In this document: piece by piece, positions 1 through 64,000 of the stretch
Layout of the letters: each line of letters opens with the position of its first letter
Numbering within the stretch: the stretch's first letter is position 1
Origin: Gemmatimonadales bacterium
Lineage (GTDB): Bacteria; Gemmatimonadota; Gemmatimonadetes; Gemmatimonadales; GWC2-71-9
NCBI GenBank assembly: GCA_019637315.1
Contig: JAHBVU010000003.1
Coordinates: 62,001 to 126,000 of the forward strand
Length of the DNA stretch: 64,000 nt
Direction of reading: 5' to 3'
Made by a program: the position numbers and the translations under genes
Notes under the pieces: generated by a model
Told to the model about the DNA's origin: nothing
Databases searched by the model: none
What the model saw: only the letters and a program-made list of their open reading frames with translations

Positions 1-2
1 TG

Positions 3-470
3 ACAGCGAGCACCCATCTGGCGGAGACGCCGCCATCGGCGGCGGTCCATCTCGCCGAAGGATCATGGGGAGCCAACGGCGACTTCAGCAAATGGCTCAA
101 CCCGGACACCGAGTGGACCTGGCTCAGGCTCTGGCCGGCCGAAGACCGCTTCTGGTCCGTCGCCGCCCGTGCCATCGAGCGGTCCGATGCGCATCCGGTG
201 CTGGAACAAGCCGCGCGCGAGCTGCTGCTGGCCCAGTCGTCCGACTGGCAGTTCATCATTTCATCCGCCACGGCGGGCGACTATGCGTCCAAACGGTTCA
301 CCGAGCACCTCGACAACCTGGATCAGCTGCTCGGGATGCTCGAGGCCACTGTGCTACCTGAGCAGGCCGTCGCGGTTGCCGGAGAGATGCGGACCCGGAG
401 CGACCTCTTTCCTTCAATCATCCCTGCTCTCCGGTCCGCCTTGGCCGTCAGAGGACCCCTGATCGCATGA
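3..470 (+). CDS. GH57 alpha-glucan branching-type enzyme, C-terminal part (5' end outside window)
   Basis: The reading frame is open from base 3 and ends at a TGA overlapping the next start (ATGA). About 155 C-terminal residues are visible. They carry the GEGSWG-like segment (AEGSWGANGD), the NPDTEWTW motif and a helical tail with LLLAQSSDW. This is the C-terminal signature of the GH57/DUF1957 family, whose characterised members are 1,4-alpha-glucan branching enzymes making alpha-1,6 branches in glycogen-like polymers in the cytoplasm. The catalytic residues lie upstream of the window, so activity cannot be judged. Two more GH57 genes follow with overlapping starts, which supports a glycogen/maltodextrin operon. 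Family assignment is firm; the exact reaction is inferred. Confidence 0.85.
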   Translation, partial: TASTHLAETPPSAAVHLAEGSWGANGDFSKWLNPDTEWTWLRLWPAEDRFWSVAARAIERSDAHPVLEQAARELLLAQSSDWQFIISSATAGDYASKRFTEHLDNLDQLLGMLEATVLPEQAVAVAGEMRTRSDLFPSIIPALRSALAVRGPLIA

Positions 471-2461
471 CGACGGGCACGGGGCGACGCAGCGTCGTCA
501 TCCACGGCCACTTCTACCAGCCGCCGCGGGAGGACCCGTGGATCGACCTGGTCGAGCGTGAGATCAGCGCGGCGCCGTTCCACGACTGGAACCAGCGGGT
601 CGACCACGAGTGTTATCGGGCGGTACTTGCTGCGCGGGTTGTCGGGGAAGACGGCAGTATCCGGCGTATCGTCAATACGCTGGAATGGATCAGCTTCAAC
701 GTTGGCCCGACCCTGCTCGAGTGGATGGAGAAGGAAGCGCCGGCCACCTACCGCGGCATTCTTGCCGCCGACCGCGCCAGTATGATCCGGCTCGGCGCAG
801 GCAACGCTATAGCGATGCCGTATCACCATACCATCCTTCCGCTTGCCTCGTATCACGACAAGGTCACGGAGGTTCGCTGGGGCATCGCCGATTTCCGACG
901 CCGGTTCGGCCGCGAACCAGTCGGGATGTGGCTGCCGGAGACGGCGGTGGACGACGAGACACTCGATGTCCTCGCAATGGAGGGGATTCACTTCACTCTC
1001 CTGGCGCCGCATCAGTTGACCAAGCTCCCGCCGGCTGGTTTGCCCGGACGCTACCAGACCGGCCGCGGCCGATCGATCGTGATCATCCCCTATGACGGCG
1101 GAATGAGTCACGACGTCGCGTTTGGTCCCTTGGTGCGAAGTGCCGATCTCTGGCTCAGGCGCCTGCTCGAGCCACCGCTCCCGGCCCGCGGGCCCCGGCT
1201 CGAAAGCGTCGCGACCGACGGCGAGACCTACGGCCACCACCACAAGTTCGGTGACATGGCGCTTGCTGCCGTCTTGCATGCGCTCCATGGGCGCCGCGAC
1301 GTTCGGATCGAGAACTTCGCCAGCTTCCTCGCCCGTCATCCGCCACAACACGATGTCACGATCGAGGCACCGACCTCGTGGAGTTGCGCTCACGGGGTCG
1401 AACGCTGGCGGTCGGACTGCGGCTGCCGGATGACGGCGGGAACCTCGCAGGCCTGGCGCGCTCCGCTGCGGGACGCGATCGTGTGGCTGACCGACGAACT
1501 GCATGCCCTCTACGGCGCCGAAGCGGCTCAGTACTTCGAGGACCCCTGGGCAGCCCGAACGACATACGGCATCACCGGGGCGCCCAGCGACCTTCCCGAG
1601 CGGGCACGGGAACTGATCGAGCTCGAGCGAAACGCCCTGCGCAGCTTCACCTCCTGCGGATGGTTCTTCGACGACATCGGTGGAATCGAGTCGATTCAGA
1701 TCTTGCGTTATGCCGCACGTGCGCTCGACCTCGCCGGACCGACGGGCCCTGATCTCGAGCGCGGCTTTCTCGAGCGGCTGGCCGCAGCCGAAAGCAACGA
1801 CCCTGCGCTCGGAACGGGAGCCGACATCTACCGACGCAGCGCCCGGCCGCGCTGGCCGGCGGAGCAACGCGTGGCCGCGGGATTTGCCGCGATGTCGGGC
1901 CTGTGTCCCGGTCACACACGGCACCTGATCGGCGGGTTCCTGGCAGGGCCCTCGGAGCAGAACACGGTTCAGGTCCAGCACCGACGGACAGGCCACCGCA
2001 CCCGTTTTGCTGCGCAGGTTCATCGCACAGCCGGCTTCCGGCTCGAGATCGACCTCACCGACGCCGAGGGCCGACAGACAACGCTCGGCCTCGAGGCGCT
2101 CCCCGAGCGTGAACACGACCTTGCTCGCGAAGTGCTGCGTCGTGAGGTGCTGCGGGAGGTGATGAGCCCGGAGGACCTGGTGCGCTTGGCGCACGGTTCC
2201 GTGGCGTACCCCGAGGCACTGCGCAGCGCCATAACCCGGCTCGTTCCCGAGTCGACCGACCAGGTTACTGCCGACACGATTGCCCGATTGGTTCGCAGCT
2301 TGGACCTCCTCGCACTCGAGGAGCTCACGGTGCCGTTCGAAGCCCAGACTCGGTTCTTCCGATTGATGGAAGCGGCCGGGCCGCATCCGCCGACGCTGCT
2401 GGCGGGCCTCAGCACGCGACTGGGCTTCTCACGCGACGCCTTCGACCGCGAGGACCGATGA
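467..2461 (+). CDS. GH57 family glycoside hydrolase with DUF3536 C-terminal region
   Basis: A 664-residue GH57-fold protein without a signal peptide, so probably cytoplasmic. The N-terminus has the family signature HGHFYQPPRED (about residues 13-23). The segment GMWLPETAVD places the likely nucleophile at Glu158, and TDGETYGHHH places the likely acid at Asp251. The region after about residue 350 matches the DUF3536 extension. No specific reaction is established for this subfamily, to my knowledge; an alpha-glucan hydrolase or transferase role is inferred from the fold and from GH57 partners on both sides. The start overlaps the previous stop and the next gene starts inside this one's stop, so the three are probably translationally coupled. 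Confidence 0.85.
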   Translation: MTTGTGRRSVVIHGHFYQPPREDPWIDLVEREISAAPFHDWNQRVDHECYRAVLAARVVGEDGSIRRIVNTLEWISFNVGPTLLEWMEKEAPATYRGILAADRASMIRLGAGNAIAMPYHHTILPLASYHDKVTEVRWGIADFRRRFGREPVGMWLPETAVDDETLDVLAMEGIHFTLLAPHQLTKLPPAGLPGRYQTGRGRSIVIIPYDGGMSHDVAFGPLVRSADLWLRRLLEPPLPARGPRLESVATDGETYGHHHKFGDMALAAVLHALHGRRDVRIENFASFLARHPPQHDVTIEAPTSWSCAHGVERWRSDCGCRMTAGTSQAWRAPLRDAIVWLTDELHALYGAEAAQYFEDPWAARTTYGITGAPSDLPERARELIELERNALRSFTSCGWFFDDIGGIESIQILRYAARALDLAGPTGPDLERGFLERLAAAESNDPALGTGADIYRRSARPRWPAEQRVAAGFAAMSGLCPGHTRHLIGGFLAGPSEQNTVQVQHRRTGHRTRFAAQVHRTAGFRLEIDLTDAEGRQTTLGLEALPEREHDLAREVLRREVLREVMSPEDLVRLAHGSVAYPEALRSAITRLVPESTDQVTADTIARLVRSLDLLALEELTVPFEAQTRFFRLMEAAGPHPPTLLAGLSTRLGFSRDAFDREDR

Positions 2462-4398
2462 CCCAGCCTGTTCTGTTCACCTTCGGCCTGCATCTGCATC
2501 AGCCGGTTGGGAATTTCGACTCCGTCTTCGAGCAGCATCTCACCGACGTCTACGCTCCGCTGCTGGATGCGCTCGGCGAGGGCCAGGCCTGGCCCGTGTC
2601 GCTCCACCTCTCCGGCCCGCTGCTCGACTGGCTGACCCGACATGCCGCAGCCTACCTCGACCGGCTCGGCCGCGAAGTGGCCTCGGGCAATATCGAGCTC
2701 CTGCTTGCCGGGTATGACGAGCCGATCCTCGCGGTGCTGCCGCGAGAGGATCGCATCGAGCAGATTGCCCGCCTTCGCGACACGGTCGAGCGCCGCTTCG
2801 GGGTGCGAGCGACTGGGCTGTGGCTGACGGAACGCGTCTGGGAGCCCGATCTGCCCGAGGACCTCCGCCGGGCCGGCATCGACTACGTCCTGGTCGATGA
2901 TCGTCACTTTCTGGTCGCGGGCTTCGAGCGCACCGTCCTGCATCGGCCGTTCCGAACCGAGAGCGGCGGGCACGCCATTACGGTCTTGCCGATCGACGAG
3001 CGGCTTCGCTATCTCGTGCCGTTTCGCCCGCCCTCGGAACTGGCGGACTACTTCCGTCGGCTGCACCAGGAGGGCGCACCCATGGCTGTCCTGGCCGATG
3101 ACGGTGAAAAGTTCGGCGGCTGGCCGGGCACGCTCGAGTGGGTCTACGGCAGCGGCTGGATGCGCGACTTTACCGCCACGTTGCGCCAGCTGAGCAATGA
3201 GGGCGTCATCCGCCTGGCCACGTTTGCCGACGCGGTGGCAACGATTCCGAGCGGCGGCATTGCCTATCTGCCGTCAGCCTCGTATCGCGAGATGGAGGGT
3301 TGGGCCCTCCCCGCCGCCGCATCGCGCCGGCTGTCCGCCCTGGAGTCCGAGCTCGGCCCGGACCGGCTCGAAAGCATGGATGGCGCCCTGGTCCGGGGAA
3401 CCCACTGGCGAAACTTCTTCGTCAAGTACTCCGAATCGAATCGGATGCACAAGAAGATGCTGGCGTTGTCGGCCCTGTCGCGGCAACGCGGAGACCCTGC
3501 CGAAGCTCGCCGTGCCATCGGCAAGGCGCAGTGCAACGATGCCTACTGGCACGGCGTCTTCGGTGGACTCTACTTGCCCCACCTGCGCGAGGGGATCTGG
3601 CGAGAGCTGGCCAGAGCCGAGGGAGTTCTCCGCCACGGTGAGCCGCTCCGCTGGGAAAAGACAGATCTGGACGTGGATGGGGTCCACGAGCTCTGGATTC
3701 ACAGCGGTGCGACCTCCGTACTGCTGGCTCCGCACCGCGGCGGGTCGGTCGAGGAGTGGACTGTGTTCGCCGCTGGCCGAAACCACGCCGACGTGCTGAC
3801 CAGGCGCCGCGAAGCCTACCATCAGGACGCGATCGATCGCGCCACGGTAGAAGGGGCGCCAGCACACCCGCCCTCCGGCGACGGTGCACCGAGCATTCAC
3901 GACCTCGAAGAGCGGCTGGAGCTGTCGACCCTGCCACCGTTTGACGCCTATCCGCGCGCGATCTTCCAGGAGCGCCTGCTTGGCACCATCGAGTCACCTG
4001 AGGCCCTGGCGACGTCTGCGGTCGCAGTTCTGAGAGATTGGGGAGCCCAGGTCGGACGGCTCGAGGCCGAACCAACCGACCAGACTGCCCCCAGACTCTC
4101 GTTCCGAGTCGTCTTTGAAGGCATGACCAAGCGCCTCACGATCGCGGATGACGGCACGATCACGGCTGAGTTCACCTGGGATAGCAGCGAGGACGTACCC
4201 TGGTTTGCAACCGAGCTCTCGGTTGCCGGGCAGGTCGAAATCGAAACCAATGCGGTGCGCGAGTGGCGCTACCCGATCGAGACGGTGGCCAAAAGCGAGC
4301 GGGGCTTCGACCGAACCGTCCAGGGCACCGCCATCGTACTGGCCTGGCCTGCCCCGGTCGGTCACGGCAAAGTCATTCTGCGCTCGGGCGGCCGGTAG
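2458..4398 (+). CDS. GH57 4-alpha-glucanotransferase / alpha-amylase-type enzyme
   Basis: A 646-residue cytoplasmic GH57 enzyme resembling archaeal 4-alpha-glucanotransferases, which transfer maltooligosaccharide segments between alpha-1,4-glucans. The N-terminus GLHLHQPVGNF contains the substrate-site histidines. WLTERVWEP gives Glu125 as nucleophile, and VLADDGEKFGGWPG gives Asp214 or Asp215 as acid; these positions sit very close to those of the Thermococcus litoralis enzyme (Glu123, Asp214). The C-terminal third is a beta-rich DUF1926-like domain. It overlaps the preceding DUF3536 gene by 4 bases. With the branching-type enzyme upstream it would process linear and branched alpha-glucans. 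The stop codon lies inside a GC-rich hairpin. Confidence 0.9.
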   Translation: MTQPVLFTFGLHLHQPVGNFDSVFEQHLTDVYAPLLDALGEGQAWPVSLHLSGPLLDWLTRHAAAYLDRLGREVASGNIELLLAGYDEPILAVLPREDRIEQIARLRDTVERRFGVRATGLWLTERVWEPDLPEDLRRAGIDYVLVDDRHFLVAGFERTVLHRPFRTESGGHAITVLPIDERLRYLVPFRPPSELADYFRRLHQEGAPMAVLADDGEKFGGWPGTLEWVYGSGWMRDFTATLRQLSNEGVIRLATFADAVATIPSGGIAYLPSASYREMEGWALPAAASRRLSALESELGPDRLESMDGALVRGTHWRNFFVKYSESNRMHKKMLALSALSRQRGDPAEARRAIGKAQCNDAYWHGVFGGLYLPHLREGIWRELARAEGVLRHGEPLRWEKTDLDVDGVHELWIHSGATSVLLAPHRGGSVEEWTVFAAGRNHADVLTRRREAYHQDAIDRATVEGAPAHPPSGDGAPSIHDLEERLELSTLPPFDAYPRAIFQERLLGTIESPEALATSAVAVLRDWGAQVGRLEAEPTDQTAPRLSFRVVFEGMTKRLTIADDGTITAEFTWDSSEDVPWFATELSVAGQVEIETNAVREWRYPIETVAKSERGFDRTVQGTAIVLAWPAPVGHGKVILRSGGR

Positions 4399-4408
4399 CC
4401 GCCCGAGC
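4382..4408. terminator. Hairpin between convergent GH57 and LVIVD genes
   Basis: An 11-bp perfect inverted repeat (GCTCGGGCGGC, 5-base loop, reverse complement) spans the stop codon of the GH57 transferase gene. It lies 8 bases from the stop of the convergent minus-strand gene. No T-run follows on either strand, so it is a terminator-like or RNA-protecting hairpin shared by both genes rather than a textbook intrinsic terminator. Confidence 0.5.
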
Positions 4409-4415
4409 CTGTGTA

Positions 4416-6371
4416 TCAAGGAACCGGCTGTTCTTTCCGCGCCAGGCGCGTAATCCAGAGCCCGCTGTTGATATCGTTGAAGTAGATCGTGTTGTTCTTG
4501 ACCACGACACCCCAGGTAAAGGTCGCCCGCGGCTTGAGCCCGGCCGAGTCTGCCGTGAAGAGCCAGGCGATTTCCCGCCCCTGCCGCAGCAGGTCGCCTT
4601 TGAGTTCACCCGAGATGTCGACCACTCGGCCACCACCCTGATAGGCGCCCATATACAGCGAGTCGCCCTCGACCCAGATGTTGTGCACCCCGCCATCGGT
4701 CGGCTCGTACCAGGCAACGATCTTGGGCTTGAGGATATCGGAGACATCCACCACTTGCAGCCGGCCCCAAGTCAGGTCGTTGCCACTCTCGTGGCCCTTG
4801 GCGGTCGCGGCGGCATACACTTCATCGGCAATAAAGATGTAGTCCTTGTGACGCCACGACGTGTGGGTACCCCGAGCGCCAAGCCCGTACATGTCGTCGA
4901 CCCGGCGATACAAGTGATTCAGATCGTACTTGAGTTGCGACACGAACGCCGGCTTCTCGGGACTGCCGCCACGGAGGCCGTTCCCGATGTCGAGAATGAT
5001 CAGGCCGTCGTTCCAGTAGGACAGGTAGGCAAAGCCGCCGCGCACGTCGATATCGTGGATGTACCGCCCATGTTCGCTCTGCTCAGTCTGCCAGCGCCCG
5101 ACTTCCCGGGGGTTATAGGGATCCTTGATCGAGATGACGCGCATCGACCCGGTCGCGTCGTCCGTCAGGTAGACATGACCCTCATAGACGTACGACGAGT
5201 GGACCCCGCCTGACACGGTCTCGGTATAGTCGGCAATGATCTTGGGATGGCAGGGATCACTCGCATCGAAAACGGCAATGCCGTTCTTGCGATTCGAGGC
5301 GTTCTCCCGAGAGAAGACGCCATACTTGCCGTCTTCCGTCGTCATCACGTCGTTGATGAGGCGTGCATCGATCACCATCGAGTCGACGATCTGCGGTGCC
5401 GACGGATTGCTTACGTCGATGGCATAGATTCGATCCGCAATCGTGCTGTAGTACAGGCATTTGCCGTTCGGGTGCGGCCAGATCTCGGCGCCTCGAAACG
5501 GCAGCGGAACCCGACCGAGCACTTCGATGCCGCGACCGACGTTGCGCGGCGCGGCAACCACGCCCGCGTCACCACTGGCGCTTCCGACGGATGCGGTGAC
5601 GGTGTACGACCCTTGTTCTTCCGCCACGAAGGCGCCATCGGCCCCGATCTGAGCCACCGCCGCGCCGGACAGGGCCGCAACGGACCAGCGAGGCGTCAAG
5701 CCCTCGAGAACCCGTCCGGCCCGGTCCTTCACGACCGCCGTGAATCGGACCACATCACCCGTGCGCACCGAGCTGACGCCGGGTTCGACCGTCACCGTGG
5801 CGGGAATGGCAGCGACCACCTCGATGTCGACCGAGGCCGATGCGGTTCCAGCCCGCGCTGTGACTACCGCGCTACCTGCGCGCACCGCATTGAGTCGACC
5901 ATCCGGCGTCACAGCCACCACCGAGGGCTGGCTCGACTGGAAGGTGATGTTGTCATAACGGATGTCGTTTTCGGCGCTGAGCGGAGTGCCGGTCAGCGAG
6001 TAGCGGGATCCGACGGCCAGTTTAAGCGAGGTCGCCGAGAGCTGCAGCTTGGCTGCGGGCGCCGGGGTGATGCGCACCGTAGCCTCCTGAGTCACGCGAG
6101 GACTCCCCGGCGCAAACGCCATGGCCACGACGCGTACGTAGCCCCGAAAGCCTCCACGAACGAGACCGGTCGAGTCAACCGCTCCATCCCCGCCACCGAA
6201 CCAGACCACCCTGGCGTTCGGTACCGGCGCGCCGTTCGCATCGAGGACTCTGGCAGTCATCTGCAGCGTCTGCCCGACCTGCAGTTCGGCACGCTCAGGC
6301 TCGACCTGCACTCGCGCAATCGTCGCCGGTGCCTGCTGCAGCACCGCAAGAACCAATACTGCCGACACCAT
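4416..6371 (-). CDS. Exported Ig-like (BIG2) and LVIVD-repeat protein
   Basis: A 651-residue protein with a short hydrophobic N-terminus (MVSAVLVLAVLQQAPA), so probably exported. Residues about 20-270 form two or three bacterial Ig-like modules (for example VQVEPERAELQVGQTLQM). Residues about 280-650 contain LVIVD-type repeats (IYAIDVSNPSAPQIVD, IAVFDASDPCHPKIIA, LQVVDVSDILKPKIVA), which fold as a beta-propeller. No catalytic motif is visible; a surface or periplasmic binding role is inference. A strong AAGGAG ribosome site sits 6 bases before the ATG. It lies 29 bases downstream of a predicted outer-membrane barrel gene on the same strand, so the two probably form an operon and may act together. 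Confidence 0.7.
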   Translation of the reverse strand: MVSAVLVLAVLQQAPATIARVQVEPERAELQVGQTLQMTARVLDANGAPVPNARVVWFGGGDGAVDSTGLVRGGFRGYVRVVAMAFAPGSPRVTQEATVRITPAPAAKLQLSATSLKLAVGSRYSLTGTPLSAENDIRYDNITFQSSQPSVVAVTPDGRLNAVRAGSAVVTARAGTASASVDIEVVAAIPATVTVEPGVSSVRTGDVVRFTAVVKDRAGRVLEGLTPRWSVAALSGAAVAQIGADGAFVAEEQGSYTVTASVGSASGDAGVVAAPRNVGRGIEVLGRVPLPFRGAEIWPHPNGKCLYYSTIADRIYAIDVSNPSAPQIVDSMVIDARLINDVMTTEDGKYGVFSRENASNRKNGIAVFDASDPCHPKIIADYTETVSGGVHSSYVYEGHVYLTDDATGSMRVISIKDPYNPREVGRWQTEQSEHGRYIHDIDVRGGFAYLSYWNDGLIILDIGNGLRGGSPEKPAFVSQLKYDLNHLYRRVDDMYGLGARGTHTSWRHKDYIFIADEVYAAATAKGHESGNDLTWGRLQVVDVSDILKPKIVAWYEPTDGGVHNIWVEGDSLYMGAYQGGGRVVDISGELKGDLLRQGREIAWLFTADSAGLKPRATFTWGVVVKNNTIYFNDINSGLWITRLARKEQPVP

Positions 6372-6400
6372 ACCCGCTCCTTTGCCTTCAACGTTTCGAG

Positions 6401-7471
6401 CTATCGAAGCCGGACTTCAAACGGTGTCCGGACTACCAGACGATAGGAGTACTCCCACGACGTTCCACGAATCGCAATGCTCGGTTCCTGATCGATCCGA
6501 TGCAGTCGGAACTCAGCGTCGAGAGCAACTCCGCCCTCGAGGGTGGCGCGATGCAGCAGACCCAGCTCGAGATAGTCCCGCTTCGACCGAAACGAGACCG
6601 GCAGCACCGCGGTGGAATTGTAGTTGTTGTCCCCTTCCTGCGAGACAAAGTCCCGTCCCCACCAGCGAATTCCGAAGACCTCGAGGTGCCGAGCCGGCCA
6701 AACGCCCGCACGCACGAAGGTGCCCTGCCCGCGCCGGGGCCAATCCTCCGGGGCCTCCGAGTCGATGTTTCCCCGGCTGGCCTGACGAAAAAACGACAGC
6801 GAGGCCAGCCCGACAGCTGGAATGGTATCAGCCACCGTTACACCGTACGCAGAGGCGCCGTTGTTGGTGACGGGCACCCCGGCACTGAAGAGCTGACCTC
6901 CGTGGTGCAGGCCATGATACTGCGCTTCCAGGGCCAGCTGCCGGACTGGTTTCAGTCGGAAAACCCACCCAAAATCAAAGACCTCGCGCTGCTCCGGCGT
7001 GTTGAGAGCCTGCCAGTTGATGAATATCTCACCATCGAGCCAGGGACGCCGTTCGATCCACTGCAGGCCATACTCGATGGGCCGAGTCAGCTCGAGGGTG
7101 CTGACGGCAAGAGGATCGATGAACCCATGTCGACGCTCGGTCTGCAAGGTTCCCAGCACCCCGGTGGAGCTCCCGCTCTGATAGCGAAACGAGAGGATCG
7201 GTTTGACCCGATCGAGGAACGATTCGGACCCCCAGCGGACATCACCCAGCGCCCCGACGTGAAAGGCGTACTTGGGCGAGGGCCTGATGACCAGCCGAGT
7301 GGCCAGCTGGCCACCCAAAATCGTCTCCCCTTCACGGTACGGCGTGAAGAACTCGGTGTTGTCCCCATAGATTGTCCCGACGGACCGCCAGGTCACCTGC
7401 TGAGCATGGATCGGCAGCGCCGTCCCCACGGCTGACAGCATCAGGAGCGAGAGCGGGACAATGCGCGCCAT
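6401..7471 (-). CDS. Predicted outer-membrane beta-barrel protein of unknown function
   Basis: A 356-residue protein with a clear signal peptide ending near AQQ (MARIVPLSLLMLSAVGTALPIHAQ). The rest alternates polar and aromatic residues in short strands separated by turns and ends in VRTPFEVRLR, typical of transmembrane barrels. I do not recognise a named family. It is the first gene of a probable two-gene minus-strand unit with the LVIVD-repeat protein 29 bases downstream. The 88-base gap to the divergent aguB gene should hold promoters for both directions and contains the palindrome ATCATGAT just upstream of this ATG. Confidence 0.6.
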   Translation of the reverse strand: MARIVPLSLLMLSAVGTALPIHAQQVTWRSVGTIYGDNTEFFTPYREGETILGGQLATRLVIRPSPKYAFHVGALGDVRWGSESFLDRVKPILSFRYQSGSSTGVLGTLQTERRHGFIDPLAVSTLELTRPIEYGLQWIERRPWLDGEIFINWQALNTPEQREVFDFGWVFRLKPVRQLALEAQYHGLHHGGQLFSAGVPVTNNGASAYGVTVADTIPAVGLASLSFFRQASRGNIDSEAPEDWPRRGQGTFVRAGVWPARHLEVFGIRWWGRDFVSQEGDNNYNSTAVLPVSFRSKRDYLELGLLHRATLEGGVALDAEFRLHRIDQEPSIAIRGTSWEYSYRLVVRTPFEVRLR

Positions 7472-7559
7472 GGCAGATCATGATAAGGCCGTGACGTGCT
7501 GGGGGCGAGGGACCCTCTGCCGGGCCCGTTTACCCCGCTACGACGTTAGATTCGGACCC

Positions 7560-8453
7560 ATGACCAATCGATCCCGTATCGTGACGGTCGGACTCCCCCA
7601 AATGACGACGGTGGAGGATCCGACAGCCAATCTCCAAAAGGCGCTCGAACGCACCCGAGACGCGGCGCGGCAGGGCGCCCAGATCGTTTGTCTGCAGGAA
7701 CTCTTCATGGGCCCCTACTTCTGTCAGATGGAGGACCACCGGTTCTTCGCGCTGGCCGAAGCAATTCCGGGCCCGACCACCACCGCGTTCTCGACCCTGG
7801 CCAAGGAGCTGGGCATCGTGGTGGTTGCTTCGCTGTTTGAGAAGCGAGCCGAGGGACTCTATCACAACACCGCGGCCGTGATCGACGCCGACGGGACCTA
7901 TCTCGGTAAGTACCGGAAGATGCACATCCCGGACGACCCGCAGTACTACGAAAAGTTCTATTTCACACCGGGCGACCTCGGCTTCCGGACCTGGCAAACC
8001 CGATTCGGCAAGATCGGGGTGCTGATCTGCTGGGACCAGTGGTACCCCGAGGCTGCGCGGCTGACTGCCCTGTCTGGAGCGGAGATCATCTTCTATCCGA
8101 CCGCAATCGGCTGGTTGCCCCCGGAGAAGGCCGAGTACGGCGAACGCCAGCAAGCGGCCTGGGAGACGATCCAGCGGTCTCACGCGGTCGCCAATGGCGC
8201 GTATGTCGCGTCGGTCAACCGGGTCGGGCACGAAACCGGCGGCACGGCCGGGCCGGGGATCGAGTTCTGGGGCGGCAGCTTCGTAGCGGACCCCAACGGT
8301 CGGATCCTGGCCAAGGCAGGTACGGCAGAGGAGACCTTGATCGTCCCTTGCGACCTGAGCCAGGTCGACGTGGTCCGCACCCATTGGCCCTTCTTTCGCG
8401 ACCGCCGGATCGACGCCTACGGCGATCTCACCAAGCGATACATCGATTCATGA
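7560..8453 (+). CDS. aguB: N-carbamoylputrescine amidase
   Basis: A 297-residue nitrilase-superfamily enzyme converting N-carbamoylputrescine to putrescine, CO2 and ammonia. The catalytic triad is visible: Glu47 (LQELF), Lys120 (YRKMHIPDDP) and Cys157 (LICWDQWYPEAAR). Length and the GPYFCQ and YHNTAAVIDADG segments fit AguB. An upstream in-frame start at 7461 would add 33 residues with no family similarity, so the ATG at 7560 is preferred. TTAGAT lies 8 bases before that ATG, compatible with a very short or absent leader. The stop overlaps the start of agmatine deiminase (ATGA), giving a two-step agmatine-to-putrescine unit. Confidence 0.93.
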   Translation: MTNRSRIVTVGLPQMTTVEDPTANLQKALERTRDAARQGAQIVCLQELFMGPYFCQMEDHRFFALAEAIPGPTTTAFSTLAKELGIVVVASLFEKRAEGLYHNTAAVIDADGTYLGKYRKMHIPDDPQYYEKFYFTPGDLGFRTWQTRFGKIGVLICWDQWYPEAARLTALSGAEIIFYPTAIGWLPPEKAEYGERQQAAWETIQRSHAVANGAYVASVNRVGHETGGTAGPGIEFWGGSFVADPNGRILAKAGTAEETLIVPCDLSQVDVVRTHWPFFRDRRIDAYGDLTKRYIDS

Positions 8454-9523
8454 CGACCACCGGTCAGAACCGCCCAGGCTATCAGGAAACGCCCGCCGAA
8501 GCCGGCTTCAGCATGCCCCCCGAATGGGCTCCGCATCGCGGCACCTGGCTGTCGTGGCCGCACCGGGAATCATCCTGGCCTGGCAAGCTTCACCTGATCC
8601 CGACCGTGTTCGGCGAGATCGTGCGCCACCTGGCCGGGCGCGAAGAGGTCCATATCAATGTGGCGGACGCCGCGATGGAGGCCGGGGCACGACTGACCCT
8701 GGCCCACGCCGGCGTACCAACCACCCAGGTGTTCTTTCACCACCATCTGACCAATGACGCATGGTGTCGGGATCACGGCCCGATCTTCGTACAGCGCGAG
8801 CGAAACGGCCGCAACGAACAGATCATCCTCGACTGGGGCTTCAACGCCTGGGGCAACAAGTATCCGCCCTTCGAGGACGATGACCGGATTCCGACGCTGA
8901 TCGGCGAGAAATTCGGGATTCCGGTGGTACACCCGGGCCTGATCCTCGAGGGCGGTTCGATTGACGTGAACGGTGCGGGGACACTGCTGACGACGGAGAG
9001 TTGCCTGCTCAACCCCAACCGGAACCCCAGCCTGTCGAAGGACGAGATCGAGCAGGCGCTCCGGCAGTACCTGGGCGTCGCCAACGTTCTCTGGCTGGGT
9101 GATGGGATCGAGGGCGACGACACCGACGGGCACATCGACGATCTGACCAGGTTCGTCGACCCGACCACCGTTGTCACCGTGGTCGAAACCGACCCGTCGG
9201 ACCGAAACTACGGGCCACTCCAGGATAACCTGGAGCGATTGAGCCGGATGAGGGACCAGGACGGACGCACCCTCGACATTGTGACGCTACCGATGCCTCG
9301 GGCCCTCTACGAGGACGGCCAGCGGATTCCCGCAAGCTACGCCAATTTTTATGTCGCCAACGGCGTGGTGCTGATGCCGGGCTACGATGTCGAGCGCGAC
9401 GAGATTGCCCGGGAAACCTTGCAGAGTTGCTTCCCCGACCGCGAGGTCGTCGTCATCGATTGCACCGATCTGGCATGGGGCCTCGGCGCGATCCACTGCG
9501 TTACGCAGCAATGGCCGGCATGA
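8450..9523 (+). CDS. aguA: Agmatine deiminase
   Basis: A 357-residue peptidyl-arginine-deiminase-fold enzyme hydrolysing agmatine to N-carbamoylputrescine and ammonia, the substrate of the preceding amidase. Recognisable motifs are MPPEWAPHRGTWLSWPH near the N-terminus, WCRDHGPIF, the GDDTDGHIDD segment with catalytic His/Asp, and the terminal GAIHCVTQQWPA with nucleophile Cys350. The start codon overlaps the aguB stop by ATGA, so the two enzymes are translationally coupled. No signal peptide, so cytoplasmic. The ftcD gene follows after 34 bases. Confidence 0.95.
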   Translation: MTTTGQNRPGYQETPAEAGFSMPPEWAPHRGTWLSWPHRESSWPGKLHLIPTVFGEIVRHLAGREEVHINVADAAMEAGARLTLAHAGVPTTQVFFHHHLTNDAWCRDHGPIFVQRERNGRNEQIILDWGFNAWGNKYPPFEDDDRIPTLIGEKFGIPVVHPGLILEGGSIDVNGAGTLLTTESCLLNPNRNPSLSKDEIEQALRQYLGVANVLWLGDGIEGDDTDGHIDDLTRFVDPTTVVTVVETDPSDRNYGPLQDNLERLSRMRDQDGRTLDIVTLPMPRALYEDGQRIPASYANFYVANGVVLMPGYDVERDEIARETLQSCFPDREVVVIDCTDLAWGLGAIHCVTQQWPA

Positions 9524-9557
9524 GCGAGACGCCCTTGCCATTTCCGATGGAATAACC

Positions 9558-11246
9558 ATGTCCCAGCTGATCGAGTGCGTCCCCAACTTCAGTGAAGGTC
9601 GCGACCCCGCCGTGATCCGCCAGATTACCGACGCGGTCGAACAGGTTGAGGGAGTGACACTGCTTCATGTCGACCCCGGCGTCTCCACCAACCGGACAGT
9701 CGTCACATTTGCTGGCGCCCCCGGCCCGGTCATCGAAGCAGCCTATCGGGCCATCAAGACCGCCGGTGAGCTGATCGACATGCAGCGCCACCACGGCGAG
9801 CATCCCCGAATGGGAGCGACGGACGTTTGCCCGCTGGTTCCGATTTCCGGCATCTCCATGGAGGAAACGGCCGCCTATGCCACGGAGCTGGCCCGCCGGG
9901 TCGGCGGCGAACTGGGCATTCCGGTCTATCTCTACGAGCACGCTCAGCCAAATCCCGCCCGGAAGAACCTGGCGGCGATTCGAGCCGGTGAGTATGAGGG
10001 CTTTGCCAAGAAAATGAGCGACCCCGCGTGGCAGCCGGACTTCGGGCCCGCGACGTTCAATGCGAAAACCGGTGCCACCGTGATCGGAGCACGCGACTTT
10101 CTGGTCGCCTACAACGTCAACCTGAATACGACGTCGACCCGACGCGCCAACGCCATTGCCTTCGACGTCCGGGAGGCCGGCCGCCCGGCCCGCGACGGCG
10201 ACCCGCTGACCGGGAAGGTCCGGATCGGTCCCGACGGGAAACCGGAGTCGATTCCCGGAACGCTCAAGGCCGTCAAGGCCATCGGGTGGTACATCGATGA
10301 GTACCGCCTAGCCCAGGTATCGATGAACCTGACCAATCTGTCGGTCACACCCCTGCATACCGCGTTCGACGAGGTCTGCCGGGCGGCCGATGCCCGCGGC
10401 GTCCGGGTAACCGGCTCCGAACTGGTCGGGCTGGTGCCGCTCGAAACCATGCTGGAGGCGGGCCGTTATTTCCTGCGCAAGCAGCACCGCTCGGTCGGCA
10501 TTTCCGAGAGCGAACTGATCCACATTGCCGTGACGTCACTCGGCCTCGATCAGCTTGGCCCGTTCAAGCCCGAGGAGCGAATCATCGAGTATCGGCTTCG
10601 CCAGACCGACCTCAAGCGTCTGGTCGATCTGACCGTCACCGATTTCACCAATGTGACGGCCAGCGAATCGGTCGCCCCCGGCGGCGGATCCGTCTCGGCG
10701 CTGCTGGGTGCGCTTGCGGCCGCGCTCGGCTCGATGGTCGCCAACTTGAGCGCCCACAAGCGAGGGTGGGACTCCCGCTGGGAGGAGTTCTCCGCCTGGG
10801 CAGAGCAGGCGCAAGTGCTGAAGGACCGCCTGCTCCGCGCGGTCGATGAAGACACCCAGGCGTTCGACCGGGTCATGGCTGCCCTCGGAATGCCCAAGGG
10901 GTCGGCCGAGGAAAAGGCGGCACGAGCAGCGGCCCTCGAGGCCGCGAACCGCGGCGCCACAGAGGTTCCCTTCCGGGTCATGCAAGCCGCGCACGCCACC
11001 TTTCCCCTGCTGGCGGCCATGGCCGAGCATGGCAATCCGGCCTCGGCTTCGGACGCGGGCGTCGGCGCTCTGTGCGCCCGATCCGCGGTGCTGGGCGCCT
11101 GGCTCAACGTGCGCACCAACGTCGCTGGCCTCAAGCAGCCGGAGCTGGTTGCCGAGTGGGTCCGCGAGGGCGAACGGCTGGCAGCCGAAACGCCGGGGCT
11201 CGAAGCGGCGGTTCAGCGCATCGTGGAGACGAAGATCGGCAGCTGA
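9558..11246 (+). CDS. ftcD: Bifunctional glutamate formimidoyltransferase / formimidotetrahydrofolate cyclodeaminase
   Basis: A 562-residue fusion resembling the animal-type bifunctional enzyme. Residues 1 to about 330 are the formiminotransferase, beginning MSQLIECVPNFSEGRD and with catalytic His82 in HHGEHPRMGATDV. Residues about 350-562 are the all-helical cyclodeaminase. It moves the formimino group of formiminoglutamate (from histidine degradation) to tetrahydrofolate and then releases ammonia to give methenyl-THF. Many bacteria carry these as separate genes or only one of them. The other histidine-degradation genes are not in the window. It follows aguBA closely on the same strand, so co-expression in nitrogen salvage is plausible. 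Confidence 0.93.
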   Translation: MSQLIECVPNFSEGRDPAVIRQITDAVEQVEGVTLLHVDPGVSTNRTVVTFAGAPGPVIEAAYRAIKTAGELIDMQRHHGEHPRMGATDVCPLVPISGISMEETAAYATELARRVGGELGIPVYLYEHAQPNPARKNLAAIRAGEYEGFAKKMSDPAWQPDFGPATFNAKTGATVIGARDFLVAYNVNLNTTSTRRANAIAFDVREAGRPARDGDPLTGKVRIGPDGKPESIPGTLKAVKAIGWYIDEYRLAQVSMNLTNLSVTPLHTAFDEVCRAADARGVRVTGSELVGLVPLETMLEAGRYFLRKQHRSVGISESELIHIAVTSLGLDQLGPFKPEERIIEYRLRQTDLKRLVDLTVTDFTNVTASESVAPGGGSVSALLGALAAALGSMVANLSAHKRGWDSRWEEFSAWAEQAQVLKDRLLRAVDEDTQAFDRVMAALGMPKGSAEEKAARAAALEAANRGATEVPFRVMQAAHATFPLLAAMAEHGNPASASDAGVGALCARSAVLGAWLNVRTNVAGLKQPELVAEWVREGERLAAETPGLEAAVQRIVETKIGS

Positions 11247-11298
11247 CCGGAGCCGACGTCGCCCAGGCATCACCGAGCGGTGGCTCGGACCCACGAAG

Positions 11299-11339
11299 CC
11301 AATACCCACCCCTTGGCGAAGCCAAGGGGTGGGTATTGG
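11299..11339. terminator. Perfect 19-bp stem, 3-base loop hairpin after ftcD
   Basis: Left arm 11299-11317 (CCAATACCCACCCCTTGGC), loop GAA, right arm 11321-11339 as the exact reverse complement. It lies 53 bases after the ftcD stop. No T-run follows (AGCGGCTTCC), so it departs from a canonical intrinsic terminator. It would still form a very stable RNA end or a protein-binding palindrome. Confidence 0.55.
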
Positions 11340-11738
11340 AGCGGCTTCCACGAGCCACCATCGGGTCGACCCCGTCGGGCCGGTCCTGCTTGTGAACCCC
11401 CCTGCTCACGGCGACCCCCTTTGGGAGGCCTGAAAACCGATCTGTGACGATCGGGCTCTCTCTTCCACCGGTCGCTGACCGGGCCGCGTCCTCCCCATGA
11501 GCAACCCGCGCGCCGTGTCCGACCGAATCGTCAACACCTTGCCGTTCAATGGGTTACACGCGCAGACCCCGGGTTGCCGCGTCGAAAAGACACGAATCGC
11601 TCGATCACGTCCGTAGCGATACGACACAGCCAGCAGTCCGTGCCGACCCGGCGGTGCACGAGCGGGCTCGATTACTTTGGTGCCGTCTTCGCAGGCGCAC
11701 TGGCCTGCCGATGTTCAACAGAACCCGACTGGAGCACG
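11340..11738. other. Intergenic stretch without a recognisable gene
   Basis: About 400 bases between the ftcD hairpin and the SCP2-like gene. Short open frames exist on both strands but none has a family signature or a ribosome site. The last 100 bases contain ATTACTTT (around 11671) as a possible -10 element for the next gene, without a clear -35. Nothing else could be assigned. Confidence 0.5.
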
Positions 11739-12146
11739 ATGATAGCATTTTCGGAGCAGTGGGCCAGCGCTTGGTGCGCCGCGCTGAACAGCAGCGAAGC
11801 GTATCAGGCTGCGGCAGCGGCCTGGGAAGGCTCCGTTGCGGTCGTCGCGCGCAACGGCAAGAACTTGCCGAGCGCCGTCTACCTCGACCTGCATCGGGGG
11901 CAGTGCCGAGCGGCTCGGTCGGCATCCGAGGCCGATCTGGCCAGCGCGGCCTTCGTACTCGAGGGTGACGGGGCCGCTTGGCGGGACCTGTTCACCGGGC
12001 GACAAGCGCCCCTGATGGCGCTGATGTCAGGGCGGATCAAGCTGGCGCGAGGGGAAATTGCGCAGCTGGTGCCTCACGCTGGATCTGCCCGGGAGCTGGT
12101 CACTCTAGCCGGGCAGATACCGACCGAGTTTCCTGATGATTGGTGA
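11739..12146 (+). CDS. SCP2 sterol-transfer-like domain protein
   Basis: A 135-residue soluble protein. The layout fits the SCP2 lipid-binding fold: an amphipathic N-terminal helix (FSEQWASAWCAALNSSEAYQ), a beta-sheet core (VYLDLHRGQCR, AAFVLEGDGAAWRDLF) and a C-terminal helix (APLMALMSGRIKLARGEI) with the LMSGRIKLARG-type segment common in this family. It probably binds a hydrophobic ligand; the ligand is unknown. The ATG at 11739 has GGAG 4 bases upstream, and an earlier in-frame start would add an unrelated Arg-rich leader. No close operon partner. Confidence 0.7.
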   Translation: MIAFSEQWASAWCAALNSSEAYQAAAAAWEGSVAVVARNGKNLPSAVYLDLHRGQCRAARSASEADLASAAFVLEGDGAAWRDLFTGRQAPLMALMSGRIKLARGEIAQLVPHAGSARELVTLAGQIPTEFPDDW

Positions 12147-12218
12147 GCAGAGGAGGGGCCTGTTCCTGCGACGGGCGCCGGCAAGGGCGTTCTCGTCCCC
12201 CCGCCGGACCGCGCTGCC

Positions 12219-12249
12219 TTCAACGTCGCCCTATCCATTTGCGTATACT
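12219..12249 (+). promoter_or_regulatory. Candidate promoter for the M14 peptidase
   Basis: TTCAAC (12219-12224) and TATACT (12244-12249) lie 19 bases apart, about 120 bases before the peptidase ATG. The -10 overlaps a small inverted repeat (GCGTAT...ATACGC). The spacing is long and the -35 weak. Confidence 0.35.
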
Positions 12250-12370
12250 TGAGATACGCCGCAGGCGCCCACCGCGTCGCGGCGACAGCTCATCAGCCCT
12301 TTCGACGCGGAACAAGCCCATCGGCGCCACCTGCCACTGGCAGCCTCATTTCTCGACCAGGAACCTTCTC

Positions 12371-15094
12371 ATGCGTGCAACGGTTCGCATCGGCCTCGGG
12401 GTACTGCTTGCCACGACCTGCCTCACATCGTTGGCCTCGGCACAGCGGCGAATCACCACTCCCAAGGAGCAGTTCGGCTTCACCCTGGGCGACGACTATC
12501 AGCTGGCCAATTACAAGCAGCTCACCGAGTACTGGAAAAAGCTCGACCGCGAATCCGACCGGATGAAGCTCGTCTCGATCGGCAAGACGGCCGAGGGACG
12601 CGAGCAGTGGATGGCCATCATCACCTCGCCGGCCAACCATGCCAGGCTCGATCGCTTGCGGGAAATCTCCCGGCGGCTGGCTCGCGCCGAAGGGCTGACC
12701 GATCAGCAGGCCAAGGCCCTGGCCAAGGAAGGACGCGCCGTGATCTGGATCGACGGTGGCCTCCACGCCACCGAGGTGCTCGGTTCGCATCAGCTGATGG
12801 AACACGTCTACCAGATGCTCTCGTACACGGACGAGGAGACCATGCGGCTCCTCGATGACGTGGTCCAGCTGGTGGTCCATGCCAACCCCGACGGCATGGA
12901 TCTGGTCAACGACTGGTACATGCGCCGCTCTGACCCGACTAAACGCACCACGGCCGAGCTACCTCGGCTGTACCAGAAGTACATCGGCCACGACAACAAT
13001 CGCGACTTCTACCTGAACGCGATGCCGGAGTCCAAGAACATCAGTCGCGTGCTCTATCGCGAGTGGTACCCGCAGATCATGTACAACCACCACCAGACCG
13101 GCCCGGCCGGTTCGGTGATGTTTGCGCCGCCCTTTCGCGATCCGCACAACCACAACCTCGATCCGCTGCTGATCAACACGTTAGGCATGGTCGGCAACGC
13201 GATGCATACTCGGTTTGCCTCCGAGAACAAGCCCGGCGTGGTACAGCGCGAGGCCGCCAGCTATCAGACCTGGTGGAACGGCGGGCTCCGTACCACAGCC
13301 TACTTCCACAATCAGGTCGGGATTCTGACCGAGACCATCGGCAGCCCCACCCCGATGCAGATCCCGGTCGTTCCGGACCGGCTGGTCGCGGACGGCAACG
13401 GCCCCTTTCCGATCGCGCCACAGCCCTGGCGGTTCCGTCAGTCGATCGATTACTCGATTACGGCCAATCGAGCCATTCTCGACTATGCCTCGCGGTATCG
13501 CGAACCGCTGCTCTACAACATCTACCAGATGGGCAGAACCGCGATCGCGAAGGGTAACGAAGACAGCTGGACCCACTATCCGAAGCGGGTGGAACGCCTC
13601 GCCACCGAGGCCGCGAAAGACACCATGGGCGCCCAGAGTACTGCAACACAGCGGGGGCCGCGTTCCCTGACCATGCGTCAGTTCGAGACCTGGATGCGGC
13701 GCCCGGAAGATCGCGACCCGCGCGGATACGTACTGCCCAGCGACCAGCCCGACTTTTTGACGGCCACGAAGTTCGTCAACGCCCTGATCGAATCGGGTGT
13801 CGACGTGCACTACGCCACAGCGGCGTTTTCCGCAGGCGGCAAACGCTACCCCGAAGGTTCCTATGTCATCCGGTCGGCGCAGGCGTTCCGGGCCCATGTG
13901 CTCGACATGATGGAGCCGCAGGACTACCCCAATGACTTGATCTACCCGGGGGGGCCTCCCAAACCGCCCTACGACAACGCCGGCTATACCCTCGCAATGC
14001 AGATGGGCGTGCGCTACGACCGACTGCTCGATCGCTTCGACTGCCCCTGCCGCAAGATCCCGGATGTTCTTGCGAAGCCACCGGTCTCGGCCCGGATGCC
14101 GGGCGGCAGCGGCTTCCTGCTCTCGCGGCGCGTCAACGACAGCTACCTCGCCGTCAACCGACTGCTCGCCGCCAAGCAGCGCGTCGAAGCCCGCGGATCG
14201 ATGTTCTACGTCGCCGCCACACCTGACGCTGTTCGGATCTTGCAACGGCTGGTCGATGAGCGAGGACTGCCCGTCACGGTCGGCGATCGGCCCATCGGTG
14301 CGTTGCCCGTGCCTCCCTACCGGATCGGCCTTTGGGACCAGTATGGCGGCTCGATGCCATCCGGGTGGGTGCGCTACCTCCTGGAGACGTTCGAGTTTCC
14401 GTTCGAGGTGGTCTATCCGCCCATGCTCGATCGCGGCAACCTGCACCAGCGCTACGATGCCCTCGTCTTCGTCGGCGGATCGATTCCCGCGGCTCGGGCT
14501 GACGGCCCGGGCCGAACGGTCGCGATGCAGCCGACGCCGTCGACCGACATCCCCGAGCCCTACCGCCAGCAGCTCGGTCGCGTCACGGTCGAACGCACGG
14601 TTCCCGCGCTCAAGAGTTTCCTTGAGCAGGGCGGTCGGGTGGTGACGATCGGCAGTGCCACCGACCTGGCCCGCCACCTGGGCCTCCCAGTCGACGACCA
14701 CCTCGTCGAGCGCGATCCAGCGGGCCGGACCCGCCCGCTCCCGCGCGAGAAGTTCTACGTCCCGACCTCGATCCTTCAGGTCACCGTGGACACCACCGCC
14801 CAAAGCGCTGCAGGAATGGGTGCCGAGGCGCTCGTGACGTTCGACCAGAGCCCGGTTTTCCGGGTCCCGCTCGACGGACGCCACCGGGGCATTCGCCCGG
14901 TGGCGTGGTTCGCGTCGGCCGAACCACTCAGGAGCGGCTGGGCCTGGGGCCAGACCTATCTCGATGGCGGCGTGGCCATCGCCGAAGCAACCGTTGGGAA
15001 GGGCACGTTGTTCTTGTTCGGCCCGGAGGTGACCTTCAGGGCTCAGCCCCACGGGACGTTCCGGTTCCTGTTCAATGGCATGATCGGGCGGTAG
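12371..15094 (+). CDS. Exported M14-family zinc carboxypeptidase, large form
   Basis: A 907-residue protein with a signal peptide ending near LASAQ. The M14 zinc site is visible as HATE (His132, Glu135), with the third ligand probably in the YNHHQTG segment, and GILTETIGSP resembles the catalytic-glutamate region. The HDNNRDFYLN stretch is typical of large M14 peptidases of diderm bacteria. The 500-residue C-terminal part is a conserved extension with no catalytic motif I can name, although YDALVFVGGSIP and FLEQGGRVVTIG suggest a glutamine-amidotransferase-like Rossmann segment. It probably trims peptides in the periplasm or outside the cell. The ATG at 12371 is chosen because it begins the signal peptide. 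Confidence 0.85.
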   Translation: MRATVRIGLGVLLATTCLTSLASAQRRITTPKEQFGFTLGDDYQLANYKQLTEYWKKLDRESDRMKLVSIGKTAEGREQWMAIITSPANHARLDRLREISRRLARAEGLTDQQAKALAKEGRAVIWIDGGLHATEVLGSHQLMEHVYQMLSYTDEETMRLLDDVVQLVVHANPDGMDLVNDWYMRRSDPTKRTTAELPRLYQKYIGHDNNRDFYLNAMPESKNISRVLYREWYPQIMYNHHQTGPAGSVMFAPPFRDPHNHNLDPLLINTLGMVGNAMHTRFASENKPGVVQREAASYQTWWNGGLRTTAYFHNQVGILTETIGSPTPMQIPVVPDRLVADGNGPFPIAPQPWRFRQSIDYSITANRAILDYASRYREPLLYNIYQMGRTAIAKGNEDSWTHYPKRVERLATEAAKDTMGAQSTATQRGPRSLTMRQFETWMRRPEDRDPRGYVLPSDQPDFLTATKFVNALIESGVDVHYATAAFSAGGKRYPEGSYVIRSAQAFRAHVLDMMEPQDYPNDLIYPGGPPKPPYDNAGYTLAMQMGVRYDRLLDRFDCPCRKIPDVLAKPPVSARMPGGSGFLLSRRVNDSYLAVNRLLAAKQRVEARGSMFYVAATPDAVRILQRLVDERGLPVTVGDRPIGALPVPPYRIGLWDQYGGSMPSGWVRYLLETFEFPFEVVYPPMLDRGNLHQRYDALVFVGGSIPAARADGPGRTVAMQPTPSTDIPEPYRQQLGRVTVERTVPALKSFLEQGGRVVTIGSATDLARHLGLPVDDHLVERDPAGRTRPLPREKFYVPTSILQVTVDTTAQSAAGMGAEALVTFDQSPVFRVPLDGRHRGIRPVAWFASAEPLRSGWAWGQTYLDGGVAIAEATVGKGTLFLFGPEVTFRAQPHGTFRFLFNGMIGR

Positions 15095-15101
15095 GAGTGG
15101 T

Positions 15102-15131
15102 CTGGCCTTCCGATCCGAACGGCCTTACAAT
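15102..15131 (+). promoter_or_regulatory. Candidate promoter for the copper locus, leaderless type
   Basis: TACAAT (15126-15131), one mismatch from the -10 consensus, is preceded 18 bases upstream by CTGGCC. Only 6 bases separate the -10 from the ATG at 15138, so transcription would begin at or beside the start codon. No ribosome site is present, which fits a leaderless mRNA. Confidence 0.4.
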
Positions 15132-15137
15132 CGACTG

Positions 15138-15524
15138 ATGATGCGGTCGGTACGGCAGCGGGGATTCCGGTCCATCCTGGGCTTGGCCGCGAGCGTGATG
15201 CTCGCGGCCCGCATGGTGGTGTCGCCGTGGTTTCACGCCTGCCCCATGCCTCCGTCAATCGAGGCACACGCGGTCGACGAACACGCCCACCATGCCGCAC
15301 AGGCCGACGCCGACCATAGCGCGGGCCAGCACAGCAGCGAGCATGACTGCCGCTGCGCAGCCTCGCAGTGCGGCCCCGGTGGCGCACCCGCGCACCGCCC
15401 CCCGCTCGTCGGCAGCTTCGGCAGCCGTACGGCCGACCGGGTTGAGACCCCTCAGCTGGACATCCGTCTGGCGAGACCGCCCTACCAGCTTCCCTACGCT
15501 ACGGCACCACCGCTGTCGCTCTGA
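15138..15524 (+). CDS. Small exported His/Cys-rich protein, putative metal-binding
   Basis: A 128-residue protein with an N-terminal hydrophobic segment (residues about 11-30) and then a metal-ligand-rich stretch: His33, Cys35-x-Met37, His44, His49, His51-His52, His60, His65, His69, Cys71-x-Cys73, Cys78 and His86. The tail is Pro-rich. It resembles the loosely conserved short DUF2946-like proteins found near copper genes, but I cannot assign a named family with certainty. It is followed by an MbnP-like copper protein, a diheme enzyme and CopC on the same strand. A periplasmic or membrane-anchored copper-handling role is inference from composition and neighbours. Confidence 0.6.
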   Translation: MMRSVRQRGFRSILGLAASVMLAARMVVSPWFHACPMPPSIEAHAVDEHAHHAAQADADHSAGQHSSEHDCRCAASQCGPGGAPAHRPPLVGSFGSRTADRVETPQLDIRLARPPYQLPYATAPPLSL

Positions 15525-15693
15525 TCATCGATAACTGACACATCGTTCGCCGCCCAGCGCGTGTGCGGGGCGGCAGTGCGCCATCGCCTGCAGCTCGGCG
15601 ACGGCCGGCGTGCGAGAATGCCTCGCTGGCCGGCTGCACGGCACAGATCGCAGCTGGGAGCTGGACGGTCGACCCCGTCCGGAACACTCTATC

Positions 15694-16605
15694 ATGACAC
15701 ACCTTGCCATCCGCGCAGGACGTTTGGACCTGCTGACAGTCGCCGGTTTGATCGGGCTGACCGCATGCTCATCGTCGCAACCCAACCTTCAGCCCGATCC
15801 GGCGAACCTGACGCCCGTATCGATTCCGTTTGCCGCGCTCGTCGGCGAGCGGTCTTTTGCCTGCGGCCAGACCTACGACAACCTCGGGGCCACAGGAAGT
15901 CAGATCACGCCGACCGATCTCCGCTTCTTCGTCTCCGAAGTCGAGCTGATCGATCGCCGGGGTCGAGCGGTCCGGCTTCAGCCGACCACCGGCGACGTCT
16001 GGTCGCACGAGGGCGTGACCCTGCTCGACTTCGAGGATGGCACGGGCCCGTGCACCAACGGCAGCGCCGAAACCAACACGGCAGTCCGAGGCCTGGCTCC
16101 CGCAGGTGACTACAACGGGGTGCGGTTCACCCTGGGCGTACCCTTCGATCAGAACCATCTCGACCACAACCGGCAGCCGTCTCCGCTCAACGTCACCAGC
16201 ATGTTCTGGGCATGGCGCTCGGGCTACAAGTTCCTGCGAATGGACTTCCGCACCTCGGGACCGGCTCGACAGCTGTTTCTCCACATCGGCAGCACGGAGT
16301 GCCTCGGCGCCGACACCACCGCCCGCTCCGCAACCCGGTCCTGCGGCGCACCCAACCGGGCCCGCATCGAGCTGCCGACCTATCGGGTCGGCCAGGACAC
16401 CGTGGCCCTCGATCTAAGCCGGCTCCTGGCGGGTGCCAACCTGGACGAGAACCACCCCGAAACGGCTCGGGGCTGTATGTCCGCAGCAAGCGACCCTGAT
16501 TGCGCCCCGATCTTTGCCAACTTGGGTCTTCCCTTCGGGGCGACCCAAGCCACCCGCCAGAGCACCTTCCACGTCCTCGACCGGCGACTGGCCCAGGCAC
16601 CATGA
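15694..16605 (+). CDS. mbnP: MbnP-like copper-binding lipoprotein (metallo-mystery pair, four-Cys protein)
   Basis: A 303-residue lipoprotein; the ATG at 15694 gives a signal with lipobox LTAC (Cys25), while earlier starts add an unrelated leader. The mature chain has paired cysteines (57, 120, 203, 217, 261, 270) and the family segments LRFFVSEVELIDRRG and MFWAWRSGYKFLRMDF (Trp172, Trp174), typical of the four-Cys member of the metallo-mystery pair. In the characterised methanotroph pair, the partner diheme enzyme oxidises a tryptophan of MbnP to kynurenine, creating a copper site. Here the partner gene overlaps by 4 bases. Which Trp is modified cannot be decided by eye. Confidence 0.85.
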   Translation: MTHLAIRAGRLDLLTVAGLIGLTACSSSQPNLQPDPANLTPVSIPFAALVGERSFACGQTYDNLGATGSQITPTDLRFFVSEVELIDRRGRAVRLQPTTGDVWSHEGVTLLDFEDGTGPCTNGSAETNTAVRGLAPAGDYNGVRFTLGVPFDQNHLDHNRQPSPLNVTSMFWAWRSGYKFLRMDFRTSGPARQLFLHIGSTECLGADTTARSATRSCGAPNRARIELPTYRVGQDTVALDLSRLLAGANLDENHPETARGCMSAASDPDCAPIFANLGLPFGATQATRQSTFHVLDRRLAQAP

Positions 16606-17759
16606 AGTCCACCAGAACCCGTGGGATACTGACTGCCGTCACCGGCGGCATCATCCTGCTGGCGGCGATGGCCGCGCCGCCGACTGTGTTCGAATGGGAT
16701 CTGCCACCGGGTTTCCCGGCCCCGCGCGTCCCGGCGGACAACCCTATGAGCAATGCCAAGGTTTTGCTTGGTCGGCACTTGTTCTATGATCTTCGGCTGT
16801 CGGCGGATCAGTCCATCTCGTGTGCCACCTGCCACATCCAGGCCTCGGCGTTCTCCGACCCCCGAGCCCATCCGGTCGGTGTAACCGGGGAGAGCCATCC
16901 TCGGGGATCCATGAGCCTCGCCAACGTCGGCTATGCCGCGGTGCTTACCTGGGCCAACCCGGTTCATCGACGCCTCGAAAACCAGGCGCTGGTTCCGATG
17001 TTCGGAGAGACGCCGGTCGAGATGGGACTGGCCGGAATGGAGCGAGAGGTGATCGAGCGCCTCACGGCCGAGCCGCGCTACCAGACCCTCTTTCCCGCAG
17101 CGTTTCCGGGAGACACTGCCCCAGTCTCGATTCCCAATGTGACACGGGCCTTGGCTGCCTTTCAGCGAACCCTGATTTCCGGACGGTCGCCCTACGACCG
17201 CTTCGAAGCCGGCGATGCCTCAGCCATGTCACCAGCTGCGCAGCGTGGGCTCGAGCTCTTCAACAGCGAACGGCTGGAGTGCTTCCATTGCCACGGCGGC
17301 TTCAACTTCTCGGGCAGCACCGACTTCGAAGGCAAGGGGCTGGTGGAGATCGAGTTCCACAACAACGGCCTCTACAACCTCGACGGCAACGGGGCGTACC
17401 CCAAGTCGAACCAGGGTATCTACGAGATCACCGGCAACCCGGACGATATGGGCAGGTTCAAGGCCCCGACCCTACGCAATATCGAGGTGACTGCGCCCTA
17501 CATGCATGATGGCAGCCTGGCGACGCTGGATGCCGTCATCGAGCACTATCGCCGCGGCGGCACTCTGACGGCGCACGGGCCCAACGCTGGCGACGGCGCC
17601 GAGAGCCCGCTTACGAGCCCGTTCGTGCCGGGTTTCCGCTTGAGCGAGGCAGAGAAGGCAGATCTGATTGCATTCCTGATCAGTCTGACCGACCGCGGCT
17701 TTCTCAACGATCCGCGTTTCAGTGATCCCTGGCCCAAGCCCTTCGAGCTACCCAGATGA
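16602..17759 (+). CDS. mbnH: MbnH-like diheme cytochrome c peroxidase-family enzyme
   Basis: A 385-residue exported protein with an N-terminal membrane segment (residues about 9-26). It has two c-type heme sites, CATCH (74-78) and CFHCH (227-231), a conserved inter-heme tryptophan candidate Trp117 (TWANP), and APYMHDGS near residue 298. The layout is that of the MauG/CcpA superfamily. Pairing with an MbnP-like gene through an ATGA overlap identifies the MbnH branch, whose known role is post-translational oxidation of a tryptophan in MbnP. It requires cytochrome c maturation in the periplasm. CopC follows 46 bases downstream. Confidence 0.9.
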   Translation: MKSTRTRGILTAVTGGIILLAAMAAPPTVFEWDLPPGFPAPRVPADNPMSNAKVLLGRHLFYDLRLSADQSISCATCHIQASAFSDPRAHPVGVTGESHPRGSMSLANVGYAAVLTWANPVHRRLENQALVPMFGETPVEMGLAGMEREVIERLTAEPRYQTLFPAAFPGDTAPVSIPNVTRALAAFQRTLISGRSPYDRFEAGDASAMSPAAQRGLELFNSERLECFHCHGGFNFSGSTDFEGKGLVEIEFHNNGLYNLDGNGAYPKSNQGIYEITGNPDDMGRFKAPTLRNIEVTAPYMHDGSLATLDAVIEHYRRGGTLTAHGPNAGDGAESPLTSPFVPGFRLSEAEKADLIAFLISLTDRGFLNDPRFSDPWPKPFELPR

Positions 17760-17805
17760 CAGTCGGACCCAGATATATTTCGCCTTCATGAAGGAGATGA
17801 CAACG

Positions 17806-18174
17806 ATGCGTATCCGTACCCTTGCCCTGTCCCTGGCCATCCTCGGCGCAGTTGCAACCGGAGCCCGTGCCGCATTCCACGCGCGTCTCGTCAAGGCCGA
17901 GCCGGCTCTCGATGGCACGGTGTCCGAAAAGCCGTCCCAGGTTCGTTTGTGGTTCAATGAGGCACCCGACGCCAAGCTGTCCTCCGGAACCCTGACGTCC
18001 GCCGACAGCAGCGTCATTGTGAAGTTGGTATTCGGCGCCACTGACGACCCCAACTCAGTGGCAAGCCCGGTTGAAGGAGACCTCAAGCCCGGCGCCTATA
18101 CAGTCCGCTGGCGCACCGTATCGAAGGACGGCCACGGCATTCGGGGCACTTACAAGTTCACGTTCCAGCCATAA
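17806..18174 (+). CDS. copC: CopC-domain copper-binding protein
   Basis: A 122-residue periplasmic protein. The ATG at 17806 is chosen because AAGGAG lies 9 bases before it, although an in-frame ATG exists at 17788. The signal peptide probably ends at ARA. The mature chain begins AFHARLVKAEPA, the CopC HAxL motif, and ends with SKDGHGIRGTYKF, where Asp108 and His110 match the Cu(II) ligands of CopC. Unlike most CopC proteins, the first His is two residues after the predicted cleavage site, so an N-terminal copper brace would need a different cut. Same strand and close to mbnPH: a copper-handling operon. Confidence 0.88.
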   Translation: MRIRTLALSLAILGAVATGARAAFHARLVKAEPALDGTVSEKPSQVRLWFNEAPDAKLSSGTLTSADSSVIVKLVFGATDDPNSVASPVEGDLKPGAYTVRWRTVSKDGHGIRGTYKFTFQP

Positions 18175-18233
18175 CGGCTGCCAGGCCCTGCACCTCAGAC
18201 TGCAGGCTTCTGCACGTGACCCCACCAAACACA

Positions 18234-18264
18234 ACGGGTCCTCGACACCAGTTCGAGGACCCGT
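18234..18264. terminator. Bidirectional terminator between copC and the small minus-strand gene
   Basis: A 12-bp perfect stem (ACGGGTCCTCGA and its complement) with a 7-base loop, flanked by CAAACACA on the left and GCTGTTT on the right. A T-rich tract therefore follows it on both strands. It lies between two convergent genes (stops at 18174 and 18291), an ideal site for shared termination. Confidence 0.75.
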
Positions 18265-18290
18265 GCTGTTTGACTGAGCCCGTTGGGGCT

Positions 18291-18506
18291 CTACACCGCT
18301 GCGAGTTCGGCCTCTGACGACTCGTCGTCGCCCTCGTCATCCGCTGAATCAGCGCCGAGCAGGCGGGCCGCCAGGAGCGGAAGCGCGGCCGGGAGCACCA
18401 GATCAGGGTCCAACTGGATCATCTGGGCAATCCATTGGGCCGTCTGCTTGGCCTGCGGTAGATGGTGCAGTACCGGATCGATCATCGTCCTACCCTCGCT
18501 TTCCAT
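18291..18506 (-). CDS. Small hypothetical protein with acidic tail
   Basis: A 71-residue reading frame from an ATG preceded by GGGGGA 9 bases upstream; a second ATG (18470) also has a GAGG site. It has a helical core (QTAQWIAQMIQLDPDLVLPAALPLLAARLLG) and a strongly acidic C-terminus (DSADDEGDDESSEAE). No family recognised and no transmembrane pattern. Support comes from the ribosome site, the placement of a bidirectional terminator right after its stop, and the lack of any competing gene. It may still be spurious. Confidence 0.4.
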   Translation of the reverse strand: MESEGRTMIDPVLHHLPQAKQTAQWIAQMIQLDPDLVLPAALPLLAARLLGADSADDEGDDESSEAELAAV

Positions 18507-18836
18507 CGGCAAGTCCCCCAACCCGCCGACGCTACGTCATGACCCAGGAAACTCTCTTTCGTCGTTGCCTGAAGGTCAGCGCAAGAATGGTTCCACAATT
18601 TTGCCGGGCTTGGTCCCCCAGACCGGGCCCTAAACGCCACCGTCCCCCATTCTCGAGTTGAGGGGAAACAGCCCATCGGCCCGGAGACAGAGCGCCGGAA
18701 AGCAAGGATTTTCCCCAGCTTCATCGGTACCATAGCAGACGCGCATCACATGAGGCCGGGCTGCCATGTGTCGATCCGTCATCATTCGTGCGACGAATTG
18801 TCACGTGCGTGAGGCACGACGTTCCGATAGATTGCG
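18507..18836. other. Intergenic region without a gene
   Basis: About 330 bases. I see no convincing gene. It should hold the promoter of the small minus-strand gene and that of the following lipoprotein. Near the right end, TTGTCA (18798-18803) and GATAGAT (18826-18832) occur 22 bases apart, a spacing too long for a confident promoter. Confidence 0.4.
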
Positions 18837-18881
18837 GTGCTCGCGATCGTGATCGTCATCACCTTTTGTCGCCGCTGCCTC

Positions 18882-19781
18882 GTGAACCGATTCTGCATAA
18901 CGCTGATCCTGCCTGCCGTTGCTGCGTGCCAAGTAGCCACCTTGCCACCGCCTTCCAGCCGTAGCGACGGTGGCCCCGTCGCCGCGCGGGGGACGATCGC
19001 GCACGAGGCACGCTCGCAACTGCGCCTCTATCGAGACGCCGCAGGCTGCGAGTCGATTCAGACGGTCAACCGGCAGTTCCGCCCTGTCACGATCACGACC
19101 GACCAGGGCTCGGAGTTACGCGTCCTCGAGGAGCAGTATGACATCCGGCGCTGCCGTGACACGGGCGGCGTCTCTTCCGAAGCCATCGTTACTGCGTGGC
19201 TACCGGAAAGCCGGCAACCCCGGCCGCTGTTCCGAATCAGCGGCCGAGGCGTGTCGGGGGCACCAGCCGGCAACCTGTACCAGATGGTCACGTCCGGGTG
19301 CTGCGGCAGTCGCCCGCTGGCGACCTACCACAGTTTGCACACGGGGGCCTTCCTTTTCAGCTCGAGCGTGCCGCTCCGAGAGATCAGCACCAGCACGACC
19401 GGATTGGCCCGATTTGCTGCGTTTCACGATACGTTCTCGGCCGCGCCCCCGCCGGAGACCGCCTCGGATTCGACGGTCATCGGCGTGCTGCAGTGGGGGG
19501 ATGATCGCTCTCCAGGTCGTCGTATCCTGGTGCACGCCGACCGGCCCGAGGACTTTGCCGCCACCGGATTCCGGTTCTACCGCGGCGGTGTGCCGATCGC
19601 GGACTCCATCGGGGTTGTCGCTGCTGCTGCAGCCGACCCGATCTCGCTCCGAATCGAGCTTCAGGCATCCAGTTCCAGCCGTCGCCTTCAACTCAATTTT
19701 GCAGTCCGGGGAGACTCGCTCGCACCAGAAAGCGCCGACCTTCCGGCCGGTATTTCGCTGTCCTGGGGTCAGGAGGGGTGA
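18882..19781 (+). CDS. Putative lipoprotein of unknown function
   Basis: About 299 residues if started at the GTG at 18882, which gives a compact lipoprotein signal with lipobox AVAAC (Cys16). A start at 18837 (GTG) would add 15 hydrophobic and Arg/Cys-rich residues. The mature protein is Ser/Thr- and Pro-rich with beta-type segments, for example VTITTDQGSELRVLEEQYDIRRC and a GCCGSRPLATYHSLH stretch. I recognise no family or catalytic motif. Its stop overlaps the GTG of the glycerophosphodiesterase gene (GTGA), so the two are probably co-translated. Confidence 0.6.
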   Translation: MNRFCITLILPAVAACQVATLPPPSSRSDGGPVAARGTIAHEARSQLRLYRDAAGCESIQTVNRQFRPVTITTDQGSELRVLEEQYDIRRCRDTGGVSSEAIVTAWLPESRQPRPLFRISGRGVSGAPAGNLYQMVTSGCCGSRPLATYHSLHTGAFLFSSSVPLREISTSTTGLARFAAFHDTFSAAPPPETASDSTVIGVLQWGDDRSPGRRILVHADRPEDFAATGFRFYRGGVPIADSIGVVAAAAADPISLRIELQASSSSRRLQLNFAVRGDSLAPESADLPAGISLSWGQEG

Positions 19782-20575
19782 ACCCGCTGCTGGACCCCGA
19801 TCGACGCCCTATCATCGGGCATCGGGGTGCCTCAGGAGATGCGCCAGAGAACACCATCGCCAGCTTCGACCTGGCACTCGCCCAGGGTGCCGAGGCATTC
19901 GAGCTCGATGTCAGGATTGCCGCGGATGGGGTCCCGGTGGTCATTCACGATGCGACCCTGGAACGAACCACCGGGCAGCCTGGGTTGGTGAGGGGAGCGA
20001 CAGCCGCAGAACTCGGGCGGCTCGATGCGGGCAGAACCTACCTGGCAAATGGCCGTTACCCGTTTCGGGGCCAGGGTGTCGGGATCCCGACGCTCAGCAG
20101 CGTCCTCGAGCGCTATCCGAACACGCCCATGTTGATCGAGCTCAAAGAGGTGGCGGCCGCCGCCCCGGTTCAGGACGCTATCAGGGCCGCCAATGCCGTT
20201 GAGCGAGTCGTGGTTGCCTCGTTTCACGCTGATGCGCTCAGGCCGTTTCCGTCTCCGCCGTTCCTGATCGGGGCGAGCCGGCGGGACATCATTCGCCTCT
20301 ATCTCAGGAGCCGAGTCGGCCTGGGCCCGGACCGGCGAGAGAATCCCCGGTGCTACGCCGTTCCAGCCCGTTATCGCGATTTGATTCCGGTGCCGACACC
20401 ACAGTTTGTGGCCGCCGCGCGGCGGGCCGGCCGACCGGTCCACGTCTGGACGGTCAACGACGCTGAAACCGCCACCGCCCTGTGGGACATCGGCTGCGCC
20501 GGGATGATCACGAACTACCCGGCCCGGCTGCTCGAAGCCCGGACACGGTGGTTGGGTCCTCCACTCAAATCCTGA
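19778..20575 (+). CDS. Glycerophosphodiester phosphodiesterase
   Basis: A 265-residue GDPD-family enzyme starting at a GTG that overlaps the previous stop. It shows the canonical HRGASGDAPENT motif (His15, Glu25), the FELDVRIAADGVPVVIHD segment with metal ligands and second catalytic His, and the C-terminal VHVWTVND and GMITNYPARL motifs. These enzymes hydrolyse deacylated phospholipids such as glycerophosphoethanolamine to glycerol-3-phosphate and an alcohol. No signal peptide, so cytoplasmic UgpQ-like. Upstream lies a lipoprotein gene, downstream an unknown protein after 24 bases. Confidence 0.93.
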   Translation: MNPLLDPDRRPIIGHRGASGDAPENTIASFDLALAQGAEAFELDVRIAADGVPVVIHDATLERTTGQPGLVRGATAAELGRLDAGRTYLANGRYPFRGQGVGIPTLSSVLERYPNTPMLIELKEVAAAAPVQDAIRAANAVERVVVASFHADALRPFPSPPFLIGASRRDIIRLYLRSRVGLGPDRRENPRCYAVPARYRDLIPVPTPQFVAAARRAGRPVHVWTVNDAETATALWDIGCAGMITNYPARLLEARTRWLGPPLKS

Positions 20576-20599
20576 GCGGTCCTGCCGATACTCGCCGGT

Positions 20600-21220
20600 A
20601 TGGAGATGACCCCAACCCTGCTGAGCCGTTACACCCAGGATGTGGCCGGCATCGACTCTCGGATGGTTGCTCGATACATCGGCAACCTGGAAGAGGGCCG
20701 CTCCAAGGTGTCGGTCAACAGCGCGCTCTCCAAGGGCGATAAGAGTGACCACTTCCGCTTCCGCGTCGTCGGGGAGGACCAGTGGCTCCGGCTTTCGACC
20801 GGCGAGCTGCGCGACGAAGCGGACGAAGGGGTCGACCTCGCGAAGGACGGAGAGGTTCGCTACCAGCTCCGCAGCCCGTCGGGGCAGCTGATCGCCGACT
20901 CGGATCCCAACGCAGGCGCCGCTTACGAAGCCTGGACGAAACTGACGTCGCAGGAGAACCTGAAGCTGAGCAAGGGATACTACACCTTGAGCGTGCAACG
21001 CGGCCCGGGCGCGGTCGAAGCCAAGGAGTACATCTATTCGTTCACCTTCCGGAGCGGGGTCGATCCCATCACCAACGACACGCCGGAACTGGCCAGTCGC
21101 GAGTTTCTTACGACCGAGCGTCCTGCCCCGGCCAACGCCTTGGGTGGAGGGTATGCCTACGACGCCAACGGGCACGTCACCGCGATCCTGGGCCTCTTCG
21201 CCAACGTCCGCGCCTTCTAG
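20600..21220 (+). CDS. Hypothetical protein with a beta-rich pre-peptidase-like fold
   Basis: A 206-residue protein without a signal peptide. I do not recognise it. Residues about 25-150 (LEEGRSKVSVNSALSKGDKSDHFRFRV, DGEVRYQLRSPSGQLIADSD, LSKGYYTLSVQRGPG) look like the strand pattern of bacterial pre-peptidase C-terminal or jelly-roll domains, which usually occur on exported proteins. GATACT lies 7 bases before the ATG and no ribosome site is seen, so it could be leaderless. It lies 24 bases after the glycerophosphodiesterase gene and ahead of MmcQ/YjbR. Confidence 0.6.
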   Translation: MEMTPTLLSRYTQDVAGIDSRMVARYIGNLEEGRSKVSVNSALSKGDKSDHFRFRVVGEDQWLRLSTGELRDEADEGVDLAKDGEVRYQLRSPSGQLIADSDPNAGAAYEAWTKLTSQENLKLSKGYYTLSVQRGPGAVEAKEYIYSFTFRSGVDPITNDTPELASREFLTTERPAPANALGGGYAYDANGHVTAILGLFANVRAF

Positions 21221-21237
21221 CCGATCCGCGGTCGGGG

Positions 21238-21267
21238 TCGACGCCAAACAACCCACCGCCGTATAAT
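21238..21267 (+). promoter_or_regulatory. Candidate promoter for the MmcQ/YjbR gene
   Basis: A perfect TATAAT (21262-21267) with TCGACG (21238-21243) 18 bases upstream. Transcription would start near 21274, leaving a leader of about 20 bases that carries AGGAG (21283-21287) before the TTG start at 21296. The -35 match is weak; the -10 is exact. Confidence 0.5.
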
Positions 21268-21295
21268 CCGTGGGTCCGCCTCAGGAGCCACGTCG

Positions 21296-21664
21296 TTGCC
21301 GCCTCGCCCGCTGACCCGCCTCCGCAGACTCTGCCTGGCATTCCCGGAGGCCCACGAAGTCGAGGCCTGGGGCGAGCCGACCTTTCGGGTCCGCAACAAG
21401 ATATTCGCGATGTTTGCGAGCCCCACCAACCATCACGGCGGCGGGAAATCCTCCGTCTGGTGCAAGGCCAAGCCGGAAAATCAGGGGTTCATGATCGCCG
21501 CCGATCCGGCTCGGTTCTTCGCGCCCCCGTACGTCGGTCCGAGCGGCTGGATCGGGGTCGTCTTGGACAGCGAGGTCGACTGGGGTCAGGTGGCTGAGCT
21601 GGTCGAGGATGGCTATAGGCTCACGGCGCCGAAGAAGCTGATCGCCGCGCTCGATAGCGCCTGA
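21296..21664 (+). CDS. MmcQ/YjbR family protein
   Basis: A 122-residue protein of the MmcQ/YjbR superfamily, a small double-wing DNA-binding-like fold of unclear cellular role. Typical segments are CLAFPEAHEVEAWGEPTFRVRNKIFAMF, SVWCKAKPENQ and a terminal YRLTAPKKLIAAL. The TTG start is supported by AGGAG 8 bases upstream and by a consensus -10 element. It appears to be its own transcription unit. Function should be stated only at family level. Confidence 0.85.
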   Translation: MPPRPLTRLRRLCLAFPEAHEVEAWGEPTFRVRNKIFAMFASPTNHHGGGKSSVWCKAKPENQGFMIAADPARFFAPPYVGPSGWIGVVLDSEVDWGQVAELVEDGYRLTAPKKLIAALDSA

Positions 21665-21780
21665 GCGGCGTCACCGCCGCGTTCGCGACCTGGACCCAAC
21701 GTCTCGGCCGCGTTCGTGGCGTCAACCAGCGCCGACATCCTTCTGGGACCCGGGCCGGTCAGGCGGCGCTCCGAGCGCAA

Positions 21781-22977
21781 CTAGCGATAGATCAAGAAGG
21801 GACGAATCCTGGTCTCGAAGCTTTCCCGTCCGCTGGTCCACTCCGACACGATCGACTCGGCGGTGCGATCGGCCAGGATGGCCTGGCGGAGGCGTATCCC
21901 CCCTGCCAGCAGATCGAAGTGACGCTCGATGAAGCCTATCTGGTCGGGGTGGACGGCCCGGACGGCCAGCAGCATCACGACCGCGGTACGTGTCGGATCG
22001 TAGGCCTCGCGGTCCGTCACTCGGAGCCGAATGCCACGGAGCGCGACGTTCGGAAATTTTGCATCGCCGGGCCGAACCGGCGTGAATCCGACGCCCTCGA
22101 AGACAACCCCCGGCAGCCGGGCACCTCGCACCAGCGCGAGCACGCGGGTGGTATCGAGCCAGGGCGCGCCGACCTGATGGTACGCCGCCGGGGTGCCGCG
22201 GCCGACCGACAGCGCGGTGCCTTCGAACAGGCAGGTACCGGGATAGTGGATCAGCGCCTCGAGATCCTGGAGATTGGGACTGGGTGGCACAAACGGGATG
22301 CCGGTGGCGTCACCGTACATGCTGCGGGTCCAGTGCTGTGCGGGTACCACGACGAGGTCGGCGCCGATCTCGAGTTCCCGATTGGCCAGCCGGGCCTGCT
22401 CGCCAAGCGTCATCCCGTGCCGCATCGGCACGGCAAGCGGGCCAATGAAGGAGCGAAAGGCCGGATCGAGCAGGTTGCCCTGGACCCTGCCGCTGATCGG
22501 GTTGGGGCGATCGAGGATGATGACCCTGCGGCCGTGCTTCACTGCCGAACGCATCACTTCGATCGCGGTAGAGATGTAGGTATAGTACCGGGTTCCCACG
22601 TCCGGCAGATCGACCAGCAGGACGTCGACGTTGCTGAGCATCGTGTCGGTCGGGGCCGCGGTGCTTCCATAAAGGCTGTAAATTGGAAGTCCGGTCGTCC
22701 GGTCGACGGTGGAGGCAACCTTCTCGCCCGGGTCGGCGGTGCCACGGAACCCGTGCTCCGGGCTGAACAACGCGGTCAGGTTGACGCCGGCAGCCCGCAG
22801 TACGTCGACCGCGTGTGCGCCGGCGCGGTCGATGCCACCCTGATTGGTGACCAGCCCGACCCGCCGACCGGCGACGAGATGCATGCTGTCGCGGATCAGG
22901 ACTTCGAGCCCGGGACGCACCGGTTCCGGCGAGGATAGGATGCTGACCAAGCCCAGTACAACCAGCCCGAACGCCAT
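21781..22977 (-). CDS. namZ: DUF1343 exo-beta-N-acetylmuramidase, NamZ type (GH171)
   Basis: A 398-residue protein with an N-terminal hydrophobic segment, so probably exported. DUF1343 hallmarks are GLVTNQGGIDRAG, LFSPEHGFRGTADPGE, DLPDVGTRYYTYI, ILDRPNPISG and HYPGTCLFEGTALSVGRGT. Bacillus subtilis NamZ, of the same family, removes non-reducing terminal MurNAc from peptidoglycan fragments. The divergent neighbour is a NagZ-like GH3 enzyme, then a beta-lactamase-fold lipoprotein, reminiscent of the Bacillus muropeptide-recovery cluster. The ATG (complement of 22975-22977) physically overlaps the start codon of the divergent nagZ, so its promoter must lie inside that gene. Confidence 0.88.
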   Translation of the reverse strand: MAFGLVVLGLVSILSSPEPVRPGLEVLIRDSMHLVAGRRVGLVTNQGGIDRAGAHAVDVLRAAGVNLTALFSPEHGFRGTADPGEKVASTVDRTTGLPIYSLYGSTAAPTDTMLSNVDVLLVDLPDVGTRYYTYISTAIEVMRSAVKHGRRVIILDRPNPISGRVQGNLLDPAFRSFIGPLAVPMRHGMTLGEQARLANRELEIGADLVVVPAQHWTRSMYGDATGIPFVPPSPNLQDLEALIHYPGTCLFEGTALSVGRGTPAAYHQVGAPWLDTTRVLALVRGARLPGVVFEGVGFTPVRPGDAKFPNVALRGIRLRVTDREAYDPTRTAVVMLLAVRAVHPDQIGFIERHFDLLAGGIRLRQAILADRTAESIVSEWTSGRESFETRIRPFLIYR

Positions 22978-24718
22978 GATGTGCTCCCTGATTCGTTCCG
23001 TCGTCGTGATCTTGCTCGCGACGGGAATCGTGGCCCCGATCGCTGCGCAATCGCCCCGGACGAGCGCCCGGGTGCGTACCCTGATGGCGCGGATGCCGAT
23101 CGAGCATCAGGTCGCCCAGCTGGTGATGCCCTGGCTGCTTGGCAACTACGCAGGCCACGACTCTGACGAACTCGCTGACGCCAGGATGTGGGTCGACTCG
23201 CTCCGGGTCGGCGGCATCATCATCTCGATCGGCTCACCGCTCGATGTCGCGGGCAAACTCAACTTCCTGCAACGTCGATCTCGCCTGCCGCTCCTGATCG
23301 CCGCGGACCTGGAAGGCGGGGCGGCCTTTCGCTTTCCCGGGGCCACACCCTTCCCTACCAATATGGGGGTCGCGGCAACCGGCCGGGAGTCCGACGCCCA
23401 CCTGATGGGCAAAGTGACCGGACTCGAAGCTCGGGCAGTCGGGGTTCATCTCACATTCTCGCCCGTGGCCGACATCAACGACAACCCGGCCAACCCGATC
23501 ATCAACACTCGCTCGTTCGGCGGCGATCCGGCCACCGTCGCCCGTCTGGTGGCGGCCACCGTCGCCGGCACCCGGGAGTCCGGGGTCCTGTCGACCGTGA
23601 AGCACTTTCCCGGACATGGCAACACCGACGTCGACTCACACATTTCCCTGCCCATCATACGTGGCGGCTGGGCGCGGCTTGATACCATCGAGCTGGTGCC
23701 GTTTCGAGCGGCCGTCAAAGCCGGCGTCGACGTCGTGATGTCGGGGCACCTGGCTCTGCCCGGTTTCGACCCGGACAGCCTGCGCCCTGCGACGCTGTCG
23801 CCCCTCGTGATGACCTCGGTGCTGCGCGACTCGCTCGGCTTTCAGGGGCTGGTCGTGACCGATGCGCTGGACATGGGTGCGCTGGTCACCAGTTACGGCG
23901 GTGGCGAGGCCGCGGTGCGCGCCTTCCTGGCCGGGAGCGATATGCTGCTGATGCCGGCCGACCCTCGGGCAGCGATTGCCGCCATGGTCGAGGCGGTGCA
24001 GACGGGACGGATCTCACGGGAGCGGCTGGGGCGGTCGGTCCGCAAGGTGCTGATGCTCAAAGAGCGGCTGGCACTCTTCGAGCGACGCGTGGTGCCGCTG
24101 GAACGCGTCGGCGCCGTCGTGGGGCAGCGCAGCTTCATCGACAGCGCACGCGCCATCAGCGCGCGATCACTGGTGCTGGTGCGGGACAGCGGCGCCGTCG
24201 TTGCCACCCTGCGTGACCGGCTCGGCCCGGTTGCGGTGGTCAGCTACGGCGAACCGGGGTGGGCAACGACCTTCCCGCAGGAACTCACCAAGCTCGGCTA
24301 CCGCACGACCCCGTTCCGGCTCTATCCCACCAGCGGGCCCGCCAGCTACGACTCGGCCCGCGCCGTCCTGTCGGCCGCCCCAGCCGCGATCGTCTCGGTT
24401 GCGGTTCGGGCTCGTTCGGGCAGCGGTGTGATTACCATGCCCGACTCGCTAGCGGGTCTGATCGATGCCTCGAGTCGCCAGCGCCCGACCGTGCTCGTCT
24501 CGTTCGGATCGCCCTACCTGCAGAGTCAGGTGCCCGGGGTTCCTGCGTTCCTCCAGGCCTGGACCAACAATCCCCTGACCGAAGCGGCCGCCGCCGCGGC
24601 CCTTGCCGGGGCACCCATATCCGGCAGGCTTCCCATCGATCTACCAGCCGGCGCGCGACTGGGCGACGGCATTGCCCTACCCGCCCACGCCCGATACCAT
24701 GCTGCCAACCAACCGTAA
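22976..24718 (+). CDS. nagZ: GH3 beta-N-acetylhexosaminidase, NagZ type, exported
   Basis: A 580-residue GH3 enzyme with a signal peptide (SLIRSVVVILLATGIVAPIAAQ). The NagZ signature KHFPGHGNTDVDSH (from Lys209) carries the His/Asp acid-base dyad; VVTDALDM gives Asp296 as nucleophile. It probably releases GlcNAc from muropeptides. Unlike the short cytoplasmic NagZ of enterobacteria it has a C-terminal alpha/beta GH3 domain (about residues 390-580), like the exported Bacillus form. Either of two adjacent ATGs (22976, 22979) could be used. It overlaps the divergent namZ start and, by 20 bases, the downstream serine hydrolase. Confidence 0.9.
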   Translation: MMCSLIRSVVVILLATGIVAPIAAQSPRTSARVRTLMARMPIEHQVAQLVMPWLLGNYAGHDSDELADARMWVDSLRVGGIIISIGSPLDVAGKLNFLQRRSRLPLLIAADLEGGAAFRFPGATPFPTNMGVAATGRESDAHLMGKVTGLEARAVGVHLTFSPVADINDNPANPIINTRSFGGDPATVARLVAATVAGTRESGVLSTVKHFPGHGNTDVDSHISLPIIRGGWARLDTIELVPFRAAVKAGVDVVMSGHLALPGFDPDSLRPATLSPLVMTSVLRDSLGFQGLVVTDALDMGALVTSYGGGEAAVRAFLAGSDMLLMPADPRAAIAAMVEAVQTGRISRERLGRSVRKVLMLKERLALFERRVVPLERVGAVVGQRSFIDSARAISARSLVLVRDSGAVVATLRDRLGPVAVVSYGEPGWATTFPQELTKLGYRTTPFRLYPTSGPASYDSARAVLSAAPAAIVSVAVRARSGSGVITMPDSLAGLIDASSRQRPTVLVSFGSPYLQSQVPGVPAFLQAWTNNPLTEAAAAAALAGAPISGRLPIDLPAGARLGDGIALPAHARYHAANQP

Positions 24719-25928
24719 CCCGCTGACCCTGCTGCTGCTCGCGGGCGCCGCCGCGTGCGGCCGGAGCGCTTCCGAAACCGCCCCGGGCGCCGTACCCGCC
24801 CCCCTCGACCGCGGTGAGGCAGCAGCCCCGGTCTGCGGTGCCCTGCCCTGCGACTGGTCGCGACTGACCGCGGGCATCGACTCGGCGGTTCGCGCCGGTG
24901 CCGCGCCGGGCGCCGTGGTTGCCGTCTCGCTGCGTGGCGGACGTTTCTACCACCACGCCGGCCAGCTCGGTGTCGATCATCCCACAGCGGTCGACCGCAA
25001 CACGGTCTATGACCTCGCTTCGCTGACCAAGGTCGTTGCGCTCACCAGCATGGCAATGATTGCCGTCGACGAAGGCCGGATCAGGCTCGACGATCCGGTC
25101 GTCAGGTACCTGCCGGGTTTCGTTGGTGGGTGGAAGGAGTTCGTCACCATCAGGCACCTGCTGACGCATTCGAGCGGACTTCCTGCGCATCGACCGCTCT
25201 GGCAGGATGCCGCCGACCGGACCAGTGCGCTGGCGCTCGTCGTCGCCACACCGCTCGACACCTTTCCCGGTGCGCGGATGGTCTATTCCGACCTCGGTGC
25301 GATCACCACGACCCTCCTGCTCGAACGGGTCTACGGCCAGCCGATCGATCGGCTCTTCCACGAGCGCATTGCCAAGCCGCTGCACCTCGAGTCGACGAGA
25401 TTCGTGCCACCGGAGTCATGGCGCAAACGGATCGCACCGACAGAGCGCGATCCCTGGCGCGGCCGGCTCGTTCACGGCGAAGTCCACGACGAAAACGCTG
25501 CCTTCCTGGGCGGCGTGTCGGGACATGCCGGGCTCTTCTCCACAGCCACGGACCTGCTGACCTTTGGCGAGTGGTTGCTCCGCGAACGCAACGGCGCTCC
25601 CGGCCGCCGACCCGACAACCCGTCGGTTGCCTCCGAGGTCGCGCGGGAGTTCACCAGTCGCCAGGAAGTCGTCGCCGGGTCGAGCCGGGCGCTGGGCTGG
25701 GACACGCCATCCAACGGCAGCAGCGCGGGCACCCGGCTCTCTCGCTGGAGCTTCGGGCATACCGGGTTCACGGGCACCTCGATCTGGATCGACCCCACCC
25801 GCGAGCTCGTCATCGTCGTGCTGTCCAATCGCGTCAACCCGACCCGCGAGAACACTCGAATTGGCCCCTTCAGGATCATGGTGGCCGATCGCGTCGCGGA
25901 GGTCGCGGGATTCACGGGGGCGCGTTGA
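24699..25928 (+). CDS. Beta-lactamase-fold (class C type) serine hydrolase lipoprotein
   Basis: A 409-residue lipoprotein (lipobox GAAAC, Cys20). Serine-hydrolase motifs are SLTK (Ser108, Lys111), the second-motif tyrosine in MVYSDLGA and a KTG equivalent HTGFTG. Insertions such as RHLLTHSSGLPAH are typical of DD-peptidase or esterase members of the class C family. It overlaps the nagZ gene by 20 bases. In Bacillus the muropeptide cluster also carries a protein of this fold beside nagZ and namZ, so a peptidoglycan-processing role is plausible. Substrate cannot be read from sequence. Confidence 0.85.
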   Translation: MLPTNRNPLTLLLLAGAAACGRSASETAPGAVPAPLDRGEAAAPVCGALPCDWSRLTAGIDSAVRAGAAPGAVVAVSLRGGRFYHHAGQLGVDHPTAVDRNTVYDLASLTKVVALTSMAMIAVDEGRIRLDDPVVRYLPGFVGGWKEFVTIRHLLTHSSGLPAHRPLWQDAADRTSALALVVATPLDTFPGARMVYSDLGAITTTLLLERVYGQPIDRLFHERIAKPLHLESTRFVPPESWRKRIAPTERDPWRGRLVHGEVHDENAAFLGGVSGHAGLFSTATDLLTFGEWLLRERNGAPGRRPDNPSVASEVAREFTSRQEVVAGSSRALGWDTPSNGSSAGTRLSRWSFGHTGFTGTSIWIDPTRELVIVVLSNRVNPTRENTRIGPFRIMVADRVAEVAGFTGAR

Positions 25929-25953
25929 CACCACAAGCGGCATATCCTACTTT
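25925..25953 (+). promoter_or_regulatory. Sigma70-type promoter for erpA
   Basis: TTGACA (25925-25930, exact consensus) and TACTTT (25948-25953) are separated by 17 bases. The -35 overlaps the stop codon of the preceding serine hydrolase gene. Transcription would start near 25960, giving a leader of about 45 bases with AGGAGG at 25994. Confidence 0.65.
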
Positions 25954-26004
25954 TCGAGTTGGGTTTTGGCGTCAATCACGACGCTGCTATCTGAGGAGGA
26001 GTAC

Positions 26005-26370
26005 GTGAGCACCGCTGGAAACATGCAGCTTGACGGCGTCACCATTACGCTGACGCCAGCCGCAACCAAGGAAGTCGTCAAGTTCATGGAGGCCGAGAAC
26101 GTGGCGGCCGACGTGGGCGGCCTTCGCGTCAGTGTCTTGCCGGGCGGTTGTTCGGGGTTCAAGTACAGCCTCAACATCGAAGAGCAGTCCCAGGAGGACG
26201 ACATCATTCTCGAGGTGTCGGGGATCCGGCTCTTCGTGGACGGATTCAGCCTGCCGTACCTGAACGGTGTGACGGTCGATTACGTCTCGTCGATGCAGGG
26301 GTCGGGCTTCACGTTCGAGAATCCGAACGCGACCGGCGGTTGCGGCTGCGGCAGCAGCTTCAATGCCTGA
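26005..26370 (+). CDS. erpA: Iron-sulfur cluster insertion protein, ErpA/IscA family
   Basis: A 121-residue A-type Fe-S carrier. The three conserved cysteines are present: GGCSGF and the C-terminal GGCGCGSS pair. ITLTPAATKEVVKFM and YLNGVTVDYVSSMQGSGFTFENPNA match the family. It receives or delivers Fe-S clusters in the cytoplasm. The GTG start at 26005 is chosen because AGGAGG lies 5 bases upstream; an ATG at 26023 is possible. It has its own consensus promoter and a textbook terminator, so it is a single-gene unit inserted between muropeptide genes. Confidence 0.92.
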   Translation: MSTAGNMQLDGVTITLTPAATKEVVKFMEAENVAADVGGLRVSVLPGGCSGFKYSLNIEEQSQEDDIILEVSGIRLFVDGFSLPYLNGVTVDYVSSMQGSGFTFENPNATGGCGCGSSFNA

Positions 26371-26396
26371 GCGGGACCGATCCTGTGCAGTGCAAC

Positions 26397-26423
26397 GGGG
26401 AGCTTCGGCTCCCCTTTGTTTTT
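26397..26423 (+). terminator. Intrinsic terminator of erpA
   Basis: GGGGAGC, TTCG tetraloop, GCTCCCC, then TTTGTTTTT. A 7-bp GC stem with an extra-stable loop and a U-tract, 26 bases after the erpA stop. The clearest rho-independent terminator in the window. Confidence 0.9.
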
Positions 26424-26585
26424 GCACGGCTCTCAGCGAACCTTGCGATCGAGGACGTGCGGACGCCGCCGTTCGACTTCACACCGCGCAGTGCACTGCC
26501 TTGCTGCCAGCGCAGCATCCGAGCAATTTCAGCGGGTTGGCGACAGCCCGTCGGCCCTGAGTCGGTCCGAGATCGAGGAACGCAC

Positions 26586-27470
26586 ATGATCATCATTACC
26601 GCCGATGTCGGGGGCAGCAAAACCTCGATTGCCGTGACCAGAGACGGCGAGCGACTGGTCGAGACCCGCGGCCAGGGCACCTCGGTCCGTCCGGGGCGCG
26701 CGGTCGTGGCCGCCACGATGATTGCCGACCTCTGTCGCCGCGCCCTGGCCCAGGCCAATCTGTTGCGCGCGGACATTCTCGTGGTCGGCGCCGCGGGAGC
26801 GGGGCGTGAGGCTGACGCCGAAGAGATCCGGATCACCCTCTCGCGAGAACGCTTTGCCGCGCAGGTCGTGGTCGTGAGCGACGTGATGCTCGCCTTTGCC
26901 GCGCTTGGTGCCGAGATCGGCGTCGTCCTGGTCGCCGGTACCGGCAGCGTCGCCTTTGGCCGCGCGTCCGATGGTCGAATGGTGCGTCAGGGGGGCTTCG
27001 GGTGGCAGATGGGCGACGAGGGCGCCGGCTACTGGATCGGTCGTGAGGCCCTCCGCGCCATGGGACTTGGTGTCGATGGTCGTGGCCCCAGCACCGAGCT
27101 CCTCGCCGGTATCATGACGACCATTGGTGCTCCAACCGTCCGCGATGCGGTCGGCTGGTCGACCGTGGCAAGCCCGCGCGAGGTTGCGAGCCTGACCCGG
27201 ACCGTCGTGTCGGTTGCCAAGGCTGGCGATGCGATTGCTGCCGACATTCTGACCCGCGCCGCTGGAGAGTTGGCCAGGCTGGTCAACACTCTGGCTCCCG
27301 AGTTTTCCGATCAGAGCTCGGTCCCCGTCGGGCTGACGGGTGGCCTGCTCGGCCCCGACGGCCCCCTCTATCAACCGGTCATTGCGCTGATCCAGGCCCC
27401 GTTTCGGCCCGCCGAGCAGCCGATCGATCCGCTGCTGGGCGGGCCCGCGCTTGCTGCCGGCAAGCGCTGA
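26586..27470 (+). CDS. BadF/BadG-type N-acetylhexosamine kinase
   Basis: A 294-residue ASKHA-fold kinase. ADVGGSKTSIAV is the phosphate-1 loop, VVSDVMLAFAAL the phosphate-2 region with the catalytic-site Asp, VLVAGTGSVAFG the second ATP loop, and GFGWQMGDEGAGYWIGREAL the GlcNAc-kinase-like signature. Members include GlcNAc kinase and Clostridium MurK, which phosphorylates both GlcNAc and MurNAc. Position beside NamZ, NagZ and a serine hydrolase supports phosphorylation of sugars freed from peptidoglycan. GAGGA lies 8 bases before the ATG. No MurQ etherase is in the window. Confidence 0.83.
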   Translation: MIIITADVGGSKTSIAVTRDGERLVETRGQGTSVRPGRAVVAATMIADLCRRALAQANLLRADILVVGAAGAGREADAEEIRITLSRERFAAQVVVVSDVMLAFAALGAEIGVVLVAGTGSVAFGRASDGRMVRQGGFGWQMGDEGAGYWIGREALRAMGLGVDGRGPSTELLAGIMTTIGAPTVRDAVGWSTVASPREVASLTRTVVSVAKAGDAIAADILTRAAGELARLVNTLAPEFSDQSSVPVGLTGGLLGPDGPLYQPVIALIQAPFRPAEQPIDPLLGGPALAAGKR

Positions 27471-27478
27471 CGAACGAG

Positions 27479-29023
27479 CTACGACTGCGGGTCGGTCCGG
27501 TTCCGAAGCCGGCTCCTGTGGTAGCCATAGGTGAAATAGACCACCACACCGATGGCCAACCAGATCCCAAAGCGGATCCAGGTAATGCGCGGCAAGCTGG
27601 ACATCAGATAGAGGCACGCCGCGACTGAAATCAGCGGTGTCCACGGCGCCCCGGGAACCCGAAACGGTCGAGGACGATCCGGCTCCCGAATCCGCAGGAC
27701 CAGCACACCAACCGACACCAGCACGAACGCGAAGAGGGTCCCGATGTTGGTCAGATCGACCACCTCGGCGATGTTGGCCAGGCCGGCGAACGTTGCCACG
27801 AACAGGCCGGTCAGGATGGTGCCGACATAGGGCGTCTTGAAGCGCGGATGAATCCTGGCCATCGCGGGCGGCAGCAGGCCATCCCGCGCCATGGCGAAGA
27901 AGATGCGCGGCTGGCCAAGCTGAAAGACCAGCAGCACCGTGCCCATTGCCACGACCGCACCGAGCGCCACGATGAAACGGGAGGCGGTAATCAGGCCCGC
28001 CGGCCCGTTGGCGTGCTCGAGCGCCGTAATCATCGGCTCCGGCGTGCCCAGCACATTCCAGGGCGCCATCCCCGTCATGACGGTCGACAGCACCATGTAC
28101 ACGACCGTGCAAACGACCAGGCTCATGATGATGCCGAACGGCATGTCCTTGGCGGGATCCTTGGTTTCCTCCGCACAGGTCGAGACCGCGTCGAAGCCGA
28201 TGTAGCTGAAGAAGATGATGGCCGCGCCGGCGCTGATCCCTTTGAAGCCGTTCGGTGCAAAGCCGCCGAGGGCCGGGTTGGTCCAGTTGATCGGCTCGAT
28301 CAGGGTCGCACCGACGCCACAGAAAAAGACGATGATGCCCAGCTTGAGCAGCACCATGGCGTTGTTCCAGCGCGCCGACTCCTGAATCCCGATCACCAGC
28401 AGCACGGTCAGCAGGCCCACCACGAGAAACGCCGGCAAATTGAAGATGAGCGAAACGCCGAACAGCTTGGGTGCCCCGCTCGCCGCGGCCGCGAGGAACA
28501 GGTTGGTGGCATCGGTTGCCCCGGCCGCAACCGCATCTGCTGCTATCTGCGCAGAACGGAAGTCGGTACTCAGCCAGGGCGGGAATCCGACCCCGAAGTG
28601 ACTCAGCAGCTCACGGAAGTAGCCGGACCAGCCAATCGCGACGCCGATGTTGCCGACGGCGTATTCGACCACGAGGTCCCACCCGATGATCCACGCGACC
28701 AGCTCACCGAGCGACGCATAGGCGTAGGTATAGGCCGAACCGGAAACCGGCACCATGGCGGCGAACTCCGCATAGCAGAGCGCGGCAAATCCGCAGGCCA
28801 CGGCTGTGAGCAGGAACGAAAGAATGATGGCGGGGCCTGCACCTGGTCGGGCGGCGTCGCCAACGATCGCTGTTCCGGTCGTGGCAAAGATGCCGGCGCC
28901 GATGGTGGCGCCAACGCCGATCGCGGTCAGATGCCAGCGGTTGAGGGTGCGGCGAAGGCCGCCGCGCAGGGCAATATCCTGGTCGAAATCGGCAACCGAT
29001 TTCCGACGAAACAATTGAGACAT
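27479..29023 (-). CDS. APC-superfamily amino acid permease
   Basis: A 514-residue integral membrane protein with about 12 hydrophobic segments. WHLTAIGVGATIGAGIFATTGTA is the TM1 signature of APC transporters, and IIFFSYIGFDAVSTCAEETKDPAKDMP is characteristic of the cationic amino-acid transporter-like subfamily, as is PRIFFAMARDGLLPP. Substrate is probably an amino acid, not determinable further. It converges with the kinase gene (8 bases between stops), so it is not part of the muropeptide unit. The start lies 64 bases downstream of a TonB-like gene on the same strand. Confidence 0.88.
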   Translation of the reverse strand: MSQLFRRKSVADFDQDIALRGGLRRTLNRWHLTAIGVGATIGAGIFATTGTAIVGDAARPGAGPAIILSFLLTAVACGFAALCYAEFAAMVPVSGSAYTYAYASLGELVAWIIGWDLVVEYAVGNIGVAIGWSGYFRELLSHFGVGFPPWLSTDFRSAQIAADAVAAGATDATNLFLAAAASGAPKLFGVSLIFNLPAFLVVGLLTVLLVIGIQESARWNNAMVLLKLGIIVFFCGVGATLIEPINWTNPALGGFAPNGFKGISAGAAIIFFSYIGFDAVSTCAEETKDPAKDMPFGIIMSLVVCTVVYMVLSTVMTGMAPWNVLGTPEPMITALEHANGPAGLITASRFIVALGAVVAMGTVLLVFQLGQPRIFFAMARDGLLPPAMARIHPRFKTPYVGTILTGLFVATFAGLANIAEVVDLTNIGTLFAFVLVSVGVLVLRIREPDRPRPFRVPGAPWTPLISVAACLYLMSSLPRITWIRFGIWLAIGVVVYFTYGYHRSRLRNRTDPQS

Positions 29024-29087
29024 GGAGTGGGCACTCGAACGTTGTGAGCGACGAAGAGCGCTCCCGTTCGACGGCCCGGAGGGAGAA

Positions 29088-29897
29088 TCAGAACGTGAGC
29101 GCTACGGTTAGCCTGCCGGCAACGGGAAGTCCATCAGGAGCCCGCGCCGGCCGGAACCGGTAGTGCCTCATCACGTCCTCGAGCTTTTTGCCGAACCCCC
29201 GATCCGACGGGGGCGGGGTAATGATGACGTCCTCGACCCCGCCGACGGGGTCGATCAGGAAGGTGACCGCGATGGTCATGCCCCGAAGGGACTTCGGAAC
29301 GTCGGCAGGCGGCAGGATCAACTGCCTCGGTTCTGGAGGCCTGGCCGAACCTGAGCCACCGATGCCCGGCCCCTTACCGGATCCAACCCCCGACCCGTCG
29401 CCGTCGCCGCGCCCTGATCCGGACCCTGAGCCAGTACCGGTCCCTTTGCCCGTCCCGGCACCTGTCCCCGCCCCCGAGGGCTGACCGGAGATCGGCGCTC
29501 CAGGAACCGAGTCCAAGGTGGCAACGATGATGGGCTCCGTTTCACGAACCTCGGGCACTACCGGAGCCGGGACGGGCGGCGGGGTCACCGGGGGCGGAAC
29601 CGGCGGCGGAACTGGCGTTGCAACGGTCACAGAGGCCGCTCGGGAGACCTCAAAGGCCGGGAGGGCGACGACCCGGAGCTGCCCCCCACCGCCCCCACCT
29701 CCGCCGGACATTCCACCCTCCAGCAGGCCGCTGCTGTCGGCGTAGTTGAGCAACTGGGTCGGGGCGACCCTGATGATCACCAGGGCCAGGAGGAGATGGA
29801 CCAGCAGGGCAACCATGCCCCCAACCGGCGATCGGCGGGATTGGGGCACCCCGAGCCCGATGGGCCGGGCCGCCGTTGAGGGTCTGGTTTTCGCCAT
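29088..29897 (-). CDS. TonB-like energy transducer with Pro-rich and Gly-rich spacer
   Basis: A 269-residue protein started at the ATG at 29897; a TTG at 29942 is possible. One transmembrane helix (residues about 27-45) follows a basic N-terminus. The periplasmic spacer has a Gly run (62-72), a Pro-rich stretch (95-115) and a Gly/Ser/Thr repeat tract (about 138-186). The C-terminal domain (LRGMTIAVTFLIDPVGGVEDVIITP, RHYRFRPARAPDGLPVAGRLTVALTF) is TonB-like, although LTVALTF replaces the more usual ending. It would couple the proton motive force to outer-membrane receptors. A hairpin separates it from the exb genes, so it may be transcribed separately. Confidence 0.75.
   Translation of the reverse strand: MAKTRPSTAARPIGLGVPQSRRSPVGGMVALLVHLLLALVIIRVAPTQLLNYADSSGLLEGGMSGGGGGGGGQLRVVALPAFEVSRAASVTVATPVPPPVPPPVTPPPVPAPVVPEVRETEPIIVATLDSVPGAPISGQPSGAGTGAGTGKGTGTGSGSGSGRGDGDGSGVGSGKGPGIGGSGSARPPEPRQLILPPADVPKSLRGMTIAVTFLIDPVGGVEDVIITPPPSDRGFGKKLEDVMRHYRFRPARAPDGLPVAGRLTVALTF
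29340..29486 (-). repeat. GC-rich low-complexity tract coding for Gly-rich spacer
   Basis: About 147 bases within the TonB-like gene made of near-tandem glycine codons alternating with Ser, Thr, Ala, Lys, Asp and Arg codons, giving a GTGxGxGSGSG-type peptide. Such tracts vary in length by replication slippage. In the protein it would be a flexible periplasm-spanning linker. Confidence 0.7.
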
Positions 29898-29980
29898 GGT
29901 ACCTGCCCGTCCCGAATGCCGCTGCTGTTCTAAGTTGGCCAATCGGCTGTTCTATTGCCAGCGCGGCATCGGATACGAGA

Positions 29981-30011
29981 AACGGGAGCAGGCGTGATGC
30001 CTGCTCCCGTT
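29981..30011 (-). terminator. Terminator-like hairpin after the exbB-exbD-exbD unit
   Basis: A 13-bp perfect stem (AACGGGAGCAGGC and its complement) with a GTGAT loop, 24 bases beyond the last exbD stop on the minus strand and followed by TCTCG rather than a long T-run. It separates exbD from the TonB-like gene downstream. Confidence 0.6.
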
Positions 30012-30034
30012 ACCCGATCTACCCTCGAACCGGC

Positions 30035-30436
30035 TCAGGCCTTCGGCGTAAACCCGATAACCTGGACCCCGGCACCCCGAACGATATCAGACGCGTCGAT
30101 CCAATCCTGATAGGTGCGACTGGCAGCGGCCTTGATGAAGATCAGCTTGGTCGGCCGGTTGTCATAGATCGCATGGATCTGCGTATCGAGCTGGCCGGGA
30201 GGTACCGGCTGCCCGTTGATCTCATAGTTCCCGTCGTCGAGAATATTCAGGACGATCTGGGACGACGGCCCCGAACTGGCGGCTGTCTCGAGCGGCGGAA
30301 CCTGGACGTCGATCGCCATTCGGGCCAGCGGCTGCGAGATCATGAAGATGATCAGCAGCACCAGCAGAATGTCGATCATCGGGATGACGTTCGGCTCCGC
30401 GCTAATTTCTCCAGTACGGCCTACGGACGCTCCCAT
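30035..30436 (-). CDS. exbD: ExbD/TolR-family biopolymer transport protein (second copy)
   Basis: A 133-residue protein with one N-terminal transmembrane helix containing the essential Asp (NVIPMIDILLVLLIIFMI) and a periplasmic alpha/beta domain. It differs from the upstream ExbD mainly in the periplasmic part (IDVQVPPLE in place of GFVATMPRGD). With ExbB it forms the proton-driven motor for TonB. The ATG follows the upstream exbD stop by 6 bases, so both ExbD proteins are produced together. Two ExbD copies with one ExbB is a common arrangement in Bacteroidota-like and Gemmatimonadota-like genomes. Confidence 0.92.
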   Translation of the reverse strand: MGASVGRTGEISAEPNVIPMIDILLVLLIIFMISQPLARMAIDVQVPPLETAASSGPSSQIVLNILDDGNYEINGQPVPPGQLDTQIHAIYDNRPTKLIFIKAAASRTYQDWIDASDIVRGAGVQVIGFTPKA

Positions 30437-30442
30437 GGTTCC

Positions 30443-30892
30443 CTATTCTTTCTTCGGGCCGAACATGCCGCCCTGTTCGATTTCCGTAATCGCCGCCATG
30501 ACCCGGACACCTGCCCGGCGAGCGATCTCGACCGCTTCCTCGATCTTGTCGAACTTGAGGCCGCTGTGCGCCCGGAAGTACAGAATCTTGTCTTCCGGTC
30601 GAGCAGCGTAGATCGCGGCAAGCTGATCCCCAAGCACATCCTGCGGGATCGCGAGACCGTTGAGGAAGTAGCCGCCGTTCTGGTCAATGCCCAGCACGAC
30701 TTCATTTTCCCCTTCCGGCCGCTTGTCGAGGTTGTCACCCCGCGGCATCGTTGCCACGAAGCCGTTCGAGATCAGCGGCGTCACGATCATGAAGATGATC
30801 AGGAGCACCAGCATGATGTCGATCATCGGAATCACGTTCGGTTCCGATGAGACGTTCGTTTTACCTGCCAGTTCTTCAGCTGATGTGGCCAC
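30443..30892 (-). CDS. exbD: ExbD/TolR-family biopolymer transport protein (first copy)
   Basis: A 149-residue protein starting at a GTG 17 bases inside the exbB coding end, hence coupled to it. The transmembrane helix NVIPMIDIMLVLLIIFMIV carries the proton-pathway Asp. The periplasmic part includes VVLGIDQNGGYFLNGLAIP and an arginine-rich RPEDKILYFRAHSGLKFDKI, typical of ExbD. It would form a dimer within an ExbB pentamer; with the adjacent paralogue a mixed ExbD dimer is possible, but that is inference. Confidence 0.92.
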   Translation of the reverse strand: MATSAEELAGKTNVSSEPNVIPMIDIMLVLLIIFMIVTPLISNGFVATMPRGDNLDKRPEGENEVVLGIDQNGGYFLNGLAIPQDVLGDQLAAIYAARPEDKILYFRAHSGLKFDKIEEAVEIARRAGVRVMAAITEIEQGGMFGPKKE

Positions 30893-31622
30893 TGCCGCTC
30901 ACCGCCTTCTGCGCCTGGAACTCCTTGGTGAAGATGGAGCGCCCGAACTCGCTGCCGACGCTCTTGATGAGGTAGTCGATCAGCTCCTTGGAGCTGTACG
31001 TCATCTCAACCGTCAGGTTTTCGATCTTGGTGGTGAAGTAGTTGTAGAACCACACGGCCGGGATGGCGACGAGCAGACCGAGCGCCGTCGCGATCAGGGC
31101 CTCAGAGATACCAGCCGCGATACCGGCCAGACCGCCAGCCGCGCCGCCGGACGAGATGGCCTGGAAGGCCGTCACGATGCCCATCGTGGTACCGAGCAGA
31201 CCGACGAACGGCGCCGTCGAACCGACCGTGGCCAGAATGCCGGTACCGCGCTTGAAGTCGGCCAGCGTGATCAGCATCTGCCGCTCGACCGCGCGCTCGG
31301 CCGAGTTGATATCGGCAGAGGTGATGGTCGCGCGGTCGCGGAGGAGCGGTTTCACCTCGGTGAGGGCGCCGCCCAGCACGCGAGCCACATGGCTCTGCTG
31401 GTTCTTCTCAGCCAGGGCGATGGCCTGGTCGAGCTGCTCTTCCTGAATGGCCCGCGAGAACTGCGGAGCAAACTTCCGCGTCGCCGCCGTGGCCTTGAAG
31501 ATCTTGATCAGCTTGCCAATCGCCACCGTGAGCGAGAAGAACGACATGAAGATCAGGATCCAGACGATGGCACGAGCGAACGTGTTGGCATGCTCGTACA
31601 GTTCGAGAATATCTACACCCAT
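30876..31622 (-). CDS. exbB: ExbB/TolQ/MotA-family proton channel protein
   Basis: A 248-residue inner-membrane protein with three hydrophobic segments: residues about 15-37, then the conserved pair around GTGILATVGSTAPFVGLLGTTMGIVTAF and GISEALIATALGLLVAIPAVWFYNYF. Conserved Thr and Glu positions of the ExbB pore are in place. It forms the proton channel with ExbD to energise TonB. GAGGGAGC lies just before the ATG. It is preceded by the tonB gene, with an 84-base gap containing two hairpins, and overlaps exbD. Confidence 0.93.
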   Translation of the reverse strand: MGVDILELYEHANTFARAIVWILIFMSFFSLTVAIGKLIKIFKATAATRKFAPQFSRAIQEEQLDQAIALAEKNQQSHVARVLGGALTEVKPLLRDRATITSADINSAERAVERQMLITLADFKRGTGILATVGSTAPFVGLLGTTMGIVTAFQAISSGGAAGGLAGIAAGISEALIATALGLLVAIPAVWFYNYFTTKIENLTVEMTYSSKELIDYLIKSVGSEFGRSIFTKEFQAQKAVSGSGHIS

Positions 31623-31645
31623 GGGATGCTCCCTCTAGCGTGTCT

Positions 31646-31694
31646 GGGCAGAATCGAACTGCCCGGTTCAGTGGTTCGAACGGGGATACCCCGT
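31646..31694 (-). other. Two small hairpins between tonB and exbB, one shaped like a tRNA T-arm
   Basis: On the minus strand a 6-bp hairpin ACGGGG-TAT-CCCCGT (31694-31680) is followed by GGGCAG-TTCGATT-CTGCCC (31664-31646). The second has a 7-base loop matching the tRNA T-loop pattern TTCRANN. No complete tRNA cloverleaf or acceptor stem could be drawn around it. It could act as an attenuator or mRNA-processing site between tonB and exbB. Confidence 0.4.
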
Positions 31695-31706
31695 CGACAA
31701 AACGTG

Positions 31707-32411
31707 TTACCCGCCGATCGTGAACGACACTCGCTGCTGCACCAGCTGACGCACCGGCTGTCCGCGAATCCGTGCCGGCCGGTAGGTCGAGCCGAGGATG
31801 GCGTCGCGAGCCGGATCTTCGAACGCCTTGTTCGTGCTGCGAAGGACCTTGAACGACTCCGGCTCGGCCTTCCCGTTGGTGCCAACCACGTATTGGACGT
31901 CGACACTGCCCGCAATGCCCGCCTGCTGCAGTACTGGGGGGTAGCGGGGACGCTGCTGATTGATCGGCTGGACCGGATCGTCGACTTCGTCGGCGACGAA
32001 GGTCTCCTCGGTCGACACCGGACCAGTTCCGCCGACGATGCCTGCCGCGATACCGCCCTCGACGCCCTTGCCGCTGAAGTCCCGCGCGTCGAATCGCTCG
32101 TTGAGATTGACCGGCGGGATGTCCCGCGGAATCTCGGTCGGCGGCATGACGGTCTGGAAACCCATCGGCGGCGGGTTGGCCGTGACAATCGCGTCCGGCG
32201 GAACGACCGTTGGCGGCGGAGGCGGCGGCGGCTCCGGCGCTTTGAGGAACACCATGGTGGTGTCCTGGATGATCTCCTTCAGCACTTCCGCCGCGCCCGC
32301 CGTTGCCTTGATCGCCCCGTAGATCAGGACGACGTGCAGCACCAGCGAGAACAGCGTCTGCTTGAAGGTGCGAGCCCGTTGGGGCTTCGACTCGATAAGG
32401 TTCTCAAACAT
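31707..32411 (-). CDS. tonB: TonB energy transducer
   Basis: A 234-residue protein with an N-terminal membrane anchor (residues about 18-40, TLFSLVLHVVLIYGAIKATAG), a Pro-rich spacer (APEPPPPPPPTVVPP) and a complete TonB C-terminal domain (QQRPRYPPVLQQAGIAGSVDVQYVVGTNGKAEPESFKVL, RDAILGSTYRPARIRGQPVRQLVQQRVSF). The RYPPVLQQAGIAGSV element is the family hallmark. It contacts the TonB box of receptors such as the SusC proteins in this window. First gene of the tonB-exbB-exbD-exbD unit, with a plausible promoter 60 bases upstream. Confidence 0.92.
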   Translation of the reverse strand: MFENLIESKPQRARTFKQTLFSLVLHVVLIYGAIKATAGAAEVLKEIIQDTTMVFLKAPEPPPPPPPTVVPPDAIVTANPPPMGFQTVMPPTEIPRDIPPVNLNERFDARDFSGKGVEGGIAAGIVGGTGPVSTEETFVADEVDDPVQPINQQRPRYPPVLQQAGIAGSVDVQYVVGTNGKAEPESFKVLRSTNKAFEDPARDAILGSTYRPARIRGQPVRQLVQQRVSFTIGG

Positions 32412-32470
32412 TTTCTGGATAGGCCTCCCGGATGAGTCAGCAATACCCGGTACTAATCAAACCAAGCCGA

Positions 32471-32499
32471 GTTACACCCGGCTCACTCCGACATGACAA
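32471..32499 (-). promoter_or_regulatory. Candidate promoter for the tonB-exb operon
   Basis: On the minus strand TTGTCA (complement of 32494-32499) and TGTAAC (complement of 32471-32476) are spaced by 17 bases, about 60 bases before the tonB ATG and just past the stop of the upstream sensor kinase. The -35 matches 5 of 6 positions, the -10 4 of 6. Confidence 0.4.
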
Positions 32500-32515
32500 A
32501 TAGATGACAGAAGGA

Positions 32516-33964
32516 TTAGGCGACGGCGCTCGACTGGAGCGATCCGGAGCGTGGCAATGATACGGTAAAAACCGCGCCTTTGCCAGGGCGGCTTTGGACA
32601 GTAATTGAACCACCATGTGCTTCAGCAATCCACTTGGTGATCGCGAGGCCGAGCCCGGCGCCGGTGCCGCCGGTATCGCGCGCTCGCGCGGGATCGGCAC
32701 GCCAGAACCGATCGAAAATGTGGGGCAGATCTCCAGGCGCGATTCCCATCCCGGTATCGGCAACGATCAGGTGGACCACATCGGCTTCATCCGTGAGGGA
32801 AACCGTCACTCCACCACCACTCGGAGTGTACTTGACGGCATTGGTCACCAGGTTGAGCAGCAACTGCCGCATCCTGGTACGATCGATCGGATAAGGCACC
32901 GGCCCGTCGGGCACCTGGCTTCGGATGGTCAGGCTCTTGGCTTCGCCCAGAATCTGTGCGGTCTCCGCAGCCTCATTGACCAACTCGCGCAGGTCACGCG
33001 TTTCGACGGCCAGGGCGACCCGGCCCTCGTCGGCACGAGCCAGCGTCAGCAAGCTGTCTACCAGCTCCGACATCCGGTTGATCTCCTCGAGCGACTGATC
33101 GAGCGCTTCCAGACTTTCGTTCGGCGTGGTGGAGTCGGTCAGTGCCCGCTCGACGCCGGCTCGGAGTACCATCAGCGGCGTCTTGAGTTCGTGACTTGCC
33201 TCGGCGACAAAGCGCTGCTGCGCTGCGAAGCTCTGCTCCAGTCGCGCGAACATGCCGTTGACCGCTTGGGACAGGCGTGTCAGCTCGTCGGTGCCACTCG
33301 GGTTGACCGGCAGGCGACGGTGAAGACTTCGGCCGTCGGTAATTGCGGTCAGTTCGTCGATGGTGGACTCGAGAGGATACAGACTGGTGCCAGCCAGCCA
33401 GGAACCGATCACCACGGACACGAGCAGAACTACCGGGGCCACCAGCAGCATCGAGCGCAGCAGTGCCGCGGGGCCGAACGACACCTCGTCGAGGCTCGCG
33501 CCGACCAGCATGTACCGAATGGCCGGGTCCGCACCGACAACAGGCGCCAGATAGAGGCGAACCGGCGACTGCCCCGGTATGATCGTGGTGGTGGTCCAGG
33601 TCGGAGTACCATCCTTGACCAGATTCGTCAGTTCGCGAAGGCGCCCCACAGCCTCGTTGCCCATGCTGCCGACCGGGTCGATCACCAGAATGATGTTCTG
33701 ATCGGTCCCGACGAGAACCAGGTAGTGGGCAAAGCCCTGGAAATACTGCTGGACGCTCTCGACGACCGGCGGCAAACGCCCCAGCGATCGCGACAGGTCA
33801 CGAAGCATCCTGAGCGTCAGCTGCGCCTCGACCTCCAGTCGATCGTCGAGCGACTGGAAATCCGCCTGACGCCGGTCGACATACAACACGACGCCAAACA
33901 GTGTCAGCGTCAGACCGAGCGCGACGACATAGCCGATGGTAAGCCGGCGACGGATCGAGCGCAC
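32516..33964 (-). CDS. Membrane sensor histidine kinase (HAMP type)
   Basis: A 482-residue kinase. TM1 is at residues 10-28 and TM2 at about 170-192, bounding a periplasmic sensor of about 140 residues. HAMP (about 193-245) leads to the phospho-acceptor His258 in SHELKTPLMVLRAG. The HATPase domain has NLVTNAVKYTP, DTGMGIAPGDLPHIFDRFWR and GTGAGLGLAI. It is the likely partner of the OmpR-type regulator whose stop is 1 base upstream. Signal unknown; genes for superoxide dismutase and peroxiredoxin further upstream on the same strand hint at oxidative or envelope stress, which is inference. Confidence 0.93.
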   Translation of the reverse strand: MRSIRRRLTIGYVVALGLTLTLFGVVLYVDRRQADFQSLDDRLEVEAQLTLRMLRDLSRSLGRLPPVVESVQQYFQGFAHYLVLVGTDQNIILVIDPVGSMGNEAVGRLRELTNLVKDGTPTWTTTTIIPGQSPVRLYLAPVVGADPAIRYMLVGASLDEVSFGPAALLRSMLLVAPVVLLVSVVIGSWLAGTSLYPLESTIDELTAITDGRSLHRRLPVNPSGTDELTRLSQAVNGMFARLEQSFAAQQRFVAEASHELKTPLMVLRAGVERALTDSTTPNESLEALDQSLEEINRMSELVDSLLTLARADEGRVALAVETRDLRELVNEAAETAQILGEAKSLTIRSQVPDGPVPYPIDRTRMRQLLLNLVTNAVKYTPSGGGVTVSLTDEADVVHLIVADTGMGIAPGDLPHIFDRFWRADPARARDTGGTGAGLGLAITKWIAEAHGGSITVQSRPGKGAVFTVSLPRSGSLQSSAVA

Positions 33965-33965
33965 G

Positions 33966-34634
33966 CTACACCTTGATCACGTAGCCGACACCGCGAACGG
34001 TGTGCAGGATTCGTCGATCATGACCGGCATCGAGTTTCTTGCGAAGGCGATTGATGACGACATCGACGATGTTGGTGCCGGGATCGAAGTGGTAATCCCA
34101 GGCATATTCGGTAATCAGTGTCCGGGACATGACGCGTCCGGGATGACGCATCAGGTACTCGAGCACCGTGTACTCCTTCGGCGTGAGATCGATCAGCTTC
34201 CCGGCGCGGCGGACCTCCCGCGTCGCGGTGTCGAGTTCGAGGTCGCCCACTGCGACCTTGGTCGATCGGAGTTGCTGCGGTCGGCGCGCAATGGCCTCGA
34301 CCCGGGCCAGCAGCTCTTCGAACGCGAACGGCTTGGTGACGTAGTCGTCCGCTCCCGAGCGGAGCGCCTGCACCTTGTTGTCGACCGCATCCTGGGCCGT
34401 GAGCACCAGCACCGGCAGCGTCAGACCGCGATCGCGAACGGTTCGCAGCACCTCATATCCCGTCATTCCGGGCAGGCGCAAATCGAGGATGACGAGATCG
34501 TAGTGCCCGCCGGAGATGAGTCGAAGCGCTTCGAGACCATCGCCGACGAGATCGGCGTGGTAGCCCTGCTCTTCGAGGCCGCGCCGGACGTACTGGCCGA
34601 CGATCCGGTCGTCCTCGACCACGAGGATTTTCAT
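33966..34634 (-). CDS. OmpR/PhoB-family response regulator
   Basis: A 222-residue regulator. The receiver domain (1-120) has the acidic pair in VVEDD, phospho-acceptor Asp51 (ILDLRLPG), switch residues in VLTAQDAVD and Lys in YVTKPF. The C-terminal winged helix (about 128-222) has PKEYTVLEYLMRHPGRVMSRTLI and VINRLRKKLD. It overlaps the upstream soluble kinase gene by 4 bases and is followed 1 base later by the membrane kinase, so one regulator is flanked by two kinases in the same mRNA. DNA target sites are not evident. Confidence 0.95.
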   Translation of the reverse strand: MKILVVEDDRIVGQYVRRGLEEQGYHADLVGDGLEALRLISGGHYDLVILDLRLPGMTGYEVLRTVRDRGLTLPVLVLTAQDAVDNKVQALRSGADDYVTKPFAFEELLARVEAIARRPQQLRSTKVAVGDLELDTATREVRRAGKLIDLTPKEYTVLEYLMRHPGRVMSRTLITEYAWDYHFDPGTNIVDVVINRLRKKLDAGHDRRILHTVRGVGYVIKV

Positions 34635-36136
34635 GTGCGCACCATCGGCAGCACGACCGCAAACGCACTGCCCCGACCCAGCTCGCTTTCGACGTCGATC
34701 CGACCACCGTGTTCGCGAACGATGCCATAGGCAATCGAGAGGCCCAGTCCGGTGCCCTGCCCCGGGGGCTTCGTGGTGTAGAACGGCTCGAAGATTTTGG
34801 ACAGCTCACGGCTGGGAATCCCAGCGCCGTCATCGCGCACTTCGAGCGCGGCCTCCGTTTTCCCCGGCAGCACTCTCGTGCGCAGGGTCAGCGTGCCGCC
34901 GTCTCCCATCGCGTCAACCGCATTCAGCATCAGTGCCATCAGAACCTGGATGATCTGCTCATCGTTGGCGACCACAGACACGTCAGGCCCGAGATCCGTC
35001 TCGACGACCAGTCGACGGAAGCGCTTGTGGTGTTTGAGCAGAAAGAGAGTTCGTTCGATCAGCTCATTGACGCGCACCGGACTCTTCGGCGTGCCCGCGT
35101 GGTGAGGCCGACTGAATTCGAGCAGACCATCGACGATCTTGGTGCAGCGCTGCACCTCCTGATCGATGATCTCGAGATACTCCTTGACCGGCGCCTCGGC
35201 GGTCGCACCGATTCGCCCTTCGATGGCAGCCGCGCAGGCGGCAATCGTCGCCAGCGGATTGTTGATTTCATGCATGATCCCGGCGGCCAGCTGGCCGACG
35301 GCGGCGAGTTTCTCGTGCTGCAGGATCTGCTGCTGCACGTTGCGGGCGTCGGTGACATCCTCCCCGATGGTAATCACGTGGGTGATGGCGTCGCCCTCGA
35401 GACGCATCGGCAGGCGGGAGAGCAGGTAGACGCGCCGTTCTCCGCCCTGCTCGACCACGGTTTCCTCCTGGATACTCTCGCCTGTCGCAAAGACGCGGTC
35501 GAACTCGGCCTTCAGTACCTCGACCGGCTGCCGGGTCAGGACCTGGAACACCGGTCGCCCCACCACGTCGTCCCGTTTGAGACCCTGGGTACCGGTTTCC
35601 CGTTTCCGATTCCAGAATTGAATCCGATAGGCCCGGTCGATCACATACAGACCGACCGGGAGACTGTCGATCACCAATCCCGTGAGTCGGCGCTGCTCCG
35701 AGATCTCGCGCGATCGGCTCGCCACCTCCAGCGCCAGATCCTCAGCGAGCGTTATCGCATCGAGGAACGGGGCCAGGAGATTCTGCAGTACGTCCACGAC
35801 CGCCGGCAGAACGTCCGGCCCCCCCGGGTGTCGAGTCAGTTCGAGCAACCCGAGTCGGAGCCCGGCATGAACCAGCGGAACCCGAACGCTGTGCGGACCT
35901 GCGCCTGGCAGCTCTTCCAGGCTCGGCGCAACCAGCGCCCGGGGCGGGCTGGCAATCCCGGTGCAGCGGCTCATCCCATTGTCTCGCCGCCAGATACAGA
36001 CCGCCTCGAGCCCGAGGCCCTGCTGCACCGCACCGGCAACTGACCCCAACGTGTCATCGGGAGGCAGGCCGCTGTTGAGGATGCGGGCCACTCGCCCCAG
36101 CAGCTCGAGAGCAGTACCGCCAAGCGTTGTCGTCAT
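34631..36136 (-). CDS. Soluble PAS-domain sensor histidine kinase (NtrB-like)
   Basis: A 501-residue kinase with no transmembrane segment. Residues about 8-130 resemble a GAF domain, 150-265 a PAS domain (VIDSLPVGLYVIDRAYRIQFWN...), then HisKA with His289 in LAAGIMHEINNPLATI and a HATPase (NAVDAMGDGG, VRDDGAGIPSRELSKIFEPFYTTK, GTGLGLSIAYGIV). The HEINNPL motif is of the NtrB/AtoS type, usually paired with NtrC-type regulators, yet the coupled regulator here is OmpR-like. The ATG at 36136 is preferred over an upstream start that adds 20 residues without domain content. Confidence 0.9.
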   Translation of the reverse strand: MTTTLGGTALELLGRVARILNSGLPPDDTLGSVAGAVQQGLGLEAVCIWRRDNGMSRCTGIASPPRALVAPSLEELPGAGPHSVRVPLVHAGLRLGLLELTRHPGGPDVLPAVVDVLQNLLAPFLDAITLAEDLALEVASRSREISEQRRLTGLVIDSLPVGLYVIDRAYRIQFWNRKRETGTQGLKRDDVVGRPVFQVLTRQPVEVLKAEFDRVFATGESIQEETVVEQGGERRVYLLSRLPMRLEGDAITHVITIGEDVTDARNVQQQILQHEKLAAVGQLAAGIMHEINNPLATIAACAAAIEGRIGATAEAPVKEYLEIIDQEVQRCTKIVDGLLEFSRPHHAGTPKSPVRVNELIERTLFLLKHHKRFRRLVVETDLGPDVSVVANDEQIIQVLMALMLNAVDAMGDGGTLTLRTRVLPGKTEAALEVRDDGAGIPSRELSKIFEPFYTTKPPGQGTGLGLSIAYGIVREHGGRIDVESELGRGSAFAVVLPMVRT

Positions 36137-36167
36137 GGTCGTGCTGTCAAAAGTAAGCCCACTGGAG

Positions 36168-36635
36168 TCAGCCGACCTCCCCCCGACCGGGAGCACCGAG
36201 GTAGAACAGGATCTCGTGCTCTCCCTGGAGTGTCAGGATGGCCTGGTGGCTCTCGAGAGGCACCTCGTCCACCGTAACCCGGGAAACCAGCAGCGTGTCC
36301 GGCAGGCTGACCCGAACCGGAATCGCAGGCCCGAACCGCACGGCCAGTCGAACCGTGACCCACTCCGCCCGGGGACGCACCTCCAGATCCAGCAGGGTGC
36401 GGTGCGACCGGAGCCGCTTCACTTTGAGGCTCTTCCACCCGGCTGGAAGGTCCGGACAAAGCTCGAGGCGCCCCCCGGCGCCGTCCTGCCGTGCTCCCAG
36501 CAGAATCCCGGTGACCCGACCGAGCAGCGCAACCGGCTCGAGCATGCCAGGCTTCCGAACCCGGTGCCAGGCCCGCACATCGTCGATCAGGCCGTCGACC
36601 CCGGACTCGAGGTCATCGGGCGCCACCGCCTCCAC
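36168..36635 (-). CDS. Hypothetical protein of 155 residues, start uncertain
   Basis: A coherent frame ending 31 bases before the soluble kinase start. The GTG at 36635 has GGGGGA about 7 bases upstream. Protein-like sequence (PELALDQATAWAIGQVGGHL) continues in frame for about 30 codons further upstream, but without ATG, GTG or TTG, so the true N-terminus is unclear. The C-terminal half (RLELCPDLPAGWKSLKVKRL, VRLAVRFGPAIPVRVSLP) is beta-rich and reminiscent of sandwich domains closing glycosidases. I do not recognise a family. It could be a remnant of a longer gene or use an unusual start. Confidence 0.5.
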   Translation of the reverse strand: MEAVAPDDLESGVDGLIDDVRAWHRVRKPGMLEPVALLGRVTGILLGARQDGAGGRLELCPDLPAGWKSLKVKRLRSHRTLLDLEVRPRAEWVTVRLAVRFGPAIPVRVSLPDTLLVSRVTVDEVPLESHQAILTLQGEHEILFYLGAPGRGEVG

Positions 36636-36733
36636 ACGCAGGTGTCCCCCGACCTGGCCGATCGCCCAGGCGGTTGCCTGGTCGAGCGCCAGCTCGGGGG
36701 ACTCGATCCCCGGATAGTGTCGGGCTGCTCCGC

Positions 36734-37189
36734 TCAGTTGAGCGCCTTGATCTGTTCGAGCAAGGCCGCGTTGTCCCGCCGCTGGCCCGACTCGACCTCC
36801 TCGTGAGTCCAGCGGACGACACCAGCCCGGTCGATCAGGACGTAGGCACGCTTGCTGAGGAACTTGTCTTCGAGCAGCGTACCGTACGTCCGACAGACCT
36901 CGCGTTTGAAATCGCTCAGCAGTTCGATCCGGATCCGTTCCTTGGCCTTGAACTCCTTGAGGGTCGGAACCGAATCGACGCTGATCGGCAAGACCACCGT
37001 TCCCGTGTCGCGGAACCGATCGTAGTCCTCGGAAAAGGCGCACATCTCGGCTGTACAAACGCGCGTGAAGGCAAGCGGAAAGAACGCGAGCAGCACGTTG
37101 CTGCCACGGTACGCCGCAAGCGACACCTCACCTCCGGTCGAGGCCAACGTAAAATCGGGAGCCTCTGTTCCCACCGCAGGCAGCGGCAT
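36734..37189 (-). CDS. Peroxiredoxin (AhpC/TSA, AhpE-like)
   Basis: A 151-residue thioredoxin-fold peroxidase reducing H2O2, organic peroxides or peroxynitrite. The peroxidatic site is PLAFTRVCTAEMC, with Cys45 as nucleophile and Cys50 as a possible resolving residue. APDFTLASTGGEVSLAAYRG is the typical N-terminus and KRAYVLIDRAGVVRW the typical core. Cytoplasmic. Its ATG follows the superoxide dismutase stop by 3 bases, a direct pairing of superoxide and peroxide removal. Confidence 0.93.
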   Translation of the reverse strand: MPLPAVGTEAPDFTLASTGGEVSLAAYRGSNVLLAFFPLAFTRVCTAEMCAFSEDYDRFRDTGTVVLPISVDSVPTLKEFKAKERIRIELLSDFKREVCRTYGTLLEDKFLSKRAYVLIDRAGVVRWTHEEVESGQRRDNAALLEQIKALN

Positions 37190-37192
37190 GGG

Positions 37193-37798
37193 TCAGGCGG
37201 CCCCGAATCGGTTGCCCACGATGGTCCAGTTGACCGTGTTCCACCAGGCGCCCAGATAGTCCGCGCGGCGGTTCTGGTACTTGAGGTAGTACGCGTGCTC
37301 CCAGACGTCACAGCCGAGAATGGCCTTCTTGCCCTCCATGACCGGCGAATCCTGGTTTGGTGTGCTTTCGATTGCCACCCCGGATCCGGATTGCACCAGC
37401 CAGGCCCAGCCGCTGCCGAACCGACCCATCCCGGCCTTCTGAAACTGCTCCTTGAACGATGCGAAGCTGCCGAATGCCGCGTTGATCGCCGCACCGAGCG
37501 CACCGCCCGGCTCGGCCGCCCCACCGGGCGTCATGATTTCCCAGAACAGGGTGTGGTTGTAGTGCCCGCCGCCGTTGTTGCGCACCGCGGTCCGGACCGC
37601 CTCCGGCACCTGGGACAGATCCGCAATCAGCGCATCGATCGACAGCTTGTCGAGCTCGGGATAATCCTTGAGCGCCGCATTCAGGTTGTTGACGTACGCG
37701 TCATGATGCTTGCCGTGATGAATCCGCATCGTCTGCTCGTCGATGTGCGGCTCGAGCGCGTTGTAGGCGTAGGGAAGCGGGGGTAACGTGTGGGGCAT
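37193..37798 (-). CDS. Fe/Mn superoxide dismutase
   Basis: A 201-residue enzyme starting [20 protein letters not shown]. All four metal ligands are visible: His27 (MRIHHGKHH), His82 ([11 protein letters not shown]), Asp164 and His168 ([13 protein letters not shown]). GGGHYNH and TPNQDSP favour the manganese type. The ATG at 37798 has GGAGGG 6 bases upstream. An in-frame ATG at 37903 with GAAGG would add a signal-like leader ([20 protein letters not shown]), so an exported form cannot be excluded; its codons look less GC3-biased. First gene of a long minus-strand run with peroxiredoxin and the two-component genes. Confidence 0.93.
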
Positions 37799-38215
37799 GC
37801 GATCCCTCCCGTCGAGAGATGGAAGCTTGTGCTTGGTGAACAGACCTGATGAGGAGGCAAAAATGGCCGCCCCGACTGAGAGAAGCAACGGACGTCGCTG
37901 CATGGTCGACCTTCCGTCCATTGGGTTCGATCCCGAGGGCTCCGAAACGCAAGCCACCGGAACGAGGTGCCCGCGACGGGCCGTCCCGCCTGATCATGGG
38001 GAGACGAGATGACGTCGTCACAGCAACACTGCTTTCGCCATGGCGGCTGGTACTGACGCCGCGGCACCGACGAATCAGGAGTCGGCTACTTTCAATTCTA
38101 GTCGATTGTGACCCCGGGCAGAACCGCCCGATCCCTGCGGTGGCGCCCTGCGTCGCGCTTGACGGAAGAAACACAACGAACGTTATTTTCATTGTCCGCT
38201 CCCCGGGAACGTGTC
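37799..38215. other. Divergent intergenic region between superoxide dismutase and CocE-like hydrolase
   Basis: About 420 bases. It contains a plus-strand promoter candidate (38159-38188), and on the minus strand TAGAAT (complement of 38095-38100) that could serve the dismutase. The part next to the dismutase may instead code for an N-terminal signal extension of that protein. No separate gene is seen. Confidence 0.45.
38159..38188 (+). promoter_or_regulatory. Candidate promoter for the CocE-like hydrolase
   Basis: TTGACG (38159-38164) and TTATTT (38183-38188) are spaced by 18 bases; transcription would start near 38196, about 20 bases before the ATG at 38216. A relatively A/T-rich interval in a GC-rich background. 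Confidence 0.5.
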
Positions 38216-40054
38216 ATGCGTCGCTTTTGCCCGCCGTACCGCCAGTCCACGATACCCTCTCGCCCGGGCCGGGCACTCGCGGCAATGGCCGCCGTGCTGC
38301 TCCTGGCTACGCCAGCCCTTGCCCAGACGCAGCCCGAGCCGCTGGCAAGCTGCCGAGCCCCGGCCAGCACCAGCGATTCTGTGACGAGAACGTCACGCTA
38401 TGTCGCCATGCCAGACGGTGTCCGACTTGCCGTCGATGTCTACCTGCCAGCCCGGGTCGGAGGGCCTCTGCCGGCCGTGCTGGTCAGCACCCGGTACTGG
38501 CGGGCAGCCCAGGGTCAACCGATCGGCGCGATGGAGCGATTCTGGATATCGCGGGGCTATGCCTACGTCTATGCCGACGTGCGCGGAACCGGGGCGTCGT
38601 TCGGGCAATGGTACTATCCCTGGTCGCCGACGGAGGTCAACGATCTCCATCACCTCGTCGGCTGGATCGCGGCACAACCGTGGTCGAATGGCACCGTCGG
38701 ATCGGTCGGCACCTCCTATACCGGAAACACCGCGCTGCTCACCGCTGTCGGGAATCACCCCGCCCTCAAGGCGGTGATTCCCCGCTTCATGGACTTCGAC
38801 GCCTACGCCGACCTGACCTTTCCGGGTGGCGTCGTCAATGAGATGATGATTCGCGATTGGGGTGCGGCAGTCCATGCCATGGACATGAACCAGGTACCTC
38901 GGGCCCCGCAGGGTGTTCGGCCGGTCGACGGCGACTCGGCAGCTGCGCTGCTCGCGGCCGCGATCGAGGATCACCGCGGCAACCCGCGCCTCGATTCGTC
39001 ATTGACCGAGACCCGGTTCCGCGACGAGCCGGTTGCCGGCTTCGGAGGCGCCACCCTCGACGGCGCGTCGAGCTTCTTGTACCGGCAGGCCATCGAACGC
39101 GCCGGCACGCCAATCTTTGCCTGGGCCAGCTGGCTCGATGCCGGCACCGCGCAAGGAGCGCTCAACCGCTTCATGACCTGGTCCAATCCTCAGTTGCTCG
39201 TGATCGGGCCCTGGAGTCACGGCGGCGGCCATCACACCAGCCCCTTCCTGCCGGACTCGGCTGCCACGACTCCCTCCTCCGCGACCCAGAATGAGCAGGC
39301 GGCTTGTTTCTTTGACCGACATATGAAGGCCGGCGGCAGTCCCTATCGGGGCAAGACGCTGATCTACTACACCTTGGGTGAGGAGGTCTGGAAGCGCGCC
39401 GACCGCTGGCCCCTTCCCGGCACTTCGAACCGGCGGCTCTACCTGAGCGGCGAGGGGTCGCTGGCCGACCGGCGTCCCTCGAGAGGAACCGACAGGTATG
39501 AGGTGGACTTCGAGGTGAGTACTGGTCGGCAGAATCGCTGGTATACCCAACTAGGCGGCAGCGACGTCGTCTACCAGGAACGATCGAGCCAGGATGCGCG
39601 GATGCTGACGTATACCAGCGCTCCGCTCTTGCAGGATCTCGAGGTGACCGGGCATCCCGTCATCACGCTTCGCGTCGCTTCGACCGCAACCGACGGCAAT
39701 CTCTTCGCCTATCTGGAGGATGTCGCCCCCGACGGCCGATCGACCTACATCACAGAAGGCCAGCTGCGCTTGCTGCACCGAAAAGTGAGCAGGGATCCGG
39801 CGCCCTACCGTACGACCTACCCTTACCGAAGCTTCGCGGCCCAGGATGCCGCCCCGCTCGTTCCAGGCCAGGCCGAAACGGTGACATTCCAGTTACTGCC
39901 AACCTCGGTGCTGTTCCGCGCCGGCCACCGGATCCGGATAGCCATTGCCGGCGCCGATCGCGATACGTTTCAGCGAACCCCGGCCACCGGCAGCGCGACG
40001 TTAACCGTTCACCGGGGCGCCTCGTTCATCGACCTCCCGACCGTGCCGAGGTAG
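38216..40054 (+). CDS. CocE/NonD-family hydrolase (X-Pro dipeptidyl-peptidase-like)
   Basis: A 612-residue exported alpha/beta hydrolase with signal peptide ending near PALAQ (residue 37). RYVAMPDGVRLAVDVYLPA is the family N-terminus; the nucleophile is Ser167 in GTSYTGN; the acid and His follow in the WLDAGTAQGALNRF and GPWSHGGGHH regions. The last 200 residues form the jelly-roll domain (PVITLRVASTATDGNLFAYLEDV). Members hydrolyse esters such as cocaine or glutaryl-7-ACA, or peptides with Pro. The natural substrate is unknown. Its 3' end overlaps the convergent acylase gene by 29 bases. Confidence 0.9.
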   Translation: MRRFCPPYRQSTIPSRPGRALAAMAAVLLLATPALAQTQPEPLASCRAPASTSDSVTRTSRYVAMPDGVRLAVDVYLPARVGGPLPAVLVSTRYWRAAQGQPIGAMERFWISRGYAYVYADVRGTGASFGQWYYPWSPTEVNDLHHLVGWIAAQPWSNGTVGSVGTSYTGNTALLTAVGNHPALKAVIPRFMDFDAYADLTFPGGVVNEMMIRDWGAAVHAMDMNQVPRAPQGVRPVDGDSAAALLAAAIEDHRGNPRLDSSLTETRFRDEPVAGFGGATLDGASSFLYRQAIERAGTPIFAWASWLDAGTAQGALNRFMTWSNPQLLVIGPWSHGGGHHTSPFLPDSAATTPSSATQNEQAACFFDRHMKAGGSPYRGKTLIYYTLGEEVWKRADRWPLPGTSNRRLYLSGEGSLADRRPSRGTDRYEVDFEVSTGRQNRWYTQLGGSDVVYQERSSQDARMLTYTSAPLLQDLEVTGHPVITLRVASTATDGNLFAYLEDVAPDGRSTYITEGQLRLLHRKVSRDPAPYRTTYPYRSFAAQDAAPLVPGQAETVTFQLLPTSVLFRAGHRIRIAIAGADRDTFQRTPATGSATLTVHRGASFIDLPTVPR

Positions 40055-42113
40055 CGGGAGGCAATTCCTCCCGCAGGTCGAGATTGGCTTCGATCTCTCG
40101 GCGATCACGCCAGGCGTCGCGCATGCCCTTCGCAGCGAAAAGCTCGAGCTGATCGCCGATGTACTTCGAGCCGGGCTGGGTGGCATTGCCATAGGCCAGC
40201 AGGACCTTGGCCCGCACCGGCCGGCCAAGCTCAACCGCCTGGTAGTAGGTATCGCCGCCAACAATCCGATACTTCCCGTCCGTATCGGGAATGTAGTTGG
40301 CAACCCGAAAGAGTCCGCCGTCGTCGCCGCCGTTACCGGGGAGGTCCTTCCCGCCGTAGCGGAGCCGCATAACCTCTCCATACGGCACCTCGTGCGAACC
40401 GTAGGCGCGTTCGACCTCCGCAGCCGCCGTCCGGAGCGCCGCAACTGCGTCTGCGGGACGAGCCAGCCCGGCGGGCGTGCTCAATGCCGAGTCGGCCTGC
40501 CAGGGCCTGGCAAAGGCGGGGCCACCGCGAGTCCAGTGGTGGACCCACGCAAGGAACAGAACCGCGCCACGACTCTCGGCGTCGACGGTGCGGTCCCACT
40601 TGGCAAGCACTCGCGCCGCGCGCTGGGCAACCTCATCTCCCCCTTCCGCAGCCCGCACCAGCTCGTCGAGCACGCGATCGGCCAGCAGAACCCGGGTCGA
40701 GTGCTTGGCAGCAACCAGCTCATCGAGGGTAAAGCTCGAATCGGCAAGTTGCAGCAGTGCCGACTGCTGCGCTCGGAGCCCCATCCCCCGAGGCGACAGA
40801 TACGCAGGATACTGCTCCGGATCGAAGGCCATCGGCCAGGTAACCGTCCAGGGCGGGTCGTTAGCGTTCTGCAGCCACCCGGTCGCGGGATTGCGAAGGT
40901 GCGGCAGCTCGTCATAGCCAAGATGGTCGTCCCAGATTAGTGCGGAGCTGTCGCCAGGCACGGGGCTTCGCCAGTACGTGAAGTCGCCGTGCGGGCGACG
41001 CGGTGTCTTGCCACCGAAGAAGTACAGGATGGTTCCGTCCTGCCCGGCGGCCATGACATTGAAGAACGGGACGTTGATCCGGCGAATGATGGACTCGAAG
41101 TCCGCGCTGTTCCGAGCCCCCCCCATATCCCACCACTGCGCCAGGGCACCGGGATCATCGAGGCCGGCCACGCGAACGGCCAGGGTAGACTCCGTGTCCT
41201 CGCTGATGAGTGGCCCGTGAACCGTGGACCGAATGACCAGCGTATCGGTTCGCATCGAACCGTCCGAGGCTTTCACGTGCAGCAACTCGGTCCGTGACGT
41301 GAACTCGCGCTCGACGCCATCGAGGAGGTAGCCCTGCCCCTGCTTGATGATACGGTAGACGTCGGCTCCGTCCTGGGTATTGACCGTGTGCGACCAGGCA
41401 ACGAAGTCGTTGAACCCGATGGCAATGACCGGACTGCCGATCAGGCTCACTCCGTAGAGATTGCGACTCGGGGTGGCCTGATGCGCTTCGAAGAAGAGGA
41501 AGAAATCACTCCAAGGGAGATGCGGATTGCCGAGCAGCAGGGCGTTGCCGCTTGCCGAGCGCTCGGGAGCAACCGCCCACATGTTGGACGCCGGCGTCGC
41601 CGTCAGCCTGGTTGCCGGAACGTCGACCTGGCCGGAGACCATGAACCGGAAGTGGACCACCAGCTGGCCGTGTGCGATCGCATCCTGGGCGGTAACAGGA
41701 AGAACGGCCTTCACACTGTCTACAATCCGTTCCGGATAGCGCTCGGCGTACTGATTGACTCCGTCGGCAAAGGCGTCGAGATTGGCCCGGAAGGCCGGGG
41801 CCATCGCGTCGTACCATTCCGCGGCCCGCCTCGGTACACCCACCGTGCGGACAAAACGGTCCTTGGACAGATTGGCTTCACCCCAGTACTCCGCGGCACG
41901 ACCCCGCGCCTCGCCGTAGAGTTTGAGCAGCAGATCCCCATGCGCAGCTGCCTGAGCGTAGCCGAACCCGCGAAAGGCCTCGGCATCGTTGGCCGCGTAG
42001 ATGTGTGGAACACCCCAGCGATCCCAGAGAATTTCCGTCGTTGCGGGGTCCGCCTTGCCGCACCCCGTCAGCGCAAGAATCCCCGCCAGGCCCAGCAGCA
42101 GCCGACCGGTCAT
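40026..42113 (-). CDS. Penicillin acylase-family N-terminal nucleophile amidohydrolase, lipoprotein
   Basis: A 695-residue exported lipoprotein (lipobox LTGC, Cys18). The family fold is shown by ILWDRWGVPHIYAANDAEAFRGFGYAQAAAHG at the start and the autocatalytic Ser176 in SNMWAVAPERSASGNALLLGNPHLPW, which becomes the N-terminus of the beta chain after self-cleavage. Relatives hydrolyse penicillins, cephalosporins or N-acyl-homoserine lactones. The ATG overlaps the stop of the acyl-CoA ligase gene (ATGA), suggesting that the acid released by the acylase is activated by that ligase. Substrate unknown. Confidence 0.9.
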   Translation of the reverse strand: MTGRLLLGLAGILALTGCGKADPATTEILWDRWGVPHIYAANDAEAFRGFGYAQAAAHGDLLLKLYGEARGRAAEYWGEANLSKDRFVRTVGVPRRAAEWYDAMAPAFRANLDAFADGVNQYAERYPERIVDSVKAVLPVTAQDAIAHGQLVVHFRFMVSGQVDVPATRLTATPASNMWAVAPERSASGNALLLGNPHLPWSDFFLFFEAHQATPSRNLYGVSLIGSPVIAIGFNDFVAWSHTVNTQDGADVYRIIKQGQGYLLDGVEREFTSRTELLHVKASDGSMRTDTLVIRSTVHGPLISEDTESTLAVRVAGLDDPGALAQWWDMGGARNSADFESIIRRINVPFFNVMAAGQDGTILYFFGGKTPRRPHGDFTYWRSPVPGDSSALIWDDHLGYDELPHLRNPATGWLQNANDPPWTVTWPMAFDPEQYPAYLSPRGMGLRAQQSALLQLADSSFTLDELVAAKHSTRVLLADRVLDELVRAAEGGDEVAQRAARVLAKWDRTVDAESRGAVLFLAWVHHWTRGGPAFARPWQADSALSTPAGLARPADAVAALRTAAAEVERAYGSHEVPYGEVMRLRYGGKDLPGNGGDDGGLFRVANYIPDTDGKYRIVGGDTYYQAVELGRPVRAKVLLAYGNATQPGSKYIGDQLELFAAKGMRDAWRDRREIEANLDLREELPPATSARSGGR

Positions 42114-43738
42114 GATGGCTCCGTCCATTGGTAATCCCGGAACTGATCCCGCAACACCTTCTTGTCAAACTTGCCGACACTGGTCTTGGGCACCGCGTCG
42201 ACGAACACGACATCATTGGGCAGCCACCAGGTGGCAAATCGATCCTTGATCGACGCGATGATATCACCCGCGGTCAGCTGGGCACCTGGACGCAGCACCA
42301 CGCATGCGAGCGGCCGCTCGGTCCACTTCGGATGCGCCACGCCGATGACCGCCGCTTCCTGCACCTGGGGATGCTGCATGATCGCATTCTCGAGGTCGAC
42401 ACTCGAGATCCACTCGCCCCCGCTTTTGACCACGTCCTTGGTCCGATCAACCAGCTTGAGGTAGCCATCCTGATCGATGGTCGCGACGTCTCCCGTGCGA
42501 AACCAGCCGTCGTGGAAGCACTCGGCGTTGCGCGGGTCGTTGTAGTAGGCACTGATCACCCAGGGCCCGCGAACTTCCAGCTCGCCGAACGCCACCCCGT
42601 CGTGCGGCAGGGCCTGTCCGTCGCTGTCGACGATCCGGACCTCGACGAAGGGAGCAGGCCGCCCCTGCTTCAGGCGAACCTCCAGCTGCTCAGCCGGCGA
42701 CCACGCGGCCATATGCGGCAACAGACGGCACATACTTCCAAGGGGTGCGGTTTCGGTCATGCCCCAGGCATGACTGATCCAGACGCCGAAGTCCCGATGG
42801 AATCCCTCCATCAGCGAGGGAGGACAGGCCGCGCCACCCACCACGATCGTTCGCAGACTCGAGACGTCGTACTCCCCTCTGTTGGCGCGCAGGTACTGAT
42901 ACAGGCCCGCGATGATGGTCGGAACGCCGCCCACGAAGGTGACCCGCTCATTCTGAATCAGGTCGGCGAGATCGGCGGGCTGCATGAAGGGGCCAGGCCA
43001 GACCATCCTGGTTCCGGTCATCACACCGGCATAGGGCAACCCCCACGCGTTGGCGTGAAAGAGCGGAACGATGGCAAGGATGGTGTCACCGGAGGCGATC
43101 CCCATCATATCTGCGGCCACCTCCGTGAGGGTGTGCAGCACGACCGCCCGATGCGAGTAGACCACGGCCTTCGGGTTGCCCGTGGTTCCCGAGGTATAGC
43201 ACATCCCCAGGGCATCGTTCTCGTGAATCTCGGGGTACCCGACGGCAGGAGAGGCCGACCGGAGCAACTCCTCGTAGTCGAGACCCTGGGCCGGATCGAC
43301 GGGGCGCCCGTCATCGGGAAAAACGATGACGTGCTCCACGGTGGTCAGGTGCGGACGGATCTTCTCGAAAAGCGGCAGCAGCGAGGCATCGACGCAGACG
43401 ACTTTGTCGCCCGCATGGTTTGCGATGTAGATCAGCTGATCAGGAAAGAGGCGGATGTTGAGGGTGTGAATCACCGCGCCCATGCAGGGGGCGGCAAAGT
43501 AGACCTCGAAGTGGCGGTAGGAGTTCCAGGCAAAGGTGGCAACCCGGTCGCCCTTCTGCACTCCAAGCGAGGTCAACGCCGTGCGCAAGCGATCGACCCG
43601 ATCGACGTAGTCGCGATAGGTGTACCGATGCAGGCCCGCCGGGGTCTTGCTGATGATTTCCTGCCGACCGTGAAACTGCCGCGCTCGATCGAGGAAGGTC
43701 GTGATGGTCAGGGGCCAATCCATCATCAAGCCGTTCAT
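42110..43738 (-). CDS. AMP-dependent fatty acid-type acyl-CoA ligase
   Basis: A 542-residue ANL-superfamily enzyme making acyl-CoA from a carboxylic acid, ATP and CoA. The P-loop-like motif YTSGTTGNPKAVVYSHR, the adenylate motif in SHAWGMTETAPLG, the hinge GWFRTGDVATIDQDGYLKLVDRTKD and the C-terminal catalytic Lys region PKTSVGKFDKKVLR are all intact. It resembles medium/long-chain ligases. The ATG at 43738 is chosen by domain content; an upstream start at 43942 adds 68 unrelated residues. It overlaps the acylase start by 4 bases, so both are made from one mRNA. Confidence 0.92.
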   Translation of the reverse strand: MNGLMMDWPLTITTFLDRARQFHGRQEIISKTPAGLHRYTYRDYVDRVDRLRTALTSLGVQKGDRVATFAWNSYRHFEVYFAAPCMGAVIHTLNIRLFPDQLIYIANHAGDKVVCVDASLLPLFEKIRPHLTTVEHVIVFPDDGRPVDPAQGLDYEELLRSASPAVGYPEIHENDALGMCYTSGTTGNPKAVVYSHRAVVLHTLTEVAADMMGIASGDTILAIVPLFHANAWGLPYAGVMTGTRMVWPGPFMQPADLADLIQNERVTFVGGVPTIIAGLYQYLRANRGEYDVSSLRTIVVGGAACPPSLMEGFHRDFGVWISHAWGMTETAPLGSMCRLLPHMAAWSPAEQLEVRLKQGRPAPFVEVRIVDSDGQALPHDGVAFGELEVRGPWVISAYYNDPRNAECFHDGWFRTGDVATIDQDGYLKLVDRTKDVVKSGGEWISSVDLENAIMQHPQVQEAAVIGVAHPKWTERPLACVVLRPGAQLTAGDIIASIKDRFATWWLPNDVVFVDAVPKTSVGKFDKKVLRDQFRDYQWTEPS

Positions 43739-43896
43739 ACGTTGCCCCAGCGAGGTGCGAAGTTTCGGGGGTGCCGCCACCGGTCCCGCTGATGGCGCAG
43801 ACGGAATGTGAGACTTTGCGAGTATGCTGTCTCGCCGGGTCTCCGGCAAGTCACACGGGGTCGAACCGGCCGCGAAGCCAAGGGTCGGAACGCAGA

Positions 43897-43918
43897 GGAG
43901 CCGACCAAGGCCGGCTCC
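43897..43918 (-). terminator. Terminator-like hairpin after the first SusC/SusD pair
   Basis: GGAGCCG, 8-base loop, CGGCTCC, 34 bases beyond the SusD stop on the minus strand. No clear U-tract follows (TCTGCGTTCC), so termination is probable but not certain. Confidence 0.4.
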
Positions 43919-43951
43919 CCGCGCACTACCCTGATTGTCCAACGCTGCAGG

Positions 43952-45241
43952 TCAGCCGCCTGCGGCGATCCGCTCGCTGGTCGGCAACGGGAAGCAACGC
44001 CACGGGCCATAGGGCGCGCCGATCTGATCGTTGCCGGTCTTCCAGGCAATGTTGAAGCGAATCAGGTCGTTGAACCGGTGTCCGCCCTCCATGAAGAACT
44101 CCCGGTTGCGCTCGCTGATGATGAGGGCCCGAATCGACGCCTCATCGACGCCGCCCGTGTAGGTCGGGAGCGAGAGCTGGGTACGGCGGGCATTGACGAT
44201 GTCGGCTGCCTGCTGCCCACCGAGCGCCTCCGCCCGAATCAGCTGGGCTTCGATGTAGCTCGCCAGCCGCATCGGCGCCGCACGTGAGAGGTTCTTGTTG
44301 TTGACCACGTACAGTGGGGTGACGCCGTCGAAGGCCGTCGGCAACATGCCAATGTCTGGACCGAACCGAACGTCGACGCGTGTATCCTTGACGCCACCGA
44401 CCTGCAGGTTGCGATAGGCCGGGTCTACGGAGCCATGACGCAGCTCCGTCAATCCCCAGTAGGCGTCATTGTAGCGCGAGGTCGCGTCCGCGCTGCGAGT
44501 GACGTTGAACTCGAATCCTGCCGTGACCGCCGCTGCGTCGGCGGCCGCACCTGCGTTATTGCCGAGCCTGATTCGGACTCGGGCGCGTCCGACCCGGGCA
44601 AGGTTCGCGAGTTCCGCACCTGCGGCTCCCGGCAGCGCGGTGGCCGCGGTGAGCGCCGCGTTGAACTTCGTCTCCGCGATTGCGAGGACTTGGGCCGGCG
44701 TCAGGATGCTGGTGCCCTGGTCGATACGCATGGCGCAGAATCCCTCGCCCAGCAACGTATAGCTGTACGCACCAAGAACCATGGTGCGGACCCGATGGGG
44801 CGCCAGATCGATACCGGCCTGTTCATTGGTCCAGCCGTTCAGACGTGCAAGGATGTCTTCCGACTGGAAGCGAGCCGTGTGCAGCGGGGTGTACGCTCCA
44901 AAGACGGTCGTACACGCGGCTCGCTCGTTGACGGGATCACCCTCCGGGATGTTCTTGGTACCCCACTGTTTTGCTGAGGCGTTGCCCGAAGCTCCGAGGT
45001 ACTCGTCGGAGAAGATGGAGGCCGACGCAACGTACTGACTGAAGGCGCACTCGAAGTCGGCTACGACGCTGGCTCCGAGCACCGCGGCGTTGCTGGCGTC
45101 GTCGAGCAACACCGTTGGGATACGGCCGGGCAGCTCCGCATCCAGGAGACTGTCACATCCCGCGGCGCCGAGCACGATCGCCATCATACCAGCCGTGGCG
45201 ATCAGACGACGGGTCCGGGATTTTCTGATCAGATTAGTCAT
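43952..45241 (-). CDS. SusD/RagB-family nutrient-binding outer-membrane lipoprotein (pair 1)
   Basis: A 429-residue lipoprotein (lipobox GAAGC at about residue 29). The C-terminal SusD signature is clear: RAEALGGQQAADIVNARRTQLSLP followed by IISERNREFFMEGGHRFNDLIRFN. SusD proteins sit on the cell surface and form the lid of the TonB-dependent SusC barrel, capturing glycans or peptides. The gene follows its susC partner by 17 bases. The ligand cannot be inferred from sequence. Confidence 0.92.
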   Translation of the reverse strand: MTNLIRKSRTRRLIATAGMMAIVLGAAGCDSLLDAELPGRIPTVLLDDASNAAVLGASVVADFECAFSQYVASASIFSDEYLGASGNASAKQWGTKNIPEGDPVNERAACTTVFGAYTPLHTARFQSEDILARLNGWTNEQAGIDLAPHRVRTMVLGAYSYTLLGEGFCAMRIDQGTSILTPAQVLAIAETKFNAALTAATALPGAAGAELANLARVGRARVRIRLGNNAGAAADAAAVTAGFEFNVTRSADATSRYNDAYWGLTELRHGSVDPAYRNLQVGGVKDTRVDVRFGPDIGMLPTAFDGVTPLYVVNNKNLSRAAPMRLASYIEAQLIRAEALGGQQAADIVNARRTQLSLPTYTGGVDEASIRALIISERNREFFMEGGHRFNDLIRFNIAWKTGNDQIGAPYGPWRCFPLPTSERIAAGG

Positions 45242-45258
45242 GATGCACATGTTCCTTT

Positions 45259-48200
45259 TCAGAACGAAAGCCGGACGGTGGCAAGGAAGCTGGTGTACTG
45301 CGGCCAGGACTCCTGATTGAAGGCGATGAACAGGTCACCCGTGTTCCGCTTCACCTCAGGATCGACCACTTTCCCGCCGAAGGTTCCCCGCTGCGCGCGC
45401 CAGAGCGTCGCCAGGTTGGAACCGGTCAGGGTCACCGAGCCGCCGGCAGCGCCGAGCAGCCCCGCTACACTCCGCGGCATGTCATAGGTCAGAGACACGT
45501 TGCGAAGCTTGCCGAAGCCGCCCTTCATCATCCCCGTGGCAAAGTTCTGCGACGCCAGCGGGCCGGTCTGGTAGGCCACCAGGATCGGGTCCGTCCGCTG
45601 GGCACCGGCGAGCGAGTTGAAGAAGAAGATGTGTGAAGCCGCGAGATTGCCGTCCAGGTACATCTGACCGCTCTGGAACTCGGCAATACCCACCAGCCGG
45701 AACCGACGCCACTGGACATCCGCGCTGATCGAGGACAGCAAGGTCGGCGTCGACGGGCCCCAGTACAGGTTGGGCGCCGTGGCACACGGAACTGCCGAGC
45801 CGTCGCCGTTGCCGAAATTGGTGCCGCCCTCGCACAACACGTTGATGGCCTGACCGGCAGCGTTCAACTCGGCCGAGATCGGCTTCTTGTAGAACTGCCC
45901 ACCGATCGGGAAGCCGGACACATGATAGGTCCCGAGCTGGGCATTCTGCACCAGCGGCACCGCCTGGCCCAGGTCATCGATCTTGTTGGTATTCTTGGCG
46001 ATCGAGCCGCGCAGGTTGAGCTTGAATTCCCGTCCATTGATGAGCGAACCGTCAACGGCAACCTCGACGCCCTTGTTGCTGAACTGACCGACATTGATGA
46101 ACTGGTTACCCGGGAAGCCGCCGGACGGCGACACCGGCGCAGACAGAATGCCGTCCGTCGTCACCTTGTTGTAGTAGGTGAACTCGAGGCTCATCCGATC
46201 GCTGAGCAAGCTGGCGTCGAATCCGGCCTCGATCTCGCGGCTGACTTCCGGCTTGAGATCCGGATTGCCGACGTTGAGCGGCGTCACCGTCGGATTGCCG
46301 CCGGCGCCGACCGACGGGCCGTAGGTCTGTACCGCTGCAAACACGTCCGGCTGCTGCCCGGCCTTGCCCCAGGCGCCGCGCAGCTTGAGGGTGGACAGGA
46401 ACGACGAGTTCGCGAAGAACGGCTCTTCCGAGATCACCCAGGACAGGCTGACCTTGGGATAAACCACGAAGTCGAAGTTGGTACCGAAGGAGCTGTTGTC
46501 GTCACCGCGAACCGCGCCCGTGATGAACAAGCGGTTTTTCCAGGAGAGCTGCTCCTGGACGTAGACGCCGAGCGTCTTGTTCTCGAAGTTGAACTGCGGG
46601 TTCTCAAACCCTTCACGGACGCCGCCGCCACTGACGGTGTTGACGCCGACGACAGGGAAATTCTGACCGTTGGCCTGAATCTGCTCGTATCGCTTGGTGT
46701 AGTACTGCACACCTGCCGAGGTCTGAGTGACGAGGTTGGCACCGACGGATACCGTGGCGTTGGCCGAGTAGTCGGCCGTAATGAAAGCGCTGCGGTCGAG
46801 CCGTTCCTGCTTGATACCGCCCGGCTGACCGAACTTGGCGCTGCCGCGCGGGAAATAGACGGACGACGGGTTGTTGGTGAAATCGCCGCCGATGACCAGC
46901 CGATGGTTGAGCCAGCTGACCGGACGATGGTTGAGCGTGAGGCCCATGCGGCTACGGTCGACTTCGTCGTATCCCTCGAGCGGGTCGAAGTCTTCCGGAA
47001 GCACACCGGCCAGCCATGCCCGACCAGGCTCATTCGGAGCCAGGCCCGATCCAGCGCGGCACGAGTTGCTCGGGCAGCCCCAGACGAGGTAGGTCGTCAC
47101 CGGCTGAGTCGCCGAAGCCGAGCGAACCTTGGAGCGGGTAAAGCCGATGTTCAGGTCGGCTTTGAAGGTTTCGCCTGATGAGTAGCTCAGGTTGCCGACA
47201 CCGTTGAGCTTGTTCATCCAGTTGTAGCTGACGATGCCCTCGTTGCGATCATACGACCCGCTGAAGAAGTACCGGACGGCGTCTGAGCCGCCGGAAACTG
47301 ACATCGTCCCGCCCAGGGCCTGGCCCGTCGAAAACGGGCTGCCGAAACCACGGGCTATGTCGTTCTCGATCAGGTTGACGTACTGGATCTGATTCGCCGC
47401 ATCCCGATACCAGACTCCCTCGTAGACCTTCTCGGGACTCGGCAGCCAGTTGGCGCCGCCACGACCCTCGACGCTCCACGCGGCGCGGCCGGACGAGCCA
47501 CGCTTGGTGATGATCTGGATCACGCCGTTGGAGGCTTCCGTACCATAGAGCGTGGCTGCCGACGGCCCCTTGAGCACCTGGATCGACTCGATGTCGTTCG
47601 GGTCGATATCGTTGATTCGGGTCGGCTTGTCCGCGCCCCAGAACCCGAGGCTGGTCGATCCCGACCGGTTGTCGGCCCGAACGCCATCGATGAAGATGAT
47701 CGGTTCCGAAGCCAAGCTGAGCGAGCCGACGCCCCGGATTCGCGTGGCGGCGCCGGTTCCGAGCTGGCCGCTGGCACGCTGAATCTGCAGACCGGGGATC
47801 GCCACCGACAGCGCCTCCTGAATCCGCTGGGTCGGCGCGGCCAACTGCGTTGCCGCGAGGTCCAGCTGGCCGACCGCGTTGCCGAGCGACCGCTTCTGGG
47901 TTTCGGCGGCCGCGCCGGTCACGACGACCTCGTCGAGTCGGAGCGCCGTCTCGACCAGTGCCAGCGCGACGTCGGTCGCGCCGACCCGAACCGTTTGGGT
48001 CAGCGGCTGGTACCCGATTCGAGTTACCGTCACTTCGACACTGGCCCCGGAAAGACCGGACAGCGTGAAGCGACCGGCGGCGTTGGTCCGAGCCGAACCA
48101 CTCGCCGCGCGAACCAGCGCTTCAGCGAGTGGTCGTCCCGACTTTGCATCCGTCACCGTTCCTGAAACAGCATTGGACTGCGCCGTGAGTGCAGCAGGCT

Positions 48201-48288
48201 GCCAGGAAACAAGCGCAACCAACGCCGCACCGAGCATCATCCGCCGCGGCAACCCGCGACACGACGCTCCAAACGAGCTGAAGAGCAT
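45259..48288 (-). CDS. SusC/RagA-family TonB-dependent transporter (pair 1)
   Basis: A 1009-residue outer-membrane transporter. After a signal peptide (ending near LTAQ) comes a carboxypeptidase-D-regulatory-like domain (SGTVTDAKSGRPLAEALVRAAS, residues about 40-120). Next are a TonB-box-like segment (LDEVVVTGAA), the plug with SusC signatures (RIRGVGSLSLASEPIIFIDGVRAD, IESIQVLKGPSAATLYGTEASNGVIQIITKRG) and a 22-strand barrel ending FLATVRLSF. GGAGGG lies 8 bases before the ATG at 48288. It works with the SusD partner and the TonB-Exb system. Confidence 0.95.
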   Translation of the reverse strand: MLFSSFGASCRGLPRRMMLGAALVALVSWQPAALTAQSNAVSGTVTDAKSGRPLAEALVRAASGSARTNAAGRFTLSGLSGASVEVTVTRIGYQPLTQTVRVGATDVALALVETALRLDEVVVTGAAAETQKRSLGNAVGQLDLAATQLAAPTQRIQEALSVAIPGLQIQRASGQLGTGAATRIRGVGSLSLASEPIIFIDGVRADNRSGSTSLGFWGADKPTRINDIDPNDIESIQVLKGPSAATLYGTEASNGVIQIITKRGSSGRAAWSVEGRGGANWLPSPEKVYEGVWYRDAANQIQYVNLIENDIARGFGSPFSTGQALGGTMSVSGGSDAVRYFFSGSYDRNEGIVSYNWMNKLNGVGNLSYSSGETFKADLNIGFTRSKVRSASATQPVTTYLVWGCPSNSCRAGSGLAPNEPGRAWLAGVLPEDFDPLEGYDEVDRSRMGLTLNHRPVSWLNHRLVIGGDFTNNPSSVYFPRGSAKFGQPGGIKQERLDRSAFITADYSANATVSVGANLVTQTSAGVQYYTKRYEQIQANGQNFPVVGVNTVSGGGVREGFENPQFNFENKTLGVYVQEQLSWKNRLFITGAVRGDDNSSFGTNFDFVVYPKVSLSWVISEEPFFANSSFLSTLKLRGAWGKAGQQPDVFAAVQTYGPSVGAGGNPTVTPLNVGNPDLKPEVSREIEAGFDASLLSDRMSLEFTYYNKVTTDGILSAPVSPSGGFPGNQFINVGQFSNKGVEVAVDGSLINGREFKLNLRGSIAKNTNKIDDLGQAVPLVQNAQLGTYHVSGFPIGGQFYKKPISAELNAAGQAINVLCEGGTNFGNGDGSAVPCATAPNLYWGPSTPTLLSSISADVQWRRFRLVGIAEFQSGQMYLDGNLAASHIFFFNSLAGAQRTDPILVAYQTGPLASQNFATGMMKGGFGKLRNVSLTYDMPRSVAGLLGAAGGSVTLTGSNLATLWRAQRGTFGGKVVDPEVKRNTGDLFIAFNQESWPQYTSFLATVRLSF

Positions 48289-48834
48289 GAGCACCACCCT
48301 CCCGAATTGTGACGAACTGAAACGACCGCTGGATCAACTTGCTGAGACTGCCACTGCCTCCACCACACACAACACCGCAATCCGTCCGCTGGCCATCAGT
48401 CCAAGTACACGGTGGGTACCATACCCTGGACTGGACCATCCGCTTGCGATGCCGGAGTCCGATTCAAAAGCGATACTGAAACTGAAAACCTGTTCCTGGC
48501 CCGCTGAGTTCTCAAGCTCGAAAGGTTCGGCCGTCGCCGGGGGGTCCTTCCGAGAATCGATCGATCATGCCAACAGCATGCAAACGATCGGTGACTTCAC
48601 TTTGAGCAGGAGTCGATGCTGAGAGGTTGCATCGTCTGCATACAATCTTGTGCACATAGTGCTTTCAGGCAAGAGGGTCGCTGGCGTGTCCATTCGACTT
48701 TCGCCGCTGGCGAACAACCCCTGGTACGTCCACAACCACATGCCGTCAGATCGCAGGCACCGCGCCGAGGAAATGCTGCATGCGACACGACCCCCGGGCA
48801 GGCAAAACGCACCCCGGGGGCCCGATTTGACGAG
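48289..48834. other. Intergenic region upstream of the first SusC gene
   Basis: About 546 bases with no convincing gene; short open frames lack family features. The left part should carry the susC promoter and leader. The right end contains the amidohydrolase-unit terminator hairpin. An A/T-richer patch around 48625-48660 (TTGCATCGTCTGCATACAAT) is the best place to look for a promoter, but I could not align a -35/-10 pair with correct spacing on the minus strand. Confidence 0.45.
48791..48820 (-). terminator. Hairpin after the amidohydrolase pair
   Basis: CCCCCGGG and CCCGGGGG (48791-48798 and 48813-48820) around a 14-base loop, 14 bases beyond the last amidohydrolase stop on the minus strand. 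No U-tract is obvious. Confidence 0.5.
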
Positions 48835-50112
48835 CTACGGCTTCTCGTAAACGAGTTCGCCCCCAACATAGGCTTTGCGAACCCACGTCATCACACTGAG
48901 CGGCGGCCCATCGAGCAGGATAACATCAGCGTCCTTGCCGGCCTCGAGCGAGCCGACCCGATCGGCTACACCAAGGACCTCCGCTGGCGTGAGCGTCACA
49001 CCGCGCAGCACCTGGGCCTCCGTGAGACCGTACCCGACCGCGATGCCGGCATCCATGAGCAACCACTTGCCGGTACCGGCCGGCGCCAGCGTCCCGAAGG
49101 CACGTGAGAAGGTGCCGAACGCCGTCGTGACACCCGCGGCGGTCAGCTTGGCAGCGAGCGCCTCGTCCGGCTCCGGGTAGTCCGTCTTGTCCGGAATCTC
49201 CTCATTGCTGACATACGGATGGGAGACCTGACCGAGCACCACCGGCACCTTGCGCGCCGCGAGCTCGGTCTTGACATCGAGCGCACCCGCCCCGCCGTCG
49301 ATGACGACATCGATGCCAAACTCGTCCGCCAGCCGCAGCGCCGCACGAATGTCCGTCGGACTGTTGGCCTGGATTCGGGCCGGGATCTCCTTCCGGAGTA
49401 ACCGACCCAGCGCTTCGAGACCGAGATCCTTGGGCAACGCGGGATTCCCCTCCTTGTTCCGCTGATACTCCTGGGCGCGCACCAGGATCTGCCGAATCAT
49501 GGCGACTTGCGACATCCGGGTATACGGCGCCCGGTTCCGGGCCCGCGCCACCGTCTTGGGCGGCGTCCCGAGCGTCATGTCCATGGCCGCGGGCTCGCGC
49601 ACGAGCAGGTCGCTGTGCAGCGCGGCAGCCGTCTTGACGACGGCTCCCTGCCCGCCAATGACCTGCGCATCGGCCGGTGCGATATACATGGTCGTCACAC
49701 CACCCGAGAGCGCCTCCCGGTTCCTGAGCGGCTGCCGCTGCCCGGCCCCGAAGGTGCCGAAGGGATTGTATCCCTCCCAGGCCCGATTCTGCGGCGTCAT
49801 GGGGTCGCCCATCTCGTTGAGATCGCCGCCGTCGAAACCAAGATTCGACATGGCGTCCACCAGCCCGGGCAGCACGTACTGACCCTTGGCATCGACGATC
49901 TGCGCACCGGACGGCACCGCGACATTCGCACCGACCGCCACGATCTTGCCGCGGTGTATCACCACCGTTCCATTCGGGATACTCGGACCGCTCACCGGCA
50001 CGACGGTGCCGCCACGGATTGCAATCGGTCGTTCCTGTCCGTCGACTGACCCGGCAATCAGTGCGGTCGCAACGAGCGCGCCGCCCAGTACCTTCGCTGT
50101 GAAGGCGGTCAT
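48835..50112 (-). CDS. Amidohydrolase-fold paralogue lacking metal ligands
   Basis: A 425-residue exported protein (signal ending near VDGQ) with the composite beta-sandwich and barrel of the amidohydrolase superfamily (RGGTVVPVSGPSIPNGTVVIHRGKIVAVG; LTPAEVLGVADRVGSLEAGKDADVILLDG). The first metal motif, HxH in active relatives, reads VDAMSNLG here (Met88, Asn90). Other ligand positions are also changed: SHVHSATD of the paralogue is IQANSPTD, and LTLHHST is VVIDGGA. It therefore looks catalytically inactive or strongly altered. It lies 2 bases after an intact paralogue, so the two may form a hetero-oligomer. Confidence 0.88.
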   Translation of the reverse strand: MTAFTAKVLGGALVATALIAGSVDGQERPIAIRGGTVVPVSGPSIPNGTVVIHRGKIVAVGANVAVPSGAQIVDAKGQYVLPGLVDAMSNLGFDGGDLNEMGDPMTPQNRAWEGYNPFGTFGAGQRQPLRNREALSGGVTTMYIAPADAQVIGGQGAVVKTAAALHSDLLVREPAAMDMTLGTPPKTVARARNRAPYTRMSQVAMIRQILVRAQEYQRNKEGNPALPKDLGLEALGRLLRKEIPARIQANSPTDIRAALRLADEFGIDVVIDGGAGALDVKTELAARKVPVVLGQVSHPYVSNEEIPDKTDYPEPDEALAAKLTAAGVTTAFGTFSRAFGTLAPAGTGKWLLMDAGIAVGYGLTEAQVLRGVTLTPAEVLGVADRVGSLEAGKDADVILLDGPPLSVMTWVRKAYVGGELVYEKP

Positions 50113-50114
50113 GG

Positions 50115-51326
50115 TTACTTGCCCTCCGTGCTGCGGTCGTAAATGACCCGACCGTCGCCGACGACGAGATCGACCCGCGATGCCGGCTCGTACCAGGGTC
50201 CGTTCATGATTACCAAGTCGGCATCCTTGCCGACCTCGAGGCTGCCGACCCGATCGCCGACCCGAGCAATCTCGGCCGCGTTGAGGGTCACCATCTTGAG
50301 GGCTTCATCTTCCGGAACACCGTACCGCATCACGATTGCCGCGCAGAGTCGCAGCCACTTCTGATTGATGACCGGGGCATCGGTGTGCATGGCCACCTTG
50401 ACCCCCGCCTTCCAGAGATCGTAGATCCCGGCCAGCGCGTCGTCAGTCACGCCGATCCGCGGACCGAGCGGCAGCACGACGGCTGAAACATTCCGCTTGG
50501 CCAACTCAGGGGCCAGCTTGTACGCCTCGGTGGAATGGTGGAGCGTCAAGTCGAAGCCGAACTCGTCCTTGAGACGGAGAATGGTGGCAACATCGGTGGC
50601 CGAGTGGACATGCGACCGGACATATGTGGTCCGGTCGAGCACCAGTCCCATGCCCTCATACGCCAGATCTCGGGCGGGAGGATTGCCCTTGCGCCCTTCG
50701 TCGACCCACTTCTTCTGTCCTGCCAGGTACTCCTGGGTTCTGATCAGGTACTGCCGAAGATTGGCCGCGACCCCCATGCCTGTTCCGGGGTATCGGTCCC
50801 GACCCTTGGGGCCCATCGCGAACTTCATCCCGCCCTTTTCGAGCAGCATCCGCTTGGTCAGATCCTCGCCAAACGTTTTGATGACGACCGCCATGCCACT
50901 GACGTTCTCACCGCTGCCCGGCCCCGTCACAATCGTGGTGACCCCGCCCGACACCGCGTTGGCGAACTCCGGATCGGTCCAGTCGAGCACGTCGAGAAAG
51001 CGGTGCTGCGGTCCGATCAGAACCGGCGTATCGTTCAGATCAGAGACCTTAGCGCCAATGTGCGAATGATTGTCGATCATACCCGGCACGACCACCTTGC
51101 CGGACGCATCGATGATTCGCGCCCCGCTCGGCGCGGACACGTTGGTGCCGATCGCCACGATCTTGCCGTCGCGAATCAGCACGCTGCCATTCCGAATCGG
51201 GGCGCCGGCAGCCGTGTGAACCGTACCGCCGCGGACCAGAATCGTACCGCCCGCCTGCGCGGATGCCGGCACCGACGCCAGCGCGTGAACAGCCAGTCCC
51301 AGGACCAGCCAGCGAAATCGTCCCAT
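50115..51326 (-). CDS. Exported metal-dependent amidohydrolase
   Basis: A 403-residue amidohydrolase with signal peptide ending near ASAQ. Metal motifs are intact: IDNHSHIG (His87, His89), RSHVHSATD, LTLHHSTEAY and the barrel-end Asp in AMHTDAPV. It resembles imidazolonepropionase- and dipeptidase-like members that hydrolyse cyclic amides or small peptides. Two adjacent ATGs exist; 51326 has AAGGG at 7 bases and is chosen. The gene lies between an M20 peptidase and a ligand-less paralogue, within a block flanked by two SusC/SusD pairs, suggesting breakdown of an imported peptide or amide. Confidence 0.9.
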   Translation of the reverse strand: MGRFRWLVLGLAVHALASVPASAQAGGTILVRGGTVHTAAGAPIRNGSVLIRDGKIVAIGTNVSAPSGARIIDASGKVVVPGMIDNHSHIGAKVSDLNDTPVLIGPQHRFLDVLDWTDPEFANAVSGGVTTIVTGPGSGENVSGMAVVIKTFGEDLTKRMLLEKGGMKFAMGPKGRDRYPGTGMGVAANLRQYLIRTQEYLAGQKKWVDEGRKGNPPARDLAYEGMGLVLDRTTYVRSHVHSATDVATILRLKDEFGFDLTLHHSTEAYKLAPELAKRNVSAVVLPLGPRIGVTDDALAGIYDLWKAGVKVAMHTDAPVINQKWLRLCAAIVMRYGVPEDEALKMVTLNAAEIARVGDRVGSLEVGKDADLVIMNGPWYEPASRVDLVVGDGRVIYDRSTEGK

Positions 51327-51395
51327 CATCTCACCCTTGACCATGCTGTGTGCACTCTGCCTTCCTGTCAGTTGCCCCGCCTGTGCCTCGACGCC

Positions 51396-52547
51396 TCAAC
51401 GGCAGTAGTCGACCGCCGTTGCCGCGAGGATCTCCGCCGTTCGATAGACCGACTCGAGATCGACCCACTCCTCGGCCGCATGAGCGCCATGCCCGGTCGG
51501 CCCGAAGATCACGGTGTCGACTCCGGCGGCAGCCAGCAGCGCCGAGTCCATCCACGGCGTGTCTCCAACTACGACTGGGGGGGCGCCGAGGATTCCGGCA
51601 GCTGCCCGCGACACGGCCTGCGCCACGGCCCCGTCGGCTGCGGCCTCGAAGGCATCGCGAGCAAAGAAGCAATTGACGTCGGCCGCGAAGCTCGGGTCGT
51701 CCGCCTTGAGTTCGTCGATCAAACTGGTAATCTCGGCCAGCGCAGAGCCTTCTGATTCGCCTGGCACGGTACGCCGCTCGATCTCGACCCGCGCCGACGC
51801 GGCGTAGGTGCTGAGGCCGGTCCCGCCCCGAAGGGTGGCGGCATGGAGTGACGGCGGCCCGACCAGCGGATGGGGCGGCCGGCTCCGCAACTCCGCCTCG
51901 AGCCGAGCCAGCTTGCCGAGGAAGCGACCCATCCGGAGGTTGGCGTCGATGCCCTCCTCGAACCGGCTGCCGTGCGCCGCACGACCATGAACCTCGACGG
52001 CGATCCAGAGGTAGCCCTTGTGCGCCACACACAGGCGCAGCGCGGTCGGCTCGGTCACGACGGCACCGTCCACCCGGATCCTCTTTGCCAGGTCCGCAGT
52101 GCCGCAACTGCCATACTCTTCATCGGCGACCGCCGCCACGACGACATCACCCCGGAGCGGGGTGCCACTATCCTTGAGCGCCTTGGCCGCGGTCATGCAG
52201 GCAGCCACTGCTCCCTTCATATCGAATGCCCCGCGGCCGAACAGTCTGCCGCCGTCGACCCGGGCACTGAACGGCTCGGCCATCTCGGCCACGTCGACCG
52301 TATCGATGTGGCCGTTGAGCATCAGGTGCTTGCCGCCGCCCGATCCGGCCAGCCTGCCGGTCACACTGACCCGCCCGGGTACAGGTTCGTGCAACTCGAC
52401 CTGAAGGCCCACGTCGCGCAATCGGCCCGCAACGTACGCAGCAATCGGCCCTTCACCGACCGCTCCCGGAACCAGATTAGGATTGATAGAGTCGATCCGC
52501 ACCAGATCGCGGAGCGTTTCGAGACACCAAGATCGATCGATCTGCAT
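51396..52547 (-). CDS. M20-family metallopeptidase / deacylase (ArgE/DapE type)
   Basis: A 383-residue dizinc enzyme of the M20 family. LMLNGHIDTVDV has the first zinc His and its Asp, GRGAFDMKGAVAA the bridging Asp, VADEEYGS the catalytic Glu pair, and GPTGHGAHAAEEWV the final ligand His. AAHGSR is the lid-domain signature. No signal peptide, so cytoplasmic. The ATG at 52547 is chosen because AGGA lies 7 bases before it, while the GTG at 52553 would have no space for a ribosome site. It would cleave N-acyl amino acids or dipeptides taken up by the adjacent SusC/SusD systems. Confidence 0.9.
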   Translation of the reverse strand: MQIDRSWCLETLRDLVRIDSINPNLVPGAVGEGPIAAYVAGRLRDVGLQVELHEPVPGRVSVTGRLAGSGGGKHLMLNGHIDTVDVAEMAEPFSARVDGGRLFGRGAFDMKGAVAACMTAAKALKDSGTPLRGDVVVAAVADEEYGSCGTADLAKRIRVDGAVVTEPTALRLCVAHKGYLWIAVEVHGRAAHGSRFEEGIDANLRMGRFLGKLARLEAELRSRPPHPLVGPPSLHAATLRGGTGLSTYAASARVEIERRTVPGESEGSALAEITSLIDELKADDPSFAADVNCFFARDAFEAAADGAVAQAVSRAAAGILGAPPVVVGDTPWMDSALLAAAGVDTVIFGPTGHGAHAAEEWVDLESVYRTAEILAATAVDYCR

Positions 52548-52573
52548 CTTCACGTCCTGAAAAGAGCACGGGA

Positions 52574-52595
52574 GCGGCGACTGAACCGTCGCCGC
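52574..52595 (-). terminator. Terminator-like hairpin after the second SusC/SusD pair
   Basis: GCGGCGAC, 6-base loop, GTCGCCGC, 23 bases beyond the SusD stop; on the minus strand it is followed a few bases later by CTCTTTTC. Readthrough into the M20 gene is possible because only about 25 bases separate it from that start. Confidence 0.55.
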
Positions 52596-52618
52596 CCCCG
52601 AGTCCGAACCTCAGGTGA

Positions 52619-53953
52619 TCAGGCCTGGTTGACCAGGCAGGAAGCCGCGCTGTAGTTCGGATTGTTCTCTTCCGTCTGCGGCACGATCAGCGTGGCCTGG
52701 GTCCCGCGAGTCAGGCCCTGCTTGTGGTACGCACCGGTCGGATAGACCGACTCGATGGACCGGCCGTACTGACGCACCAGACGACGGAGGTCGCCGAGAC
52801 GGTGCGCGGTCAGATAGAACCAGAAACCGCGCTCGCGGAATGTCATGTTGATCCGGGCGGCTTCGGTGCCTGGATCCGTGAGCGGCGCAAGGCCGGCAAC
52901 GGTGGCACGCGCATCGTTCAACTTCTGGAGCCACGTGGTCGGGTTGCCTGCCCGAAGCGCGGCTTCGGCCTCGATCAACCGCGCCTCGACGCCAGTCACC
53001 ATGGCCACCGGCGAACCGATGGTCGGATACTTCGTCGTGACGACCATCGGCGTGACGCCGTCGTTGCGGGACGGCCCGGTCGACGTCACCGGCACCCGCG
53101 GATCATTGGCGCTGGCGAAGTCGAGCCCGTTGGTACCCTCGCGGTCCGGCACTGAATAGACGTCGTTCACGATGTTCTGCTGAACCTGATTGGTCTGCCG
53201 AGCGGGCGGCGCACCGTGAATGAACTCATACGAAAAGCTGGTCGGAACGCTGGCAACCGCCGCCGCGGCTGCGGCGGGCTGATTGAGATTGAGCAGCGCC
53301 CGGCCGCGCAGCACGGCCGTCAGATTCTGGACCCGGGCATTTCCGCCAGCGTTGGCCGCAGCCGACGTCAGGTGCGTGATGCTGCGGTTGAAGATCTCGG
53401 TCGTTGTCAGCGGGTTGCTCAGTTCGAGCGGGTCCCGGGTCGAGATCGGCGTACCTGAGCACCACAACTCACCGAGCATGATGTAGCTCAGGCCAGCCAG
53501 CGCGTACAGTTCCCCGGTGCGCGGGTCGTTCGCGGGCAGCGCGGCGGCCCCCTTCTCGAGCGCACTTCGCGCCCGTTGCAATCCCAGAAACGGGCCGCCC
53601 TGCGGCGCTGCGGCCGTGCCGACCTGTACCACCACGCTGTTGGTGTTGAGCACGCCACGAAGATCCCACTCCCGAACCGCCGGGGGTGTGCTCGCGTGCA
53701 TCAACTCGTCAGTGAAGAGGCCGGAGAAAATCACAACACCGCTCGCCCCAGTCGTTGCTACGACCAGATCCGAGACTGCACCAGCGTAGACCGCGGCCAG
53801 GCCTTCTGGCGTCGTGAGCCGGTCCGGCGTGATCACGTCCGGAGTGTCCGGCTGCAAGATATCGTCCTTCGAGCAGCCGGTTGCCCCAACGGCGAGCACC
53901 ATGGCGCAAGCCGTTGCGTGGTACCACCCGGCTGACTTTCTGATTCTCAACAT
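52619..53953 (-). CDS. SusD/RagB-family lipoprotein (pair 2)
   Basis: A 444-residue lipoprotein (lipobox GATGC, Cys27). TPR-like helices (LQRARSALEKGAAALPANDPRTGELYALAGLSYIMLGELWC) and the terminal RLIEAEAALRAGNPTTWLQKLNDARATVAG and NMTFRERGFWFYLTAHRLGDLRRLVRQYGR segments identify a SusD-like surface binder. It follows its susC partner by 30 bases. It shares only family-level similarity with the SusD of pair 1, so the two pairs probably take up different ligands. Confidence 0.92.
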   Translation of the reverse strand: MLRIRKSAGWYHATACAMVLAVGATGCSKDDILQPDTPDVITPDRLTTPEGLAAVYAGAVSDLVVATTGASGVVIFSGLFTDELMHASTPPAVREWDLRGVLNTNSVVVQVGTAAAPQGGPFLGLQRARSALEKGAAALPANDPRTGELYALAGLSYIMLGELWCSGTPISTRDPLELSNPLTTTEIFNRSITHLTSAAANAGGNARVQNLTAVLRGRALLNLNQPAAAAAAVASVPTSFSYEFIHGAPPARQTNQVQQNIVNDVYSVPDREGTNGLDFASANDPRVPVTSTGPSRNDGVTPMVVTTKYPTIGSPVAMVTGVEARLIEAEAALRAGNPTTWLQKLNDARATVAGLAPLTDPGTEAARINMTFRERGFWFYLTAHRLGDLRRLVRQYGRSIESVYPTGAYHKQGLTRGTQATLIVPQTEENNPNYSAASCLVNQA

Positions 53954-53983
53954 ATGTATGGTTTCCTTATGAGCCGGTGTCGG

Positions 53984-56900
53984 TCAGAACGTCAGGTTGA
54001 CGCGCAGGATGCCGATGAGCGGCTGCGCCTGGGCGGAGAAGTTGTAATTGGCCGCATCGTTCGACTGCGTCACGTTCTCCGGATCCCAGCTGGTGAATCC
54101 GTACTTCTTGAGCCAGAGGTTGCGGCCCGTCAGCGTCACGTTGGCCGTCTTGGCGCCGATGGTGCGAGCCAGCGTGTTGGAAACGGTGTAGGTGACCGAC
54201 GCCTCGCGGAGCCGGATGTGCTCGGCGTTCTGGGCGTAGGCGCCGAAGGCACGGGCGCCAGCCACAGCTGCAGCCTGCTCGGCCAGCGTGGCGTTCGGAT
54301 CGTGCAGCTCGCGGCAGTTCACCTGGAAGGCGCACTGGAACAGACCGTTGACGTTGTGGCTGACAAAGCCGCCGCGGTAGTCGAGCTGCGCACCAATGCG
54401 CAGCCGGTTATTGAACAGCGCCACGCTGGTGTTGGCGGAAAGCGTCCGGGTCGGAACGGTCGAACCGTGGAACGTATCCGGACCGATGACGACCTCGGTC
54501 GGGTCAATGGCGCCGTCGTTGTTAGCGTCGCTCCAGCTCTCGAGTGAAGGCCACCAGAGACCAAACATCGGATACCCCGGCGTGTTCTTGAAGCCGAAGC
54601 CCGCGATCGGCGGAACGCCGTCGGCAAGTTCCACCAGCCGATTCTTGTTGCCGGCCGCCTCGAGCTGGAGATCCCAGGCAACGCTGCGCGAGTCGATCAA
54701 ACGGGTGTTGACGGATACCTCGAGGCCCTTGTTGCTCACGATACCGACGTTCTCGAGCCGGACACCCACGTCGCCGAAGGAGAACGGCTGCGTGCGCAAC
54801 ACCATCGCGTCCGTGGTCTTCTTGTCGTAGAACGTGATCTCGAGGTTGAGGCGGCTGTCGAGCAAGCCGATATCGACACCCGTTTCGATTTCCCGTGAGC
54901 GCTCCGGCTTGAGAGCCGGATCGCCCAGGCCGCCCAGCGTGACGCCAGGCAGCGATGCCGCGCCAAAGATGCTGGCGGCAATCGGGCTCTGGTAGGTCAG
55001 GGCGTCGAGCGGACGCGGTGACTGGCCCGTCGCGCCGTAGGCGCCGCGGAAACGGACGCTGTTCAGGAATCCGCTGAGGCCCTCAAGAGCAACGAACGAC
55101 GCGGAGACCTTGGGATAGGCCGCCGAACGGAACTCCGCGCCGAAGGCGCTGTTCTCGTCGACTCGCAGCGCACCGGTCAGAAAGAGACGGTCGTTCAGAC
55201 CGAACTGCTGCTCGACGTAGGTTCCCAGCGTGATGACATCGTTGGTAGCCTCGGTCAGAGTCTTCTGCGCGCCGGCAGACAGCGAGATGATGCCGGGCGG
55301 CAGGATGTCGGCCTGCGCCAGCACGCCAAAGAGCTTATCGCGGTTGAACTGCGCGCCAACCGACGTCTTCGAGGCGATGCTGTTGGTCAGACGGAACTGG
55401 GCCGTCGCGTTCAGGTCGAGTGTGTAGCGGGTATCGATGTAGCGGTTGAACATCCGCTTGCCCTGGTTCTCAGTACCGCAAGTGAGACAGCCCTGTCCAT
55501 TCAGGACGTTCTGCTCATCGACGTAGTTGAGGTAGTCGATGCCGAAGGTGCCCCGGGTCGAGAGCCAGGAGAGCGGCCGCCAGTTGACGGTCGCGGAGTT
55601 GATGAAGTGGTCGTTCTTCCGATACGACACTTCGCCGATCGAGTAGGCCGGGCGCGAGAACCCGTACCCGCCGGTGTTGGCAACGATGGCCGGGTTCGCG
55701 GAACCGAACAGCGCCGAGCCGATCATCGACTGGAAGTTGTCGCCGGTCTGGGGCAACCGGATGTTGTTGATGATCACACCGGACGAGAGCGAGACATCGA
55801 GATTGCTGCGAGGGCTCGCGTTCAAGTTGATCCGGAAGCTGTGCTTGTCGAAGGCGTTGGGGCGAAGCTGTTCGTTCGGAATATCGCTCCGGCTCGACAA
55901 CTTACGAAGATTGACCACAAAGTCCTGCTCCACACCACCGAGCTTGAGTACGCCGGTTTCGCTTTCCCGCTCGGCCGAGACAAAGTAGCGCACTGCCTCG
56001 GACCCGCCGGATACGCTGGCACCCATCTGGTAGCGAGAGCCGGTTCCGAACGGCGTCGTCGCCGGGTCGTTGAGCAGGTCGAGCTCATGACGCTGCGCGA
56101 CTGTGCAGAGGCCCTGCCGCTCCTGCCAGGTCAGGCAGTTGGCATTCGGGTTCGAGGCCGAGGCGTTGAAATAGACCTTGGGATAGGTATAGGTATCCTT
56201 CATGGCCCCGCCCTCGATCCAGGCGTTCCACTGCGGCGCCCCCGCGCGACCACGCTTGGTCGTGACACGAATCACGCCATTGGCGGCCTGAGTGCCGTAC
56301 AACGTGGCCGCCGACGGGCCCTTCACGATCTCGATGCTCTCGATTTCTTCGGGATTGAGATCGTTGAGCTTGGACACCGTGGTGCCGCCGACGAAGGAAC
56401 CGGCCGGCGCGTCGGCCGCGACCCGGATTCCGTCGATGTACAGCAGCGGATCGTTGGACAACGACACCGAGCTCAAACCGCGCACCCGGATACGGGCACC
56501 TGCGCCGCTGGTGCCGCTGCTCTGCAGCACGTTGACACCCGCGACGCGACCGCTCAGCACCTGAGACAGGTTCGTCGTCGGCGCCGTCTCGACCAGCTGG
56601 GCTGTTTGAATCTTGGAAACCGAGTTCCCGAGTTCGCGCGACTGCTGATCACCCGTGGCCGTGGTGACGATGTCTTCGAGCTGGAACGGAACGGCACGAA
56701 GGCCCCAGTCGAGGGTCTGCGCGTCGCCGCTGATCGTGACCGACCGAGTCTGTGAGGCATAGCCGACCAGGAAGACGCGCAAGGTGTGCGCACCAGCCGT
56801 CAGGCCGCGCAAGGTGTACTGACCCTGCTGGTTCGTGATAGCGAAGACCTGCTGGGTCGTCGCCTGGATCCGGGCACCAGACAGGGGCTGTCCGGTTGCC

Positions 56901-57016
56901 TCATCCGTTACCGTACCCGTAACGGATGACTGCTGCGCGAGGGCCGCGGATGGACCGGCGGCTCCTGCAAGCAGCAGCAAGAAGGTGCGGACCCATGAAC
57001 GGACGGGAGCGCGCAT
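53984..57016 (-). CDS. SusC/RagA-family TonB-dependent transporter (pair 2)
   Basis: A 1010-residue outer-membrane transporter with signal peptide ending near ALAQQ. Then come a carboxypeptidase-regulatory-like domain (VTGTVTDEATGQPLSGARIQATT), a TonB-box region (LEDIVTTATG), the plug signatures RVRGLSSVSLSNDPLLYIDGIRV and IESIEIVKGPSAATLYGTQAANGVIRVTTKRG, and a barrel ending ILRVNLTF. It forms a gated uptake complex with the SusD gene 30 bases downstream. Its upstream region is the divergent intergenic space shared with the kynurenine plus-strand genes. Confidence 0.95.
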   Translation of the reverse strand: MRAPVRSWVRTFLLLLAGAAGPSAALAQQSSVTGTVTDEATGQPLSGARIQATTQQVFAITNQQGQYTLRGLTAGAHTLRVFLVGYASQTRSVTISGDAQTLDWGLRAVPFQLEDIVTTATGDQQSRELGNSVSKIQTAQLVETAPTTNLSQVLSGRVAGVNVLQSSGTSGAGARIRVRGLSSVSLSNDPLLYIDGIRVAADAPAGSFVGGTTVSKLNDLNPEEIESIEIVKGPSAATLYGTQAANGVIRVTTKRGRAGAPQWNAWIEGGAMKDTYTYPKVYFNASASNPNANCLTWQERQGLCTVAQRHELDLLNDPATTPFGTGSRYQMGASVSGGSEAVRYFVSAERESETGVLKLGGVEQDFVVNLRKLSSRSDIPNEQLRPNAFDKHSFRINLNASPRSNLDVSLSSGVIINNIRLPQTGDNFQSMIGSALFGSANPAIVANTGGYGFSRPAYSIGEVSYRKNDHFINSATVNWRPLSWLSTRGTFGIDYLNYVDEQNVLNGQGCLTCGTENQGKRMFNRYIDTRYTLDLNATAQFRLTNSIASKTSVGAQFNRDKLFGVLAQADILPPGIISLSAGAQKTLTEATNDVITLGTYVEQQFGLNDRLFLTGALRVDENSAFGAEFRSAAYPKVSASFVALEGLSGFLNSVRFRGAYGATGQSPRPLDALTYQSPIAASIFGAASLPGVTLGGLGDPALKPERSREIETGVDIGLLDSRLNLEITFYDKKTTDAMVLRTQPFSFGDVGVRLENVGIVSNKGLEVSVNTRLIDSRSVAWDLQLEAAGNKNRLVELADGVPPIAGFGFKNTPGYPMFGLWWPSLESWSDANNDGAIDPTEVVIGPDTFHGSTVPTRTLSANTSVALFNNRLRIGAQLDYRGGFVSHNVNGLFQCAFQVNCRELHDPNATLAEQAAAVAGARAFGAYAQNAEHIRLREASVTYTVSNTLARTIGAKTANVTLTGRNLWLKKYGFTSWDPENVTQSNDAANYNFSAQAQPLIGILRVNLTF

Positions 57017-57538
57017 AGACTTGCCTCGATGTTATGGGACTCTGTTGTCGTGGAACACTGGCCTGGCCTGCTGCGTACCGCCGACAGGGACATCGCTGAT
57101 CCGAATCGTCCCTGCCGTTACATACCAAGACCCCCGGGGCGCGAACGCAACCGCGCCAGCAACACTGGAAGCCAACCCGTTGGGACGCCCAGCACCCCGA
57201 AAGAGCATGTTTTCTGAGTTCGGTTGTTGACCGCTGAAGTCAGCGCACGCCACAGCAACGAACGTACCGCGTTCGTCGCTCCCCCTATACTCAGGTACAA
57301 TCAGTGCAATCCGAAAACAAATCGACGCCGTTCGTGTCAATAACACACAGTCCGAACGACACACGACGGGCGGCACAGCGAGGCCACCACGGCCAGAGTA
57401 GTTGACTGTTTTTGGATACAGTAATGGGATACAATTTTATAGATTATGGGATCCGTGCCTGATTCGCAAGGTCAAGTCGAAACGAGCTCGACCGAGCGAC
57501 CGCAGGGAACCACGACCGTACCTCAACCCCGTTGCGCA
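57017..57538. other. Divergent intergenic region between SusC pair 2 and the SDR gene
   Basis: About 520 bases, noticeably more A/T-rich than its surroundings, especially 57400-57450. No gene is convincing. Features seen are CGTTCGT half-sites (57258-57359), a minus-strand TTGACA (complement of 57335-57340), and on the plus strand TTGACT (57402), a repeated GGATACA (57414 and 57428) and TACAAT (57430). Promoters in both directions probably lie here, but exact -35/-10 pairs could not be fixed. Confidence 0.5.
57258..57359. promoter_or_regulatory. Candidate operator with repeated CGTTCGT half-sites
   Basis: ACGAACG, 5 bases, CGTTCGT forms a perfect 7-bp inverted repeat (57258-57276). Further half-sites follow: CGTTCGT at 57329-57335 and CGAACGA at 57353-57359. 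Four occurrences within about 100 bases of a divergent promoter region suggest binding by a dimeric regulator. The regulator is not identified. Confidence 0.4.
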
Positions 57539-58324
57539 ATGGAACTTCTCGGAAAACGCGCGCTGGTCGCAGGCGCCAGTCAGGGCATCGGCCTCGCCTC
57601 CGCCGAGGCCCTTGCCGCCCACGGAGCCAGCGTCCTGCTCGTCGCCCGCGACCCGGCTCGGCTGAGCCAGGCTGCCGCCAGCCTGGCCCGCCCCAGCGCG
57701 GAACAGGGGCATGGCACGCTCGCCGCGGACTTTTTTGATCCCGAGGCCACACATGGGTCGGTCGTGGCGTGGATCGAGCAGCACGGGCCGATCGACATTC
57801 TGGTCAACAATGGAGGCGGCCCGCCCGGGGGGCCAATCGTGGATGCCACGCCCCAGGCCTTCCTGGCAGCGTTTCACAGCCACCTGCTGGTGAGCCATCG
57901 CCTGGTGCAGGCGGTGCTGCCCGGCATGAAGCGATCGGGATGGGGACGGATCGTCAACATCGTGTCCACCTCGGTGCGCCAGCCGATCAAAGGACTGGGC
58001 GTTTCGAACACGACGCGGGGCGCAGTCGCCAGCTGGGCAAAAACACTCGCTGGCGAAGTCGGACCGTTCGGGATCACCGTCAACAACGTGCTGCCGGGGG
58101 CCACCCGCACCGGACGGCTCGAGGCCATCGTGAAGGCCAAGGCCAGCGCCACCGGGCTGAGTGCCGAGGCCATCGAGGCCGAGATGGTGCAGGAGATTCC
58201 GCTCGGACGGGTCGGCACGCCAGCCGAGATCGCGGCCGCGGTCGCATTCCTGGCAAGTCCAGCCGCCAGCTACATTACCGGCGTGAGCCTGGCCGTCGAC
58301 GGCGGGCGCACCACAGCGCTCTAG
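57539..58324 (+). CDS. SDR-family oxidoreductase lacking the Tyr-Lys catalytic pair
   Basis: A 261-residue Rossmann-fold protein with an intact NAD(P) motif GASQGIG (residues 12-18) and NNGGG in place of NNAG. The catalytic Ser is present (IVSTS, Ser143), but the positions expected for Tyr and Lys are Ser156 and Arg160 ([10 protein letters not shown]). This atypical SDR group is known from annotated genomes, yet its chemistry is unclear to me. It precedes the aminomuconate-semialdehyde-dehydrogenase-like gene by 23 bases and lies in the kynurenine cluster, so a role in late tryptophan catabolism is inferred. An earlier start at 57446 adds a Pro/Thr-rich leader. Confidence 0.85.
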
Positions 58325-58347
58325 CCGGTCACGAAAGGCTGCCGAAC

Positions 58348-59793
58348 GTGCGGACCCTGCAGAACTACATCGGCGGCGAGCTGGTCGCGCCGAACGCCGA
58401 ACTATATGTCCCTAACGTCGATCCTGCGGCCGGCCACGCCATCGGGCGCGTACCGGACAGCGATGCCAGCGACATTGCCCATGCCGCGGCCGCTGCGAAG
58501 GCCGCGTTTCCCGGCTGGTCTCGCACCCCGGCGGCGGAGCGGGCCCGGTTGCTGCTCGCCATCGCGAATGGCATCGACGCTCGGCTCGAGGAGTTGGCGC
58601 AGGCCGAATCGATCGACACCGGCAAGCCGATCACGCTGGCGCGCGGGCTCGATATCCCGCGTGCGGCAGCCAACTTCCGCTTCTTTGCCACGGCCATTCT
58701 GCACCAGGCGTCCGAGAGCCATACGACCGACTACAGTGCCCTCAACTACACCTTGCGGCGCCCGCGCGGAGTGGCCGGGCTGATCTCGCCGTGGAACCTG
58801 CCGCTCTACCTGCTGTCATGGAAGATCGCTCCGGCCATCGCCACCGGTAACACGGCAGTGGCCAAACCTTCGGAGCTGACGCCGACGACGGCCACGATCC
58901 TGGCTGAGATCTGCTGTGAGGTCGGCCTGCCACCCGGTGTACTCAACATCGTACACGGGCTGGGCGCCAGCGCCGGCGCTGCGCTGGTGAGTCACCCCGA
59001 CATCCGAACCATCTCGTTTACGGGCGGCACCACCACCGGAGCGGCAATTGCCCGAACGGCTGCCCCGATGTTCAAGAAATTGACCCTCGAGCTCGGTGGC
59101 AAAAACCCGACGCTCATCTTCGCCGACACCGACCTCGATCGTCACCTGCCTGCGATCGTCCGATCCGCGTTCGCGAATCAGGGAGAGATCTGCCTCTGCG
59201 GCTCGCGACTCCTGGTCGAGGCATCGATCTACCCGCAGTTCGTCGAGCGGTTCGCCGCTGCAGCCGCGGCGCTCCGGATCGGAGACCCGCTCGATCCGGC
59301 CACCGAGTTCGGGGCGCTGGTGAGCGCTGGTCATCGCGACAAAGTGGCGGGGTATATCGCGCTGGCCCGGGACGAGGGGGGCACGGTTGTCACGGGCGGC
59401 GCGGCGCCGACCGGCCTGCCCAGCCGCTGCCGCGACGGCTACTTCATCGCACCAACCGTCATTACGGGCCTCGGCATGGGCTGCCGCACCAATCAGGAAG
59501 AGATCTTCGGCCCGGTGGTGAGCATCACACCGTTCGGCAGCGACGACGAAGCGATCACGCTGGCCAATCAGTCGAGCTACGGCCTCGCGGCATCGGTCTG
59601 GACCGACAATCTCACCCGTGCGCACCGACTGGCCGAGGAGGTGCAATGCGGCACGATCTGGGTCAACACCTGGTTGCTGCGCGACCTGCGCGTCCCCTTC
59701 GGGGGCATGCGCCAGAGCGGCGTCGGGCGCGAGGGGGGCGACGAAGCGATCCGGTTCTTTACCGAACCCAAGAACGTCTGCATCAAACTGTAA
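58348..59793 (+). CDS. Aldehyde dehydrogenase, probable 2-aminomuconate-6-semialdehyde dehydrogenase
   Basis: A 481-residue ALDH starting at a GTG preceded by AAAGG. Key residues are Asn150 (SPWN), Glu248 (LELGG) and catalytic Cys282 (FANQGEICLCGSR). The GEICLCxSR context resembles ALDH8A1/AMSDH-type enzymes, which oxidise 2-aminomuconate-6-semialdehyde to 2-aminomuconate. The next gene is a RidA/aminomuconate-deaminase-like protein and the convergent arm encodes kynA, kynB, kmo and kynU. The substrate is assigned from this context; the related 2-hydroxymuconic semialdehyde dehydrogenases are an alternative. Confidence 0.85.
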   Translation: MRTLQNYIGGELVAPNAELYVPNVDPAAGHAIGRVPDSDASDIAHAAAAAKAAFPGWSRTPAAERARLLLAIANGIDARLEELAQAESIDTGKPITLARGLDIPRAAANFRFFATAILHQASESHTTDYSALNYTLRRPRGVAGLISPWNLPLYLLSWKIAPAIATGNTAVAKPSELTPTTATILAEICCEVGLPPGVLNIVHGLGASAGAALVSHPDIRTISFTGGTTTGAAIARTAAPMFKKLTLELGGKNPTLIFADTDLDRHLPAIVRSAFANQGEICLCGSRLLVEASIYPQFVERFAAAAAALRIGDPLDPATEFGALVSAGHRDKVAGYIALARDEGGTVVTGGAAPTGLPSRCRDGYFIAPTVITGLGMGCRTNQEEIFGPVVSITPFGSDDEAITLANQSSYGLAASVWTDNLTRAHRLAEEVQCGTIWVNTWLLRDLRVPFGGMRQSGVGREGGDEAIRFFTEPKNVCIKL

Positions 59794-59823
59794 CACCTAA
59801 CGCTGATCACAGGCCGACTCGCG

Positions 59824-60246
59824 ATGACCTCGTCTCAATCCGTTTCCAGCTCACGGGCCCCCGTTCCGGTCGGTCCGTACCCTCATGCCCGACGAGTCGG
59901 GTCCCTGCTCTTCGTTTCCGGCACCGGCCCCCGGGTTCCCGGATCGAATGAAGTGCCCGGCAACGTCGTGGATTCGAACGGGCGCGTCGTCGAACACGAC
60001 ATCGAGCGTCAGGCCAGGCAGTGCTTCGCCAATATCCGCGCGATTCTCGAAGACGCCGGATCGAGCTGGGACAAGATCGTCGACGTTACCGTGTTCCTGA
60101 CCGATATGGCTGGAGACTTTGCCCGGTTCAACCGAGTCTACGGCGAGCACTTTACCGCCAACCAGCCCACGCGCACGACGGTCGAGGTCGGTGCCTTGCC
60201 GACCCCGATCCACGTCGAGCTCAAGGTGATTGCAACGATCGATTGA
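59824..60246 (+). CDS. RidA-family protein, probable 2-aminomuconate deaminase
   Basis: A 140-residue RidA/YjgF-fold protein. VGPYPHARRVGSLLFVSGTGPR, the VFLTDMAGDFARFNRVYGEHF segment and the terminal PTRTTVEVGALPTPIHVELKVIA match the branch that includes Pseudomonas 2-aminomuconate deaminase, which releases ammonia from 2-aminomuconate. RTTVEV holds the conserved Arg of deaminating RidA proteins. It follows the aldehyde dehydrogenase by 30 bases and converges with kynB, with 6 bases between stops. General enamine/imine deaminase activity is an alternative. Confidence 0.82.
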   Translation: MTSSQSVSSSRAPVPVGPYPHARRVGSLLFVSGTGPRVPGSNEVPGNVVDSNGRVVEHDIERQARQCFANIRAILEDAGSSWDKIVDVTVFLTDMAGDFARFNRVYGEHFTANQPTRTTVEVGALPTPIHVELKVIATID

Positions 60247-60252
60247 GGGCGG

Positions 60253-60873
60253 TCAGTCGAGGGTGCGCAGAACGGCGCGCACCGGGCTGGCATCGAAGCC
60301 TTCGAGTTTGAGCGGCAGCGCTATCAGCTCATACCGTCCCGACGGCACCCCGTCGAGCACGATGCCTTCCAGAATGGCCATGTCGTAGCTCAGAAACCGA
60401 TTGTGCGCCGGCAGCGTCTTGGAATCGAAGCTATCGACGCTCGGCGTATCGACGCCGACCAGCCGTACCCCCTCCGACGCGAAGCGGTCGATCAGCTCCG
60501 GTTCCAGCCCGGAGAAATCAGCCCGCCAGCTGTCGGGGTCGGGATAGGTACCCGTCGCGATCAGCACCCGCGCTTCGGTCACCGGTTCTTCCAGCTGCGC
60601 AAATGAGACGCGTACCCCCGGCTCCGCCCGAGCCCGGACGACCTGGCAGCGGCCCAGATAGTAGTCGAGCGGCTGCGACGCGATGTCCCGCCCCGTCCGG
60701 CCATAATGGCTGGGCGCATCGGCATGCGCTCCGACATGGACGGTGGTGCGCAAGGTCGACAGTGTCACCGAGTCGCCGGCGGCAAGATCGGCGAGCACCG
60801 TACGCTCGGGGCTGGTGTCGCCCGGCCAGATTGCCAGCCGGGGCGAGACGACTGGCGTGATGTCATAGAGCAT
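60253..60873 (-). CDS. kynB: Kynurenine formamidase
   Basis: A 206-residue cyclase-family metalloenzyme hydrolysing N-formylkynurenine to kynurenine and formate. The zinc motif HVGAHADAPSHY (His46, His50, Asp52, His56) and SPRLAIWPGDTSPER at the N-terminus are typical of KynB. VDTPSVDSFDSKTLPAHNRF and AILEGIVLDGVPSGRYELIALPLKLEGFDASPVRAVL complete the family pattern. Its ATG follows the kynA stop by 3 bases. Last gene of the minus-strand kynurenine arm. Confidence 0.95.
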   Translation of the reverse strand: MLYDITPVVSPRLAIWPGDTSPERTVLADLAAGDSVTLSTLRTTVHVGAHADAPSHYGRTGRDIASQPLDYYLGRCQVVRARAEPGVRVSFAQLEEPVTEARVLIATGTYPDPDSWRADFSGLEPELIDRFASEGVRLVGVDTPSVDSFDSKTLPAHNRFLSYDMAILEGIVLDGVPSGRYELIALPLKLEGFDASPVRAVLRTLD

Positions 60874-60876
60874 GGT

Positions 60877-61659
60877 TCACATCCGGTGGCGAACGGCCCA
60901 AAGGTCCGGAAAGAGCGGCTTGAAGAGCGACTGCTTCAGGAAGTCCATACCCGCGGATCCTCCCGTTCCCGATTTCGCTCCGATGGTCCGCTCGACCAGC
61001 TTGACGTGGCGATAGCGCCACTCCTGCACGCCCTCATCGAAGTCGGTCATCAACTCGAACAGAATCACCAGTTCCGGCTGCTCGTTATACATCCTGAGCA
61101 CCGCGTCCTGCACCGCCTCGTCCGGCTGCGTTGCGGCTCGCACGTCCCGAGCCAGCGAAGCCTCGGGGAGCCGGGCTCCACGCGCTACGAGGAACCGAAC
61201 GAATGCGTCGACCACGCTGGGCTGATCGAGTCGGGCCTCGGCCTTGGCACGCCCGGCCTCCGTACTGGGGATCGGATGGGTCACCCCTGGCCGCTTATAA
61301 CCGAACAAAAACTCGAATTCCCGAAACTGGTAGGACTGAAACCCGGACGCGGTGTCGAGACGATTCCGAAACGACGAGAATGACAGGGGCGTCATCGTCT
61401 CGAGAATATCGATTTGCCCAACCAGGGTTTTGACGATCGTCCGCATCCGTTTGAAGGTGGCAATCGCACCGAACAGATCGTTCGTGCCGAAGTCGCGAAC
61501 GATCTTGTCGGTTTCATGCAGCAACTGCTTGAACCACAGCTCGTAGGTCTGATGGATGATGATAAAGAGCAACTCGTCATGCTCGGCCGGGTGCGATTGC
61601 GGCTCCTGGAGAGCCAGCAGACTGTCGAGCTTGAGATACGAGGCATAGGTCAGCGGCAT
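60877..61659 (-). CDS. kynA: Tryptophan 2,3-dioxygenase
   Basis: A 260-residue heme dioxygenase opening the indole ring of L-tryptophan with O2. His36 in HQTYELWFKQLLHE is the active-site His, and His218 in YRHVKLVERTIG the proximal heme ligand; FREFEFLFGY and GTGGSAGMDFL are substrate-binding hallmarks. The ATG at 61659 (AGGTGG upstream) is chosen; a TTG at 61674 would add 5 residues. It sits between kmo and kynB, 37 and 3 bases apart, in a single operon. Confidence 0.96.
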   Translation of the reverse strand: MPLTYASYLKLDSLLALQEPQSHPAEHDELLFIIIHQTYELWFKQLLHETDKIVRDFGTNDLFGAIATFKRMRTIVKTLVGQIDILETMTPLSFSSFRNRLDTASGFQSYQFREFEFLFGYKRPGVTHPIPSTEAGRAKAEARLDQPSVVDAFVRFLVARGARLPEASLARDVRAATQPDEAVQDAVLRMYNEQPELVILFELMTDFDEGVQEWRYRHVKLVERTIGAKSGTGGSAGMDFLKQSLFKPLFPDLWAVRHRM

Positions 61660-61696
61660 GCGCACCACCTGCAAAGGACAGGGACAGAACAGGAAC

Positions 61697-63031
61697 CTAC
61701 GAGATCACCAGCCAGAGCACCGCCAGCAATGCGCCTCCGGCAAGCCCGATGCCCAGACGGCGAATCGACCGAGCCTGGCGCTCGGCACGGGCGCGCGCTT
61801 CCGCGTACGGCACCAGCGAAAAGGCAATCATCGGATACAGCGGCACGAACCACCTCGGAAACCAGGCGTACAGCAGCGTTTCGAATCGCTTCTTGAGCCG
61901 GAACAGCGGCGACGCCACGTGGTCCCGCATCTCGACGAAGTTAGCCAGCGCAAGGTCCGCAATTGCCTCCGTGTTCGGCTTGCGCCGCTCGGCGTACCTG
62001 GCAAAAGCCCCCTCCAGATCGTCCGGGCTGCGCTTGACCTGCTCCACGAACTCGAGGCAGTCCTCGAACCCCGCGTTGGCGCCCTGGCCGTAGAACGGCA
62101 CGATGGCATGGGCGGCATCCCCAATCAGGACGGCCGTGCTGCCAACATGCCACGGGTAGGTCCGAACCGTCACCATCGCGCCGGTGCGATTGGCAAAGAA
62201 GTCATCCACCAGCGTGGGCATGATGGGCAGCGCGTCGGGAAACTCCCGCCGAAAGAAGGCCTCGACATCGGCCGGGGTCTTGAGGCGATCGAAACCGTTC
62301 GGCCCGGTCATCGGCAGGTAGAGCGTTACTGTGAAGGAGGCATCCAGATTGGCCATGGCCATCATCATGAACGGACCGCGGGGCCAAATGTGCATCGCGT
62401 TACGCTCGAGCGCCGCCGTGCCGTCGGGGCGCGCCGGGATGTGCAGCTCCTTGTAGCCCTGCTCCAGAAAACTCTGCGAATAATCCTGGTACTCGCGCTT
62501 CTGAAGTACGCCGCGAACAACCGAGAACGCTCCATCCGCTCCGACGACGACCCCACGCTCAGTGCGTACGTCGCCGCCGCTCGCGCCGTCGACGTGACTG
62601 ACGCTCCCGGCGGTCAGGTCGACGTCGACCACCCGCCGCTCGAAGTACAGCTCGACGTTCGGTGTCGCGCCCGCCGCCTGGACCAGGCCGCGATTGAGAT
62701 CACCCCGGGAAAACGAGTTGATTGCCTGGGTACCCACACCATAGGGCTGATAGCTGACGTCGCCAGCCGGTGAGTGAATGGCACGGCGATAGAGCGGCAC
62801 CCCGAGCGACAAGATGTCGTCGTCGAGTTCCAGGCGGCCGAGCGCGTCGAGACCGCGGGCCGAGATCGCGAGGTTGATGCTGCGGCCGCTCTCCATCCGA
62901 TCGGCTCGAGGATCGCCTCGGCGCTCGACGACGACGACCCGAAAACCAGCCCGGCCCAGCAGGGCAGCCAGCATCGAGCCGACCAATCCGGCCCCGACGA
63001 TGATGAAGGGCGGGCGCCCGGTCTCAGGCAC
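61697..63031 (-). CDS. kmo: Kynurenine 3-monooxygenase with C-terminal membrane anchor
   Basis: A 444-residue flavoprotein hydroxylase using NADPH and O2 to form 3-hydroxykynurenine. FIIVGAGLVGSMLAALLGRAGF is the FAD-binding dinucleotide fold; RSINLAISARGLDAL is a KMO hallmark; IGDAAHAIVPFYGQGANAGFEDC the second flavin motif. Near the C-terminus are membrane-associating segments (FPRWFVPLYPMIAFSLVPYAEARARAE and a final hydrophobic helix at residues about 425-443), as in mitochondrial KMO. It starts at GTG, overlapping the kynU stop by 8 bases, so both are coupled. Confidence 0.95.
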   Translation of the reverse strand: MPETGRPPFIIVGAGLVGSMLAALLGRAGFRVVVVERRGDPRADRMESGRSINLAISARGLDALGRLELDDDILSLGVPLYRRAIHSPAGDVSYQPYGVGTQAINSFSRGDLNRGLVQAAGATPNVELYFERRVVDVDLTAGSVSHVDGASGGDVRTERGVVVGADGAFSVVRGVLQKREYQDYSQSFLEQGYKELHIPARPDGTAALERNAMHIWPRGPFMMMAMANLDASFTVTLYLPMTGPNGFDRLKTPADVEAFFRREFPDALPIMPTLVDDFFANRTGAMVTVRTYPWHVGSTAVLIGDAAHAIVPFYGQGANAGFEDCLEFVEQVKRSPDDLEGAFARYAERRKPNTEAIADLALANFVEMRDHVASPLFRLKKRFETLLYAWFPRWFVPLYPMIAFSLVPYAEARARAERQARSIRRLGIGLAGGALLAVLWLVIS

Positions 63032-64000
63032 GAAGCACCTCGGCCAGGGCGGCGGCCGTTCGCCAGACGTCGTGGAAGCTGTTGTAGAGCGGAACCGGCG
63101 CCATTCGAATCACATCCGGCTGTCGGAAGTCGGGCACCACTCCGCGGGCCCTAATGGCATCGAACGCTTGCCGCGCGCCTTCCCGCACGAGGAGCGACAG
63201 CTGAGCGCCCCGGGCGGCCGGGTCGCGTGGGGTGATCCGCTCGATCCGGCCGCCCGGGATCCGGTCGATGAGATACTCGAGGTACGCCGTCAGCTCCAGC
63301 GACTTGGTCCGCAGCGCCTGAGTGCCGACCCGATCGAACAGCTCAAGCGAGGCCACGAGGGGCGTCATCGAGAAAATCTGAGGATTGCTGATCTGCCATC
63401 CCTCGGCTCCGGCCTGTGGAACGAAGTCGCTGTTCAAATGCATTCGGAAGCGGGTTGCCGGGTCATTACCCCACCACCCGGCGTAGCGTTGAATCGTGAG
63501 ATTCTGTCCGTGTCGATCGTGAACGTAGCAGGCACCAACCGCCCCCGGACCGGCGTTCAGATACTTGTACGAGCACCAAGCGGCAAAGTCGACGTTCCAG
63601 TCATGCAAGGCCAGCGGGACATTACCGGCCGTATGGGCAAGATCAAAGCCCGCAACTGCACCCGCGCGATGGGCCGCCGCCGTAATGCGTTCGATGTCGA
63701 AGAGCTGTCCGGTGTAGTACTGCACCCCGGGCCAGAGGACCAGGGCAATCTCATCGCCTTGTTCCCGGAGCATGCGCTCGATGGCTTCGGTAGCGATGAG
63801 TTGCTCGCCCGGCTCCGGGCCCAGCACGACCATACCTTCCCTGGGATCGATGCCACGCGTCGCCAGGTGCGTCGCGACCGCATAGGTGTCGGAGGGAAAG
63901 GCCGACTCCTCGATCAGGATCTTGCGACGACGTCCCTCCGGGCGATAGAAGCTGACCATCATGAGATGGAGGTTGACGGTCAGCGAGTTCATGAACACGA
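63024..64000 (-). CDS. kynU: Kynureninase, 3' part (5' end outside window)
   Basis: About 325 C-terminal residues of a PLP enzyme that cleaves kynurenine or 3-hydroxykynurenine to (3-hydroxy)anthranilate and alanine. The PLP lysine is in WCSYKYLNAGPGAVGACYVHDRH; FDLAHTAGNVPLALHDWNVDFAAW carries the cofactor Asp; RYAGWWGNDPATRF and GWQISNPQIFSM are substrate-site motifs. Full enzymes have about 410-430 residues, so roughly 90-100 are missing beyond base 64000. It overlaps the kmo start by 8 bases and heads the visible kynU-kmo-kynA-kynB unit. Confidence 0.95.
   Translation of the reverse strand, partial: VFMNSLTVNLHLMMVSFYRPEGRRRKILIEESAFPSDTYAVATHLATRGIDPREGMVVLGPEPGEQLIATEAIERMLREQGDEIALVLWPGVQYYTGQLFDIERITAAAHRAGAVAGFDLAHTAGNVPLALHDWNVDFAAWCSYKYLNAGPGAVGACYVHDRHGQNLTIQRYAGWWGNDPATRFRMHLNSDFVPQAGAEGWQISNPQIFSMTPLVASLELFDRVGTQALRTKSLELTAYLEYLIDRIPGGRIERITPRDPAARGAQLSLLVREGARQAFDAIRARGVVPDFRQPDVIRMAPVPLYNSFHDVWRTAAALAEVLRA

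Follow-up and report, generated by a model that had tools for sequence, protein, structure and literature searches.

The closest solved relative of the gene pair described here is PDB 3ooq of Thermotoga maritima, the product of a gene that we take to be TM0814. It is the best match, in sequence and in fold, of both P0002, the active-type member of the pair, and P0001, its ligand-less neighbour, and its HxH, His, His and Asp align with the metal ligands of P0002. Unlike the pair, 3ooq comes from one gene and shows every ligand in the alignment, and we know of no ligand-less partner for it; literature searches for 3ooq together with amidohydrolase, or for TM0814, found no paper. Among the dihydropyrimidinase-related proteins (CRMP/DPYSL), which have the amidohydrolase fold and appear as distant matches of P0002 and P0001, catalysis has been lost. 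These are, however, animal and cytosolic proteins, with no operon or fusion pairing with an active bacterial paralogue. In P. aeruginosa, ATCase depends on a dead pseudo-dihydroorotase of the amidohydrolase fold for both its activity and its stability, according to the published account (PMC7053772). The likeness to our pair lies in the use of a dead amidohydrolase-fold chain as partner; in that complex the active partner is an unrelated transcarbamoylase, whereas the active and dead chains studied here are paralogues. The enzyme-pseudoenzyme principle is already known, and here it would apply to a paralogous bacterial envelope pair; our literature search, which covered openly accessible journal papers, found no paper on this active-dead pair. 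Our main reading, to which we give a probability of roughly 0.6, is that P0002 and P0001 are the catalytic and non-catalytic subunits of one exported hydrolase, in which the dead subunit would play a structural or allosteric part.

The pair is located in a window of 64,000 nucleotides, the whole stretch of DNA that was analysed, and the features of the locus are given in Table 1. The preliminary description of this DNA had proposed tandem amidohydrolases, one of them seemingly dead and the two genes 2 bases apart, and both points were confirmed from the sequence: two minus-strand open reading frames encode proteins that are 35% identical across 434 columns (BLASTP, E 1e-63). The probable true start of P0002 is an in-frame ATG at 51326, inside its open reading frame, and a GGAGGG ribosome-binding-like site for P0001 is found at 50122-50127, within the 3' end of the P0002 gene. 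The reported loss of HxH was also correct as quoted (VDAMSNLG in P0001, IDNHSHIG in P0002), and the claim that at least two other ligand positions were missing turned out to be an understatement, since all five are gone. P0002 carries H93, H95, H245, H270 and D322, and the residues at these places in P0001 are M88, N90, Q248, G273 and F335, with both numberings derived from alignment anchors.

Table 1. Features of the P0002/P0001 locus and of the neighbouring genes, with positions counted in the window.
Feature	Position	Strand	Evidence and remarks
SusD-like protein, downstream	43952..45250	-	PF07980, E 7.4e-06
SusC-like TonB-dependent receptor, downstream	45259..48297	-	PF00593 and PF07715
P0001, ligand-less paralogue (predicted pseudoenzyme)	48835..50112	-	425 aa; open reading frame and translation, 0/5 ligands, 3ooq match, AlphaFold
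Signal-peptide-like N-terminus of P0001	50038..50112	-	By eye; 11-residue hydropathy 2.18
Junction: P0002 stop (50115-50117), 2 bases, P0001 start	50113..50127	-	Direct sequence reading
P0002, active-type amidohydrolase (3ooq-type)	50115..51344	-	409 aa, all five metal ligands; open reading frame and translation, 3ooq match
Signal-peptide-like N-terminus of P0002	51252..51329	-	By eye; 11-residue hydropathy 2.31
M20-family amidase/deacylase (ArgE/DapE type), next gene upstream, same strand	51396..52553	-	PF01546, E 6.5e-33; TIGR01910 above cut-off
SusD-like lipoprotein	52619..53953	-	PF07980, E 0.0013, weak, below Pfam cut-off
SusC-like TonB-dependent receptor, upstream	53984..57016	-	PF00593 and PF07715

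In sequence searches P0002 matches 3ooq at E 2e-60 (residues 35-404) and P0001 matches it over its full length at E 5e-60; 3ooq is by far the best solved match of both, the next entries being at 6e-12 and 3e-11. P0002 is also above the cut-off for PF01979 and PF07969 and, to judge from its sequence, is a 3ooq-type member of the amidohydrolase superfamily, a TIM barrel flanked by a beta-sandwich, and a predicted hydrolase. The view that P0001 has kept its length and fold was upheld by this homology and by its AlphaFold model (pLDDT 87, pTM 0.89), which gives TM-scores of 0.86/0.89 to 3ooq. Since P0001 has the fold with none of the five ligands, we class it as a pseudoenzyme of the 3ooq-type family and not as an amidohydrolase enzyme. 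Its hydrophobic N-terminal core reads as the signal peptide that had been suggested, and the N-terminus of P0002 likewise reads as one.

A search of the same genome with P0001 returned six full-length matches, which form three adjacent pairs: P0002 with P0001, C5:187485-189976 and C2:148979-151386. All three have the same order, a gene with the ligands upstream and one without them downstream. Between the three pairs, which are old paralogues, identity in either role is about 31-36%. In the class of this genome (Gemmatimonadota), P0001 found matches in 122 of 149 genomes. From the 30 loci returned and further hand-chosen stretches, with duplicates removed, we obtained 77 non-redundant class loci, which are not a random sample, and all 77 contain exactly one domain with five of five ligands (the last Asp in 77/77) followed downstream by a ligand-less domain. 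Sixty-one loci consist of these two domains alone, and 16 have an additional dead domain upstream, which in several cases shares one chain of about 1000 residues with the active domain. The downstream dead domains keep none of the ligands (70) or one (7), the upstream ones none (10) or two (6), and no class domain is intermediate between these counts and five.

To cover other phyla, a scan of 84,980 species genomes was made with an alignment of active domains, and the best 80 of 340 relatives were taken as named loci; the scan patterns include the HxH motif, so that sampling is by the active gene. Among these best 80 of 340, a dead domain is found downstream in 43, downstream only in 26 and both upstream and downstream in 17. 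The 43 paired loci belong to Pseudomonadota (13), Planctomycetota (8), Bacteroidota (7), Acidobacteriota (5), Gemmatimonadota (3), Myxococcota (3), Balneolota, Fidelibacterota and Verrucomicrobiota, with one more in an Aminicenantes record without an NCBI phylum; the paired loci in this sample of the best 80 are from diderm phyla. The assignment of the class to Gemmatimonadota is based on the named Gemmatimonadota loci, whose active domains share 75-89% identity with class loci. Lone active genes number 35 among the same best 80 of 340 (26 in Bacillota, 7 in Archaea and one each in Actinomycetota and Lentisphaerota), which indicates that the fold does not always require a partner. By a simple hydropathy measure, a hydrophobic N-terminus is mostly present in paired and mostly absent in lone genes, with exceptions such as L112, L157, L178 and L189. 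Two odd arrangements were also seen: in L125 (candidate division WOR-3) the dead domain is upstream only, in a row of three genes of which one is nearly ligand-less and two are active, and L163 (Truepera, match at 7955) is a lone, half-degraded member, one gene that retains HxH and the third His but has neither the last His nor the Asp.

The two copies also occur together at the level of whole genomes. In the Algoriphagus class, 62 of 80 genomes have an active-profile match and the same 62 have a dead-profile match; the other 18, which lack the active gene, gave no dead-profile match at 1e-40. By hand count, 57 of the 62 have a dead-profile match at E 1e-80 or better, which we counted as the downstream type of dead copy, the best scores of active genes against the dead profile being only about 1e-75. 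In G190 a diverged dead gene adjoins the active one (9e-68), and in G197, G198 and G221 the active gene is present with no downstream-type dead copy among the matches listed, the active gene of G198 being at a contig edge. Thirty loci of this class were analysed (L197 and L220-L248): 29 have an upstream or fused dead domain, L220 starting at a contig edge, and the downstream dead domain is within reach in 22 and one gene away in one more. In six of the remaining seven genomes, the dead-profile search found a ligand-less copy that is intact but unlinked, either at a distance of 20 kb or on a different contig, and in the seventh, G219, it found a broken one. The retention of the dead copy without linkage argues for a functional tie to the active gene. 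In the Bowmanella class, active and dead copies are both present in the same 8 of 143 genomes. In contrast, the Holdemania class has the active gene in 14 of 80 genomes, and its first 14 loci returned (L258-L271) are 13 lone actives and one that is split across two frames.

Analysis of substitutions in 21 species pairs of L054-L060 (Nei-Gojobori) gave dN/dS values of 0.103-0.192 for the active and 0.112-0.220 for the dead copy, and no internal stops were found in 11 window-type pairs. Within the window subfamily, purifying selection acts on the dead copy as strongly as on the active copy. The preliminary description had held that decay among homologues would speak against its proposal, and what we found in the window subfamily is low dN/dS and no internal stops. 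Over the 77 class loci the dead copy is the faster-changing one, with a median identity of 0.36 against 0.42 for the active copy. The identity patterns of the two copies agree (r 0.90, with the same nearest locus in 45 of 77 and a nearest locus within the top three in 67 of 77), as expected from co-inheritance, although species kinship alone could give the same agreement.

These data bear on our null explanation, in which the dead copy is a recent tandem duplicate in decay. The loss of all ligands and one broken dead copy, in G219, would agree with it, but the loss and the gene order are identical in 77 of 77 class loci and recur in diderm phyla, dN/dS is as low as that of the active copy, and dead and active genes co-occur in the Algoriphagus class. 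We rejected decay on these grounds, and its probability is now close to nil. The broken copy is the downstream-type dead gene of L300 (G219:C1:3814522-3815705), which is in two frames next to intact active and upstream dead domains.

What the dead copy does was approached through the conservation of its parts. For a hand-defined set of pocket columns around the ligands, the mean entropy is 1.25 bits in active domains and 2.26 bits in the 53 downstream dead domains, close to the 2.35 bits of the rest of the barrel in the latter, and the beta-sandwich stays tight (1.66 bits in active against 1.86 in dead domains). A variable pocket with a conserved sandwich is more in keeping with a structural or allosteric role than with binding. 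On the other hand, the dead copies of the window subfamily, at about 53% identity, share long invariant stretches (SHPY.S.EE.PD and FSR.FG), loops that could line a binding site. Such loops, like the SusCD-like genes that flank the pair, are what would be expected if the dead copy were a periplasmic substrate-binding or sensing protein whose barrel acts as a ligand cage and passes substrate to P0002 or to SusCD. We consider this unlikely, since the dead pocket is as variable as the barrel around it while the active pocket is tight, the flanking genes vary between phyla, and fusions and unlinked co-retention point to the active enzyme and not to a transporter. The ligand positions themselves bear on another alternative, that the dead copy has lost the metal site and gained metal-free chemistry as a different enzyme. 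At the beta-6 ligand position, Gly replaces His in 47 of the 53 dead domains downstream and in 19 of the 20 upstream. This could be taken as a shared signature of such an enzyme, but letters scatter at the other four positions and no conserved polar residue takes the place of the ligands, which makes this alternative highly improbable.

Coupling of the two genes is tight, and some loci carry them as fusions. In the class, 73 of 75 junctions are within 20 nt (median -4), as are 29 of 38 in the named loci; the start codon was taken as close to the stop as possible, which biases these lengths towards small values. Single-frame fusions of an active with a downstream dead domain are present in the named loci L118 and L166 (Planctomycetota), L145, twice (Aminicenantes), and L167 and L189 (Myxococcota; the start of L189 is cut off), and in the class loci L099 and L108. 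We modelled the natural fusion L118 with AlphaFold, and the model, which spans 840 residues of which about 40 form a disordered linker, has pLDDT 85 and pTM 0.85. The input consisted of six fusions and 17 single dead rows, so that the first half is 6 rows deep and the second 23. This alignment of fusions and dead rows (A5) replaced a mixed one (A4), which was dropped for folding after its single dead rows landed on the active half. In our judgement unrelated domains on a loose linker should score much lower, so that definite packing of the halves is predicted for L118, although pTM alone does not say which surfaces meet. Tight operon spacing would suffice for co-inheritance, and the two proteins might have only operon position and a pathway in common, without ever touching each other. 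This is argued against by the single-chain fusions, by the recurrence of the arrangement in genomes where the genes are unlinked, by the homology of both chains to one oligomeric fold (3ooq, a ten-chain crystal) and by the pTM of the fusion, and we regard it as quite improbable.

Under the subunit reading, P0002 and P0001 would both be secreted and would form a heteromer descended from a homo-oligomer of the lone cytosolic 3ooq type. P0001 would stabilise or order the active subunit through conserved surfaces of the fold, and its old pocket would bind neither metal nor substrate. The preliminary description had suggested a pseudoenzyme partner that shapes or regulates the active subunit, or binds substrate. 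Retention of the partner is strongly supported by the 77 of 77 class loci, purifying selection, the fusions and the unlinked co-occurrence, and shaping or regulating the active subunit fits best; substrate binding is less favoured, the dead pocket being no more conserved than the barrel.

Both SusC/SusD-like gene pairs of the window (43952-57016) enclose P0002, P0001 and the M20 amidase. A neighbour scan, made with 20 + 4 hand-chosen proteins near pairs, found a divergent S58 peptidase by the C5 pair (L061), an M28 peptidase in Algoriphagus and a POT transporter in Kordiimonas, as well as histidine kinases, Tex, AdoMet synthetase and others near further pairs, the flanks varying between phyla. 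The neighbour genes give only a hint of an amide or peptide substrate for P0002. The substrate would probably be an amide or peptide of small size that enters by way of the adjoining SusCD-like system, and the M20 amidase would belong to the same pathway; this is the weak step of the proposed mechanism.

One tree was built from 171 domains, taken from the named loci and from 11 class loci. Its lone, active and dead groups separate with the fewest possible changes, and the 73 dead domains of named and reference loci are on one side of a branch with support 93. In the tree of class loci the actives form one clan (support 97). When the ligand columns and two neighbours were removed, the dead domains needed one extra change, which is forced by no starred branch; this tree omits the long rows (the upstream domains of L166 and L179) and the odd loci L125, L145, L147 and L163. 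A single origin of the dead lineage is likely, not proven, from these sequence trees. With the root assumed, the most economical history that the sequences suggest leads from a lone cytosolic enzyme to export, duplication, metal loss in one copy and then a second dead copy upstream.

More broadly, and with somewhat less than even confidence, we propose that diderm bacteria widely possess an exported hydrolase that is obligately heteromeric, with one live subunit joined by one or two dead paralogues. Its dead lineage would have arisen at roughly the time of the enzyme's move out of the cytoplasm into the envelope and been kept in at least nine phyla, and the second dead copy upstream would have led to dead-live-dead trimers; a substantial share of such 'amidohydrolase' annotations would then be non-catalytic. 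If the proposal is true, a bacterial envelope enzyme has retained a dead paralogue for a very long time across many phyla, and many genes annotated as 3ooq-type amidohydrolases code for no enzyme. It raises the testable question of why a homo-oligomeric enzyme surrenders half of its active sites, and does so repeatedly. The natural single-chain versions suit structure work, and the lone relatives provide a built-in comparison.

We also found dead-active pairs in reversed order. Holdemania (G157) has three tandem pairs, L280-L282, in which the dead gene precedes the active one; none of them shows a clear export signal. An independent origin of these pairs is favoured in two trees, with supports of 96 (a tree that omits the long rows of the L166 and L179 upstream domains) and 89; another tree places all dead rows together (88), a grouping that was not rejected (p-AU 0.153). 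From these trees, the reversed dead-live pair of Holdemania may be its own independent invention. L270 (G402:C53:27957-28874) is a split Bacilli-type active gene with an internal TGA, and in L283 (Neobacillus, G156) an active gene is immediately preceded by a divergent one that lacks most of the ligands.
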